DNA of 64,000 nucleotides, taken from NCBI GenBank assembly GCA_019044685.2, contig JAGTXX020000005.1, positions 744,001-808,000 on the forward strand, read 5' to 3'. This DNA is from Nannochloris sp. 'desiccata'. Lineage: Eukaryota > Chlorophyta > Trebouxiophyceae > Chlorellales > Chlorellaceae. Under the pieces are notes generated by a model that did no database searches, was not told where the DNA came from, and worked only from the letters and a program-made list of their open reading frames with translations. Positions 1-64,000 of this stretch are shown here, one piece after another. The position numbers and the translations under genes were made by a program. Position 1 is the first letter of the stretch. The number at the start of each line of letters is the position of its first letter.

Positions 1-376
1 ATTATACGTAGAGTCAATTGAGAGGGAGTGGTCTAAGAATCGTAGAAGTACTCAATGGCGGGCTGACATGTGTGATGGCAAATTAATTTCACTTGGGGTC
101 AAAAATCCGAATTTCTCCCTCTATCCGGCGATAAATGAGCAGTATATGATTATTTGTAATTGGGTTAAATAACGAACTCGACAGTTCATGCCAAATATCT
201 GGGCTTTTCCCCGGTGAACGGTCGCCGCCCCTGTTCAACTTGAAATGACAGCTCAAGTCAGTTTGACTTTTTGAAGTTGAGAAGCAAAGTCATCTTTTAA
301 ACGACACTCGACGTATGGATCTGCCTATATAAAATAACACTGCTATTTGTGCGGCAACAAGCCCGAAGATTTTCAA
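1..376. other. Gene-free left edge
   Basis: I see no supported coding sequence or structured element here. It contains the 5' flank of the TXNDC9-like gene that starts at 377. Short open frames on both strands have no family resemblance. Confidence 0.5.
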
Positions 377-1192
377 ATGGACTTTGAAAATCGAAAATCA
401 CAATTTCAAAGCTTGGCCTATGGCCAGGCCATGCAGGCAGCAGCTGAGGACTATAAAAATGCAAGTTGATGCTGTGCATCTCAGTGCTATCCAGGCAAAC
501 TGTTGTGCAAACTGTTCCCAACCACTCTTAAAACGATCAATGATCAAGATCACTTCTATTTTTTCCAAACTTTGCTACAGGAGCTTCTAGCTGCTGAAGC
601 TGCTGCATCAGCCCTACCAACACATCAACATGTCGACATAGATGACCTTCTTAACGACCCTGACCTTGAAAAACTCCACGCCGAGCGTTTAGCAGCTCTC
701 CAGCAGGAAGTTGAAAAACGCTCCGCCATGCAACGCAAAGGTCACGGCACATACGAGGAGGTTGCAGAGGGTGATTTCCTTGAGATTGTGACTCAAACAC
801 CACTCGTAGTAGTTCACTTCTTCCATAGAGATTTTGACAGGTGTAAAGTTCTGGATAAACATTTTACCGCTCTCTGTCAAAAACATTTTGCTACTCGGTT
901 TATTAAAATATCGGCCCCAGATGCTCCTTTTTTCACTGAGAAACTGCAAGTTCGTACCCTCCCTTGCATTGTTTCATTCATTGATGGCGTCGCCGGTGAT
1001 CGTGTTGTAGGTTTTGATGAATTAGGGGGCAAAGATGATTTTCCGACTGAGAGGTTGGAGAACAGATTATTTAAAGGTGGAGCAGTGAAGCCTGCACCGA
1101 TCGTCGTTGATGAGCAGCCTAGTAGGACAATGCGTCAAGGATTTAATCAACTAAAAAAGACTGAATCTGACGAAGACTCGGATTTCGATTAA
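377..1192 (+). CDS. TXNDC9: TXNDC9/phosducin-like thioredoxin-fold protein
   Basis: Proposed exons are 377..460 and 581..1192, giving 231 aa, close to the 226 aa of human TXNDC9. This family modulates the CCT chaperonin and tubulin/actin folding in the cytosol. An N-terminal helical segment runs into the family signature around KGHGTYEEV, followed by a thioredoxin-like fold (VVVHFFHRDFDRCKVLD) that has a single cysteine instead of CxxC, as in this family. Next come VRTLPCIVSFIDG, VVGFDELGGKDDF and an acidic tail ending SDEDSDFD. The second exon is secure. The first is inferred: the ATG at 377 is in frame with it, and joining needs an intron of 461..580 starting GCAAGT (a GC-AG intron) and ending CTACAG. 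An alternative GT donor at 465 with acceptor at 590 keeps phase but drops conserved residues. It is convergent with the UDP-glucose dehydratase gene. Confidence 0.8.
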
Positions 1193-1408
1193 CTAGAAAA
1201 CTTAATTTATTATCTATCATATCAATATTGATATGTAAAATTTTAAAATTTCTGTCAAGTTCACAAAGCACTTTAATAATTAATGGAGCAGTCACGAAGA
1301 AAAAAAAGACCAGCGTCAAATCACCAAAGTAAAATTCTCTTTATTTTTAGGCACGCAGCAATATTAATCACGGAAAAATGTCAAAACCTTAATATTTAAA
1401 TACTTAAA

Positions 1409-2717
1409 TTAAACTCCATGTCTCCCTGCCGCTGCAGCAGCTGTCGGTGACATTAACAATTCAATGCCACTACTGTCGCTTCCTCCCATCATATTTGGAT
1501 TACAAGAGCCACTACCAGTGCCAGTAGGCATCACAGGATGTGGCTGTAACGCTGCTTCTACGTTGCCATTATCCCAGTATTCAGCAAATCCATTTTTCAG
1601 GTACCAATCCACTGTTTTCTTCAACCCCTCTTCCCAGGTTGTGCTCTCCTTCCATCCCAACTTCATTAATTTATTATCACATATATAATATCTTCGATCA
1701 TTAAATGCTCTATCCCGTACATGCGTGATCGTTTCACTTGGCTCTAATCCGAATAAAGCGCATATATCTGTGGCCACATCGGTGACAGAGCGTTCTTTTT
1801 GTGTTCCAATATTGTAAACTTCACCAGGATTCCCTTTATGCAAGACCATATCAAAGGCCTCAGCCACGTCTTCTACATACAAGTACGATCGGATAGATTG
1901 CCCATCTCCATGGATGGGTAATTCTGAACCCCGAGAGGCTAATAAAGTGAATTTTGGGATCATCTTCTCAGGAAATTGATGAGGACCGTACACGTTGTTG
2001 CCTCTTGTGGTTATAACAGGCATCTTATATGAAGTATAATAGGCAGAAGCCATCATTTCAGCACCAGCTTTTGCAGCAGAGTATGGGTTGGTTGGTTCTA
2101 AACGGGAGCTTTCAGTTAAACCGGTTGCGCTGCCGAGAGACGTCTCTCCATATACTTCATCTGTTGAAACATTTACGAAGCGTTGAATCTTTCCATACTT
2201 TCTACACGCTTCAAGCAGCACGTGAGTTCCATAGGTGTTGTTCATAGTAAATGCAAGAGAATTACCGAATGAGTTATCAACGTGAGTTTGCGCAGCAAAA
2301 TGCATGACAGTATCGATGTTTTCAGTTTCTAAAATGTAGCTGACGAGATCAGGGCTGAGAATGTCGCCTTTGATGAATTTGAAGTTGGGATGGTTTTGGA
2401 TTTCACGGAGGTTTTTGAGGGTCGCACAATAGTCAAGTTTGTCAAGGACGATGATCTGTAGAAAGAGGAAGGAGAGAATGTAAATTTCTAAAAAGAAGGA
2501 GATAAAGAAGGTGGCCCCTGATTGGAGCTGATCACAGTTGGGACAGAACACTCTAAAATTCAAAGCGTACCGAGTATTGCGTGTAATTCTTTGTAAGTCG
2601 AATAGCGACGTGGCTGGCAATGAAACCAGCTCCTCCAGTAATGAGGATGTTCTTGGGTTTATAAGGCTCCATAGAAGCTGCGCCATTCGCAGCTCCACCC
2701 ACGTTTTCCCCAGTCAT
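1409..2717 (-). CDS. UDP-glucose 4,6-dehydratase (stand-alone RHM N-domain)
   Basis: Exons on the minus strand are 2717..2571 and 2455..1409, with an intron of 115 bases (GTACGC...CTACAG, phase 0), giving 397 aa. It converts UDP-glucose to UDP-4-keto-6-deoxyglucose, the first step of UDP-rhamnose synthesis. Evidence is the Rossmann motif TGGAGFIASH, VVxLDKLDYC-type continuation across the intron, HFAAQTHVDNSFGNS, the catalytic YSAAK (Y-x3-K) and ITTRGNNVYGPHQFPEKMIPKF, all diagnostic of plant RHM dehydratase domains. Plant RHM enzymes are about 670 aa with a fused epimerase/reductase half. This protein stops after the dehydratase, followed by a Gly/Ser/Ala-rich tail, so the second activity must be on another gene. 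Start choice is uncertain: ATGs at 2717 and 2672 both precede the conserved YKPKNILITGG, and a further in-frame ATG at 2840 would add 41 residues. It diverges from GLRX3 over about 300 bases. Confidence 0.9.
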
Positions 2718-3020
2718 GGCTCCTTGATTTTGATCTTTTGCGTTTGTAAAATACAAATCTGTCGTATTAGGAATGCCTGGAGGGCTTATGGCACAGATGA
2801 TTTGTGCCAAACGTTGGATAAGAAACAGAGAATATTTCAAACGTTCCTTAGAAACGGATCACAGAGTTCCTGAAATTTAATTCAATTTTGTAGATGCGTC
2901 ATTAAGGCGAATTTATCAACTCTGTGTCGCGAGACTCTGTTCTCTTTGCAGGCAGTAAAGTGATCAAATTTTCAAATAGAAGCCCCTGGAATCTCCCTTC
3001 TGTATTAAAATTTCATTGCA

Positions 3021-4540
3021 ATGTTGAACGTATCTACTCTCTCTGACTTTGAAAAAGTCCTGCGTGAGAATTCCAAGGTAATACATCAATTGAAGCTGAA
3101 GAAAAACAACATCAGTATTCTTGCCGCCGCCTTCTTTTTTCCGACGACTAGTTCCTTCCTACGTTTCCAGGTTGTTGCCCATTTCTGGGCAGGGTGGTGT
3201 GAGCCATGCTCTCTCCTCGATCAAGTCCTCGAACAGCTTGGTAGCGATGCCCCCAGTGTAGCCTGCATTAGAGTAGAAGCTGAAGAAGCATCTGACCTTT
3301 CTGAACGCTGCAACGTGTCTGTGGTACCTCTGCTCGTATTTTTCTGTGGAGGCAAAGAAGTAGACAGACTTGAAGGTGCAGAACCAGCTGCGCTAACCAC
3401 TAAATTCCTTTCTTTAGCAAACGCACCAACACAGCAGCCAACACTTCATTATGATGGAGCAGCAGCTGCAGGAGCGGAGATCTCCTTACCTCAGCGTATA
3501 GAAGCGCTGGTCAATTCTAAACCAGTGATGCTCTTTATGAAGGGCAACCCCGATATGCCTCGTTGTGGCTTCTCAGGGAAAGTAGTAGAAGCTCTTAAAA
3601 ATGCAGGTGCGCCAGATTTTGGTTCTTTTGATATTTTAAGTGATGAGGCTATTAGACAAGGCCTTAAGGAATATTCTCAATGGCCTACATATCCACAAGT
3701 ATACGTGAATGGGGAATTACTTGGTGGATGTGATATTGTATTGGAAATGGCAAAGAATGGAGAATTAGCAGCTGAATTAGCAAAGGCAAAATTAATAAAC
3801 GGTAATCAGGGTGGTGTCGATGAGGGGATGGTTAGTAGAAATCCGAAAGAGGTGCTGGAGGCGAGATTGAAGGCGTTAGTGCGTGAAAGTCCCGTTATGC
3901 TCTTTATGAAAGGTAAGAGATCTAATTAGTTGTATTAACCACATAAATTTTTGTTTGTAGTTGTTCCTCGGGTTTTTTTTCTTTTTTTTTCTTTTCGTTT
4001 TTGTGTGCGAATGATGATGAATATGCAGAATAGAACAGAAATCTCGAATCTGTCAAATGAAACTCTTGTTTTACTTGGTAGTGGTGATGACACCCGCAGA
4101 TGTCATCCTTGAACTGACGCATACAGTACTACTTCCTAACGTATCTATACCGCCTTTTTATTTTTATGTTCTTTACTAAGTTCTCCCATCATGGTAGTGT
4201 ACTACACCCACAGTCAGTCGTTTCCTTATTTTCTTCTCATTTTACCCATGTTATTCTTCCCTTCACCCTCAACCTAATATAAATTTTTGCAGGCTCCCCC
4301 TCCGAACCGAAATGTGGTTTCAGTCGGAAAGTAGTCGAAGCGCTTGAACAAATTAATCAAGATTTTGGTTCTTTTGATATTTTAAGTGACGAGGCTATTA
4401 GACAAGGCCTTAAGGAATATTCTCAATGGCCTACATACCCTCAATTGTATGTGAATGGAGAGTTATTGGGTGGATGTGATATTGTATTGGAAATGGCAGC
4501 AGCGGGGGAATTGAAAGACTCTATCGCAGATATGTTGTAA
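3021..4540 (+). CDS. GLRX3: Monothiol glutaredoxin GLRX3 (Trx-Grx-Grx)
   Basis: Exons are 3021..3077, 3171..3912 and 4293..4540 (348 aa). Introns are 93 bases (GTAATA...TTCCAG, phase 0) and 380 bases (GTAAGA...TTGCAG, phase 1). GLRX3/PICOT proteins bind bridging [2Fe-2S] clusters with glutathione and deliver iron-sulphur to cytosolic targets. The N-terminal thioredoxin-like domain (about residues 1-115) keeps WAGWCEPC. Two glutaredoxin domains follow, each with the CGFS cluster ligand motif (first in [12 protein letters not shown], second in [12 protein letters not shown]) and the WPTYPQ glutathione-binding loop. Plant GRXS17 usually has three Grx domains, while animals have two. The two Grx domains are almost identical in DNA over part of their length, suggesting recent gene conversion. 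The second Grx domain is assembled across the last intron, and without that splice the frame stops at KGKRSN. Confidence 0.92.
3615..3693 (+). repeat. Near-identical tract shared with 4361..4439 (Grx1/Grx2)
   Basis: The DNA encoding [20 protein letters not shown] in the first glutaredoxin domain recurs at 4361 with a single silent difference (gat versus gac) over about 79 bases. A second stretch around 3727..3753, encoding [10 protein letters not shown], is also identical. Flanking domain sequence is clearly more diverged, so the homogeneity is local. Confidence 0.85.
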
Positions 4541-4708
4541 GGCAGCTTATTAAATTACCAGAGCTCTTTGTTGTTTCATAGTTTAACTTTATTCGATTTA
4601 AATGTAATTCTATATGTTACAGAGGAAAATAAAGCAGTAAAGGGACAAGTAATGGAACCAACCTGCACGAGCGGCAGGAGGCGAAAAGAGTGTTATTATA
4701 AAAACATT

Positions 4709-5250
4709 CTAATGCCCTCCCTCTCTGCCAAAGTCAAGATGAATGTGAATATCCTGAGGGAAAGGTGGATTACGAGCGTACATGCTGCCACCGGGGCGAT
4801 ATGGGACTGCAAGAAGAAGAGAAAAAACAGAAAAAGAAAAGATGAGAAATGGTGCCGCATCCATGCCTGGAAATGAAACAGACCCGATTATTCTGGCTAA
4901 ACAGCATCAGAACAACAACTCCTACTCACCTATATAAGGATCAGGATGCGTATATTCTCCATACTTAGTCTCCCCCCTAACTAAAGCACGTTCAATTTGG
5001 CGAGGGTCATCCAGACCAGCGTTGGCATCAAATTCTGCCCTAATTTTTTCAGCCTGCGAGTTTGAGTTTTAACTTGGATTATTAGCTTACCATTCAGAAT
5101 CTTGTTGAGAAACCATAGTAGAACCTAGCTTTTCTATTCGCTGTTTACCTCTACATAGAAGACTTCTCTTCTGATTGCCCAGCTGAGCATGTGCTTCAAA
5201 CTGTTTCTGTACAGGTGTATCGCCCGCAATCGTTGTGCTGGCGTTGCCAT
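4709..5250 (-). CDS. NDUFB9: Complex I subunit NDUFB9 (LYR protein)
   Basis: Exons on the minus strand are 5250..5149, 5053..4930 and 4806..4709 (107 aa). Introns are 95 bases (GTAAAC...TCGCAG, phase 0) and 123 bases (GTGAGT...TTGCAG, phase 1). No single exon makes a long frame, so the gene is easily missed. Exon 1 carries the LYR motif (IHLYRNSLKHMLSWAIRREV), matching the plant NDUFB9/B22 pattern. Exon 2 continues with AEKIRAEF and ends YGEYTHPDPYI. Exon 3 gives VPYRPGGSMYARNPPFP, the family's PGGS...RNPxPP block. The plant protein is about 117 aa, so length fits. It is an accessory subunit of the mitochondrial complex I membrane arm and binds the acyl-carrier protein through the LYR motif. 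It is divergent from the ABCC gene. Confidence 0.9.
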
Positions 5251-5983
5251 CCTAATTATCTATGCTTAATAACAATGTTACTGGTCAAGAAATGTCACTT
5301 GCTGAGGAAATCAACGAATTAACGCAGTCTGAGAACACTGAGTCAGGCTTCAAAATGATAATACAGGAAATAAATTTGCGAACGATAAATTTTCTGTCAC
5401 TAGTTTTTGGACTTGGTAGTTTATTTACCCTGATCAGGGCTGAACATCACTCAGGCTGATGTGACATCGGCGGGTGGAAAGCAACACAAAAGGTGGCTTC
5501 ACTGATCACACGTATTACCTCTTTGGCAGCCATTCAGGACCATTCCAAGCTTCAAATATGTATCATTATACCAACTGAAGAGCGGAAGGAGGTTTCAAGC
5601 TGCAATACACCAACTGCTGGTGCAACTACCGTCCCGACTTACCCCGACGTTAACCGCAGCAGAAGTTCTTCAAGCTGTAAACATCCAATTTTCAGTTGAA
5701 CCCAGTTCTCCACTCCTGGCAATTCAGGGTTTTTTCTGCAGGGACCCTTGTAGCGGAATTTATTGGCTTCATCCTTTTGAAGGATTCCCTCACTTGCAGC
5801 CTCTCAAATTTCTGCAACCAATTTGCTAACTGGAGGCCAATTGCATCATCCAGTCAGCAGCTCAGCTAATCTTAAACTATTATATGGAGTTAACGCAAAT
5901 ATGGAAGACCTTCTATGGACAATGTGCTACCTTGCAGTGTTCTATTTTGTCCAATTTTTAAATAATTAGAAGAGCTTAGTCAA
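5251..5983. promoter_or_regulatory. Divergent intergenic region NDUFB9/ABCC
   Basis: This is about 730 bases between two divergent starts. It must hold the promoters of both genes and may include an unrecognised 5' exon of either. One 65-codon frame from ATG 5262 on the plus strand shows no family resemblance, so I do not call it a gene. Confidence 0.5.
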
Positions 5984-8900
5984 ATGTCTCATCCCTCGGA
6001 GTCAAAGCGCAGAGGCCCTACGCAGGGCTTCCAATATGCTGGCATATTTGGTAAAATTACCTACAGCTTCGTCAACCCATTACTACGCCTTGGAGCTCAA
6101 GGCAAGATTAATGACAACACTGCCGACGATTTCTTTCCGGAGGCCGATAGAGCAGAGCCTCTCTGTGAACAGTTTGAAGCAGCCTATTCCACTCAACTTG
6201 CTAAAGCTGCAGCTGATTCCTCTGTTATATCTAATCTCGAAGAAAAACCGAGCAAACAGCAGATACCACCACCCGATGCAGCTTCAATTTTGTGGCGGAC
6301 ATTTTTTCAACTATATCGCTGGCGTCTTTTAGAGCACCTCCTCTGGTGTTTTATAGAAATTGGTGTACGTGTAGGCAGTCCACTACTTCTCCGCCAGTTC
6401 CTAGACTGGTTAGTTCTGAATAACACCTCTGGAACAGAGGCTGCTCCAACATCTGAAGGTTGGATGTGGGCGGGCATTCTAGCTGCTTTTAGTTATTGTT
6501 ATGTTTTGGTACATCATCAACTCTTTTGGCGTGGTATGCGTATGGGAATGAATGCTCGCTTACAAGCTATAGGCGCAATAGAAGCCAAAACTCTCCGTTT
6601 AAATGCAGCAGCGGTGGCTGATGTCACTGGCGGTAGAATTGTCAATGTTGTATCCAATGACGTTCGTCGATTTGATGAGGCAGGAACCTTTTGGGTGTTT
6701 TTAATTGGTGGACCTGTAGAGTTAATTATTGTCCTAGTGCTTGTTGGATTGAGATTAGGCTTTGCGGCGTCTGTGGCCGGTGTAGCCACATTGCTGTTAT
6801 TGATCCCTGCTCAGGCTTTTTTAAGTAGATATATCGGTAGATTACGTGCTGCGACAGCTGCTCAAACTGATGAACGTGTCCGGCTCTCTGGAGAAGCTAT
6901 TTCTGGCATTCTAGCTTGCAAAATGTTAGCGTGGGAGGACCCTTTATTAGACCATCTCCAAGCTATTAGAACAAAGGAAGCTGGATTTATAGCACAAATG
7001 AATCGCATTAGAGCATTCAATATGGCATTATCGTATGCAATCACACCCGTTGTGTCTGTTATCACCTTTGCAACTGCTCGGGGAACTGGAGCTGAGCTTA
7101 CTGTGGCCAATGTTTTTTATTCTTTGGCGTTGCTTTCTTTGCCAAAATTGTATTGTGCAGAGTTCTTTGTGCACGGGGTGGAGTGTGTATCGGAATTAAG
7201 GATTGGCGTGAGACGTATGGCTGAATTTTTATTTTCTACTCCAGAACCACCAGCACCTTGGCATGAACGACGAGAAAAAGAAAAAGCAAATGCTGGCGTC
7301 AATGGGCATGCACAGAATGGTGAACAAGCAATTGAAAGCGACGATGTGGTTATCATTAAAGAAGCTGATTTTGATTGGGGTTTGGTAGACCACAAAGAAG
7401 AGATTGAATATAAACCAAAACTGTTTTCTTCTTCCAGTACAACTTCTCTCGTCAATGTCGCCGTCGTTGCAGCAGCTGCCAGGGAAGAAAGAAAAAGAAA
7501 AAGAAAAAAACACGTCGATGTAGTAGTACCTGGCTCGTCTTCTGAATCTACTGTTTCTGCTTCGTCTACTGATGATGAAAATCCTTCTAGATTACCAACT
7601 CTGCCAAAATTAAGCTTACGTGTCCGCAGAGCAGAGCTCCTCGCCATCGTGGGGCCAGTGGGAGCTGGGAAATCTTCGATCCTGGCAGCTCTACTAGGTG
7701 AACTTCAACCAACTAATATTAATGTATCGACTGAACCAGCAGTTGAAGTACGAGGTAGTGTTGCCTATTGTCAACAAATACCCTGGATAATGAGCGGTAC
7801 TGTCCGCGACAACATTTTATTTGGCTTACCCTATGAAGAACACCGGTTTAATGCTGCTGTGCACGCTGCGGCACTCCACGATGATTTATTGTCTATGCCT
7901 GCTGGTGTCGAAACTGAGATTGGGGAACGTGGAATAAGTATTTCTGGAGGGCAAAAGGCTAGACTAAGTCTCGCTCGAGCTGCGTATAGTCAAGCAGAGG
8001 TCCAACTTATGGATGACCCACTCAGTGCGGTCGATCCGAGAGTAGGTCGAGATTTATTCACTCGTTGTATAGGGCCTGGGGGAGTGATGGAAAAGGCAAC
8101 TAGAGTGTTGGTAACACATCAGAAACAGTATCTACCTAGGTGTGATAGAATTCTAGTTGTCAGACAAGGGAAGATCGTAGAACAAGGAACATATACTGAA
8201 CTGGCGGCAAGAGGTGTGGCTGAAGTGGTGATCGCTCAAGGTAAGAAACGAGAAAAAAAGAAATTTATTTATAGTGTATATAATAGTAGTTGTGTTCTCT
8301 TTATGATGAGTTTATGAAATCATTTACTGCTTTATAGCCACGCTTCATATTTTATATTTATTTTTATTTTTATCTGTTCTTAAACTATTCCTTCTTTCTT
8401 TCTTATTGTATTCATCTTTCTGGTAGAAAATGAGCTTCATTCAGCTTCTGTGGATGACATTGTCGATGACAATATTGGTCTTAGCAGTAGACTTCCTAAC
8501 CCAGTAAAAAAAGTACAGGAAGAGGTAATTAATGGCCAATCTGCAGAGATTACTCATGTCCCTGCTACCGAACACAGCACCGCTGCAATTACCACTGTGA
8601 CGAGCGCCTCTGCCTCTCAAGATCGACCTGGTCTCCGTGCTTCTCGAGTTGAATCAACTGGAAGAATGCTGGGTACATTGAGAACAATGACGTTTAGACG
8701 CAGTATTAAGAGTGAAACAGCTGCTAGTGGTGGGCTTTTAAGAAGGTTTCTTTCTACCAAATTTGGTCCAGGTTCAGCTGGTGGTGGTGGTGGTGGTGCT
8801 GCGGAAGATGGAAGTGCAGTAGAAGGAGACTCTGATGGCGTTGAAGGGGTACCGAATACTGATAGTAAATCTAACAAAGGCAGTCGTTCAGGTAAACTTA

Positions 8901-10684
8901 CTGTGAAAGAAGATCGAGCTGAAGGGAGTGTGACTTGGGCAGTCTATGGCGCTTTATTGAAACGACTGGGCGCCTTTCCAGTCATAGCCTGCGCATTAGG
9001 CTTACTCGGCGGACAAGCTCTTTATTTATACTCTGAATATTGGCTATCTCAATGGGCTTCAGCAGATCCAGAAGACCAGCAAGATATAAAATGGGTGTGG
9101 GTGTATGCAATTTTCGCAGCGACGGTGCTTATAATTTCAATTTTAAGAGCACAATTGTTCTTTTGGGCTTCATTACGTGCATCCACTGCGCTTCACGATG
9201 CTGCTTTAAATCGATTATTGCATGCTCCGCTCAGTTTTTTCCATACGAACCCTACTGGAAGGGTGTTGAATCGATTTAGCAAAGATCAGGGGAGTGTGGA
9301 TGAACAGCTACCTATGGTGTCTTTTGATTCTTTACAAGCCTTAATGATGGTGGTTGGTGCGTTTACTTTATTAGTAATTGTCGTTCCTTTTATTTTACCG
9401 GTGTTTATTCCTTTGGGCATTGCGTTTTTCTGGGTACAACGTCGGTATTTGAAAACTTCCCGAGAGTTGAAAAGATTTGAAGCTATCACCAGAAGTCCTT
9501 TGTACGCTGCTTTTTCAGCGACGCTGAAAGGATTACCTACGATCCGTGCATACCGTGCTGCAGCACGATTTCGAGCTGATTTTCTAGAGTTATTATCTTC
9601 AAATATATCTTGGTGGCATGCGTGGCTAACAACTGCTCGATGGATTGGGTTCCGGTTAGACCTCATGGTGGCTATTTTATTGACTGTAGCTCCATTACTC
9701 ATGATGTCTGTCCACGATAAACTGAGTCCTCGGCTAGTAGGCCTCGCATTAACCCAATCTCTCTATTTAGCAGGGATGTTGCAGTGGATGGTAAGGCAGG
9801 CAGCCGAGGTAGAAAATAATATGACGAGCGCTGAAAGATTGTTAAGTTATTGTTCGTTAGAACAAGAACCACCCACTGTAGCACAAGGCGGTAATAAACC
9901 AGATTCTGAAATATGGCCTAGTACAGGTGCTTTACAGTACGAAAACGTGACTGCCATTTACCGTAGAGGCTTACCACCTGTACTACAAAATATTTCCTTC
10001 ACCTTACCAGGTGGTGTCAGCTGTGGAGTCGTGGGTAGAACCGGTTCAGGCAAATCTTCACTTATGTTGACATTATTTCGGTTGATCCCGGTGACGTCTG
10101 GACGCATCCTATTAGACGATATTGACACGTCATCAATTGGACTCGACGCTTTACGGCGCCAAATTGCTATTATCCCTCAAGATCCGGTACTATTTAGCGG
10201 TACTTTACGGTCAAATTTAGATCCATGGGGTAAATTTGATGATGCGACCTTATGGGATGCATTGGAGATGGCGCAGTTAAAATCTGTAGCTGCTGCTTTA
10301 CGTGGCGGTCTTGATGCTAGGATGCAAGAAGCTGGAGATAATATAAGTGCAGGACAGCGACAACTGTTATGTTTAGCACGTGCTTTATTACAGGATGCAG
10401 CAATACTAGCATTGGATGAAGCGACTGCAAATGTAGATAGAGGGACGGATGCTGTTATTCAAGCAGCAGTGAAAAAAGCTTGCAGCGGTGGTGGTGGTAG
10501 AAAGAGAACGTTGTTAGTTATTGCACATCGTATTGATACAATTATGGATTGTGATCAATTGCTTGTGTTGGCTAATGGAAAATTAGTAGAACAGGGACCT
10601 CCACAAGAACTCGCGTCTGCTTCGACTGATGGTACGTTTAGTAAAATGGTGGCTGCTGCAAGGGCGGCATCGAGACAGGCGTAG
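5984..10684 (+). CDS. ABCC (MRP-type) ABC transporter
   Basis: Exons are 5984..8240 and 8427..10684, with one 186-base intron (GTAAGA...TGGTAG, phase 1), giving 1504 aa. ABCC proteins export glutathione conjugates and other organic anions across vacuolar or plasma membranes. The order is an N-terminal cytosolic stretch (GKITYSFVNPLLRLG), first membrane domain (about residues 100-400), NBD1, second membrane domain and NBD2. NBD1 has Walker A GPVGAGKSS, signature ISGGQKARLSLARA and Walker B QLMDDPLSAVD, where the usual catalytic Glu is Asp, normal for ABCC NBD1. NBD2 has Walker A GRTGSGKSS, signature ISAGQRQLLCLARALL and Walker B ILALDEATANVD with the catalytic Glu. There is no TMD0, so this is a short-type ABCC. 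Long charged linkers flank NBD1 (residues around 420-525) and a Ser/Gly-rich linker with a poly-Gly run sits between the halves, just after the intron. Confidence 0.93.
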
Positions 10685-10937
10685 CTGGAAAGTATTATTT
10701 TTTAGGGATGTTTCCCACCTTTATTTCATTCTACATACCTACCTATCACGATTTACGTTTAATTATATTTGTGTACATTTCATATAAACTTTATTACAGC
10801 TATATTCCACTCATATCTATTTGAATAAACACTATGCAAGTAAAATGCATTTTTTTTCCCTTTTTTTTTTTTTCACGGTATTACCTCGGTGTAAATTCAC
10901 TAAAATCATTATGACCATACCAAATAGTATCTAAATT

Positions 10938-11674
10938 CTAACGGCCAACTGAACCACGAGCACGTGCACTTGTCCCTCCCCCCGGTGCAAAACTCAAGGT
11001 GGCCGAAGAAGAGGTTGAAGATGGGCCAAAATTTCCAGTGCCCCCAGCAGCAGTTTCAACCGTTGCTTGATTTCCTGCTGCTCCAGTTGTAGCAGACGTC
11101 GTCACAGCAGCCTAGAAAAGACGAGAAGGTATTAGAGTATAGAGAGCATCACAATTAGAAATCATATAGATAAAATAAATTAGCAAGTACTTACGAATGA
11201 TTCTTGGGCGCAGCCTTTAAACCCAGCCGCAGCCGCAGCGTTCGCAGCAGCAGAGGTGAACTCGTCCCTTGTTCCTTCAGATTCAGCATATGAAGATGCA
11301 CTCGCAAGCGCAGCTTGCAGTTTAGAACAGCATTGGGAGCCGGCTTTAGCAATTGCCTACGTGGAGAATAAAACAAGGTTCAGCGAAGGGGGAAAATGAA
11401 GGAAGCTGAGGTCAGCTGGCTGGTAGCAACTAAAAAACTCGTGTTTTTCCAAATTAAGGAGAATTCTTACCTCTGATTCCGCTACAGTAAGTCCTGTACC
11501 TTCTACTAAAGAGTTGGCTATCGTAATAGCCACTTCTTGGGGCTTTTGGCAGATATCAGAGACAGTGAAGGTGGCAAGGAGAGTCCGGCCCGGGATAGCT
11601 GAAAATGGACGACCAAGTGCAACTCCCGCCATCAAGGCCAGAAGCCAACAAACGAGGGCAACGAACCGAGACAT
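10938..11674 (-). CDS. Secreted Ala/Cys-rich protein (small member)
   Basis: Exons on the minus strand are 11674..11471, 11356..11195 and 11111..10938 (179 aa), with both introns in phase 0 (GTAAGA...CACGTAG and GTAAGT...TTCTAG). I do not recognise a named family. A signal peptide (hydrophobic LVCWLLALMAGVALG) is followed by SAIPGRTLLATF, then a helical Ala-rich domain with cysteines in IC, CC and GCAQ. The core, from VSDICQKPQEVAIT through AIAKAGSQCCSKL to GFKGCAQESF, matches the repeat of the larger gene at 13415..14675 in spacing and in cysteine position. The C-terminal 57 residues are Thr/Ser/Gly-rich and end RGSVGR, like the SAGGR end of the larger paralogue. The protein is likely extracellular or cell-wall-associated (inference). 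Exon boundaries fall exactly between conserved blocks. Confidence 0.8.
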
Positions 11675-11825
11675 TATGATGCAAGAATATATCTCCTATG
11701 AAAATGAACATGCAACTGCCAACCGTGTGGCGACTTTATGGCAAATTTAATTTGAAATACCGCGGATTTGGACAAAACTAGAAAAATCAAGAATAATTAA
11801 ATTTTGATTTGCCACCTCACTGCTT

Positions 11826-11856
<31 letters not shown>

Positions 11857-12201
11857 ATTACAGTCTCTGGCGCAGAAAATGTGCCCTACTGCCAGTAATA
11901 TTAGACATCTAATAAAGACAATTATTTAGAAAACTGCTTATTCAAGTCGTGTTATTTTACGAAAATACCCCTTTGTGCTCTAATCCACTAATTTTCATCA
12001 CCATTCTTGATGGATTTACACGTCATTCTTGGTCTATCATGAGGCCAACATCGACAAGACAACAACAAAAAAATTCAATTTCACTACGTAGCAGCCAAGA
12101 GAGCGACCAGCATGTGCAAGTAATATGTAAAAGAAGAAGGTTCAAAATGCTGCATTTTCTAAACACAGGAAGAACGAGGGGTTTTCCGAAACTAAATGCA
12201 T
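11675..12201. other. Intergenic, 5' flank of the Ala/Cys-rich gene
   Basis: About 530 bases without a supported gene. It holds the CA microsatellite and presumably the promoter of the gene ending its 5' side at 11674, plus the 3' flank of the gene at 12202..12853. Confidence 0.5.
11829..11856 (+). repeat. (CA)14 microsatellite
   Basis: Perfect CA dinucleotide run in the region upstream of the small Ala/Cys-rich gene. Confidence 0.95.
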
Positions 12202-12853
12202 CTAGGCAGCAGGCTCGGCAGGGGCTGCTTCAGCGGCAGCCTCAGCAGGGACGGCAGCAGCCGCAGCAGCGTCAGGGGCAACCGCCGCAGGGGCAGCAGC
12301 TTCTGCAGCAGGTTTAGCATCAAGCTGGGAGTGGGCTACGCCTTTGGCCATAGCAGCTTGCTCCTGCATCAAACACATGTATTAAATAGGAAAAAGAATT
12401 GCCGTCAGGTTAGGTCTGCTCAAGGGATTCGAATTTTAAATTCCAAGTTATAAGCAAGAGTACGTATTGCTTACAGCACTGACTCCAAGTGCAGCAGCAC
12501 CTTGGTCGATAACCTTGTCAAGCGCATCGGGATGGTCCTACAGTAAGATCACTAATGATAAAATTATTGGGCAACAGGAGCGGTAAGTCGAGATGGGTGA
12601 ATTTTGAACAACCATGTTCATTTTTTCAAAAACAATTTATTGCTCACCGCCAAGTATGCCTTGCCCTTTGCAACTACATCGTTCAGCGCCTCAGGGTTCT
12701 CCTGATGAAAGAAAAAGCTCAGAAAGGTTGATTTAGACTTGAATCTTGGGTTGCGATCGTGAAGAGCAATGCAGACCGGCTAGGACGCTATAAGCTTTAA
12801 TTCCTTACACTGATGTACTTCTTGCCCATGTCGAGTAAAGAGTTGAGATCCAT
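12202..12853 (-). CDS. Small Ala-rich protein with exon-encoded repeats
   Basis: Four minus-strand exons: 12853..12809, 12701..12648, 12537..12475 and 12363..12202, all joined in phase 0, giving 107 aa. I recognise no family. Exons 2 and 3 encode two versions of one module: ENPEALNDVVAKGKAYLA and DHPDALDKVIDQGAAALG share the pattern (D/N/H)P-(E/D)AL-(N/D)-x-V-(V/I)-x-(K/Q)G. Exon 4 is a Pro/Ala/Glu tail of about 35 low-complexity residues ending in EPAA. No signal peptide or membrane segment is seen, so it is probably cytosolic and soluble. Splice sites all fit GT-AG (for example GTAAGG, GTGAGC, GTAAGC donors). It lies between the two secreted Ala-rich genes but shares only composition with them, and its start lacks their signal peptide. 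Confidence 0.72.
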
Positions 12854-13414
12854 CGTGCTTCAGGTTGTAGAATTGATAAGGTTTAACCAATTGAACTGGA
12901 AGATGTAGTGCTCTTGGGCGAAATCTGTTTCACCTACAAGGTATTTTCACACACAAAAGGCGAGAGCAAATCTCAAGTATGAACAGTTTGCTGTGAAAAT
13001 TTACTAGCGTGCTAAATAACAACTTCAGCACTAGCTGGTTTGGAGTGAAAAAGTCGCTCTGTACTGCCCCTTTGGTTTTCCTGGCCCGGCCAGGAAGGGC
13101 ACAGCAGCCGCTAATCACTGGGGTTTTTACTTCCTATTAGGACTGCCAAACAAAAACTGGACCTTTTGCGCAAATCTTAATTATTTACAAAAATGGCTTA
13201 TTTACGCACGCAAAGGATTGGGGGACGTTGGCTCTTCTGGACAAAACTTTGCCTCTCCAACAAGTGCCCGTCCCGACATTGAATATTATTAATGCAGATA
13301 TTTTAATTGCATGCACATGGGCACGTATAGATCATAGGGGAAATTGAATATGTATTCGTTGAAGTAGATTACGAGTTTGATTTAAAGACAAGGAGCAGTT
13401 GGTTAAAAGAAAAA
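12854..13414. other. Intergenic between two minus-strand genes
   Basis: About 560 bases holding the 5' flank of the small gene at 12202..12853 and the 3' flank of the larger Ala/Cys-rich gene. I see no coding sequence or structured element that I can support. Confidence 0.5.
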
Positions 13415-14675
13415 CTAACGGCCACCAGCAGAGGCAAATGAAGAAGAAGAAGCAAAGGCACCACCACCATTCACACCAGCGTTAGTTTGAGTGATACCAA
13501 CAGCATTTGGGCCAGAAGCAGATGCATTTGCTTGACCCTGGGCAGAAGATTGTCCATTAGAAGCTTGAGAAAGAGAAGCGGCTTGAGCAAGAGCATCCTG
13601 CGCGCATTTGCCGTAGCCTGTACCAGCCTGTGCTGCAGCAGCAGACTGAGCGAAAGCAGACCCAGATCCAGATGCTTGAGCAACTGCCTTTGCAGCTGCC
13701 ATAGCAGTTGCCAAAGAATTGCAGCACTTGTCACCAGCCTTGGCGATCGCGGCAGCAGCAGCTTCAGCCTTGGTGGTTCCTTTGCCTGCGGCAAAAGCTT
13801 CAGCGAGTGCTTGAGCGGTTGCCTGAGAACCGGTTTCGTAGCAAATCAAATCGCAGAGTTTGTCGGCTTCAGAAGTAACCTGGGCCTGGGCTTGGGCGCC
13901 AGCTTGGGCTTGACTCCCTGAGGCTTGTGCCTGAGCAGCGGCTTGAGCAAGAGCATCCTGCGCGCATTTGCCGTAGCCTGTACCAGCCTGTGCTGCAGCA
14001 GCAGACTGAGCGAAAGCAGACCCAGATCCAGATGCTTGAGCAACTGCCTTTGCAGCTGCCATAGCAGTTGCCAAGGAATTGCAGCACTTGTCACCAGCCT
14101 TGGCGATCGCGGCAGCAGCAGCTTCAGCCTTGGCGGTTCCTTTGCCTGCGGCAAAAGCTTCAGCGAGTGCTTGAGCGGTTGCCTGAGAACCGGTTTCGTA
14201 GCAAATCAAATCGCAGAGTTTGTCGGCTTCAGAAGTAACCTGGGCCTGGGCTGCAGCTTGGGCTGTTGCTTGGTCACCAGTAGCGCTTGCTTGGCCAGCG
14301 GCTTGTGCAGAAGAAGGGTTGCTGAACCAAGATGGCCAAGTCAAGAAATTGTTCGACTGTGCCTGTGCCTGAGCAGCAGCGTTGGCATTTGTAAATTGAA
14401 GAATCTTACGGGAAGAGACTGTGAAAAATGGGGAAAGAAAGGCAAAACGCGTTATTATTCAAATGACGGGAGGACATGAAAAAAAAAGTATGGACAAACT
14501 GGAAATTGACCGCTTGTAACGCTCAAGCAAACTATGGCACTGTTTCTGTAAAGAGATTATATAGTCTAATAAACTTACCATGAGGCAATTCACGGGCGGG
14601 AACAGGGCATGCAAAAGCAAAAACAAGAAGCACTGCAAGCAGGAGCGCTTTGGGGAATGAAGTAAGAGGAGCCAT
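13415..14675 (-). CDS. Secreted Ala/Cys-rich protein with duplicated 120-aa domain
   Basis: Exons on the minus strand are 14675..14579 and 14418..13415, with a 160-base phase-1 intron (GTAAGT...TTCACAG), giving 366 aa. A signal peptide (ALLLAVLLVFAFACPVPA) is followed by SSRKILQF, similar to GRTLLATF in the smaller paralogue. Arg-x-(L/I)-L-Q segments after signal peptides are common in chlorophyte secreted proteins. The mature part has two nearly identical 120-residue units, each with CDLIC, a KCC pair about 40 residues on, and GKCAQ about 40 residues further. The rest is Ala/Gln/Ser-rich and the C-terminus is Gly/Ser/Asn-rich ending ASAGGR. Composition suggests a helical, disulphide-linked structural or cell-wall protein (inference). 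No named family is recognised. The gene is GC-richer than its surroundings because of GCN codons. Confidence 0.82.
13578..14252 (-). repeat. Two tandem copies, 360-base period
   Basis: The block at 13578..13892 recurs at 13938..14252, offset exactly 360 bases (120 codons), with only a few differences such as aaagaattg/aaggaattg and ggtggttcc/ggcggttcc. The spacing being a multiple of three keeps the frame. Near-identity points to a recent duplication or ongoing homogenisation. Confidence 0.95.
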
Positions 14676-14908
14676 TGTTTTGAGCTAGCAAAGAGGGCCG
14701 AGCACAGGTGCAAAGCTTGATGCAAATTGCAATTTGTATTGATTAATATTTAATAATGAGTAAACACGGAGAGAAATGGTGCTCTATATAAAAGGTTCAT
14801 ATAAAAAATCCAAGTTAAAAATCCAGGTGGCAATTGCCCCGAATTGCAATTTGGCAAAGGCAGGTTCTCGCAGTTTCTACTTTGGCCTGTTCTTTACACC
14901 TACATCAT

Positions 14909-16138
14909 CTAATTTCTTTCCAGCAATTCTTTCAACATTTTATAACAATTTTCTAACAAATGACTGCATACATCTTGCCCGGCAGGTGCTTCTACACCCC
15001 CTACATCCCCCACTTTTCCACCAAACACACCCCCACTCTTTGCCCTTCCATCGTCAATCTCATCGGCTCTTTTAATCCAGCTTTTTAGATCTTCATTAAA
15101 AGGTCTCCCAGCTTTAGACACGGCAGTATTCAACTCTTTTTTCAATCTCGTTAGGTTCTCATACACTTCTTTCATCTCTGCACTCATTTCTTCGGCTGTA
15201 ATCTCTAGTTGTTCAACTATTTGTAAACACTCATCAGATAATTTTTTCGCTTGAGAATCTTGCCACTCTGATGCATATTCAGCTTGAGCTGATAAAATAG
15301 CCATTAATAAAAACCTATAATGGGCTATATCTTCATGAGTATGATGTTTTTGTACAGTAAGCTTACGCAAATCATTACGAATTGACCGTAAAGAGTCTGC
15401 TACGTTCTGTAGTTCAGCAGGCTCGTCATGAGCGGTGGCCAGGGCCTGTCGTGCTAAATCATAATTACGAGCTAGTATTTCCGTACAGATAGCGTGTCCA
15501 GGTGGCGGGGCTTCAATATCACCCAAAAATAAGCCTCCGTGCTGTTGTCTTACAGCATCAAAGGTGTCGAGCTGTTTAATAATTTCTGAAACATCGAGTG
15601 TGGTGTGCTCCCGTTCTGCGAGTTCTTGGAGTTGTCGATGGAGATCAGCGAGGGTAGAGTGGATTTCTCGCATGTCAGATGGCATTTCTAACGCTTCTTC
15701 TTCCATTTCTTTAACGAGATTGTAGCATTCAGTCCATAAGTGGGAACAGGCAGATGCTAATGGGGCGTCAGTGGTGGCGAGATGTCCAGCGAAAGTTCCT
15801 TCTTCGTCTCTCCAGCGCTCTTCTAATTTGTCTAGGATGTACTGTTGGGAGGAAGGGTTAGAAAATAAGGTTTGAGTTACTATGTCGCTGGGAGAAAGTA
15901 AAAACAGCAATTGGCGGGAGATCGCAAAGGAAATATTCAAATCCGGAAAACCAACTTTGTAATGCTCGATATCTTCAAATGTATGAATTTCATTGCTCTT
16001 CAAGTCACGGAGCTTTGTTTTGATAATCGAGAGCGTATTTCTCAGAGAACGCGCCTGCATAACCAGATGCGAATCTTTAGGAGGGAGCGTTTCCATGTCG
16101 CCCTGATTGTCGACATGAATAGGGACTGGAATATCCAT
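14909..16138 (-). CDS. Four-repeat helical protein, unknown function
   Basis: A single-exon frame of 409 aa from ATG 16138. I do not recognise a family. It is strongly helical and acidic, with no signal peptide or membrane segment. I see about four divergent repeats of 90-100 residues. Each contains a heptad-like helix (LRxIRxDLRKL / LADLHRQLQEL / LTRLKKEL), then an HT-x-EDI-x-HY-like motif (HTFEDIEHY, HHTHEDIAHY, HTTLDVSEI), and in two copies GG-x-F-G-(x)n-EAP-x-G followed by a Cys-Leu-Tyr helix (GGLFLGDIEAPPPGHAIC and GGVFGGKVGDVGGVEAP). The last repeat ends CSHLLENCYKMLKELLERN. The repeated pattern suggests a solenoid or helical-bundle scaffold (inference). The gene follows the Ala/Cys-rich gene on the same strand with 233 bases between. 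Confidence 0.75.
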   Translation of the reverse strand: MDIPVPIHVDNQGDMETLPPKDSHLVMQARSLRNTLSIIKTKLRDLKSNEIHTFEDIEHYKVGFPDLNISFAISRQLLFLLSPSDIVTQTLFSNPSSQQYILDKLEERWRDEEGTFAGHLATTDAPLASACSHLWTECYNLVKEMEEEALEMPSDMREIHSTLADLHRQLQELAEREHTTLDVSEIIKQLDTFDAVRQQHGGLFLGDIEAPPPGHAICTEILARNYDLARQALATAHDEPAELQNVADSLRSIRNDLRKLTVQKHHTHEDIAHYRFLLMAILSAQAEYASEWQDSQAKKLSDECLQIVEQLEITAEEMSAEMKEVYENLTRLKKELNTAVSKAGRPFNEDLKSWIKRADEIDDGRAKSGGVFGGKVGDVGGVEAPAGQDVCSHLLENCYKMLKELLERN

Positions 16139-16287
16139 ATTTACAGAAAATCTTAATCAGAACAATACTTATTATTCACTGCTTTTGAGCCTTATATTCA
16201 CTTGCTGACGTGGAGGAACCCACTTGGCAAATTATTTTTGGTGCACTGGCCTTAATCCTCCCCCTATATGATATAGGCTGTATCTAC

Positions 16288-17517
16288 CTAACGCCCAGCA
16301 AACGCAGCGCTTCCTTCACTTTCATACGCCTGATAATTCGCAATCACCATATCCAACACACTGCCAGGCTGCGGTGGCGGTGGTGTCACTCCTTCTTCCC
16401 ACTCTACCCCCTTCCCCGTCACTCGGTACGCTAAACTGATATTAGGCGCCGCAGGAGATTTCGCTATAGTCATCACACGAAGTTGATTGCCAGTGCTAGG
16501 ATCTTGTTGTGCTGCCATGACGAGACGTGTATTCACTGCATGGGCCCACATAGGACCTAGCGCAGCAGTTAAAATCGTAGTGTTGGTATTACAGCCAGCA
16601 CTTTTATTTTTACTACCCCCGATGGCTGTAGTTACTTGATTCGTCACTAAAACGGGAATTTTAAATGATTCTGCGAGATATTTTAATCTAGACGCTTGTT
16701 GGCCCAATAATTTCTGCCGTTCCATCACATCTTTCGCTCCAAAATCAGCTCGAACTAACGAGGCAATAGAATCAATAATAATTAATTTAATTCCGTGGTC
16801 GATAATAGAGCCTTCTAGAGTTTCTAAGAGCTCTAATAGCCTAGCTGATGATTCAGGGGATTTTACTAAAACCCTATCCATCATAGCATGTATTGAATTA
16901 GGGAGTGAAAAGCTCTCTGGAAAGCGTTCTTGTGCTATTTGAGCTAGGCGCTCGCCGCTAAATTTTCTTTCAGTGTCGATAAAAAGAACACGGCCTTCAT
17001 CAGCGAGACGATCTAAGCAACCTACAATACACATACCCAGACAAAACTGAGTTTTACCAAGCCCAGCAGGACCCACGACTTCGCATATGCTGCCTGCAGG
17101 AAGGCCTCCCAGCAAAGCGGCATCTAAAGGCGGCAGTAAAGTTCTTATATATAAAGGAGAGTCTGAAGATTTCTTTAGCAAATCTAAGGCTGTTACTGGA
17201 TGTGGCACTACTGTTTGTGCTACATGGTGTAGGAGGGATTGCACAGTTTCATAGGACAAGTCTAGAACTTCTACAAGATCAAGGAGGGTGCAGGAATAGA
17301 GATCTTTGACGGTATAGAAATTGTGTGCTGCTAGGCGCGAAGCAACATCAGGATCAAAATTGAGACGGCTTAGTTGTCGCGCTGCCTGCGAAAGGAGAGA
17401 AGTTCGGTAAGGAATTATCTAGAAGGGAAAAACAGGTTGAAAAATAATTCGCTGTGATCAGATCATCGAATGATTTATAACGGAGTACATTCATTGAGTT
17501 GTTCCACAACCTACCAT
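16288..17517 (-). CDS. RAD51B: RAD51B recombinase paralogue
   Basis: The main exon runs from 17385 (or 17418) down to 16288, about 366-377 aa, near human RAD51B in length. It acts in the nucleus in the BCDX2 complex that supports RAD51 filament assembly in homologous recombination. Visible are an N-terminal helix-hairpin-helix-like region, Walker A GPAGLGKTQF, Walker B LIIIDSIAS, and the RAD51B-type strings ERLAQIAQERFP, SSRLKYLAE-like ASRLKYLAESFKIPVLVTNQVTT and AALGPMWAHAVNTRL. The start is inferred: an ATG at 17517 is followed directly by a strong donor (GTAGGT), so exon 1 could be a single codon spliced in phase 0 either to CAG|GCA at 17385 or to TAG|ATA at 17418. With the first join, M-AARQ-LSRLNF aligns residue for residue with the human start. 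An unseen upstream exon remains possible. Confidence 0.85.
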
Positions 17518-18207
17518 TTCGACCTAAATATTTTACTAATAAAATTATATATGTATGAGAATGCTAAATTGTCACTCCGAATTTATCTATTTCTTCATGA
17601 AGTGTGACACTTTGAAACGCAACTTGCCTTGTGATTTAGACATGATTTGGATTTGTTACGTTATACTTTATAGTCTCCTGCAGTAGCTCACTCACTCGGA
17701 GCCGCAAGGCGACTCGGAGAAACACCCTCATATAGTAGTTTAAATAAGTGAATGAAAGCAGCAAGGCACTTGCGGCAAGGCAAGGCAGGACGAGAAGATA
17801 GTAAGGCCGGACAAGAATGAACACAATAAGACCGACAGGCCAATAATGAACAGGGCAGGACAAACAGAGAACAGAAACAGCGTTTGGACAGGGTGAGTTT
17901 CCTAAGTACAGCGGAAACAGCGAACAGCACTGCTGGGGGAGCTATCCACCTCGGCAGTCTTTAGAGTAGTCAGTAAGACAAAACCCTAGAAGGTGGGGTA
18001 CAAGCACCACTAGACTACAGCGATGATGAGCAATAGCTTCGTTCAAGATAAATTTAACTCGAAGGATTCTCAGAAAAAAAGGATATAGTCGATCGGTCGA
18101 GTGTTCAAGAGTGGTGTAGGCCACGGATTATGTGAAGGCGCCTTCAGTCGTCTCAAACTGGTGCTTCAGGCAAACAAATGCAACACATGTATTTTTTTAA
18201 ACTCATA
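17518..18207. other. Intergenic between RAD51B and dolichol kinase
   Basis: About 690 bases. It includes an A/G-rich stretch (about 17740-17900) with weakly repeated ggacaga/caggacaa words and a telo-box-like aaaaccctag near 17982. No coding sequence that I can support. Confidence 0.5.
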
Positions 18208-19956
18208 TCATTTAAATAAGCATATTAGCAATGCAAAGTAATGTAAAGGTACAAATAGATTATCTAATTGCTCTGTCGCTGCTTCCAATAAACTATTCAG
18301 CAGCGTCACCGCCCCAAGCACCACCCAATTGATACTTCCAGAACTACTATCATCAAAAATAGATTGCATTTCTGGAATAAATTGGTAATACGCTAGCCCT
18401 ACCCACGCCAATATAACAACTCCAGCTCCAGCAAGTGTCCCTTCTAATGTCTTTCTACTTTTTGGCGCAATCTGCACTCGTCCAAATCGACTCCCAACAA
18501 TGGAAGCAGCAGCGTCTCCCAGACCTATAGCTAATATCCCAGCCAGTGCAGCTGGCCATATATTACTACTAGATAATAATTTATTACTATTATCATGACT
18601 ATAGTTCTCCTTCATCGTGGCAATCGAGAGCCACACCGGTAGCGCCATCCCCAACAACAATGTAAAATGAGTGACATAAACAACTCCAGCGTCTCGTTCA
18701 TCTACAAAAGAGCCCATAAAATTATCGATATATTGACTAACTCCAGGAATATTCCCAGTTCGCAGTACTTCGACAGCCACCAGAACAGCAAAGGCACAGG
18801 CAAGAGCAATCCCTAAAAGTTGTGGTTGTGTGAGTAAAGCAGGTAAAAAGAGAGCTACAGCTAAAACATGATATCCTTTACGTAGAATAATATTAGGAAT
18901 ACGACCGGAACGCGATAATAAAAGCATACTGGGTAGAGTTACTGCCAGCAGTACCGCCCAGCAGGTAACTACTTGAATGCGTTGTACTTCACTATAAATA
19001 AAATTGATAAGCAAGTCTTGTACTATTGGTTCATAAGCATACATTGCTACGAATAGTGTGATGACCACCAGTATCGACGAGTGTATAGTGGTGTTGACAT
19101 TCTCTCGAAGCATTAACACCGTAGCAAACACCAACCCTAGTGCCACTGCAGCCAACAGCACGGTCGCTGTGAAAAGAGAATGCCAAGATAGCACCATGTG
19201 TCTGTCAATAGTACATTCTAGAAAGAGAATTTGAGCTACTAATCCAATACCTTGTACGACCACAATACTTTCTCCTAGAGTAAATGTGTTATGCACGTAC
19301 TTGACAAACCGCCCGTAGGCTACACCAGTGAAAATACAAAAAGGACCATTGATGACGGCAAGCACACTAGAGAGAATGCCGTGCAGCAGACCCCGTTGAA
19401 GCAACGTCGTGAGTTTCTTCATCCGCATCTTCTCCCATCTTCTAGCAGTAAACGACCGTTTCTTTTCCTCAGGTTCTTCCGCCGGTGCAGTTACCCACGC
19501 AGTTATGCAAAGGCTTGCTAAGATATAAACTGAGCTTGCCAAACTATGATGCAGACATTTGATAGAACATTTTGCTGCGCTGGTGGGAGTGCCTTGTCTA
19601 GCATATTTTGCAGATAATGCTGATGTTACCCATGGAATAATTAGTGTACCAAGTGCCAGACCTTGAGATGGTGCCTGCCGTTTCTTGCTAACTAATACAT
19701 CAAGTCTCTGAGGGACCTGGTGTTCCAAGGCAAGTGCGGCCACCGTCAATGCAAGGAGGCTTATCATTTCAATATGAAAAGCTGCAAGAAGATGATAAAT
19801 ATGTATCAGCATGTAATAAAGACAGAGAAACATGAAACTTATTTAGAAAAACCAGCTAGCTCTCTTACCAGGAGCACGGCTCTGGGCCAAGGCAACGGTG
19901 ATAATTGCACTTGTGATCACCGTCACACCAGCTTCCAGGCTTGCTGAGGTATACAT
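18208..19956 (-). CDS. DOLK: Dolichol kinase
   Basis: Exons on the minus strand are 19956..19869 and 19781..18208 with an 87-base phase-1 intron (GTAAGA...CTTGCAG), giving 553 aa. The enzyme phosphorylates dolichol with CTP in the ER membrane, supplying dolichyl phosphate for N-glycosylation and GPI anchors. It has more than ten hydrophobic segments. The C-terminal third carries the family's CTP-binding region: RKGYHVLAVALFLP, YxDxFxDERDAG, then GLGDAAASIVGSRFG and KTLEGTLAG. These fit SEC59/DOLK rather than the shorter phytol or farnesol kinases. A charged loop (EEPEEKKRSFTARR) lies near residue 135. It is divergent from the purple acid phosphatase gene at 20462. Confidence 0.88.
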
Positions 19957-20461
19957 ATACGTTAATTCTCAATCTGATACTTTGAGCATATTTGTAAGTA
20001 CCGCAGAGGCCAGACAGGGAACGAAAATTGGGATATGTTTCGCTCAGTTGATCATTTCAAATGTTTAAATAATCCGACGACTTATTCCCTGTTTCGCATG
20101 GAAAGGCGTCGTTCATACTATTTGCTTGATAACGAAAACGAAGGCGGAAGCAAAATATGTGCGATAATATTGTTGCTGCCTAATTTCAACTAATGGTTGC
20201 AAAACTTGTCCTTCCGAAGTTGTCTCTCACGGTCACGCAGAAGATGCTTTTTACTTGATGCCCACTTCACTATCACAGGCATTACTAACTGAATTTACTT
20301 CTTTTTTACCACCCTGTTGCATTAGAAACGCTTGCACTAAAACAAGCTTGCACATTGTTTGAACAGAAACTCGGATTGCTAATTCAAGTGCATTTCACGT
20401 GTAATTAAAGCTTTGGCCGCCGCACAGGCAAAGCTCTGATAACATCTATTTTGACTTGGAT
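19957..20461. promoter_or_regulatory. Divergent intergenic region DOLK/PAP
   Basis: About 505 bases between two divergent starts. It presumably contains both promoters. I can pick out no specific site. Confidence 0.5.
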
Positions 20462-21832
20462 ATGTTACGCAATAGTGCAAGTAGCCGTAGAGACATCGAA
20501 GCAGCAACCGGTGTCACTGAGCCGCTCCTTGAACCAATTTCGCCAGATTCGATTAAATTGAAACCCTCTTCTCGTGCTTCTTCTTCACAAGACGGAGCCA
20601 TGGCATTAGACGCAGAGTTTGCACAACCTGCATCATTATCCAGGCAGACAGGTGAGATTATGCTTTTACATGGATTTTACGCAACCTCTTTTATTTGTGA
20701 ACAAGAATGGCAGTTCAAGGCGGCGCACACTTCTGTCAATTAATCACAATCTGTCAATTATTCACTGCACATTACTAAAATTATTTATTTCCACCCTTCT
20801 TAAAAAGTTTTCTTGGTTGGTACGAGTATTTTACTTGTTCTTATAGCTCTCTTAGAATTTGCTATTGCATTACCCATGCTATGGAAGATCCCCAGCTACC
20901 ACAGCTATCCTCGATTCTTCGTTATTGGTGATTGGGGTAGAGATGGAGACTACAACCAAAGTGTTGTAGCAGATTCTATGGCTCGTAAAGCTGGTCTATT
21001 CCACCCAGATTTCATTATTAGCACAGGAGATAATTTTTATGAAGCGGGCCTCGTTTCTGCAGATGACCGTCTATTTGATTCTTCATTTAAAGATATTTAC
21101 AGCCATGCAGAGCTTGTTAATGTGCCCTGGCATGTGGTATTAGGTAATCATGATTATGGAGAGACTGATTCACCAAAATCTGGACCCAAGGGCTGTTCCC
21201 ATGCTGCTAAAGATAATGACGAGTGCTTTTATGGGCCCGCTCACCAATTGGATGTTCGTTTAACCGCAAGAGACCCTCGCTGGCATTGTGAACGGCTCTT
21301 TAGTGTGCCCTTAACAGGTGGTGATGTTGAAATCTTCTTTATTGACTCAACGCCAATAATTAGAAGCTATGTAGATGAGGTCTGGGCAGGTAACCGTGGC
21401 GGTGTGTTACAACAAAGCCCTGAAGATCAAATTAGAGAATTAGAAGCTCGTTTAGCTGCATCACATGCTTCATGGAAGTTGGTCGTGGGGCATCACCCGA
21501 TTAGAACGAACCACAGGCCTGATTACAAATTTGAAGACATGGTTGCTGATGTAGAACCGCTGTTGATTGAACACGGAGTCCAAGCGTATTTTGCTGGACA
21601 TGATCATAATCTACAATATTTACACGATCCTGATTCTGGATATCATCATATTATCTCTGGAGCAGGGTCTAAAATTGGTGGTGGCTTCTATGGTGACAAG
21701 CATTCACCCTTCCAGTGGCCGGGTAATGGATTTGTTGCTGTGGAGATGCAGAAGAAGATTATGAGAATAGAGTATATTGGCGTAGATAGTGATGAACCAT
21801 TGTTTACTATTGATATTCCTAGAGATGTTTAA
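20462..21832 (+). CDS. Membrane-anchored purple acid phosphatase (TRAP/ACP5-type)
   Basis: Exons are 20462..20651 and 20808..21832 with a 156-base phase-1 intron (GTGAGA...AAAAAG), giving 404 aa. It is a binuclear Fe-Me metallophosphatase acting on phosphate esters. All five metal-ligand blocks are present: GDWGRDG, GDNFYEAG, GNHDYGE, VGHHPIRT and AGHDHNLQ. Instead of a cleavable signal peptide, there is an N-terminal cytosolic stretch of about 65 residues with TEPLLEPI (an acidic dileucine-like sorting signal) followed by one membrane helix (FLVGTSILLVLIALLEFAIALP) joined across the intron, so a type II membrane protein with a lumenal or external catalytic domain is expected. A paralogue with the same layout lies at 60091..61394. 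Confidence 0.9.
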
Positions 21833-22175
21833 AAAGAGATAGAGTTCTTACTTAAGAATTAGTAAAGTCTTGGCTGTGCCCCAACGAAGACGGTCCTTCG
21901 GTTGCATATTTGTTTTTTCAATCTTTTTTACTTGTATATAGTGTTTTCCTTTGTATTTGGACTTTTGATGTATACTTCGTGCTATTTAGTTTCTTTGCTA
22001 GTGTTAATGAATTTAGTTTGATTTTTTCTGCTACCCCCTTTTCTTGTAAGTCATCATCATCATCATGCTTTTGACTTTGGCGCCCAAAGATAGCACAAAA
22101 TTTAGGGCAAGAAAATTTGTGTTGCTCCTTTTACAAGGGTTGCGAGCCTCCAGCAGATCACGATTATTTAATAAG
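21833..22175. other. Intergenic PAP / GhrA-like
   Basis: About 340 bases with the PAP 3' flank, a short (ATC)n run near 22050, and the 5' flank of the next gene. An in-frame ATG at 22065 could extend that gene by 37 residues. Confidence 0.5.
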
Positions 22176-23437
22176 ATGGCAAATGTATCCTTGAGGGCTG
22201 TCTCCTTATTAAAGCGTGCAGGATATTTGAGCTGGCAATCAATTCGAGGGCGGCAAGCGGTAACTGGAAGAACTCCTTGCGTAGCCTCAATGACAACCAA
22301 TGCCGCTGCAATTCAACATCAATACATCCCCAATAAATACCCGGATAGTGAAGTATTGCTTGCTACAAGTGCGTGTTAGGATTCCAATGTGTTCGATACG
22401 ATTTTATGATGATTATTGTTCTGATCGCTACCTAATTTTATTTCTTCTATCTTGGGCAGCCCACCATGCATTCCTTATTCTAACATCAAATCTACCCATA
22501 TGCAGCATTCGCGAGTAAGGATCGTTGGGCAGAGCACCTCCGCCATGCTGGACTCATCGTCCGCCTCTCAGACGACCCAAACGACCTCAAAGATCTTAGT
22601 AAAGTAGAATTTGCCATCTGCTGGCAACCAGAAAAGTCGTTGCTAAGCCAGAAATGCCCAGATCTTAAGGCCATCCAGTCGATGGGAGCTGGTGTTGATA
22701 GCTTACTAACCGACCCGACACTCCCCCGCCATGTTCCTCTATTAAGAATAATTGATCCATTAATGGCTGAACGGATGGCAACATGGGTTTTATGGGGTGT
22801 AATTAACATTCAACGCAAATGCGACGCCTATTTTGAAGCTCAAAGGCATTCAAAATGGGATAAAAGTATAGAAAATTTTAGAAATATCGACAACGCAGAG
22901 CTCAGAGTTGGTGTCATGGGTGCTGGAGTGATGGGTGGCGCTGTAATAGATACTTTGAAGAAACTAGGGTACAATGTATCATCATGGACACGCCGTAAAC
23001 GTCAACTACAAGGTGTCACGTGCTTTTCTGGAAGAGAACAACTGAAAGAATTTGCTGGTAGAGTAGATGTTCTAGTTTGTTTACTGCCTCTAACTGCAGA
23101 CACAGCGGGGATTCTAAACAAAGAATTATTCAATGCAATGCAACATGGATCTGCTATGATTAATGCTGCTCGTGGAGGCCATGTACTAGATAAAGATCTT
23201 CTAGATGCTTTGGATTCTGGTCGACTTTCTTCTGCGGTTTTAGATGTATTTACCCAGGAGCCCTTACCAGAAGAATCTAGACTATGGAAGCATCCCAAAG
23301 TGAGAGTATTTCCTCATGTGAGTAGTATGACGAATATAGAGAGTGCTGTTAATCAGATGTTAGAGAATAGAGAACGAATTTTGGAGGGGTTGGCAGTGGC
23401 GCCAGAGTTGGTTGTTGATTGGGAGGCAGGGTATTAA
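22176..23437 (+). CDS. D-2-hydroxyacid dehydrogenase, GhrA type (glyoxylate/hydroxypyruvate reductase)
   Basis: Exons are 22176..22368 and 22506..23437 with a 137-base phase-1 intron (GTGCGT...ATGCAG), giving 374 aa. It reduces glyoxylate or hydroxypyruvate with NAD(P)H. The substrate domain has ICWQPEK and QSMGAGVDSL. The Rossmann core has GVMGAGVMGGAVIDTL, and SWTRRKR after strand 2 suggests NADP preference. Catalytic residues appear in order: Arg in NAARGG, Glu in QEPLPE, His in FPHVSS. The N-terminus from ATG 22176 is basic and Ser/Arg-rich (ANVSLRAVSLLKRAG), as expected for an organelle transit peptide; bacterial GhrA is about 312 aa, so the extension is extra. Without the intron the first exon would stop at ATSAC. 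Confidence 0.87.
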
Positions 23438-23724
23438 AATTAATTGAAAGTGGTGAAATTATCCTAGAGATGATGATTACTGCCTCTGTATTACGGTAAT
23501 ATATGTTGCTTGACGTAAATCGCAGTATGCAAATGTGTATGTTGCGAGCATTTTTTTTTCAAAATTTTCTTCCAATTCTTCAAAAAGTGTTGGCCACTCG
23601 CTTGTTGGTTAAGTTTAGAGGTCTCCGAAGAAATACATAACATATTTAAAAATTTGAAGTATTTCCAAACTCATAAATACTCTAGGAGGTTTTTAATCGG
23701 TGCATTGCGTTCTTATCTAGCAAG

Positions 23725-25113
23725 ATGGCGAGTGATGGTGAGAGAGTAGAAGATTGACATGTTCTCAGAAACGCCACTTTAAATTCTAAAATAGCCCTAG
23801 ATACATTATAATACATGCGATCTACTAGACCATTGACCCAAAATGTATTTTCTCCAACCTTACATTTTGCAGGAAGTCAGCCTGTGGAGTGGAACGGGGC
23901 GTTTCCATTCTTACCCTCTTGGCTTAGGCCAAAACCCTCTGAATCCTACGCCGATGCACGTACGTAGAGCATACTTCATTCGTTCGTCAATAAATTAATT
24001 GATTGAAAAGATGTACAGCATATTAATCGTAATTTATCCAATTTCTGTCCAGGTCACGGCCACAGTGGGCCTGCTGCTCATGAAGAAAATCACAACCAAC
24101 AGGAATCTGATCGCACAGGAGTATGGAATGGACCTGCACCTCGTGGATACGTCGCCAGACCTACCCATGCTGCTGATGAACCTGCCGACGCTCCAGTAGC
24201 CATCAAAGAAGCTGATTATGTCACACTGCCGGGCGGTGCTCACATGCCGTTGATTGGTCTTGGTACTTATGCACAGAGCAGTGCGGATGCTGTACGCAAC
24301 GCCCTGGCAGCAGGATATCGTCACATTGATTGTGCACCTATTTATGGAAATGAAGCGCTCGTTGGTGAAGGTTTACGCGATTTTTTAGCCCAAGAAGAAG
24401 GTGCTCGTGAACAGCTTTGGATTACTTCAAAAATTTGGAATGATTCTCATCGCCCTGCTGCTGTTCGTGCCTCTGCTGAGAAATCTATTGCTGATTTGGG
24501 TGCGAAATATCTTGATTTATTACTTATTCACTGGCCTGATGCGTTCAAACCTGGCACCGAAGAGGTCGATACAGAGGTAACGTTACAAGAGACATGGCAA
24601 GCAATGGAGGCGCTTGTTGAAGAAGGTCTCGTAAAGCACATTGGAGTATCTAATTTCAGTTTATCACAGGTAGAAGATGTACTCAGTTGGGCAAAGGTTA
24701 AACCTGTGGTGAATCAAATTGAATTACATCCTTTATTAGCTCAGCGTAAAATACTGGGCGTTTGTTCTCGTAAAGGTGTCCGCTGTGTTGGATATTCACC
24801 TCTGGGCCACTCTAAAAATGATTTATTAGAGCATCCTGAAGTTGTAAGAGTTGCTTCAGAAGTGGGCAAGGCTCCTGCTCAAGTGCTGTTGCGTTGGAAT
24901 GTACAGAGAGGTGTTGCTGTCATCCCTAAAGCGGGGAGTGAACCTCACATGAAGGAAAACATCGCTGGGCTGTGTGAATGGAGGCTGAGTTGGGATCAAA
25001 AGGCAGCTTTAGATGCATTAAATTCCGGTAAACGGTTTGTGGATATGCCCTGGCATCAATGGGCAGATGATGAAGAAGGTGGAGCGGTTAAACCCAGTAC
25101 CGTTTTATTATAA
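23725..25113 (+). CDS. Aldo-keto reductase with N-terminal extension
   Basis: Exons are 23725..23737, 23873..23959 and 24053..25113, giving 386 aa. Introns are 135 and 93 bases (GTGAGA...TTGCAG and GTACGT...GTCCAG), both phase 1. The first exon is only 13 bases (MASD plus one base). The AKR core starts about residue 80 (YVTLPGGAHMPLIGLGTY). The catalytic tetrad is visible: Asp in HIDCAPIYGNE, Tyr in the same segment, Lys in WITSKIWND, His in LLLIHWPD. Cofactor contacts appear in VIPKAGSEPHMKEN. About 80 residues before the core are hydrophilic (GHSGPAAHEENHNQQESD) with no transit-peptide character, an unusual extension for an enzyme normally about 310-330 aa. Substrate unknown; NADPH dependence is inferred from the family. 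Confidence 0.88.
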
Positions 25114-25522
25114 TTTTTTTTATACTATTTTTCTTTACACAGGGTTTCCAACGCCCGGACAATATTATATACAGTTTATTTGATGTAACCAGACACTACT
25201 GCATACGTTTCTTCCCAGCAAAAGGACCTTTTCGGAAAAGAGTCCACTTTTTATGCAACCTACCATGGCAGCCTGAAGCTAGCTGGTCAGTGAAATGCCA
25301 TTGGTTTCGCAGGACAGCCAGCTAGGTTAAGGTTTGCTTCCGCAATTAGCCCTCATCAGACGAAATACGTTGATTTGCATATTATTTACTAAATTTACCC
25401 GTAAATAGACTGGGGAGGTATTAAAAAGCTGTTGCATGAACTCTGCATTTTATGAAAACATGCTTTAAAAACACTAACAAGAAAATTTAAATATTTGAGC
25501 TGAGATTTGGTTTAAATAAATA
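25114..25522. other. Intergenic AKR / NIN-like gene
   Basis: About 410 bases with the AKR 3' flank and the NIN-like gene 5' flank. I see no coding sequence or site that I can name. Confidence 0.5.
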
Positions 25523-27892
25523 ATGATAGAAAAGATGGATTTACAGCGGAAGCTGGCTCGCACTGTGCTTGGTTTTCAGGACAGCTACTTGGCTCGAGAC
25601 AATTCTCCGGTCGGCCTCCTTTGCCAGGTAGGTAAAAGGTTCTTGGAGCTTTTGAACGGCGTTTATAGATAATAGACAACATTTAAAAGTGGTGCTTGTG
25701 CCTGTTTATTTACTTTATATTAGGTAATCTCGGATCTGATCAGCAATTTCTTTCTGTTCCCGCTTGCTGCTGCAGGTATGGATGCCTGAAGAGACTCTTG
25801 AAGGCGCTTTAGAGTTAAAAACAAAGGTAAGGAATATATTTGCCGTTTTCTAAGCTGTCTACCAAATTATAATACAAACCATCTCACTTTCCTTACCTCT
25901 TTACAGGGCATGCCGTTTTGTGTTGCCGGTATGGGCGACCTTCTTGCCCTCTTTCGTTGCATCTCCTGCCGCTTTAATTTCGGCACAGACCCTTATAAAC
26001 CAGAAATATTAGGCGCTCCAGGACGTGTCTACTCCTCTGGAAAGCCAGAACTCGCTTGCAATGTCCAGCAATATTCTAGAGAGTCTTACCTCCGAAGAGC
26101 TGAAGCGGAGCAATGCAGAGTCCAATCTTCAATGCTCTTGCCAGTATTTTCAATCCCTCCTGGCAAGAACAGCCATGCTACTGTTGCATTAGGTGTTGTA
26201 GAAGTTGTTCAAACCTCTGATGATATGGATTTCTTGCCTGTAGCTTGTTTATTAGGCAATGTACTAATTAGATGTGGTCTGTATACATCGACGATAGAAG
26301 AAGTAAAATCTCGAATGCCTACTGCAGCCACTAATTTACAATTACCCAATCATACCGGATTGTTAGAAGACGTTATCAACGGTGGTGGGAACGACAGTAG
26401 CGATATAGGCGAGGTTGGATCCGCTGATGGCGATGGTGGAGATCAGCAACAGCGGAAGGGGCAAAGTAGCAATGGTCGGTATGAGAGGAGGAGCGGTGGT
26501 GCGGGCGGTGGTACAGAAGAACAAGGCGCCTCTGCTGACGTTAATATGCGTGGCAGTGATGGAGATGAGCTTGATAATGACTCTGATGAGGATGACAACG
26601 ACGAGGGGGACGATTACGAGCCTGGTAGACCTTCATTAAAAGAAGGACAACGAAGAAAATCTCTTGATATTACCCGGGGTGGTCTACGAAAAAATACTTC
26701 TGCAGGTACAAATAATAGCAATGGTAAATCTAATAGACACGGTGGTAGAAATGCTAAATCTGGTGTTAAATTAACTTTAGCTGACCTTCAAGGCCAATTT
26801 GGTGTGGGATTAAAAGAAGCAGCCAACCAACTCGGTGTGTGTACTACCACACTAAAACGAGCCTGTCGGCGTCATGGTATTCAACGCTGGCCACGTCGTG
26901 CATTACAAAAAGTCTCCCGTACATTAGATGAAATGGAACGGAGAGGTACTATTCAAAATAGTATGGTAGAGGCTGTCCCCATGGGATCATTAATGCATCC
27001 TACCACAGGTCAATTTATGATTCCACCACCGCCTCTGCCACCGATGTCGTTGCCATATGATGAGATGCCTGTAGATTTACGTTGGGCTGCACTGGCGAAT
27101 ATGATTCCTAAACTACACGGTGGTGCTGGTGCATTTACTATCCAAACTGGTGCTGCTGGTGGAATACCAATACCAATGCCTTCTCCATCTGACTTTAGTT
27201 TGGAAGGGGCTGTGACCGTGACGCATGGTGGTGGTATCGGTGGCGGCAATGATGGAAATGGTAAAAATAATAATATTATGAACCACAGTGGTGGTAATAA
27301 AGGGAATGCAGTGACTGCTGGTACTGGAATGACGAGTGGCTGGGAGCAGGTTGGCACAGCAGCTGCTGCACAAGCAGCAGCAGCACAACAACAAGAGGCC
27401 GCAGCTCGGAAGCCTCAGCATCTTGCCGGCATTGTACCTGCAGCGCCTCCAGTACAAATTCTTCCTGCATTCTTATGCAATACTTCTTATGATTCTCCTT
27501 TTGACAACCTTCCTCAAGCTCCGATCCTACAGTTACCTGGTGGGGGAGAGGGTGGAGCTGCTGCTCCATCTGAAGGACCTGGAATGTCTTTGCCTTTTAG
27601 TCATATGTCACTCCCTTCATTTGGACCGTCGTTTATGATGCCGTCATCATTCATGGGGCACGATGGTATGATGCCATCACGTGCTTCTGGTGGAAATATG
27701 AATACTACTGCTGCAGCGCCAATTGGCGGTCTCGGTGGTGGCCAGCGTGGTGCAGCAATGGATGATGTTGGCTTGTTAGATTCTACAATATTAGAGTTGA
27801 TGTTAGCTGAAGATAGTAGAACTTTGGTTGGTGCATCGGACGAAGAGCTGAAAAGGATGTTTCCTGGTCCAGCGCAAGCACAGCCGTTGTGA
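25523..27892 (+). CDS. NIN-like protein (NLP/NIT2-type RWP-RK transcription factor)
   Basis: Exons are 25523..25627, 25776..25826 and 25907..27892, with introns of 148 and 80 bases, all phase 0. The product is 713 aa, or 709 from the ATG at 25535. The first two exons and the start of the third form the GAF-like N-terminal region of NLPs: LLCQVWMPEE, then LGAPGRVYSSGKPELACNV and SSMLLPVFSIPP, ALGVVEVVQTSDD (the nitrate-responsive domain in plants). An acidic, Gly-rich linker follows (DELDNDSDEDDNDEGDDYEPG). The RWP-RK DNA-binding domain spans about residues 335-395 (KEAANQLGVCTTTLKRACRRHGIQRWPRR). The last motif residue is Ala where most have Lys (RWPRRA, not RWPxRK). The C-terminal 300 residues are Gly/Pro/Met/Gln low complexity with no PB1 domain, as in Chlamydomonas NIT2. 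Role: probably transcription of nitrate-assimilation genes. Confidence 0.9.
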
Positions 27893-28349
27893 ATTCCAAA
27901 ATCAAGTGATGATACTCACCACAAGAAAATAAAATTATACACTCTCTCTCCTTTAATTTTTCTTTTCGCAATTACCCTTGCTTTCTTTGATATGTTTTTT
28001 TTTATTCTTTATTTTGCCTTGCATTGGTTCTGAAGAGCAAGTCCTTTGCATCACCATGTATACATTTCTTTCCTTCGCTTTCTTCTTCTTTCCCGCGTTC
28101 CATGCGTTGATGGCACCTCTACACATTCTCTACAAATATAAATAACGACCCTACTCTCTATTCAACTCTCTGTATCTTTCTGCTAGCTTTCAAAACTTGC
28201 TTCATTACATACATACAGATTCTGGCATAACATCAGCAATAAAATAAAAGAAAAGTCAATAATTACAACGTTCTTTTCCCCCTAAGCAAGTAATGTAAAA
28301 CCCAAACCAAAATAATATTTAATCATTTAGTTACTTGGGATATTATTTA
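27893..28349. other. Convergent 3' flanks
   Basis: About 457 bases of T-rich sequence between the convergent NIN-like and RP2/clathrin genes. It likely contains both 3' UTRs. No gene seen. Confidence 0.5.
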
Positions 28350-29532
28350 CTAGTTGCCGGTGGTGCCAGTCCCCTTTTCTTTGCATGCAAATAAAACAGA
28401 TTTGAATCGAGATAAATCAATGCCGCCGGGTCTCGCTGCATTGAAATCCACCATACTGATCGCCTTTTCCCACACAGACTCACCTTCTGGACCAGCTTCA
28501 GTTGATCCACGCCTGGCAAGCTCATCACGACCTTGGGCGATGCGAGCATCTCTTGAGGAATTACGTTTTTCATAAAATTCTTCAAGATAACGAGCTGCAG
28601 CAGCCTGTGCAGCTGCTCTTTTCTCAGCTTCTTCACGTGATTGAGCTGATAAACGTTCTTGAAGTTGATCTCTGGCTACTTCAGTTGAAGGCGGTTCGTA
28701 ATCATACCCAGCAGCGTCGGCAGCAGAAGAATTTTGAGTAGTAGTTCCTTCGGTAGCCCCAGTGTTGTTGTTATTGTTATTGCCATTTTCAGATGGAAAG
28801 ACGGCCTTTAATGGGTCCAAAGATGCATTTTGTAAACCATTAGAGATATCTTCGACAGCAACAGTAGTAACAACCGGAGCAGCTGCAACTGGGCCAGGGA
28901 CGGGATTTTCAGCAGGGCCATCAGCACCCTCAACTGTTACCTCCCAAGGCTCAGCTGCATCTTCATTCAGCACAAAATTGGGTGGCTGGTCATTGACTGC
29001 ACTTGCGTCGTAGATTTTATTCCATTGATTCTTGGTAGGGTCCAAATTCGCTGAAGCAAAATGAGCATTGAGACCGGCGTAGGCACCGCTCCAACAAGAA
29101 ACTTTGATGGAAGAGCAGCCAGAGATAGTAGGCACAGTAGCGCAGTAGAGACCAAATGCACAATCAGTGCATCCTTTAACCTGGAATTGTTGGCATGCAA
29201 CTGCAACGTTGCAATTTTGGCAAGAATCGAAAATTGCTGGGCCGTCAACGGGCCCAATGAAGATCTGGCAGTTGACGCAGTTGGTAACGTCGACTTCAGA
29301 GGTATAATCCAATAGATATACACTACAGTCTGTCAGGTCACGCAGACTAAAACTCTCTCTGCGGGTTGAATAACAGGGATCAAGGAGTTTCGTGTTGAGT
29401 GGAAATTTAATTATACCGCGTTGTTAAAGGATACGAAATGATCATCCAAGCTGCAACTTACCCATTAATAGAACCTGGATTTTTGATCAGAGTTTCTCCC
29501 TGAATCCCTGCAAACTGCAGCGAGTCGGCCAT
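28350..29532 (-). CDS. RP2-type TBCC domain fused to clathrin light-chain tail
   Basis: Exons on the minus strand are 29532..29462 and 29358..28350 with a 103-base phase-2 intron (GTAAGT...CCGCAG), giving 359 aa. Residues about 1-150 match RP2: LIKNPGSING, then LTDCSVYLLDY, VTNCVNCQIFIGPVDG, VAVACQQF, FGLYCATVPTISG and NQWNKIYD. RP2 is a GAP for ARL3 that works through an Arg in ACQQFR; here the position is Gln (ACQQFQ), so GAP activity is unlikely. There is no MGC acylation start. After a low-complexity linker, residues about 235-359 look like a clathrin light chain C-terminus: a charged helix RYLEEFYEKR, SVWEKAISMVDFN, then DLSRFKSVLF, matching WERV...CDFN...DVSRMRSVL of animal light chains. 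I infer a clathrin-coat subunit with a beta-helical TBCC head. Confidence 0.85.
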
Positions 29533-30169
29533 CTTTGTCTCTCCTATAATAATCTGAGTTACTTTGTTTGCACCGATCTACAAGGATAACGCAGATGGAT
29601 TGCGAACGGACAAGGAACCGAAAAATAGTTGTTATGAAGCGAACAATGCTTCGCACAGGGTCCAAGACTTAGAAGAGCAAACTTTTGCTGAATCTGACTG
29701 AAAGTGAAATGAAATCGCCGCATGCTTTGGTAGCACCATGTTCCATTGGGATGGAATGTGGAGGTGGCATTGATGATAAAGTGCAAATATTAGCTTATTA
29801 GTACCATCATCGTTGAAATCGGGCACCTGGACTCTCTTACTATAATTTGAAGGTGTTGTGCATCCTGCCCTGGTGTTGAGGGCGTAACGGCTTTGGCAAT
29901 TTTTACTAGGGACACCGTTGCCGTCTGTCCTCAAGAGGGTGCCAAAACGTCACTAGGTCATTCTTGTCATTTACAAAGGTAATAGCATAGCCTTCTTCAG
30001 GTTTTACTTCCTTGGGTACCAGATTTACACAAGCCTTGTCAATAAGGACCTCTGCAAAGCTAGATACGCCTCAAACTTTTCGCACATACACTTGATTAGC
30101 GTATTGTTTACTACCAAATGGTTTCTATATGGCTTTTGTGACAAGTAACTGCCCAAAAAGGCCAAAATC
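29533..30169. other. Intergenic before transposon island
   Basis: About 640 bases. Apart from the possible exon at 29906..30051 I see no gene. It includes the promoter side of the RP2/clathrin gene. Confidence 0.45.
29906..30051 (-). pseudogene. Possible orphan exon or gene fragment
   Basis: After a good acceptor (TTTGCAG at 30052) there are 48 open codons to a TAG at 29906, including NLVPKEVKPEEGYAITFV and DLVTFWHPLEDRR, which read like a folded protein rather than random sequence. The frame upstream of the acceptor has a stop, so a donor exon would have to lie in or beyond the LINE fragment. I recognise no family. It could be the remains of a gene cut by the transposon island. Confidence 0.3.
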
Positions 30170-30788
30170 GATTGAGGATCTTACATGTGGCCCAGTCCCA
30201 CCGCCCTGGTGAGAGAGTCAAGTGACTCGCAGGCTTCCCTATAACATGGGAATGTATAAAAAGTAGAAAAAAGACAAGAGTCTAGAATTGAGGTTAGCCA
30301 ACCCAATAACAAAAGCATGGGGCGGTGAATATGCAAAACGCCACCAACCACCATACCTGGCGGTAATGAGCAAAAGGCAAAACCCTACATTGTAACTCAG
30401 GAAAAGTGATGGATAACCAGAGATACTTTGATAACCCATCAATAACAAATGTAAAGTTCAAAAATACAAATTATTCTTGACGAGAGATAACCCAGGTCCG
30501 TCTTTCAGGATCTGGGTGGAAGAATGGGTGATCCAGTGGCACCACAGAGAGCCATTGGGAGGGAAGAGTTTTGATAGCAATAAAATCTGTCAAGCACCCC
30601 CAAAATTCAGTCAGAGCAACTGCGCCGACTGAAGTAATCATTTCTGGCCCTGGGGGCATAGGAGGCCTGTGTCTAGAACCAGCAGCTCTCGACGACCTTC
30701 GTGGCTGACGCTTGCGTTGTTGTGCTTTAAGAGCACGATCAGTCGAAATCTGAGCTGAGATTTTTACATATAGCCCGACCCACCTCAC
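30170..30788 (-). mobile_element. 5'-truncated LINE copy (3' end of ORF2 plus 3' UTR)
   Basis: An open frame at 30788..30471 (minus) matches the last part of the LINE ORF2 next door: HRPPMPPGPEMI against HRPPMAPGPAMI, and PLDHPFFHPDPERRTWVISRQE-like against the paralogous NHPFLHPDSTRSHWV. It is followed by a roughly 300-base 3' UTR (30170..30470) that recurs at 44008 and 45152. 5' truncation is typical of target-primed reverse transcription. It differs enough from the neighbouring element to be a separate subfamily. Confidence 0.85.
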
Positions 30789-31089
30789 CGGTGAGCTGCC
30801 GCCGTCAACGAGACAACGTCAATGGACCAGAAATGTATAGATAAGGAGAGAGCAGCATCAAAATGGGAAAAGGAGGATGGAAAACAAGGAGAAGAAGGGA
30901 ACTGCACATCGATACTATAAGCCAAAGGACACCGGTGTCCCAGGGGATCGCAAAACGCCACCAGACATGACCTCTAACCCACAGCCGTCATCGACAATGA
31001 AGCCCCACACCTTGCTGAGAACTTAACTAATCATGTAAAATGATGAATGGAAAGAAAGAAAGAAAGAGAAAAAAGAGTCTGAACACTAT

Positions 31090-34000
31090 TTATTCATAAG
31101 AAGAGACGACCCAATGAGATCTAGTACTATCAGGGTGCAAAAAGGGGTGGTTGAGGGGAACCACCTGTAACCAAGCAGGCGGTAAGACACCAAGAGAAGC
31201 AATTTCAGTAAGGCCAGACCAGAATTCAGCCAAGACAACTTGACTGACTGAAGCTATCATTGCAGGTCCAGGAGCCATAGGAGGACGGTGGATAGAGCCA
31301 GTAGTACGAGAGGAGCGAGCACGACCTCTACCGCCGCCTCTGCGACGAGCAGCTGAAACAGTAGCATGCTGAAGTTTAAGAACCCGGTCAAACCAATTCT
31401 TGCGCCCTGATTCGCAGGCAGCAAGTAATTTGATTGCTACAATGTCCCAAATACCTTGATGAAGCCTAGGGTGTGGCCTAATACCCATCCAAATATGACG
31501 GCGCTGCAGTAACCCAGGTGTTGGAATAGAAAAGTCATCACACAATTGCTGTTGCACCGCGAGCCATGTTGGCTGTACAATAGCACACTGGTGATAGAGA
31601 TGGATACGGGTAGGTCCAATTGCAAGTCCGCAGCCACACTGGCGTGACTGTAGAAGAGGGAGGCTGTCAGCAGTAGGAATGCCATTAAGAACCAACCGCC
31701 AAAGCACTTCAAGGCTGCGGCCATCACAGGGGCGAGACCACATTCTGGAGAGCAGGCGTTGTACAGCACCTGGAGAAGGCTCAGTAGTGGGAGATACCAG
31801 TACCGAGAAGGAGCTCATAGGTGCTACCTGAGGAGCGGGGCGACTAGCAAGTTGGAGGATAGTGCCAACTTTCACTTGGAAAGATGCCAAGTTAATAGTG
31901 CGGCGGCCAATCCTCCATCCCATGCAAGAAATCAGCATTTCGGCAGCAGCAGCAGATGTAGAAGATGCTTCAGCAATAGCAGCAGCTGTTGTGGATGCAC
32001 CAGCCATCTCTACAGTGGAGCCGTCGTATAAAACAACTGGCGGCGTAACAGTAGTGATGGGCTGGAGAGGGGTGCCCTGAGCAGCTTCCAGCCATCCTTC
32101 AGGAAGAAGAGTACACACATGGTGTATTGCTACATCGACGTATAACTTGAGATCAGAAAGAGAGCGAGTAGTAGCAGCTACATGTGGAGAAATGGGAGAG
32201 AGGATGCCATGTTGGCCAGGGAATTTCAGAAACTGCCTTCGCTGCTCATATTGACCAGGAGCCCAAGTCTCCAGATCCAATCTTAGGCGCAGCAAATCTC
32301 CGAAAGTAATAATAGCAGGGCAGGCAATAGTCCCAAGATTAGGGCATCGTTGGCTGTGCTCCAAGGCGACGGCTCCGTTATCCAACAACAAAGGGTTACT
32401 CCAGAGAGGGAGAGCAGCACACCAAGGACCAGCTGGCACTGGAGCAACGATTGAAGGACGCGGTAAAGCTCTGAGCGCAGAGCACAATCTCTCAAGAACA
32501 ACAGGAACCTCTGCGACACCTAGATGAGCAGCGAGGCTAGTGGCAGGGCGAGTCAACAGGACCAGCTGAGGACATGGGAAAGGCACAGCGACACCATATT
32601 GTCCAGGATCGCTTTTGACTGTGGATAGAAGGTGCGAGAGAACAGATCGAGCTACGCGTATCCATGGTGTAGTGGCAGAACCAGTAATCAGGCGCAAGGC
32701 CCACCAAGCTATTCTAGAGTTGACGTGCTCAGGCAACGGAAGCAGTCCAAGACCACCAAAGCGAGGGTGAGCAGGCATCAGAGCTCTGGAGATTCCTGAA
32801 AACCTTCTTTGGCTGGGACCCGATGAGGTAGAGATCCATGGGGGTAGCCGGAGGCAGATATCGCGATCTACAGCTGCAGGAAGCAGCCGCTCAAGGTAGT
32901 GGAGGTCACGACCCTCAGGCAACCCAGTGAATTGAGCAAAGTATAAAATCTTGGAAAGGGCATAGCTATTGATAGCAAATGCTCTGCCAAAGGAAGAGAG
33001 TTTGCATTTAACAATCATATCCACTTTAGAGTGCACTCGCGTTAGCAACTCCACCCAGTCCACCGAGATCGCTCCCGTGAATTGAGAGAATGTCAAGCCC
33101 AACGCTGTGACAGAAGAGACTACTGGCAAACCGTGAATAGACTCAGGTAGAGGCTGCTCTGGAGGAGTGCCTAGGAAGAGAAGACGTGTCTTGGCAGGCT
33201 GCAAGTGCTGGCCAGAGGCTTGGGCAAAAATGGTCATAGCATCGAGGAAGGCAGGGATGTCTTCAGGGCCATTCAGCAACACTTTGGTGTCATCAGCGTG
33301 TTGTAATGCAGTAAGAGTCTCATCATCAATCTCGACACCAAAGCCTTTCTCTCTCAGCCACATCAAAGCTGCTTGAGCAACTAGGAGGTAGAGCGGCGGA
33401 GAGAGCGGACAGCCCTGTCTGGCTCCAGCGAGAAGAAGACGATAATCAGAGAGATAGCCATCAATAATGGCAGCAGAGCGAGTGTCAGTAAGCAATAGCT
33501 TCATCCACGAAACAAAATCTTCACCAAGTCCCATTTTGAGGGCTAAAGCAGACAAGAAGTTGCGATCGAGGGTGTCGTATGCTTTGCGGAAATCACAAAA
33601 GACCATGAGAGCAGAGCGATGATGCTGCTGGAGCCAAGCGGGCAGGAACTGCATTAGCATAGCCGTATCTCCTATGTGCCGCCCTCTTAAGAACGCCGTT
33701 TGCACCGGATCGATGATTGTCGGGAGGACGGCACCGAGGCGGGAGCCCAAAGCGCGAGTGAGGACGCGATAATCAGTACCAGTCAGGGAAATAGGGCGAG
33801 TATTTGCAATTAATAGACTATTTCCTGGTTTAGGAATAGAGGTAATGACACTTTTAAGGAAAGAACGGGGCGCTGAGCCGGACTTACCTATGGCGGTGAA
33901 CACGCGTGAAAAAAGTGGGGCAAAACCCCGCCTAAAAGTCTTGTACAGCTTCATAGGGATACCATCTGGACCAGAAGCCGTATGAGGGCTGCATTTACGT

Positions 34001-34222
34001 AGCGTACTCAGAATTTCAGCTTCAGTAACATCAGACGAGCCTAGTTGTTGCACTGTCTGGGGTTGTAGCTGAGGCACTCCTTGAGCCTCAACAGCAGCTA
34101 GAACGGCAGTTTGAGCAGCCGCTGTGGTAGTAGGAGCAGCAGAGATACCAGCCCAGTAATCAATGACTACATTAGCACAACGAGCAGCAGAAGTTTGGAG
34201 AGTACCAGAGCTATCAAGCAGA
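31090..34222 (-). CDS. LINE ORF2, reverse transcriptase part
   Basis: C-terminal two-thirds of ORF2. Reverse transcriptase blocks in order: SGPDGIPMKLYK, NTRPISLTGTDYRVL, TAFLRGRHIGDTAM, FCDFRKAYDTLDR, GARQGCPLSPPLYLL and the catalytic ALQHADDTKVLL (HADD in place of the common YADD/FADD). A CCHC-like cysteine-histidine motif (CGCGLAIGPTRIHLYHQC) is near the C-terminus, as in R1/I/Jockey-group LINEs. No clear RNase H domain is seen. The frame is open to the insertion point at 34222. Confidence 0.92.
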
Positions 34223-34227
34223 GCAGG
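34223..34227. repeat. Target-site duplication GCAGG (left)
   Basis: Five bases directly before the left LTR, repeated after the right LTR at 40725..40729. Confidence 0.9.
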
Positions 34228-34586
34228 TGTAGAACTATGCCTAACTGGGTGGAAGGCTAAGTTCTTAGGAACAAGATGTTCGATCGAATGCGCACAGTGG
34301 AGTCACAACTACACTGTCTTAGAGGTCTATAGGGTATCTAGGAGTATCAGGTGTACCTGGTTACACGAATCAAGAGTTAATCATAATTAAGAATGTGGAA
34401 AAGAGCGATGGAGAGCTATTTAGGAATTGAGTATGTAGCTTCTCAAGCTATAACGTTATAGGGCACGCAGCCATAACGAGAGTGACTGTGTCAGACTGAG
34501 TCTGGCAGAGAATAGCTGTCCAGAGCGACGGAAGAAAGAAAAGAGACCAAAATAGAAAAAGGCAAAATAAGGCGCAAAGTGCTACA
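34228..34586 (-). repeat. 3' LTR
   Basis: 359-base long terminal repeat, TG...CA ends, same sequence as 40366..40724 by eye. Confidence 0.95.
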
Positions 34587-34756
34587 TTATCCCCTCCTTA
34601 AGAAAAGAGCCACGTCCTCGCTGGCTCAGAACAATGTAAGCAGACAAAGGAATCAAGGGGAAAGCAAAACAAAAGACAATCAGCAAAATGAAAATATAAA
34701 TAGACAGATCTGAAAATTTCTTAACCAGGGGGAAAAAAATCACATAGACAATAAAA

Positions 34757-37700
34757 TTACTTCTTTTTAGTAGGTTCCTTGATATTCTTCTTCTTTTTAG
34801 AATTAACAGTAGGCCAAGGTGGTAGCGTAGCTTCTCCACGTCTGAGTGGGTGTGCAGCATCATATTCATCAATTAAATCTTTAATGCCGAGTAGTTGGCG
34901 GCGGGGTTCCCAAGTAGCTTCTTCAAGAGAGTAACCAAGCCAAGCTACATGATAAAACCATTCAGGGCGAGATTTACCAACAATAGTATCCCATTTACGA
35001 CCAAATACATAATCGACAAGGTAGATTCCATCACCACGTGCATAACCAATCGGTGGCAGTTCCACAGTAACGCGTTCACCAAATTCTTCAGGAGACTCTA
35101 CAAAGGGATGTAAGAGTTTGACATGGAAGGTAGCATGAATTTGCATCTCATTAGGGAGTGTAAGTTTATACGTAACGGGAGACAGCACTTTAGATATCGT
35201 GAAGGGACCAATACGTCTTTCTTGCAGCTTGCGAGAAGGACCGGGCAGCTTCAAATTTTCTGTAGACAGGTAAACACGATCTCCAACTTTAAACTCAACA
35301 TGCCTTCTAGATTTATTTGCATATTCACGCTGACGTTCACGAGCACGCTCCAAATGTTGTTTAGCTTCAGTTAAAGCAGTAGCGACAGTGTGAGCCAAGG
35401 TATCAGGATTGACAGCAGCAGCAGAAGTAGGATTGAGAGCAGCACCAGGGACAAAAGGATGAGTACCATGATTCAAGAAGTACGGAGTAAACTTATGCGA
35501 AGCTTGACGAGAATTATTATAAGCCAATTCCAGATAAGGTAACAATTCATCCCAGTTATCATGCTTATCGTTGACGTAAGAGCGGAGCATCTCTTCAATG
35601 GTTCTATTCATTCGCTCAGTCTGGCCATCAGTTTCGGGGTGGAAAGCAGTAGACATGTGAGAAGCAATACCTAAAGCATCAATAAATTGTTTCCAATACT
35701 CACTGGTGAAGCGAGCATCGCGATCACTTATCAAGGCTTTTGGGAAACCATGGAGCCTAAAGATATTACTCATCATGAGCTTAGCAAGACTAGGAGCATC
35801 AACAGTGGTAGTGGTAGCAATGAAATGACCCATTTTAGAAAGCTTATCAACTACAGTAACAATGCAGTCAAAACCATTGAGAGTGGTAGGCAAAGGACCA
35901 ATCAAATCCAATGAGACATGTTCCCAATTATGATCAGGAACCGGCAGCGGTTGCAACAAGCCAGCAGGCTTTTGGTTGTTCGATTTCATTCGCTGACAAA
36001 GAAGGCAAGATTTCACATAACGTTGTACAGTTTGTGCAATTCCACGCCAGTAGTAATGTCGAGAAACCAGTTCAGTAGTTTTATCCATGCCCACGTGACC
36101 AGCAGTCACATGATCGTGATTTGCAGCTAAAACTTTAGCTTGCAACTTCTTGAATGGAACGAACAATTTCTTTCTTCCCTTCGAGTGAGCATAAATTAAA
36201 TCATTTTGAACTGAGTATTCAAAATCCAAGACAGATGGAGGAGGAGCAAGAGAGCGGCGACGACGACGGTTACTAACGGGAGCGGGAGCGACAACTTTCT
36301 TGTACAAAGGATCTTTAACCAAAGCATCCTTCAATTCAGCTAACCAACCTTGGTTAGGTTCAAAATGTACAATAGAATTCACACGAACACTATTAACACG
36401 AATACCTTGCACACGAAGCAGCTGTGGCAGCACAGTGTCAGACACAGGGGGCAGTTCAAAATCAGCGCGTCGACTCAAAGCATCAGCTACAACATTAGCT
36501 TTACCAGGGAGATACTTGATGAGCAAGTCATTACCGTACTCTAATAGAGTTTCAAGCCATCGTACTTGTCTCTTAGACAGTTCTTTTTGTTCCATGAAGT
36601 ACTTCAAGGAATTATGATCAGTAAGAACAGTGATCGGCACGCCTTCGACATAGTGTCGCCAGCGTTTGAGAGCACAGACAATAGCATGAAGTTCGCGATC
36701 ATGAGTAGGCCAACGACGTTCAGTATCACTCAGAGTTTGAGAAATGAAGGCAACAGGACGTTCACCTTCAGGCGTAGATTGACTAAGCACAGCACCAACA
36801 GCGAACTCAGAAGCGTCCGTAGTAATCACAAAAGGCTTGCCAAATTCAGGGTTTTTCAACACAGGAGCGGTGGACAAGGCAGTCTTCAAGGCTTCTAACG
36901 CTTGAGTTTGCTTGGTAGTCCAGAGAAAAGGGACATTCTTCTTAGTAAGCAAGGTAAGAGGGGCAGCCATGGTGGCGAAACCATGAACATAGCGACGGTA
37001 ATAATTAGCTAGACCGAGAAAAGAGCGGACTTGCCGGACTGTTTTAGGTTGAGGCCAGTCAGCAACAGCTTGAACTTTACGAGGGTCAGCTTTAACACCA
37101 TCACCATTAATCACATGCCCAAGGAAGGACACTTCAGTTTGGAAAAATTCACACTTAGAGGCCTTGCAATACAGCTTATTCTGTCGGAGGACGTCAAGCG
37201 CGTGGCGAACGTGCTTTTCATGATCCTCAAGAGTATCACTAAAGATAAGGATATCATCTAAGTATACCATAATGAATTTGTCCAAACTAGTGCGGAAGAT
37301 GTCATTCATCAAGGTCTGGAAGGTGGCGGGAGCGTTCGTCAGACCGAATGGCATCACTAAAAACTCATAGTGACCATATCTGGTACTAAATGCAGTCTTG
37401 TAGATATCTTCTTTAGCTACTCGTATTTGATAATAGCCGGATCTCAGATCAAGCTTGGTAAAGTACTTGGCCTTACCAAGGCGATCCAACATTTCTTCAA
37501 TACGAGGGAGCGGATACCTATTCTTCACAGTCTGTTTGTTCAGGGCTCTGTAGTCAATACACATACGTAAGGAGCCATCTTGCTTCTTGACAAACAGCAC
37601 AGGAGATCCATAGGGAGACACACTAGGCTGTATCTCACCATTTTCCAACATTTCGTTGATCTGTCGCTGCATTTCATCGTATTCAGGCAGACTCTTTTTA

Positions 37701-38511
37701 TAGTCTGGGCGGGAAGTGGGTTGAGCACCAGGTTCAAGTTCAATACGATGATCTACAGATCGTTCAGGAGGCAGACCAGGAGGCAAGTTATCAGGGAAAA
37801 CATCTTCATAATCTTTCATAATATCCTTCGCCATCTTTCGAGCGCCCGCGGCGGTGGTTTCTTTAACTTCACTTTCGACACCGTCATCAGTTTGCCGTAC
37901 ATAGCAAGCATATACTTTAGCAGAGGGGCGCTTACGAAGAACTCTATTGAGTTGTACAGCACTCAAGGGCTTCAATGTAGTGGGTCGGTCTGGTCGCGGA
38001 CATTGCCAAAAGTGGCGACGACGGCGGTGAGTAAAAGTTATTGTTTTCTCGGAGAAATCAATACTAGGATTAATTTTACTCAGCCATGGTTGTCCTAATA
38101 TCATATGATAAGCCGAATCTAAAGGCACTACATCCAGAGATACCGAATCTCTGTAATTCTGGATTTTAATCGTGGCACGGTGAACAAACTTGTCCAAATC
38201 ATAAGCGGTACCATCAGCCATCAGGGCTTGAGTCCAGTTCTGAGGATCTTTCTTTTTCGTAGTAATTCCAAATGTTTCAACAAAGTCTTGAGAAATAAAA
38301 TTACCAGCAGCACCACTATCTATAAGGATAGTGACGACCTGGCCATTGACACTTCCACGGAGGACCTGCAGCTCAGTCTCGGAGCGCACTGCGAGAATAT
38401 ATCGAGGGTCGCAGGCGGGAGCTGGGCCCGAATCAAGGGTGGAGGAGTCATCAACATCATCATCAACAGATTCACCGGCAATAAAGACTCCGCTTACTGT
38501 CGGTGTCTCGC
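34757..38511 (-). CDS. pol: Ty3/gypsy pol (protease-RT-RNase H-integrase-chromodomain)
   Basis: About 1,250 aa once entered by -1 frameshift from gag; the conserved part starts near 38389. Protease active site [10 protein letters not shown]. Reverse transcriptase: [20 protein letters not shown], catalytic [10 protein letters not shown]. RNase [15 protein letters not shown] and TDHNSLKYF. Integrase zinc finger: [17 protein letters not shown] followed by CLLCQ, then the DDE core with [19 protein letters not shown] and the [12 protein letters not shown] block. The C-terminus is a chromodomain (VDYVFGRKW...[17 protein letters not shown]), which defines chromoviruses and is thought to direct insertion to particular chromatin. 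No stop codons interrupt it. Confidence 0.95.
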
Positions 38512-39381
38512 GTTTCCCTGCTTCTTAGTAAGCTCGGGACACTGATTTTTACGATGACCACGTTCTTTGCAGTAGAAACAACGACCTTCACGACGCAAGG
38601 CGTCACGATCATAAGAACCAGAGGGACGAGAATCAATACTACCTATATCCATAGCCACAGGACGCGGAGCAGGAGCAAGAGAAGCCGGCTGGCGGGACTG
38701 CCAGTGTTGGCCAGAGTAATTGCCTCTGCCACGTTGTCCAGCAGGTACCAATTCTAATTCACCAAGAGTAGCCAAAGTAGCAATCTCGTCAAATTGAAGA
38801 GTTGTACGAACCCTATTGGCCGTAGCTTGGGTAATATAATCCTTAACCTTGTCCCAGTACAAGGTTTTCCGGAAGCGATGCACAATTTCATCCTGAGTGA
38901 CTTCAGGCAATTCAAGCATAATAATACGGTACTCTCTAATGTAATCAATCACAGATTGAGTACGCCTCTGACGTAAGTTGTCAAGGCGTTCCCGTGCTTG
39001 AAGATGTTCCTCTAAGGGACCAAAAGCACCACGCAAAGCCGTACAAAAATCTTGCCAAGTCCCCCAAGGAGCGTTAGCCCATTCATCAACAGGGTAGACA
39101 CGACGCAACCAAGTCTTGGCAGCACCTTGAAGGTAGGGCAAGGCAGTTTGCACCTTCAGCATATCATCAGTAATACCAATAGAATGACAGTACAAGGATA
39201 CAGCGTACAACCAATCTTGCAAAGCTTTACTATCACCGGTAAAGTCATTGGGCTTGCGGGGCTTGATACGCTGTGCAGCAGGTGGTTGTTGCACGTTTGG
39301 TGGTTGTTGCTGTAACTCATTGAGTTGAGCAGTCAAGAACTGTACTTGCTGCATCAACTGAGCAGCTTCTTCGGCGTTCAT
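38494..39381 (-). CDS. gag: Ty3/gypsy gag (capsid and nucleocapsid)
   Basis: 295 aa with a capsid-like helical region ([47 protein letters not shown], characteristic of retrotransposon gag) and one CCHC zinc knuckle near the C-terminus ([15 protein letters not shown]). The frame ends at 38494, just after a slippery heptamer at 38518..38512 that allows -1 shift into pol. Confidence 0.93.
38512..38518 (-). promoter_or_regulatory. -1 ribosomal frameshift site GGGAAAC
   Basis: Read on the minus strand, the gag frame is CAG GGA AAC, giving the heptamer G-GGA-AAC in the exact X-XXY-YYZ phase. It lies five codons before the gag stop, and the pol frame is open across it in the -1 frame. I could not test for a downstream pseudoknot. 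Confidence 0.8.
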
Positions 39382-39405
39382 CTTGTCGTACGAGCAATAC
39401 GAATT

Positions 39406-39867
39406 TCAATTAAAATATATAACCCTGCCGTCGGGAAGAACCTTTAATTTATTTTCTTCTTCCCAAAGGGACCACCGTGCTTCGTCAACACGTCTAGGAT
39501 TCCAGTACTTTAAGAAGCTTTGTTCTTCTTCACGTGCTTGAGAACAAGCTGTACTAGTTAGTACCCACTTGTACTTACTAGGGTTCTTGAGATCAGCTGG
39601 AATGCCGTCTAGTGGCACTTGTTTCAATCCCCCTATGTAAGTAAACTTCCCGTAAGTACCTTTAACTTTAGCCTCTACGTTAGCTTTCGCGTCAAGGTAC
39701 TTCTTCAGTTGTGAACTTCTTTTACTCTTGTTGTATTGCCACGTAGTACGCTTACGAGTATCAGCAATGACCTTCTTCTTCTTCTTCTGTTTGAACTTCT
39801 CTTTACGCTTCTCTTTCTTTACCTCTTTAACCAAGTCTTGATGTACTAGTGTAGTACTAGATGCCAT
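39406..39867 (-). CDS. Extra ORF upstream of gag, unknown
   Basis: 153 aa from ATG 39867, lying between the 5' leader and gag of the LTR element, and 24 bases from the gag start. The N-terminus is very basic (KEVKKEKRKEKFKQKKKKKV), then a more ordinary stretch (KGTYGKFTYIGGLKQVPLDG, KYKWVLTSTACSQ, RWSLWEEENKLKVLPDGRVI). I recognise no family. Most Ty3/gypsy elements have no ORF here. The lysine-rich start could serve nuclear entry or RNA binding (inference). Confidence 0.6.
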   Translation of the reverse strand: MASSTTLVHQDLVKEVKKEKRKEKFKQKKKKKVIADTRKRTTWQYNKSKRSSQLKKYLDAKANVEAKVKGTYGKFTYIGGLKQVPLDGIPADLKNPSKYKWVLTSTACSQAREEEQSFLKYWNPRRVDEARWSLWEEENKLKVLPDGRVIYFN

Positions 39868-40365
39868 ACACTATAGTACAGTGGAATAGGACTAATACCG
39901 GACCACTTGAAGTACTAAATGACTAATACCTAGATCAGCCGTGGACAGTACAGTACTTCTCGCTGATAGCAGCTACCTCGGTAGTCACGGATGAGGATTC
40001 AGTACTGTGGTGGTGGATGCTTCACTAGATCTTAATCAGATAATATCTTCAGAGATACCTGGACCAAGATATCAGGAACCGGGGTCAAGAGCCGCCAAAG
40101 AAAAATTTCAGAAACGCGTACGCCGGGGGTGTGTCGACTCGCCAAGTCTCAAAAACACACCTGTGAGAAGCCTATGAGCGGACTTTCGCCAAAGTCAAGC
40201 TTATATAGGGCTATCAAACAGATCAAAAGGCCACGCAGAGGAGTGGGGCCCAAAATCAAGAGGTCGAAGAACGCGGGATGCGAATCAGATGAGGTGCACG
40301 CTCACTTGCCAAGTGAGAATCAGAAGGTGCAACTTACGTATCCCGTTTCAAAAGCTGAGAACCAA
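39868..40365 (-). other. 5' leader of the LTR element
   Basis: About 500 bases between the 5' LTR and the first ORF. The half nearest that ORF is unusually rich in GTAC/AGTAC words (for example around 39840-40010). A role in packaging or transcription is possible but unsupported. Confidence 0.6.
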
Positions 40366-40724
40366 TGTAGAACTATGCCTAACTGGGTGGAAGGCTAAGT
40401 TCTTAGGAACAAGATGTTCGATCGAATGCGCACAGTGGAGTCACAACTACACTGTCTTAGAGGTCTATAGGGTATCTAGGAGTATCAGGTGTACCTGGTT
40501 ACACGAATCAAGAGTTAATCATAATTAAGAATGTGGAAAAGAGCGATGGAGAGCTATTTAGGAATTGAGTATGTAGCTTCTCAAGCTATAACGTTATAGG
40601 GCACGCAGCCATAACGAGAGTGACTGTGTCAGACTGAGTCTGGCAGAGAATAGCTGTCCAGAGCGACGGAAGAAAGAAAAGAGACCAAAATAGAAAAAGG
40701 CAAAATAAGGCGCAAAGTGCTACA
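40366..40724 (-). repeat. 5' LTR
   Basis: 359-base long terminal repeat starting the element on the minus strand; same sequence as 34228..34586 by eye. Confidence 0.95.
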
Positions 40725-40729
40725 GCAGG
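40725..40729. repeat. Target-site duplication GCAGG (right)
   Basis: Matches 34223..34227. Five bases is the usual length for Ty3/gypsy integrases. Confidence 0.9.
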
Positions 40730-42154
40730 GATATTGACGTGTCTGCTTGCGCCAAGGATTTTAGTAAGACCGATCGAGGGGCGTTCTTTGGAATGAATCC
40801 AAGCTTTACGAGTTTTAGTCTGGTAAAAAGCTTCTAATTCCCTCTCAAGACGACCCAGTTCAGCCCTGACATGCGGAATTTCAGCGAGAGCAGCTCGGAT
40901 AGAGACGGTGTCGTTCCCATTAACTTGGGAAGTGAGCGTTGCTAATGTATCACGAAGCGCCTCCACAGATGCACGATGTTGGTTTTTGAAGAAGAAATCG
41001 CGATTCAAACTCCTGATTTTCCACTTCAATGTTTTAGACTTGAATTTAAGCCACCAGCGTTTTACTGCCTCGTCAGTAGTAGGGAGACTTGCTAGCCTCA
41101 AGTCCAGCCACTCTTCAAACTCTCGTGAAAGACAAGGATCTTTCATAAAAGAGATATTAAGACGAGGAGGTGCGTTAGGAGGGCGAGAAGAAGAAGCGGA
41201 AGAGTGTTCAAGGGACAGCGGCGCCAAGTGACAGACCACAACGGTGTGATCAGAATCATTAACACAACGACGCAGAGCTGATCTGAGAAGGTTAGAAGGG
41301 CAGACAACTTGAGTAGAAAGAGTGTCGGAGGTGTAAAAGCGGTCCAATCGAGAACCACAGTGACCATTAGGTTGGAGCCAGGTCATGTGGCGGGACGTCG
41401 GGTGCTGTAACCGAAACACGTCAACCAGAGTAGCCAAAGCTGGGAGAGCAGCCCAAACATTTGCAGTAGCCTCAGTAGTGGCAGTCGGCACCATAGCTTC
41501 ACCTCCAACAGTAGTTAATCTATCTAAAGACGGATTGTGGACAAAGTTGAAATCACCTCCCCACACCAGCTGCCGCCTAGCAGCCACAGCAGAGGCAGCA
41601 AGGGGTACAAGGCGGTCCTGAAGAAACTGAGCACGCTCAGGGGCATGATTTGGGAGATAAAGACAAGCCATAGATAGTTTATGACCCGCCCAATCAATAT
41701 TGAGGGAAATAACACGCCCATCCTCGGGGCCGACACTGGCAGCGTCACCCACGAGGCGAACGGTGCCATCTCTGATAAGGGATGTTCTAATAGCTATGGC
41801 AACGCCTCCTCTGCTGCGACCAGCAGAAATAGTAGAATCATCCAGCTCCTCAGAGGGGGTAGCAGTTGAAGAAGATGCAGTAGAGGCAGAAATTGATGTA
41901 GTTTTGTAGCGCCAAAACACAGTCCAGCCACGGCCGTGCGGGCGGCGAGAAAATTTATTTGCAAAAGGTACAGAGTGGACCACAGAGGGGATCCAATGTT
42001 CTTGTATAAATACGATTCCTAAATGTAATTCATCCCACATTTGAGTAAAACGGGGAATGTTGTCAAGAGTCAAGCCTCGGACATTGTGGGTACCAAACCG
42101 TAAAGTAGGGCATCGAGCAACATCACCAGGCAGCAAGAGGGCATTTAGGGGCAT
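40725..42154 (-). CDS. LINE ORF2, endonuclease part
   Basis: N-terminal third of ORF2, continuous in frame with 34222..31090 before the insertion. It carries an APE-like endonuclease: GTHNVRGL, IVFIQEHW (catalytic Glu), SRGGVAIAI, VWGGDFNFV, GSRLDRFYTS and SDHTVVVCHL (catalytic Asp-His). The endonuclease nicks target DNA for target-primed reverse transcription. Its ATG at 42154 is two bases after the ORF1 stop. Open frame continues past the insertion into the LTR as an artefact. Confidence 0.92.
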
Positions 42155-42156
42155 AT

Positions 42157-43707
42157 TTAATGTTGAGAAGGAGGAGCACCTCCATTTGTTTCTCCATCAG
42201 CAGGGGCAGGGGGTGAGTGGATTGGAGGGTCTTCCAAGTCAAAATCTTCAGCAGCAAGACTGACGCCAGACATGGAGTCATCGTCGTTTGAGGTGAGATC
42301 CGAGTCTTCAGCCATAGGATCATAGTCTTCATCGTCGTCCGTACCATCTTCAGATCCAGTTGTGGCAGCAGCCTCAGAGGATGTGGCTGCAGTAGGAGCT
42401 GCCCGGGCCTGACGATCGGGATTAATGCGAAGAGGTGGGAGATCAAGAGCACCACTAGGGGCTGCAGCAGCATCAATAGTAGCAGCACCAGCCATACCAG
42501 CAAAGGTGCCAGCAAGAATTCCATGGACACCCGGGGTGACAATAGTGGTTCCAGCAACATGTCCAGCAGCTGGTTCAGTAGCAGAATGAATTGCAGCTGA
42601 TTTGGCAGCGGCAGCCACAGTGGAAAGAGGAGAAGAGCGTGTGCGTACTTGTCCAGAGGGGCCGGCTCCATTGGCAGAGGTGACACCAGCAGCCGCAGCA
42701 GCAGCAGCAGCAGCAAGTGCTTTCGCTTCAGCCGCTTCCTTAGCAGCCTTGGCAATAGCAGCAGATTCTGCCTCTCGTTCGCGTTTCTTAGCAGCATGTT
42801 CAGCCAATTTTTGTAAGGCCGCTTGGCGCTTGGTTTCCACCGCGGCCTCTTGGGCAGAGACTTGCACTCTTTTCGAGCGTTTGGCGGTAGAAGGGCCAGG
42901 TGGCTGGGCGGCTCGAGCGGCAGCAGGAGCGCTCCTGCTAGCAGGGGGCTGGGAGACAGGAGAAGTAGATGAAGGTCGACGAGGGACGTTCCAGGCAGAC
43001 GAGACAACAAGAGGGGGAGTAAGAGTCAACAAGTCTTGGTCAATGGCATCAGCAGTCCAAGTAGCGGAAGGCATACGGACGTGGATAAGGTGAGTTTTAC
43101 CTGCAAGACCAGGGAGCTGGAAGTCTGTGGGAATATCAGCAAGAGAGGAAGCTTTAAATTTGACAATAAGGCGGCCCTCTTGGGAGCTGTTGCTGGGACC
43201 AGAAATTTGCCGGACAATTGTGCAACGGCGACGGTCAGTTGAGAGGAAAGAAGCCAGATCAGCCTGATTAATATTGGCAGGCACGTTGATCAGTTCACGG
43301 GTATATTCTGCAGAATAGTTTTCCCAGGAGACACGCGCATCAACAAAAGTGATGCCACCTTCAACTTCAGCAGGCAAAGGCAGGGTGCCCGTGGCGGCAG
43401 TGGCAGCTTCGAGGCTGGGGACGGCCGCAGGGTGCTTGATAGTAAAACCCACACGCATATAGCCATCAACAGTGGTGTAAGAAGCATGCTCTGTGAGGTA
43501 TTCACTCGGTTGCAAGGGGGCATCCGAGGGAATATGGGCGTGAATTGCCTTGGCGACAGCACGGGTAAAAAGAGCCCGTTGGTGCTGAGGCTCGAGCGCA
43601 TAGCGAGCCTTAGCAGAGACCCGCAAAATTGGGTGGGAGTCCAAGTCCACGTCTTGGTAAAGACCGGGAGGAGGGTCCGTAAGGATGACAAGACGGCGGG
43701 GAGGCAT
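42157..43707 (-). CDS. LINE ORF1 (gag-like)
   Basis: 516 aa from ATG 43707. The N-terminal half looks globular (YALEPQHQRALFTRAVAKAI, RLIVKFKASSLADIP), followed by a long Ala-rich, charged, coiled-coil-like part (AEHAAKKREREAESAAIAKA) and an acidic C-terminus (EDGTDDDEDYDPMAEDSD). I see no zinc knuckle. Its role by position is RNA binding and chaperoning. The stop is followed by AT then the ORF2 ATG (TAAATATG), suggesting ORF2 translation by termination-reinitiation. Confidence 0.82.
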   Translation of the reverse strand: MPPRRLVILTDPPPGLYQDVDLDSHPILRVSAKARYALEPQHQRALFTRAVAKAIHAHIPSDAPLQPSEYLTEHASYTTVDGYMRVGFTIKHPAAVPSLEAATAATGTLPLPAEVEGGITFVDARVSWENYSAEYTRELINVPANINQADLASFLSTDRRRCTIVRQISGPSNSSQEGRLIVKFKASSLADIPTDFQLPGLAGKTHLIHVRMPSATWTADAIDQDLLTLTPPLVVSSAWNVPRRPSSTSPVSQPPASRSAPAAARAAQPPGPSTAKRSKRVQVSAQEAAVETKRQAALQKLAEHAAKKREREAESAAIAKAAKEAAEAKALAAAAAAAAAGVTSANGAGPSGQVRTRSSPLSTVAAAAKSAAIHSATEPAAGHVAGTTIVTPGVHGILAGTFAGMAGAATIDAAAAPSGALDLPPLRINPDRQARAAPTAATSSEAAATTGSEDGTDDDEDYDPMAEDSDLTSNDDDSMSGVSLAAEDFDLEDPPIHSPPAPADGETNGGAPPSQH

Positions 43708-44007
43708 AATTAAGAAAAAATGCAGTCTCGGGGGGACAGTAAATTTTGAACAGAGTGAAATTGTTCAAACCCCAGCAAGCACCTGAAGATAACCACTCAG
43801 GAGAAGTCAAGCGCTATTTCTAGAGCAATATTGAGTGCGGAGCACTGTAATTGCGCGTAAATTTTTATTTTTTTAATTTTTCACTGATGTTAGATGCGAA
43901 AAAAATCAAAAAGCAGCAGGTGCTCTTTGATCCCCTCCAGAAAGTACTATAGTGTTCTAACAGCTCTACTGTGTTACAGAATTGATTTTTAGTTTTTTTT
44001 GAAATTT
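43708..44007. other. LINE 5' UTR and junction
   Basis: About 300 bases upstream of ORF1 on the minus strand. It probably includes the LINE 5' UTR; the exact element boundary is not visible. No gene. Confidence 0.5.
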
Positions 44008-45151
44008 GATTGAGGATCTTACATGTGGCCCAGTCCCACCGCCCTGGTGAGAGAGTCAGGTGACTCGCAGGCTTCCCTATAACATGGGAATGTATAAAAA
44101 GTAGAAAAAAGACAAGAGTCTAGAATTGAGGTTAGCCAACCCAAAAACATAAGCATGGGGCGGTGAATATGCAAAACGCCACCAACCACCATACCTGGCG
44201 GTAATGAGCAAAAGGCAAAAACCCTACATTTTAACTCAAGAAAGGTGATAGATAACCAGAGATACTTTGATTACCCATCAATACAACATAAAAAATGTTG
44301 AGCAAAGAATGAATTCTTCACTGGAAAGGATCCAGATCCATTTTTCAGGGTCTGAATGAAAAGAGCGGCGTTTCAGAAACGCCACTCGGAGGTATGATAA
44401 GAAGCACCATACAAAAAGAGGGGTTTTATTGGTGATAAATCAGTCAAGTAAAACCAGGTCGTGCAGAAATTCTGCGCGAGTATTGAAAGAGTAGAGAAAA
44501 CGCTGCCCACCACCAATCCACGGCATATGACGGTGAATATGCAAAACGCCACCAACCACATGCAAGGGAATGATGTTGGACCTCTCATCACTACTCAGTT
44601 GAGGAACGAGGTTTCCCTGCGTTGTTTTGCTGAGATAGCTTAATCAATAAAAGATTATTGATGGTAGAAATCCTGCCTCCCAGTGGGTGGCAGCATCGGG
44701 GCTCGATGGCGAGCACCCGAATATGGGGTTAAAAAGTCAGCGTGATGGAGTCCAGCGGACCCCTGGGCTGAAAAAGCTCGAATATAGAGGTGAGTTATGA
44801 GGCTCTCCATCTATCTTCGATCTGTGAAACAACGTGCAGAGATTGATTTCTGAAGTGTTGTTAAATTGCCGGTTAGTTGAGAAAATAAATCCTCAAATAC
44901 CGCATTATTAGAGACCGCGCGGCCTCAGATAGCTCCAATATATTTAGAGCTATAATATACATCCCCCGCTGACGGCGAAAGCACGCACGGGAGAGTTTTA
45001 GTTTGTCGATCAAAGAATGCTAACGAAAAAAATATTTTTTTCGCTGAACACCTTTGATATATAATCCCAGCACTTTGAGAGGGAGCCAATTAACAAAAGG
45101 AGTTAATTGGTTCCCTCTCAAAATAGCTAGAATTGGATTTAACCCTAAATC
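44008..45151 (-). mobile_element. LINE 3' remnant, tandem unit A
   Basis: Starts with the same roughly 280-base 3' UTR sequence as the truncated LINE at 30170, then a decayed ORF2 end (minus-strand HSDPEKWIWILSSEE resembles FHPDPERRTWVISRQE). It includes a second, partly repeated block with gcaaaacgccaccaacca. Unit B repeats it with an offset of 1,144 bases and few differences. Near its far end is a 19-base inverted repeat (45076..45120). Confidence 0.8.
45076..45120. repeat. Inverted repeat (19-base arms, 7-base loop)
   Basis: Arms TGAGAGGGAGCCAATTAAC and GTTAATTGGTTCCCTCTCA pair with one mismatch. The copy in unit B (46222..46266) has two mismatches. Confidence 0.85.
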
Positions 45152-46275
45152 GATTGAGGATCTTACATGTGGCCCAGTCCCACCGCCCTGGTGAGAGAGT
45201 CAGGTGACTCGCAGGCTTCCCTATAACATGGGAATGTATAAAGAGTAGAAAAAAGACAAGAGTCTAGAATTGAGGTTAGCCAACCCAAAAACATAAGCAT
45301 GGGGCGGTGAATATGCAAAACGCCACCAACCACCATACCTGGCGGTAATGAGCAAAAGGCAAAAACCCTAGATTTTAACTCAAGAAAGGTGATAGATAAC
45401 CAGAGATACTTTGATTACCCATCAATACAACATAAAAAATGTTGAGCAAAGAATGAATTCTTCACTGGAAAGGATCCAGATCCATTTTTCAGGGTCTGAA
45501 TGAAAAGAGCGGCGTTTCAGAAACGCCACTGGGAGGTATGATAAGAAGCACCATACAAAAAGAGGGGTTTTATTGGTGATAAATCAGTCAAGTAAAACCA
45601 GGTCGTGCAGAAATCTCTGCGCGAGTATTGAAAGAGTAGAGAAAAAGCTGCCCACCACCAATCCACGGCATATGACGGTGAATATGCAAAACGCCACCAA
45701 CCACATGCAAGGGAATGATGTTGGACCTCTCATCACTACTCAGTTGAGGAACGAGGTTTCCCTGCGTTGTTTTGCTGAGATAGCTTAATCAATAAAAGAT
45801 TATTGATGGTAGAAATCCTGCCTCCCAGTGGGTGGCAGCATCGGGGCTCGATGGCAAGCACCCGAATATGGGGGTTAAAAAGTCAGCGTGATGGAGTCCA
45901 GCGGACCCGGGGGCTGAAGAAGCTCGAATATAGAGGTGAGTTATGAGGCTCTCCATCTATCTTCGATCTGTGAAACAACGTGCAGAGGTTGATTTCTGAA
46001 GTGTTTAAATTGCCGGTTAGTTGAGAAAATAAATCCTCAAATACCGCATTATTAGAGACCGCGTGGCCTCAGATAGCTCCAATATAATTAGAGCTATAAT
46101 ATACATCCCCCCGCTGACGGCGAAAGCACGCAACGGGAGAGTTTTAGTTTGTCGATCAAAGAATGCTAACGAAAAAAATATTTTTTTCGCTGAACACCTT
46201 TGATATATAATCCCAGCACTTTGAGAGGGAGCCAATTAACAAAAGGAGTTACTTGGTTCCCTCTCAAAATAGCTG
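45152..46275 (-). mobile_element. LINE 3' remnant, tandem unit B
   Basis: Near-copy of unit A, directly abutting it. Small differences include extra or missing single bases (for example gggggttaaaa/ggggttaaaa) and point changes. Tandem duplication of an already decayed LINE fragment is the simplest reading. It ends 140 bases before the permuted tRNA gene. Confidence 0.8.
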
Positions 46276-46417
46276 AAATCGATTAATATGCCGTTTTTGA
46301 CGTTTCCGTACGATATGTACTGCACGAAATCAGCTTTTGGCGCTTTTCGCCTCGGAATGACGATAACGGCTGGGCCAGACCGCTCAGGAATAATCGCTGC
46401 CGGAGGTGCCCTACGCG

Positions 46418-46497
46418 AGCTGGAAGTCGTGGGTTCGAATCCCTCTAGGAGCAATAGTAGCTCCTATAACTCAGTAGGTTAGAGTGCTAGTCTTATG
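46418..46497 (+). tRNA. Circularly permuted tRNA-Ile (anticodon UAU)
   Basis: The 3' half comes first: A38 and anticodon-stem strand GCTGG (46418..46423), variable loop AAGTC, T-stem GTGGG, T-loop TTCGAAT, CCCTC, acceptor strand TAGGAGC (46446..46452) and discriminator A. After a 6-base spacer (ATAGTA) comes the 5' half: acceptor strand GCTCCTA (46460..46466), D-arm ACTC-AGTAGGTTA-GAGT, G26, anticodon-stem CTAGT and CTTATG with anticodon TAT (46494..46496). All seven acceptor pairs and four D-stem pairs match. The anticodon stem forms with two G-U pairs, and the T-stem has one T-T mismatch. A pol III T5 terminator follows at 46502. The B box therefore precedes the A box. No CCA is encoded. 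Precursor circularisation by the tRNA splicing machinery is known for such genes; the flanks TGCG and CGCG can pair near the join. Confidence 0.85.
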
Positions 46498-46501
46498 CGA
46501 C

Positions 46502-46506
46502 TTTTT
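46502..46506 (+). terminator. Pol III T-run terminator
   Basis: Five T residues four bases after the 5' half of the permuted tRNA. Confidence 0.75.
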
Positions 46507-47044
46507 GCCACTCAAATCCTTCGAAAAGACCAAGAAGCGTTGGATGACATTTTCAAATTTCAATTCCGACAACATTGGCACCCAATCTCGGGCATAACTT
46601 AGAATTTCCCGCTTCCCCTAGTTCCTCAACTGTGTGTTTCCAGGCGCTTTCTTTTTGAATTGCCACACTCATACTGCAAAACTCATACGATGGATATGAC
46701 TGGAAGGGGCAAAGGTGAAGACAGCGTCGGCACCAGGGCTCTTTTTTTGTACTATCAAAAGACTTTAGGGTTTAGGGTCTGTTAGTGTCATCCTCCAAGG
46801 CGGAAGCAAATTTTGGAGGTTACAAAGTAGCATGGAGTGGAAGTAAGTCTACACATATCCCAACGGTGCATTGAAATCGTGGAGAAATCGTTTGCTTTCT
46901 ATCAACTAGCATGCAGCTGTCGATCATTTACACCTTTTGGGCGGCGTAAGAAATCGGCGGTCTATTATGTTTTTACAGATATACTATTGATTATTAGTAT
47001 CAGGAGACCAATAAATTTACCAGGTTGTTCAATGCGGAATTATT
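46507..47044. other. Intergenic; contains TTTAGGG-like pair
   Basis: About 540 bases with no supported gene. Near 46765 is ctttagggtttagggtc, two units of the plant-type telomere repeat, which is also the telo-box (AAACCCTAA) on the other strand. Confidence 0.5.
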
Positions 47045-48132
47045 TTACTCCTTCAAGCATTCCATGGCAAGAGCCTTCTCCTCCACCAACTCCTCTCCGG
47101 TAATCTTCATCTTTTCAGCGCTCCGAGCATCAATATCAAGTCCCTGAACAATCTCCCACTTGCCATCTTTGCAAGAAACAGGGAAAGAATACATCACACC
47201 CTCAGGAGCACCATAGCTGCCATCAGAAAACACCCCCATTGATACCCAAGTACCTTCAGGGGTACCCAGCACCCAGTTATGGATGTGATCGCAAGCAGAA
47301 GAACCAGCAGAAAGGGCAGAAGAAAGACCACGAGCCTTGATAATAGCAGCACCGCGCTGCTGAACGACATCAACAAACTCTCCATCCAAGTAAGCATCAT
47401 CATTGACAACTTCCCTTGCAGGCTTGCCATCAATGGTCGCATGGTTGACATCAGGGTATTGAGTAGAAGAGTGGTTGCCCCAAATAATAGTATTCTTAAC
47501 CTTGGTGATGTGGGTACCAGTGCGCTCAGAGAGCTGACCGAGGGCACGGTTGTGGTCTAAGCGGGTAAGGGCAGTGATGTTCTCAGCAGGGATGGAAGGA
47601 GCGTTTTCTTTCAAGATCAGAGCATTGGTGTTGGCAGGGTTAGCAACGACCACAACGCGCACATCACGAGATGCAAGGCGTTCAAGAGCTGATGCCTGAG
47701 CCTTGTAGATGGCTACATTCTTCGCCATCACGTCCTTGCGTTCCATACCTGCCTTACGAGGGAAGCCGCCAACCAAGATTGCCACATCAACGTCCTTGAA
47801 GGCAACTTCAGGATCAGTGGTGGCAACAACACCGGAGAGTAGAGGAAGAGCAGCATCGACCAGCTCCATACGCACGCCCTCAAGGGCCGTGGCAGCAGGT
47901 TCAATATCGAGCAGATGCAAGATTACTGGCTGGTCAGGGCCAAGGGCAGCGCCACGAGCGATCAAGGGGCAAATTGCATACCCAATTTGACCTATATGTT
48001 GTAAATGAAAGACAAATGATAAGTTGGGCGTCCAAGGAGATGGCGGTGGAGTGATTGCTCTGATCTTAGTTGGTTGGGATACATCTTACCTGCAGCTCCA
48101 GTGACCAAAATGCGCTTAGGTGCGGTAGCCAT
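47045..48132 (-). CDS. MDH: Malate dehydrogenase, cytosolic NAD type
   Basis: Exons on the minus strand are 48132..48090 and 47991..47045 with a 98-base phase-1 intron (GTAAGA...ATATAG), giving 329 aa. It interconverts malate and oxaloacetate with NAD. The Rossmann motif VTGAAGQIGYA is formed across the intron. Then come [11 protein letters not shown], the mobile-loop arginines in [39 protein letters not shown] (Asp and substrate-binding Arg) and the catalytic His in [14 protein letters not shown]. These place it with cytosolic rather than mitochondrial or plastid forms. There is no transit peptide. It is divergent from MOT1 with about 240 bases between starts. Confidence 0.94.
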
Positions 48133-48371
48133 GACTGCCTATTGATTGCTTGATAAGAAACGATGTTAATGACTTTTGGGTTTTTCGAAAAGGGTCGTAT
48201 TTAGTAGGGGTAAGGGTCTCAAGAGGCCGCCCGACTCAACGAGGGCTCGCTCAAACTCAAATCAACTCTGCCTGAAAATTGCATCAAGTTCCCGTAAATG
48301 ACCACATTGTGCATTTTGATGAAGCCAAATATTCAGCTTTTCGTGTGCATCTGCGGAGAAGAGCATCAGAA

Positions 48372-50168
48372 ATGCTGTCTAGCGCAAGGAAGAGATGTAG
48401 GTCAGAGGTGGCAAATTTCTGGACCCACCTAACTTTGGCCGAGATGTCGGGGGCTCTGGGGGATCTAGGGACATTCTTGCCTTTATTGGTACGTATTCGA
48501 GCGCCTGATCTGTATGAATGTTGAAGACCGTTGATCATCTGGGTCGATTTTGTCTCTTCATCTCACCGCTCGGCTCTCTTTCTTAACTTTTATTGTTCTT
48601 AACAATTCTTGCAGGTTGGCTTGGTGAAAATAGCTGGATTGGATCTCGGTACCACCCTATTATTCACTGGCATATACAACGTCATTACTGGCTTATCCTT
48701 TGATATCCCTATGCCTGTTCAACCAATGAAAACCATTGCTGCGGTCGCCCTTGCAGAACCTGGTGCTTTAACCATTCCTCAGATTATGGCAGCGGGTATC
48801 TTTGTATCCTCCTGTATACTTGCGTTTGGAGCTACAGGTCTCATGGGTTTAGTCACCAGGTTGATTCCTACCGCAGTGATCAGAGGAATGCAACTCGGTC
48901 TCGGTTTGCAGCTGGCGTTAAAAGGGTGGCAGCAAGTGTGGTATACAAATGCAAAGGGGCCACCCACACGACAAGCATGGACACCTGAAGGGCTTGTATT
49001 AGGTCTTGCTGCTGTACTATTTATATTTCTGACAATATATCCTCGAAAGAAGAAGCAACAGGATGCAAGCAACACACATATTGCAACCATCACTGAACCA
49101 TCAGCCCCTTTAGAAGAGGGCTCTGATGGTGATGCTTCTGGTAGTGGTAAAAAGGTAGAAGATGAGGATGAAGAGCAAGAAGAGATCTCAGTCACTGTAG
49201 TTACTGTCGAAAACCAGAACAACAGTAGTATTTTGCTACCTTCAACCACCTCTACTCCTATCCAACAAAAAGACCGAAGGACATCATTTTGGCAAAAAGC
49301 ATTGCAGCCACTCTGGGCTTTAGGAGACGCTGCTTCTGCTGCTATTTCACCACCATCCAATAGCGATGACTCTTCTCCTTCTTCTTCTTCTTCTTCTTCT
49401 TCTTCAAAAACACCTGTTATTTGCTGTAGTACTGCTTCCATTTCTACCCCTTTGATCCCTGCAGCTTTAATAATAGTGGTCCTTGGTGTTATTCTTACCA
49501 TTGCCTTCTCTCCAGAAGTGCTTTCTTCCTTAGCAATAGGCCCTTCCACGCCGCAAATCATCGTTCCTTCCGCGTTAGATTGGAAGACAGGTATTCTACG
49601 TGCTGGTCTTCCTCAGCTACCTCTCACTGCATTCAATTCGGTGTTGTCTGTGTGTCAATTAGCTGAACAGCTTTTTCCGACGAGACCCGCTCGTCCGTCG
49701 ACTGTTGCCGCCAGTGTTGGAGCAATGAATTTATTTGGGTGCTGGTTCGGAGCTATGCCTTCCTGTCATGGCGCTGGTGGGCTTGCTGGGCAAGTTCGTT
49801 TCGGGGCTCGCTGGGGGACAGCACCTGTGTTTCTAGGTTTGATAAAAATTGGGTTATCACTCTTGTTTGGATCATCGTTATTTTCATTGCTGCAACAATT
49901 TCCTACTCCCCTGCTTGGCGCCATGCTCGTATTTGCTGGCATGGAGCTGGCTGCAGTTGCAAAGGGGCAGACAGGAGAACGCGGGGTTGCTATTATGTTG
50001 TTTACAGCTGCGGTTGTGCTGGGTATGAACAATGTCGCTGTCGGTGTAATTTCAGGATTGATTGCAGCGTATTTGTTAGCTGCGAGAGATTATTTGGTGG
50101 ATTATGTATACTTTTTAAAGAATAAAGGGGGAAGCAGGAGGAAAAGAAGTGCAGAAGCAGCGGTGTAG
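48372..50168 (+). CDS. MOT1: MOT1-type molybdate transporter
   Basis: Exons are 48372..48488 and 48615..50168 with a 126-base phase-0 intron (GTACGT...TTGCAG), giving 556 aa. MOT1 is a high-affinity molybdate transporter related to SULTR but without a STAS domain. Both signature blocks are present: FDIPMPVQPMKTIAAVAL and MPSCHGAGGLAGQVRFGAR. The start LAEMSGALGDLGTFLPLL is also typical. It has about ten membrane helices. Between helices, residues about 175-290 form a hydrophilic insertion with an acidic run (EDEDEEQEE), glutamine/threonine-rich stretches and a poly-Ser encoded by a (TTC)n tract; known MOT1 proteins are shorter (about 450-500 aa). Molybdate feeds molybdenum cofactor for nitrate reductase. 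ATG 48372 is the first in frame. Confidence 0.92.
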
Positions 50169-50566
50169 AGTATTATTTTTTATCACCGCCACTGCCACCG
50201 CCGTCATCTCTGTTATTTGCATTTCACAATTTCTTTTTATTTTTGGTTACCAGTTCATTGTGTCGTCCTACATATGCCTTATTCTTCTGTATCATACCTT
50301 TCTGTACCGGCATTTAGTAAATATACACTGTAAAATCTGTTGAGAAATTTGAAAAAACTTAGAGCCAACCAGCATTTAGGGTTTGTGGGGAAGAAAAAAT
50401 ATGCCAGACCAAATCCTTAGAAAAAACACTGCTATCTGCGCTCGTTTCTGGTCACATTTCTATATACAATTGGACTTTCAGAACGCCTAGTGCGTCTACA
50501 GTGGGCACACTTTACACATTTGGGGTCTGGCGGCCAGGCGTGTGCTCTACGCAGGAATTGGAAATT
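50169..50566. promoter_or_regulatory. MOT1 3' flank and bHLH promoter
   Basis: About 400 bases. A telo-box-like tttagggttt lies near 50376, about 190 bases upstream of the bHLH start. No gene. Confidence 0.5.
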
Positions 50567-51690
50567 ATGGAATTTCCTTGGAGCTCAGGAGGTCTACCTC
50601 CACCAGCGGAAGGTGAACTCAATCTCCTTGGCGGGGATAACATCCTCTTAGACTTGGACGAGAAAACTTTGCAGGTAAGCGGCGAATTTTCAAATGATTA
50701 GTCACGTAGACTGCATGGCCAGACCTTCTATCACTGTTTAAACACTGTTTTTTTGGTCAAGCGCCCTCGACTTTTGCATTGGGTTAACCTTATCCCCTTT
50801 CAATCTTGCAGTGCCTTATTGGCGGTTCTACGCTTCCTCCACTGGAAGACGATGAATTACCTGGCCCCAGTGGTGTAGTTAAGCGCAGGCGTGCTGAGAA
50901 GAACTTTAATTCCTGGCTTGCAGAACTCGGTAATGAACCTGATGCAGAAACCGACGGAGATGCGACTGGAGCTGAAGAAGAAGCAGGACCGAGTGGACGC
51001 CGTGTCGGCAAGCGTGGCCGCCCCATGAGTGACGCTGCTGTAGCTAAGGCAAATCGTGAGCGTGCTCGCCGTGAACGTCTTAATGAGTATTTGGATGAGC
51101 TTTCTAAGCTTTGTGACCCTAGTGGTAAAGGAATCAAGGGTGACAGAGTATCCATCGTTGCCGATGCCATTCGTGTAGTGCAACAGCTGCGTGTAGAAAA
51201 CAACCAACTAAAACAGCTGAATAAATTTTTGGAAGAGCGAACAGGAGCATTGGAACGTGCACGCGCCCAAGCCATGTTTCAGCATGCAGCTGCCGCACAA
51301 ATGCAGCAACGACAGCAACAAGTACTGCAAAACCAGGCGCAGCCACAACAAAAGCAACAACAACAACAGCAAGTAGAAGAGAACAAGGGTGCCCAAGAGG
51401 AGATTACTCCTTACACTGAAGAGGAAGCACCTGCTCCAGCAGCACCAGCAACGGGACCCAGTGTCACCTCTGAACTTCCAGCAGCACCCGCTGGTCACGT
51501 CTATGTTTCTATTCCTATCGAGTCTTTAGGTGCACATATGGTATCGATTAAGCAGGAACACATGAATGGAGGTGCTACAGCAATGATAGCAGTCCCTGAG
51601 TCATCGCTTCCACCTGGTGCACCCCCTGTCGCTTGGCTGCCTGCTCCTGATTTAACACAGGATCAGAAACTGCGCCCACCTGCAGCATAG
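50567..51690 (+). CDS. bHLH transcription factor, ILR3/IVc-like
   Basis: Exons are 50567..50674 and 50812..51690 with a 137-base phase-0 intron (GTAAGC...CTTGCAG), giving 328 aa. In plants subgroup IVc bHLHs (ILR3, bHLH34/104/115) activate iron-deficiency genes. A basic region (KANRERARRERLNEYLDEL) with Glu and Arg in DNA-contacting positions leads into helix-loop-helix (GDRVSIVADAIRVVQQLR) and a leucine-zipper-like extension (about residues 105-175). The loop and zipper match IVc. The C-terminus ends QDQKLRPPAA, closely resembling the ILR3 tail ending LRPPVA that the iron-sensing E3 ligase BRUTUS binds. The middle is Gln/Ala low complexity. Nuclear location and iron role are inferred. Confidence 0.88.
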
Positions 51691-51975
51691 GTTGTAGTTT
51701 TAGTTGGTTGATTTTTAAATTCTTCTTTCTTATATACAGAGACACTCTTTCTCTCTCTCACAATGATCATATATTCCTCTAAAACAATTTTAAACTGTTT
51801 TATCTCTTTTTTTTTATAAACTTTCATCAATCAAATAATGATGCACACATTTTTGCTCGCTTGCTCTCCTTGGAAAATTAATGTTGAGCTCCTTGTCTTT
51901 AGACATTCTACACTAGATTTATTTGTTACAGTACGATTGTAAAGAAAAGTACAATAAGTTATAGAGCTGTGAGAA
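51691..51975. other. Convergent 3' flanks bHLH/LCB1
   Basis: 285 T-rich bases between the convergent genes. No gene. Confidence 0.5.
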
Positions 51976-53582
51976 CTAAGATCTCCTAGCAGTAGATTTC
52001 AAAATTCTTCTTGCACTGGCAGCCAATGCAGCTACGGCCTTGTCTACATCTTGAGAAGTATGCGCAGCAGAGAGAGCAACACGCACGCTAGGCGGTGGAC
52101 GGTACGCTGCTTCCAAATGCGAGTATTTAGATACAGCAAACAATACACCTTCTTTATCTAAACAATCCTCTACTAGCTGTTGCAGCAATAAATCTCCGGC
52201 TGGGTAGTCGGCATGAGTGGCAGGTGTAGGATCTAAACGGAGATGTACTAATGGAGAAGTAGCACTCTCTGCTCCACCTACTACGTGTAAACCATTAATC
52301 TTAGCATCTGCAGCACCAGATCGAAAGCGCTGTGCATTGCTACGTGCTTTCTTAGAGCGTTCTCCTCCTTCGCTGGCAATAATTGCCAAAGCAGCTGTGC
52401 CTGCTGAAGCCAAGTATGGCGGCAGAGACGCAGAAACAACAGTATCCAGCACCACTAAGTCTTTGATGATCTACAATTTCACGATCTCCCGCACAGAATC
52501 CACCAATAGTAGCTAAAGAATTGCCTAGAGAAGCAGCTACAATTTCAACATCATCTGCATTCAAACCTGCTTCCTCAATCGCTCCCCTTCCTGAAGCACC
52601 AAGCACACCCAACCCTACAGAATCATCCACAATCAATCTATATTTAAATTTATTCTTTAATATTGCTATTTCAGCTAATGGAGCTACTTCTCCTGTGTTT
52701 GCATATACTCCTTCTACTATAACAAAGCGGCGGTTTAAAGGACGACTCTGCTTACGGTCTTCTGCTGCTATTTGTTCGAGAATACGCTGCAAATCAGCTA
52801 CATCATTGTGTTTGAAATACAGTACTCGCGCTCTAGATAAACTACATCCGTTACGGATAGCGTAGTTGCACCCTTCATCAGCTACAATCACATCCTTGCG
52901 GTTGGCAAAGGCCGGGATGATGGAAGGTAACGTAGCAAGATCGTAAGAATAAAGAATAGCTTCTTGCGTACCCATATATTTAGCTAATGCTGCTTCAAGT
53001 TCTAAATGTACATCTAATGTTCCGTAGAATCCACGAGGGCCACAAGAACCAACTCCAAACCGACGAATAGTGGCATGAGCTGCAGCAAGGATATCTCGGT
53101 GGCCTGCTAATCCTAGGAAATTGAGGGAGACGAAATACTAATAACCCGGCACGTCCATTGATAGTAGCTACGCGCCCTATAGTAGAGGTATTCACCAAAG
53201 GCGAATCTACCCAAGCACGTTGGAACTCCGTCAGAGGAGCACCAAGAGGCTCTGGTTGCCATTCATCACAGAGTTCTTGGACTTCCTTTTCAGATAATGG
53301 GCGATCTGAATTGCTTCGAGACGGTTTAGAACTTGATTGGACGAGTAAATACAGAATTACTAACAGTAAGGAGCCTTCAAGCACCAAGTGGCCGTGGTGT
53401 TCAATAAACCTGGCTGGGTGCCAAGCACCACCAGGACGGAGACGCGCCCAAGCTTCTACGCGTGCATAATGGAGCCGCTCTAGCTGTGGCACGGCTTCTC
53501 GGGCTTCAGGAATGTTGCTCAGCGCTACAATGGCAAAACAGACCAGAGTGGCCAGAGGCAAAATGCGTGCGATAAAACCCAT
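51976..53582 (-). CDS. LCB1: Serine palmitoyltransferase subunit LCB1, with two frame breaks
   Basis: One intronless gene read in three frames on the minus strand: 53582 to about 53135, then to about 52436, then to 51976, roughly 530 aa in all. LCB1 pairs with catalytic LCB2 in the ER to make 3-ketosphinganine from serine and palmitoyl-CoA. An N-terminal membrane helix (HLVLEGSLLLVILYLLV) is followed by LNFLGLAGHRDI, GVGSCGPRGFYGTLDVH, LYSYDLATLPSIIPAF, DVIVADEGCNYAIRNG, FKHND, GRFVIVEGVY-like and DDSVGLGVLGASGRG, matching plant LCB1. As expected for LCB1 there is no PLP lysine (GGFCAGD in its place). Both breaks need the same +1 step, each at a TTT run (53135..53133 and 52436..52434), with perfect family continuity on either side. 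Sequencing error, pseudogene or frameshifting are all possible. Confidence 0.85.
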
Positions 53583-54098
53583 TTTTTAGTCTTTGTCGAA
53601 CCAAATACGGATATCAACAGACTTGACCAAGATAATGGGCGGTCTTTAATGGCTAGTCATGCACAAAGAGCGTTGGAAAAAGTTGCAATCAATCTGATTT
53701 CTATGTTTAATAGCAGGTAGCTAAAAATGTAGCAATACTGGTGGTTGATAGAGTTTCTCAGTGAACAAATAGTATTGATCAAGATAATGTAATAGTATTT
53801 TTTGAGTCGTGGATTTGTGTTAAGAGCTCATTTTCATTGCTCTGGAAAGACAAATTGGTTGTGTACCCGGGTAGCAGTGAAAGTTCGAAAACACCTCTAT
53901 GTGCCGCATGTGCAGTAAATTCCAACTTAGTTAATCATATTTCTGCTGCGTGGAAGCGCTGCTACGTTCTAAATCTCTCGAACTTCCGGAAGATTGCCTT
54001 GAGAATCTTTTTTTACAACTGTGATCACCTGCCTAGTCGATGGCCAAGTAAATTATACTGATCCTATTCACCGAGCCTGTACTAAAAACGAATAAGGA
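53583..54098. promoter_or_regulatory. Divergent intergenic region LCB1/XPO1
   Basis: About 515 bases between divergent starts and presumably both promoters. A 74-codon frame at 53837 has no family resemblance. Confidence 0.5.
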
Positions 54099-57000
54099 AT
54101 GGCTGCAGCTGCAAACGGTTCAGGCTCAGCTGTAGATGCGACTGTGGCAAAGCTTCTTAATTATGCAGAGCCTTTAGACGTCGCCCTTTTGGATGCCACT
54201 ATCAACGCCTTTTATGGAGCTGGCTCTAATGAAGAGGTGCGTATTTTAAGTGGTCAATTGCATGCAGGGCACCTGCCAATCGTTGAAATAGTCAAGAATT
54301 CTAGCAGGTTGATCAAGTTCTTTGTTGCTGCAGAGAGTATCGGCTGAGGCCGTGCTGAAGAAAATGCAAGAACATCCAGAAGCCTGGACTCGCGTAGACG
54401 CTATCTTAGAGCAATCAAAGAGCCAGCAGACAAAGTTCTTTGGCCTTCAGGTAGGCGTCGACAACCCGCCATGGTTAGCTTTGTGTTTGTGACTTGATAA
54501 AGAATAAACAGAAATTAACAACTTGTCAACCCTTCTCTTCCCTCCTACAGATCATGGAAAGCGTTATTCGTTCTCGTTGGGGTGCTTTACCTGATGCTCA
54601 GCGTGAAGGCATCAAGACCTATGTTAGTAATCTTATTATCAAAATATCCACCGACGAGGTTGGTTTTAGAAGAGAGAAGACCTTTTTAAACAAACTCAAC
54701 TTAGTCTTGGTAGATATCTTGAAGCAAGATTGGCCACACAAATGGCCTTCATTCATTCCTGACATCGTCGGTGCTTCTAAGACAAACGAAACACTGTGTG
54801 AAAACTCAATGGCCATCTTGCGTCTGCTTTCTGAAGAGGTGTTTGATTTCTCTAAAAATGATCTCACCCAAGCTAAAATTAAAGAATTGAAGAGTTCATT
54901 CAACGATCAATTCGCTCAAGTCCATGAACTGTGCTTAATGGTACTCAATGCCAGTCAAAGACCAGATTTGATTCGTGCTACCTTAGCAACCCTGAACGCC
55001 TTTCTATCATGGGTGCCATTGGGCTATATTTTCGAATCTAATTTGATAGAAACTCTGTTGACTTTATTCCCTCAACCTCAGCTTCGTAATCTAGCTTTGC
55101 AATGTTTAGCAGAGGTTGCTGCACTCACTGTTGGACCTGAATATGATGCTAAATTTGCAAATATGTATTCCGTCTTTGCTGGACAGTTGGCAGTAATACT
55201 GCCCCCTGGTACCAATATTCCTGCTGCATATGCTGCTGGTTCGGATGAAGATCAAGCGTTTGTTCAAAATTTGGCCCTTTTTTTCACTGCATTTTTCAAA
55301 GCACATATTAATGTGTTGGAAAGCTGCGGAGATCCTTCTGCGCTGCTGGCTGGTTTAGAGCATCTTGTTAATATTTCATATGTAGATGATGATGAAGTGC
55401 TTAAGATCTGTTTGGATTACTGGAATCATTTTGTACCTGATGTGTATTCTACAGTAGCAGCAGAGCCAAACTTTGCCTTTGGTGCTGCTGCCGCAGCTGG
55501 TGCTGCTCCTCCCCGCAGCCGACGCGAGCTGTATGCCGGAGTTCTTTCTCGTCTCCGTGCGCTCATGATTGCACGTATGGCTAAACCTGAAGAGGTCATT
55601 GTCGTTGAAGATGAGAATGGCAACGTGGTTCGTGAGACAATGAAGGATACTGATGTTCTTGCCAGGTACAAGACGATGCATGAGACCTTGGTATATTTGA
55701 GTCATTTAGATCATGAAGATACCGAATCTCAAATGCTTGAAAAGCTGAGATTACAGCTGAGCGGTCGTGAATGGGGTTGGGGTGCTTTAAATCGTCTATG
55801 CTGGGCTGTTGGTTCTATTTCCGGCAGTATGGTGGAAGATCAAGAAAATCGATTTTTAGTAACGGTTATCCGAGATCTGCTTAATTTGTGCGAAATCACA
55901 CGCGGAAAAGATAACAAAGCTGTTATTGCATCCAACATTATGTATGTTGTTGGGCAGTACCCTCGCTTCTTGCGCAATCACTGGAAATTTCTTAAGACGG
56001 TGGTCAACAAATTATTCGAGTTTATGCATGAAACACATCCTGGTGTACAGGATATGGCATGTGAAACATTCTTGAAGATTGTTTCCAAGTGCAAGAAGAA
56101 GTTTGTACTTCTTCAGGTGGGTGAATCTGAACCTTTCATCAGCGAGCTGCTGACGGGTTTGACAGTGACTATTCAAGATTTGGAGCAGCATCAGATTCAC
56201 ATGTTTTTTGAAGCTGTAGGTATTATGATCTCTGCAGAGCATGATGCTAAAAAGAGAGAAGAATATCTTGCTCGTTTAATGTCTCCACCGAATGCTACGT
56301 GGGCTGGTCTCATTCAACAGGCGCACCAAGACGTCAGCATTTTGAAAACAACTGAAGTTATTCGCAGTGTACAGAATATTTTACAAACGAATGTGTCTGT
56401 GTGCTCTTCACTAGGTGCTCCATTCATCAGCCAGCTTAATATCATTTTTGTAGATGTTTTAAATGTTTACAAAATGTACTCTGAGCTGATCAGCGCTACC
56501 ATTGCATCTGGTGGTCCTCATGCTGCAAAAACTTCTGGTGTGAAGTTGATGCGTAGCGTCAAAAAGGTTACTTTACGGTTGGTTGAAGTGTTTGTAGACA
56601 AGGCAGATGATTTAGCTCTTGTTGCAACTCAATATGTACCTGCTATGATGGATCCATTACTTGGTGATTACTCCCGCAATGTCCCAGATGCACGTGATGC
56701 TGAAGTTCTGTCTGCATTTGCTGCAATGATCAATAGATTACAGAGTCAAATGGAAGCAGAAGTACCACGTATATTTGAAGCTGTATTTGAATGTACTTTG
56801 GGTATGATTACACGTAATATGGAAGACTATCCTGAACATAGATTACAATTTTTCAGTTTATTACGTGCTATTACCAATCACTGCCCTCGTACATTATTTT
56901 CTATGTCACCATCGCAATTGAAACTGGTCATTGATTCTGTAGTATGGGCTATTCGACACACTGAACGTAATGTAGCTGATACTGGACTGAATCTGTTGCT

Positions 57001-57532
57001 GGAAATGCTTGTTATGTTTGGATCTGGAGAAGCAGCTACAGGGTTTCATCAAGCGTATTATCTGCATTTATTATCCGAGATCTTTGCAGTGCTTACTGAT
57101 ACGTTCCATAAGCCTGGATTTAAATTGCAAGCACGCATTTTGCATCATTTGTTTTCCATCGTACAAACTGAAGCAATTAAAGCACCGCTGTGGGATGTAG
57201 CCACCTTGGGTGCTTCTGCCTACCCTAACAACGCAGCATTTGTACAGCAACACACCTCTGAATTGCTTTCTACATCATTCCCCAACTTGAGACCCCAACA
57301 GGTTCAGGCAACAGTGATGGGTATGATGGAGCTGAAAGAATTGACGGGCTTTAAACAGCATTTACGAGATTTCTTGGTACAGTCTAACCAATTTGCGGAT
57401 CAGAATAATGCAGAGTTGTACGCGGATGAAGTAGCATTAGCTAGGGAAGCAGAAAAGCAGAAAATGGCAAAGATTCCTGGATTGTTGCACCCGAATGAAC
57501 TGGATAATGGTGGTGCTGTTGATTCTGATTAG
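54099..57532 (+). CDS. XPO1: Exportin-1 (CRM1)
   Basis: Exons are 54099..54236, 54334..54450 and 54551..57532, with introns of 97 and 100 bases, all phase 0, giving 1078 aa (family about 1070). It exports leucine-rich NES cargo from the nucleus with RanGTP. The importin-beta N-terminal region is assembled over the three exons (LLDATINAFYG, RVSAEAVLKKMQEHPEAWTRVDAILEQS, FFGLQIMESVIRSRWGALP). HEAT repeats follow. The NES-groove region includes MHETLVYLSHLDHEDTE and NRLCWAVGSISGSM, and the groove cysteine in human (Cys528) corresponds to the string VQDMACETFLKI, where Cys follows Ala. The C-terminal helix and acidic end (NGGAVDSD) are present. Confidence 0.96.
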
Positions 57533-57755
57533 ATTACCGGTCGTACAGTTCTTTTTTTTATTTTTACTTATATAATGACGCATCATGTTTGCAACAATAA
57601 CAGCAACAGCCTTTATTATCCCTTTTCAGAACCTTCTTTGGTATTTGTTTCTTTTACGTTTCAAGCTCTGACTTTCTTAAATACTATTAAATAAGTTAGT
57701 GTTGTAAAAAGCAAAGCGGGTTTGAACCAGGTTTAAGAACGTAGTTCATTTTTAT
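57533..57755. other. Convergent 3' flanks XPO1/TMF1
   Basis: 223 bases between convergent stops. No gene. Confidence 0.5.
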
Positions 57756-59618
57756 TTAGTTTTTAATGAGTAGTTGAGCACGTGCATCAGCCAATTGATC
57801 AGCTGCTACAGCTAACTGCTCATGAAATATTGCCTTCATATCTCTAATATCTTCTTCTAATACTTCAACACGTTCATTCTTCTCTCCTAGAACTTCAAGA
57901 GCAATGTCGAGTTTTTTGGTGACAAGAGTAAGCTGCTTTTCAAGTGTAGCAGCATGCTGAGCAGCAATACGAGATTTTTCTGCAGCTTCTAGAGCAATAA
58001 TAAGCTGTTCAGTAGATGCATCACGTGCTGATTCTGCTAAACGTAATTGCTGCTGTAGCATATGCACTCTCTGCTGTCTGGGATCTGAATTAATAGCCGA
58101 GGAGGTACTGGTGCTTCCAATGCCCATACTGCGTACTACAACATCCATTTCATCTTCTATTAGCTCTTCTTCTTTTTCTTTAATTTTAACTGCTGCTGCT
58201 GCTGCAGCAGCTTGTGAATCACGATTGCCGCCGTCGCCACTAATAGGAGACAGAATTGTTGCTGCAGCTGCTGCCTCTACTTCTACACCTTTCTGCAGCA
58301 GTTGTTTTTCCAGCTCTTTGCGCTCAGACACTTCTGTTCTTAAAGCTTCTTCAGCTTCCCAAAGAGATTCTTGCAGCTTCTGTCGCTCAGCTGTATTAGC
58401 TAAAGTGTGGCGCTCGAGGGAAAACCCGACCTCAGCAAGGGTGGCCTGTGCTTGAGCTAATTCATTTTTTAGATCATTACACCGCTGCTGGTGTACCATT
58501 AAGTCTTCCTGAGTTTGTAATAACGCTGTTTTAGAAGAATCATGGCCTTGCTTAACAGCTATTATCTCTTCCTGTAAAATATTGATTGTACTTGTTGCCT
58601 CTTTTTCAGCACTCAGAGCAGCACTCACTTGCCTGCGAAGCTCAGCTACTTGTGCTGCAAGACGATTTTCAGTCTCAAACGCTGCTTGTTGCTGCACAAC
58701 TGAAGCTGCAGTGATGGATTCTAGTTGGCGCAGCAAAGAAGAACCTGCTGCTGCAGCAACACCAGCTCCACCGTCACCATCACCACTGCCACCAATCTGC
58801 AAAGCATGATTGGCAGCTTCTAGCTCACGCAGCCGCCTTTCTAATAATGCAGCTTCATTTCTGAGTTGATACTCACGATCTGCAGCTATAGAAGCAGCTT
58901 CTTCCATCGCAAAACGTGTTTCATTCAAAGCTTGCGTCATTGCTGCTTCTCGTTCAAGAGCAGCAGCAAGCGCCTCACTTGCTTCTTTTTGCTGTTCCTT
59001 TTGAGATTGTTGAAGCATTTTGCCAGCTTCATTCTTAGCTGCTGCTACTTTTGCATCTGCTTCTTTGAGCACTTGCTCTATCTCTAGATCAGCTTCTTCC
59101 TGTGCTGCTTTCCATTCCTCTTGAATCTCCACCGATTCCTGTTCAGCAGTGCTGGCACGGCTTTCTGCTTTGAGTAATTGGCTAGTTAATCTATCACGAT
59201 CAGCTTCTAAATCTCGTAGCTGTGCGCGCACACGTCGAGCAGCTGCTTCTAATTCTCCATTCTTCTTAGACAACCTTTCTCCTTCTTTTTGCAATGCTGC
59301 AATGTAGTCGTCTTTTTCTTTTAGTTTTGCTTCATTTACAGAGCCACCTCGAGTTGCAGATCGTAGCTGAGCACGCATGTCATCTCGCTCATCCTGTGCA
59401 GCTGTCGCTTGTCGTTCTGCAACAGCTAATCTCCTTGAAAATTCTTCTTGCAGCTCTGAAATTTCAGCCTCTGTAGCTGTCGAGGGGGTTTGTGATTCTT
59501 CAAGAGTATTACGGAGCTTTTCATTTTCAGCTTGCAAAGCACTATTGATAGCAGCCAGCGTAGCAAGCTTGCCTTCATAACTAGCCTTCAGTCTGTGTGA
59601 AGAGAAGGGAGTAGTCAT
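57756..59618 (-). CDS. TMF1-like golgin (coiled coil)
   Basis: A single-exon 620 aa frame, almost entirely coiled coil, from ATG 59618. TMF1 proteins are Golgi-tethering golgins that bind Rab6. The TMF DNA-binding/coil block is seen at about residues 100-150 (DDYIAALQKEGERLSKKNGELE) and the C-terminal TMF/TATA-binding domain at about 570-605 (LEVLGEKNERVEVLEEDIRDM). These two blocks in this order are diagnostic. Low-complexity Ala/Gly hinges interrupt the coil (GSGDGDGGAGVAAAAG). Animal and plant TMFs are longer (about 900-1100 aa), mostly in the variable N-terminus. The ATG may not be the only start: a CACAG acceptor-like site at about 59590 would allow an upstream exon. Confidence 0.78.
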   Translation of the reverse strand: MTTPFSSHRLKASYEGKLATLAAINSALQAENEKLRNTLEESQTPSTATEAEISELQEEFSRRLAVAERQATAAQDERDDMRAQLRSATRGGSVNEAKLKEKDDYIAALQKEGERLSKKNGELEAAARRVRAQLRDLEADRDRLTSQLLKAESRASTAEQESVEIQEEWKAAQEEADLEIEQVLKEADAKVAAAKNEAGKMLQQSQKEQQKEASEALAAALEREAAMTQALNETRFAMEEAASIAADREYQLRNEAALLERRLRELEAANHALQIGGSGDGDGGAGVAAAAGSSLLRQLESITAASVVQQQAAFETENRLAAQVAELRRQVSAALSAEKEATSTINILQEEIIAVKQGHDSSKTALLQTQEDLMVHQQRCNDLKNELAQAQATLAEVGFSLERHTLANTAERQKLQESLWEAEEALRTEVSERKELEKQLLQKGVEVEAAAAATILSPISGDGGNRDSQAAAAAAAVKIKEKEEELIEDEMDVVVRSMGIGSTSTSSAINSDPRQQRVHMLQQQLRLAESARDASTEQLIIALEAAEKSRIAAQHAATLEKQLTLVTKKLDIALEVLGEKNERVEVLEEDIRDMKAIFHEQLAVAADQLADARAQLLIKN

Positions 59619-60090
59619 GTTGTCAGAATAGAAATTAATTCAGAGAAAAGCAGGATTGCCGCCAGCTGCAAAATGGTGGGGGCGGTCTATCGACATTGAG
59701 ATGAACAAAGCAAACATAAGGACCCACTTCCGCTCTGCATCTGAATCTGCAGCTGCTGCAGCGCTTCCTTTTGACATTTAACTTTTGCAAAGAGAGCAGC
59801 AGGCTTAATACTTCATACTGTTTTCAAATTTGGAAGTGTAAAAGATCGATTGATCTGAGTTTTCAGAAAGAGAATAAAGGACGATACTGCGCACTTTATG
59901 CAATTCTAGTATATTTGTAGACACGCATTATAGCGAACCAAAACCAAAATCGATAAAATTAAATCTGTCAAGTCGAAAATTTAAGGCGCTCTCTTGCTAG
60001 CCAAAATATTCGTTAGAAACACCGGCATGTTTGCTTTAATTGACAAATTAATTCTTTTATCTACGCAATAGGCAATTGACTCGTGACGAT
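59619..60090. promoter_or_regulatory. Divergent intergenic region TMF1/PAP
   Basis: About 470 bases between divergent starts. No specific site recognised. Confidence 0.5.
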
Positions 60091-61394
60091 ATGGACGTCG
60101 AGAGAGCACCCTTGACGTCCAAGGGCTCGCCTCGATTTCAGATTCGGTATGAGTCCAGTGCTCCTGTTTCGTTTGAAAATGGGGACCTCTCGTTCGAAAG
60201 TGAAAGTGGAATTGTTAGAGCAGGCGGATGGGCAACTAATGTTTGGAAAGGTGAGCTCCTAACGGATTTGTTTGAAATATTCTGGAAAGCGATTTCTCTT
60301 CTGACCCGACCTGCTCTTTGAAAAGGAATAAAAGAAATAAGTAGCAACTAAATTTTACTTTGACAATTTGTGCAGACGCGAGCAATCCTGTTCGTGCTAT
60401 TGTCTTGAGTGCTATGGTTTTCTTCTCCATTGGGACCTTGCTCATTGCCTTTGCCGGCATTCGCAATGTGGCGGCAACATCCTCAAATGAGCTCTCCTTC
60501 TTCGTATTAGGAGATTGGGGCCGCCAAGGCACTGAGAATCAAACTCTAGTAGCAACTCTGATGGGTAAAAAAGCAGCTCATCTCCGCCCTGGGTTTGTTA
60601 TCAGCACTGGAGATAACATGTACCCTAACGGTTTAAATTCTACTGGAGATCCTTTATTTTTGCAAAGTTTCTCATCAGTCTATTCGGCAAAAGGACTGCA
60701 AGTTCCGTGGCACGCTGTATTAGGAAATCATGGATACGGGGATGGCTTTGAGTACTGTGAAAATGATGCTTCAAGCCCCTGTGCTCGAGGTCCGTTGCAT
60801 TTGTTAAGCGCCGACTTGACTGCCAGAGACTGGCGATGGCACTGTGAGAGGTCATATACTGAATCATTCTTAGATGGTCTCGTGGAATTCTTCTTCGTTG
60901 ATACCAGTCCATTTATTTTAGAATATCATGATCGCAGCTGGGCCAAGTATGATGGCGGAATCTTGCAGCAGAATTGGGAAGTGCAGATAAAAGAAGTAGA
61001 AGCAAGGTTAGCATCTTCTAAGGCTTTATGGAAGCTAATGATAGGGCACCACCCGCCACGTAGCAATGGAGTTCATGGAAATAATACTGAAATTATGCTT
61101 CATTTAGAGCCGTTGATGGTACGCTATGGCGTGTCGGCTTACTTTGCTGGTCATGACCATAATTTAGAACATTTGCAGCTGAACGAGAATGGTTTGAACA
61201 TATTTGTATCTGGGGGAGGTTCAGATTGTGATCGAGGATTCAATACTGTTGTGGATGCCAAATTTCAATACCCCCAACAGGGATTCGCCGCTGCGACAAT
61301 TTCTGATAAAGAGTTGAAAGTGAGCTTTTATACACTCGAATCTGGAATGAATGCAGCATATACAGCCACAGTACTTCCTCCTTCCAAAAATTAG
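60091..61394 (+). CDS. Membrane-anchored purple acid phosphatase, second paralogue
   Basis: Exons are 60091..60250 and 60376..61394 with a 125-base phase-1 intron (GTGAGC...GTGCAG), giving 392 aa. It has the same design as the gene at 20462: hydrophilic N-terminus of about 60 residues, one membrane helix just after the intron (AIVLSAMVFFSIGTLLIAFAG), then the catalytic domain. Metal-site blocks are GDWGRQG, GDNMYPNG, GNHGYGDG, GHHPPRS and AGHDHNLE. Gly replaces Asp after the GNH motif; the ligand Asn and His are kept, so activity is likely. The intron position and phase match the paralogue, showing a whole-gene duplication rather than retroposition. Confidence 0.9.
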
Positions 61395-63185
61395 GATGGT
61401 GTGTATATAACAGTTATCAGCGACTATTCGACGTCAAAAGAGAGACTGTGAGGATCACTGTCTCTCTGGACTAGTTTATATTTTTACCTTTTGTATCCAG
61501 TAGCTCCTTTACTTTTTATATCCCTCTAAATTAATAGGCAAATTAACCATTCATTTTGTGTAATAACAAGCTTAGTTCCCTATTATAAATCTAGAAGTGG
61601 TGCCTGGCACAAAAATTTCGAATAAAGGGGGAAGGTTAGTTTCAAGCAGCCATTATCTTATCGATAACTTCTACATTGTATTCCAAGGCACCGTTGGGTA
61701 TGCATATTGCTGCCTGTGAATCTTTTGTTAATACTGAGGTTAATCCTTGATCGCAGCTGCAGGCTCCAACATTGAACTCTTATGGAGCTTCAGAAAGTTG
61801 TTTTGGATAATCATTATAACAGTCATAATTATGGGTTAGACAAGAGTGGGAAAGGTGAAGTACTTCAAAAATGCCATTTTAGCTGACTTTTGTGGCATGC
61901 CGTTGTTGCCGACTGTTTCCCCACTGGTGGCTGCATCTGCCTGTCTGCAGAATTTGATGAGCAACTATTGCTTATGGTTATGTGGTAATGAGATGCACGC
62001 ACGAAAGATTCTTCAAAGTGTGGTGGCTTCTGGAAAACTTGCGAAGTTAGAGTTTTCTGAGTTTGCGGAGCGGTATTGGTCAGATCGAGAAATTGCTGGC
62101 CAATTTTCAATTCAAGTTAGTTAGATGGCTGCCCAGATAGTATTACAGTGGGAAAGGAGATACTGAGTGAAGGTATGCAAAAAAATCGTGCTTCAAAATG
62201 CTTGCTGGGTAGAAACAGATGGCACAGTTTCAGTTTCAGTTTGCACTTTTATTGGTGAAAACCTTGCACTGTTTCCCGTCAATTTTTGGAAGGTGCCTGA
62301 GAAAGTTGAGATGGTCTTCCAGACTGCATTATTGTTTGCTCGCTTTTATAGAGGTTGACTTGGACTAGGATGAGATCTTCTGCGTTGAAGTAATGGTAAT
62401 GAGAGGTCACGAATGGTAGTTACTTGAGCTTGTATGGTGATGACGGCGACTTGCAGCCGCAGTTTGCGCTGGTTGTTTTGGGGCGAGTATTTGGTGTTGT
62501 AGAGAAGATTTCAAAGATCAATTTGTTTCCGAGAGAAGTATCGTGTTGATTTTAGTGGCAGGGCGGAGCTGGTGGATAGTGGTAGCTGATAGCGATCAGC
62601 ACCGGAAAATTAGGGTGAGCGACACAGCACAGCAAACCGTTCGGTCGTAGTTGGTTATTTTTGCAATGAACGGTCTTTCTTCGAGCATCTTTTTCCAAGG
62701 CATTCTCTTTTCATAGCAAGGTATTTTATTATGTAATCTAGCACTTAATAATATCGACAGAATTATCTTGGGAAGTATAGAATGAAGAGGCTCTTGGTAG
62801 GATATAGACAGCTCAAAAGCAAGCTTTAAGTTGTGAGAAATTGCAGTAGTAGAGGTAAAACTTGAAAAGAGTCAATTAAAATTGCCACAGACCTTCTTTT
62901 TGAGTTCTATTTAATTTATAGGATTCTCGAGATAATATGCTATAATTTGATATAATTTGATAAGGTCTAAAGGCAGTAGAGCGAGTTTTTGGCACGCGAT
63001 CAGATGATTCATGCGATGGCTGGCATTGGAGGTAAAATGTTTTTGTAAGGCGTGGTGTGGTATAATATAAAGTTATTAATCTATTTCGATTAATTTGATG
63101 TGGTAAGATACGGTGAAAGACAGCTTATGTGCAAGTAGCAGGCTGATGTGTGTGATCTGCGTTTTGATGTGATCAGGTGGCCTGG
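61395..63185. other. Long gene-poor stretch
   Basis: About 1.8 kb without a gene I can support. Open frames near 61846..62124 and 62167..62358 on the plus strand begin with GTG only and match nothing known to me. It contains a hairpin at 61439..61467 and a (ag/cagttt) run near 62227. It may be decayed transposon or regulatory sequence. Confidence 0.5.
61439..61467. repeat. Hairpin in the PAP 3' flank
   Basis: Thirteen-base arms AGAGAGACTGTGA and TCACTGTCTCTCT with a 3-base loop and a single central mismatch, 45 bases after the PAP stop. It could be a 3' UTR structure. Confidence 0.7.
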
Positions 63186-63379
63186 TGTGATGATTAACCG
63201 TGTTTGGCTAAACACCACTACTTGTTCTAGTTGTTCTAAGTTCTAGTTACAGGTTCTAGGTAAATCAAAAGTCCCTCTACAGAATGCAAAAGGTGTTCTT
63301 TATAGTAGCTCACGCAGCGGAGGCGTGCTATGCATGATGTGACGAGGCAGCTTCTCGCTAGCTATGCCATATCATCACA
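63186..63379 (-). repeat. 3' LTR of a second Ty3/gypsy element
   Basis: 194 bases with perfect nine-base inverted ends (TGTGATGAT...ATCATCACA). It is followed on the element side by a purine tract (minus strand GAGAGAGGGGGGAAGAA at about 63381..63398). The five bases outside are CCTGG, the expected half of a target duplication. Unrelated in sequence to the 359-base LTR. Confidence 0.82.
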
Positions 63380-63510
63380 TTCTTCCCCCCTCTCTCTGAA
63401 AACGTGTCCTCACGTTTATGATTCAGCAGAAAGAAAGGTGCAAGCAGTAGGGTAAAACTCAAAATGAAAATTAAAATTAACCTTGTAAAATTTACGCTAA
63501 ATATTTTTTT

Positions 63511-64000
63511 TTAGGTAGCATCGTGCTGCTGATCTATCTCACGCAGCATGCGTTTCACTTCTGTTCCAGCATCTCTAAAATTTGATTTAGGTTCCCAGGT
63601 AGAGTCACACAAAGGGTATCCTTCCCATTTAACATAGTATTCAACTTTAAAGCCACGACCCCACGGTGTCGAGCGACGGTCCAGAATTTTTTCAACGTTG
63701 AAGACATCAGGGCCTTGCTCCAGGTCTGGAGGAGGTCTAGCAGGGTAACGATTAGGAAATTCAGTGCTTTGTACGAAAGGTTTGAGCTTCTCAACGTGAA
63801 AAATAGGATATCTTCTTCTCCATATAGGCGGCAGCGCCACTTGGTAGTTGAGCGGGCTAAGTTTCTTCACGACAGGAATGGGTCCAAACCACTTTGGTGC
63901 TAGCTTGCGAGGTCCCTTCAATGGTAAATCAGCAGTAGAAATGTAAACTTGATCTCCTTCTTCAAAAGTAAGATGTCTTCTACCTTGGTCAGCGTAATAT
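63511..64000 (-). CDS. pol: Ty3/gypsy integrase C-terminus and chromodomain (partial)
   Basis: Open frame from the window edge to the stop at 63511, about 162 codons. Beginning [20 protein letters not shown], it has the GPF/Y-like module ([31 protein letters not shown]) followed by a chromodomain ([31 protein letters not shown]). No frameshift or stop is seen, so it may be intact. Confidence 0.92.

Follow-up and report, generated by a model that had tools for sequence, protein, structure and literature searches.

A tRNA-Ile(UAU) gene with swapped halves, one of at least 29 permuted tRNA genes found in the green alga Nannochloris sp. 'desiccata'

RESULTS

The halves of a tRNA-Ile(UAU) lie in swapped order

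The window analyzed here is the whole 64,000-nucleotide stretch C5:744001-808000 of the 21.55-Mb assembly of Nannochloris sp. 'desiccata' (18 contigs); its GC content ranges from 0.40 to 0.52 per 2-kb step. At positions 46418 to 46506 of the window, the 3′ half of a tRNA precedes its 5′ half on the forward strand, with the following features:

46398..46417, + strand: leader of the tRNA-Ile(UAU) gene (part shown), the last bases of which resemble the 3′ end of a tRNA intron
46418..46453, + strand: 3′ half, positions 38 to 73 (sequence and structure scan), with the T arm at 46428-46444, the acceptor strand at 46446-46452, and A73 at 46453
46454..46459, + strand: intervening sequence atagta, 6 nt, separating the mature tRNA ends (sequence and structure scan)
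46460..46497, + strand: 5′ half, positions 1 to 37 (sequence, scan, and half-match coordinates from the genome search)
46494-46496, + strand: anticodon TAT, followed by G37 at 46497
46502..46506, + strand: T5 run, the presumed RNA polymerase III terminator

Read directly, the 3′ half comprises, in order, A38, GCTGG, AAGTC, GTGGG-TTCGAAT-CCCTC, TAGGAGC, and A73. The 5′ half comprises GCTCCTA, T8 and A9, ACTC-AGTAGGTTA-GAGT, G26, CTAGT, and CTTATG, and four bases separate it from the T5 run. A T run is thus present downstream of the 5′ half and absent from the spacer. When the halves are joined at 46497/46418, the join proposed by an earlier sequence-only reading of this DNA, the junction falls between tRNA positions 37 and 38 and a cloverleaf with the anticodon UAU results. 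Its acceptor stem is fully Watson-Crick paired (7/7), the D-stem has 4/4 pairs, the anticodon stem has 5/5 (two being G-U), and the T-stem has 4/5, the exception being a T50-T64 mismatch; 19 of the 20 counted stem pairs are formed. The seven acceptor pairs, the perfect D-stem, the T-loop TTCGAAT, the T5 run, the six-base spacer, and the single T-T mismatch in the T-stem had all been described in that reading, and each was seen in its place. The canonical tRNA marks U8, A14, G18G19, U33, and T54T55C56 are also kept.

Position 37 is a G, a feature that the sequence-only reading did not mention. As a general rule, tRNAs that read codons starting with A carry A37 with t6A, and A37 is present in all 10 other permuted U36 tRNAs found in this genome. 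Because G37 replaces A37, the amino acid of the tRNA is assigned from the anticodon alone.

We also observed an RWP-RK gene and, elsewhere in the window, a LINE-like element (31090-43764) with two minus-strand ORFs, one for the reverse transcriptase (31090-34302) and one for the endonuclease (40586-42196). A Ty3/gypsy-type element (34757-39405) that has gag and a chromodomain pol apparently splits this element in two. Closer to the tRNA gene, a long inverted repeat (GAGAGGGAGCCAATTA ... TTGGTTCCCTCTC) lies upstream at 46200-46290 and gives a weak mir-133 match (19.8 bits versus 55.5). Two tandem TTTAGGG telomere-type units are located at 46764-46777, ~260 bases past the gene and ~32 kb from the contig end.

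The swapped-order locus is unique in the window and exceeds chance expectation

ARAGORN detected no normal-order tRNA anywhere in the 64-kb window, including at this site, where the sequence-only reading had named a complete overlapping tRNA as the conflicting layout. There were likewise no Rfam matches in the window at gathering cutoffs. A strict structure scan found this single place in the window and gave 0 hits in 30 Markov shuffles of it. A relaxed scan of 600 shuffled windows gave 89 hits, of which the best scored 23.0 and four scored ≥21.5; none reached the score of the tRNA-Ile(UAU) gene (23.5). When the joined tRNA was used as a genome query, it matched only its own two halves; by DNA similarity, therefore, neither the normal-order tRNA-Ile(UAU) that the sequence-only reading had suggested looking for nor a second copy in any other order was found. 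Remnants of the outer halves of ordinary tRNA copies were not found within 2 kb, since the best ungapped matches (20/38 upstream and 20/36 downstream) do not exceed the highest values seen in shuffles (23 and 21, respectively). Single-sequence folding gave z values of −0.60 for the permuted core (0.03 when flanks were included) and −1.38 for the mature sequence, the minimum-energy fold of which is not the cloverleaf; in silico folding is uninformative as proof of a permuted gene. We conclude that the swapped-order tRNA-Ile(UAU) at 46418-46506 is real.

The genome carries at least 29 distinct permuted tRNA genes

To place the locus in its genomic context, an inventory of permuted genes was made by searching the genome with short B-box patterns and in two family searches, followed by the structure scan. 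At least 29 distinct permuted tRNA genes were found, all read with a 37/38 junction and together covering 16 amino acids, alongside 10 distinct normal-order genes at 11 loci (ARAGORN), six of them intron bearing. Permuted genes thus make up 29 of the 39 distinct tRNA genes found in an inventory that is incomplete. The genes, by amino acid and anticodon, are as follows:

Permuted: Ala AGC, CGC, TGC; Arg ACG, CCG, CCT, TCG, TCT; Asn GTT; Cys GCA; Glu CTC; Gly GCC, TCC; Ile AAT, TAT; Leu AAG, CAA, TAA; Lys CTT; Met CAT; Phe GAA; Ser AGA, GCT; Thr AGT, CGT, TGT; Trp CCA; Tyr GTA; Val CAC
Loci of the 28 permuted genes other than Ile(UAU): L012-L017, L020, L022, L023, L033, L039, L041, L049, L051, L053, L057-L059, L072, L073, L079, L089, L100, L115, L145, L159, L189, L231
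Normal order: Val TAC; Gln CTG; Met CAT; Ser GCT (two identical loci); His GTG; Pro TGG; Ser TGA; Asp GTC; L011 (Pro CGG or Ser CGA); Pro AGG

The spacers of the other 28 permuted genes range from 5 to 73 nt. The six-base spacer of tRNA-Ile(UAU), which the sequence-only reading had singled out as very short, is indeed short but not unusual here, since 11 of the 29 genes have spacers of ≤8 nt. A T4 run starts ≤12 nt past the 5′ half in 25/29 genes and ≤20 nt past it in 28/29, compared with 9.4% of random places at ≤12 nt. No clear common promoter motif was found in the 100 bases upstream of the 29 genes, where the A+T content is 0.68 and 0.67 at −70 to −51 and 0.53 to 0.64 elsewhere. Nine mismatches occur among the 580 counted stem pairs of this class, and T-T is the commonest, accounting for six of the nine in six genes: Trp, Ala(UGC), Thr(CGU), Thr(UGU), Cys (on one reading of its 3′ half start), and Ile(UAU). 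These T-T mismatches fall at 29-41, 51-63, 6-67, and 50-64 (L013, L017, L041, L100, L189, and, in the window, 46429 with 46443). In the Cys gene, a 5-nt variable loop was substituted for the 12-nt loop of the scan, which moves the 3′ half start and creates the mismatch. In the permuted tRNA-Val(CAC) (L049:1520-1622), position 33 is C; all 28 other permuted genes have T there.

The B-box search used six exact patterns and yielded 228 places, five of which were left unread as repeat copies; the family searches contributed 63 scored candidates of 825 and 46 of 427. The B-box places include 29/29 permuted genes and 9/10 normal-order genes, and the patterns favor neither gene order. Many of these places were read with 150 bases on either side, a margin that longer introns or spacers escape, and the places read contained no gene in either order for some expected anticodons, e.g., Lys UUU, Glu UUC, and Gln UUG. 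An independent D-arm pattern occurred at 60 places, of which 6 lie inside known permuted genes, 8 others were read and held no tRNA, and 46 remained unread.

A covariance model was built from six permuted genes with spacers of 6 to 8 nt, Ile(UAU) among them. In their stems, 97.6% of cells are paired versus 64.9 when shuffled, and changes on both sides occur in 41 cells versus 12.4. The model was applied to 211 of 235 loci (98, 98, and 15), so its E values refer to three search sizes. Of the permuted genes outside model building, 22/23 were recovered at an E value of 6.4e-9 or better; the remaining gene, Arg(CCG), has a 73-nt spacer and an E value of 0.0015. The best normal-order gene reached 2e-4 in this model. 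Because the 4 shuffle hits at ≥21.5 per 600 windows correspond to ~2 expected by chance in a genome of 21.55 Mb, the lowest scorers of the 29 depend also on the model score and the T run.

Several candidates were excluded from the 29: a Leu-like gene whose 5′ half is damaged (L077/L078, 32 bits), a variant third Trp copy (L043, 39.6 bits), and L137 (15.2 bits, E value of 0.0012). The Leu-like gene (L077:1488-1566 and L078) retains a 3′ half and the start of a 5′ half but ends in an improper anticodon arm, and appears to be decaying or split further. Among the ARAGORN calls, the wrap-around calls and three intron-bearing ones were discarded as artifacts (Thr, 107 nt, overlapping the 3′ half of the permuted Trp gene; Val, 523 nt; SeC, 1386 nt). 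L011, called Pro(CGG), was reread by hand as an intron-containing Ser(CGA) gene and counts as one normal-order gene either way. The two normal-order Ser(GCT) loci, which look organelle-like, were still counted.

A dispersed repeat was also observed in L018, L023, L028, and L047. It starts with GTCCTGGTGATGAC, contains the B-box-like sequence GGTTCGAGTCC, and has no Rfam match at an E value of 0.1; two of its four copies share 3-kb loci with the permuted Cys and Phe tRNA genes.

Leaders of the permuted genes resemble tRNA introns

The exact register in which an intron pairs with the anticodon loop is 32:−3, 33:−4, 34:−5, and 35:−6. Where the eukaryotic splicing endonuclease removes an intron, the anticodon loop forms base pairs with the part of the intron close to the 3′ splice site (PMC3978253). 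The leader of the tRNA-Ile(UAU) gene forms three of the four pairs in this register, with G(−3) opposite C32, A(−5) opposite T34, and T(−6) opposite A35, while C(−4) and T33 are unpaired. These three of four helix pairs give the 37/38 junction a flanking bulge-helix-bulge of the relaxed type.

Pairing of base 32 with leader base −3 is seen in 21 of the 29 permuted genes, whereas the other seven offsets tested give 1 to 12; when leaders were reassigned among genes, the count of 21 was matched in 1 of 10,000 trials. The 34:−5 pair is present in 22/29 genes, a count reached by 2 of 10,000 reassignments. The signal is weak at 35:−6 (15/29; 408 of 10,000 reassignments) and absent at 33:−4 (19/29 versus a reassignment mean of 18.5). 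Over the whole four-pair helix, the 29 genes form 77 of 116 pairs, compared with a shuffle mean of 56.6 and 0 of 10,000 trials reaching this value, and the result is also 0 without Ile(UAU). The complementarity holds gene by gene: each leader is thus matched to the anticodon of the gene that carries it, the pattern expected of an intron. The genome also contains two genes that carry a tRNA-intron endonuclease domain.

DISCUSSION

A working tRNA-Ile(UAU) gene is the best explanation

The layout, the junction, the T run, the leader complementarity, and the class of 29 in the genome all support the identification of the locus as a circularly permuted tRNA-Ile(UAU) gene, as first proposed in the sequence-only reading. 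Judged from the sequence, it is most likely a working nuclear gene of type II (37/38 junction), present in a single copy. RNA polymerase III would produce one short transcript comprising the leader, the 3′ half, the 6-nt spacer, the 5′ half, and the T run, the ends of which would pair as the ends of a tRNA intron do. The leader complementarity and published algal work suggest that the splicing endonuclease would cut behind G37 and ahead of A38 and that a ligase would close the circle. The spacer would then be removed by RNase P and tRNase Z, followed by CCA addition, and the product would be expected to read the codon AUA. The gene is probably functional: the acceptor and D stems, the T run, and the intron-like leader are intact, no second copy was found, and AUA is used in the window, where it makes up 84 of the 437 Ile codons of 17 stop-to-stop ORFs. 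G37 and the one T-stem mismatch speak against function; the minimum-energy fold of the mature tRNA and the lack of a clear upstream promoter motif also count against this explanation.

The sequence-only reading had left room for a decaying copy, a possibility that our results weaken but that G37 keeps alive. Under this alternative, the locus was formerly a tRNA-Ile(UAU) gene and is now drifting, the decoding of AUA having passed to tRNA-Ile(AAU), which would carry inosine at 34. Such a tRNA could read AUA via inosine, and a permuted tRNA-Ile(AAU) gene exists in the genome (L145); G37, seen in none of the other 10 permuted U36 tRNAs found, and the T50-T64 mismatch also point in this direction. 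The mismatch is less telling, however, because six of the nine stem mismatches in permuted genes are T-T, and five of the 29 genes other than Ile(UAU) carry one, Cys on one reading. Perfect acceptor and D stems, an intact T run and intron-like leader, the use of AUA, and the lack of a second tRNA-Ile(UAU) copy by DNA similarity likewise speak against decay, which we regard as unlikely.

It is far less probable that the product of the locus is a tRNA-like noncoding RNA, for instance a YrlA-type Y RNA, whose swapped-order module does not become a joined tRNA. YrlA (RF02553) shares the swapped tRNA-like module and is the best lax-threshold Rfam match at the site (28.9 bits, E value of 6e-4), and at least five other permuted genes also give weak matches to it. 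However, every match is far below the Rfam cutoff of 69 bits, and we rejected this identity for the site; weak matches to YrlA also occur in 13 of 14 control genomes. Moreover, the anticodon arm here is complete, unlike that of YrlA, and the anticodons vary between genes together with matching leaders. For any lone locus, three further sources must be weighed: a chance match, an error of assembly, and a pair of neighboring ordinary copies seen by their inner halves, tandem origin being one published scenario (PMC3978253). All three are highly improbable here given that 0/600 shuffled windows match the score, that outer halves are untraceable within 2 kb, and that the same layout recurs in 29 distinct genes with differing spacers.

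Implications of a largely permuted tRNA gene set

The working permuted tRNA-Ile(UAU) gene favored here would add to a known kind; the surprise is the proportion of permuted genes, far above that of Cyanidioschyzon. We consider the permuted form to be probably the usual form of nuclear tRNA genes in this green alga. If so, transcription of the permuted genes would be independent of the usual order of A box before B box, and much of the tRNA supply would pass through RNA circles. With at least 29 such genes, the alga would offer a good test bed for RNA polymerase III acting on inverted internal promoter boxes and would serve the further questions of a protective or regulatory role of circles for tRNAs and of the spread of permutation. 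Permuted genes also escape a standard tRNA finder, as the blank ARAGORN result for the window illustrates. tRNA-Ile(UAU) poses a question of its own, namely, the reading of AUA by a tRNA with G37.

Comparison with known permuted tRNA genes

Permuted tRNA genes had been rare finds: a 2014 review lists 34 from seven species, with at most 11 per genome and spacers of 1 to 74 nt, and Ile(UAU) is absent from its table (PMC3978253). The sequence-only reading placed such genes in Cyanidioschyzon and some prasinophytes; this is correct, but the reported range is already wider, including chlorarachniophyte nucleomorphs, Thermofilum (PMC3978253), and Auxenochlorella (PMC12636532). In a body of literature represented mostly by titles and abstracts, with the Nannochloris genome paper outside it, we recognized no report of permuted tRNA genes in Nannochloris or Picochlorum.

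The closest counterparts are the type II genes of Ostreococcus, Micromonas, and chlorarachniophyte nucleomorphs, which belong to the green-algal line and share the leading 3′ half, the short spacer, the 37/38 junction, and the T run (Maruyama et al. 2010, as cited in PMC3978253; PMC4494063). Their numbers are lower: the green-algal genomes listed in the review have 3 to 6 permuted genes each and no Ile(UAU) (PMC3978253), versus the 29 found in Nannochloris, and two of four chlorarachniophyte nucleomorphs have two permuted Ser genes while the other two have none (PMC4494063). In Auxenochlorella, a trebouxiophyte compared here from the text description, searching for normal tRNA genes left the set incomplete, and permuted ones then came to light (PMC12636532). 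Cyanidioschyzon merolae, in which the RNA circle has been demonstrated by experiment, is alike in that many of its tRNA genes are broken up by permutation or introns (PMC3978253), although its tRNA-Ile(UAU) gene has three introns instead of a permutation (PMC9602550). In that alga, 11 of 43 tRNA genes are permuted, and four different junction positions occur among them (Soma et al. 2007, as cited in PMC3978253), whereas in Nannochloris 29 of the 39 distinct tRNA genes found are permuted, all at 37/38.
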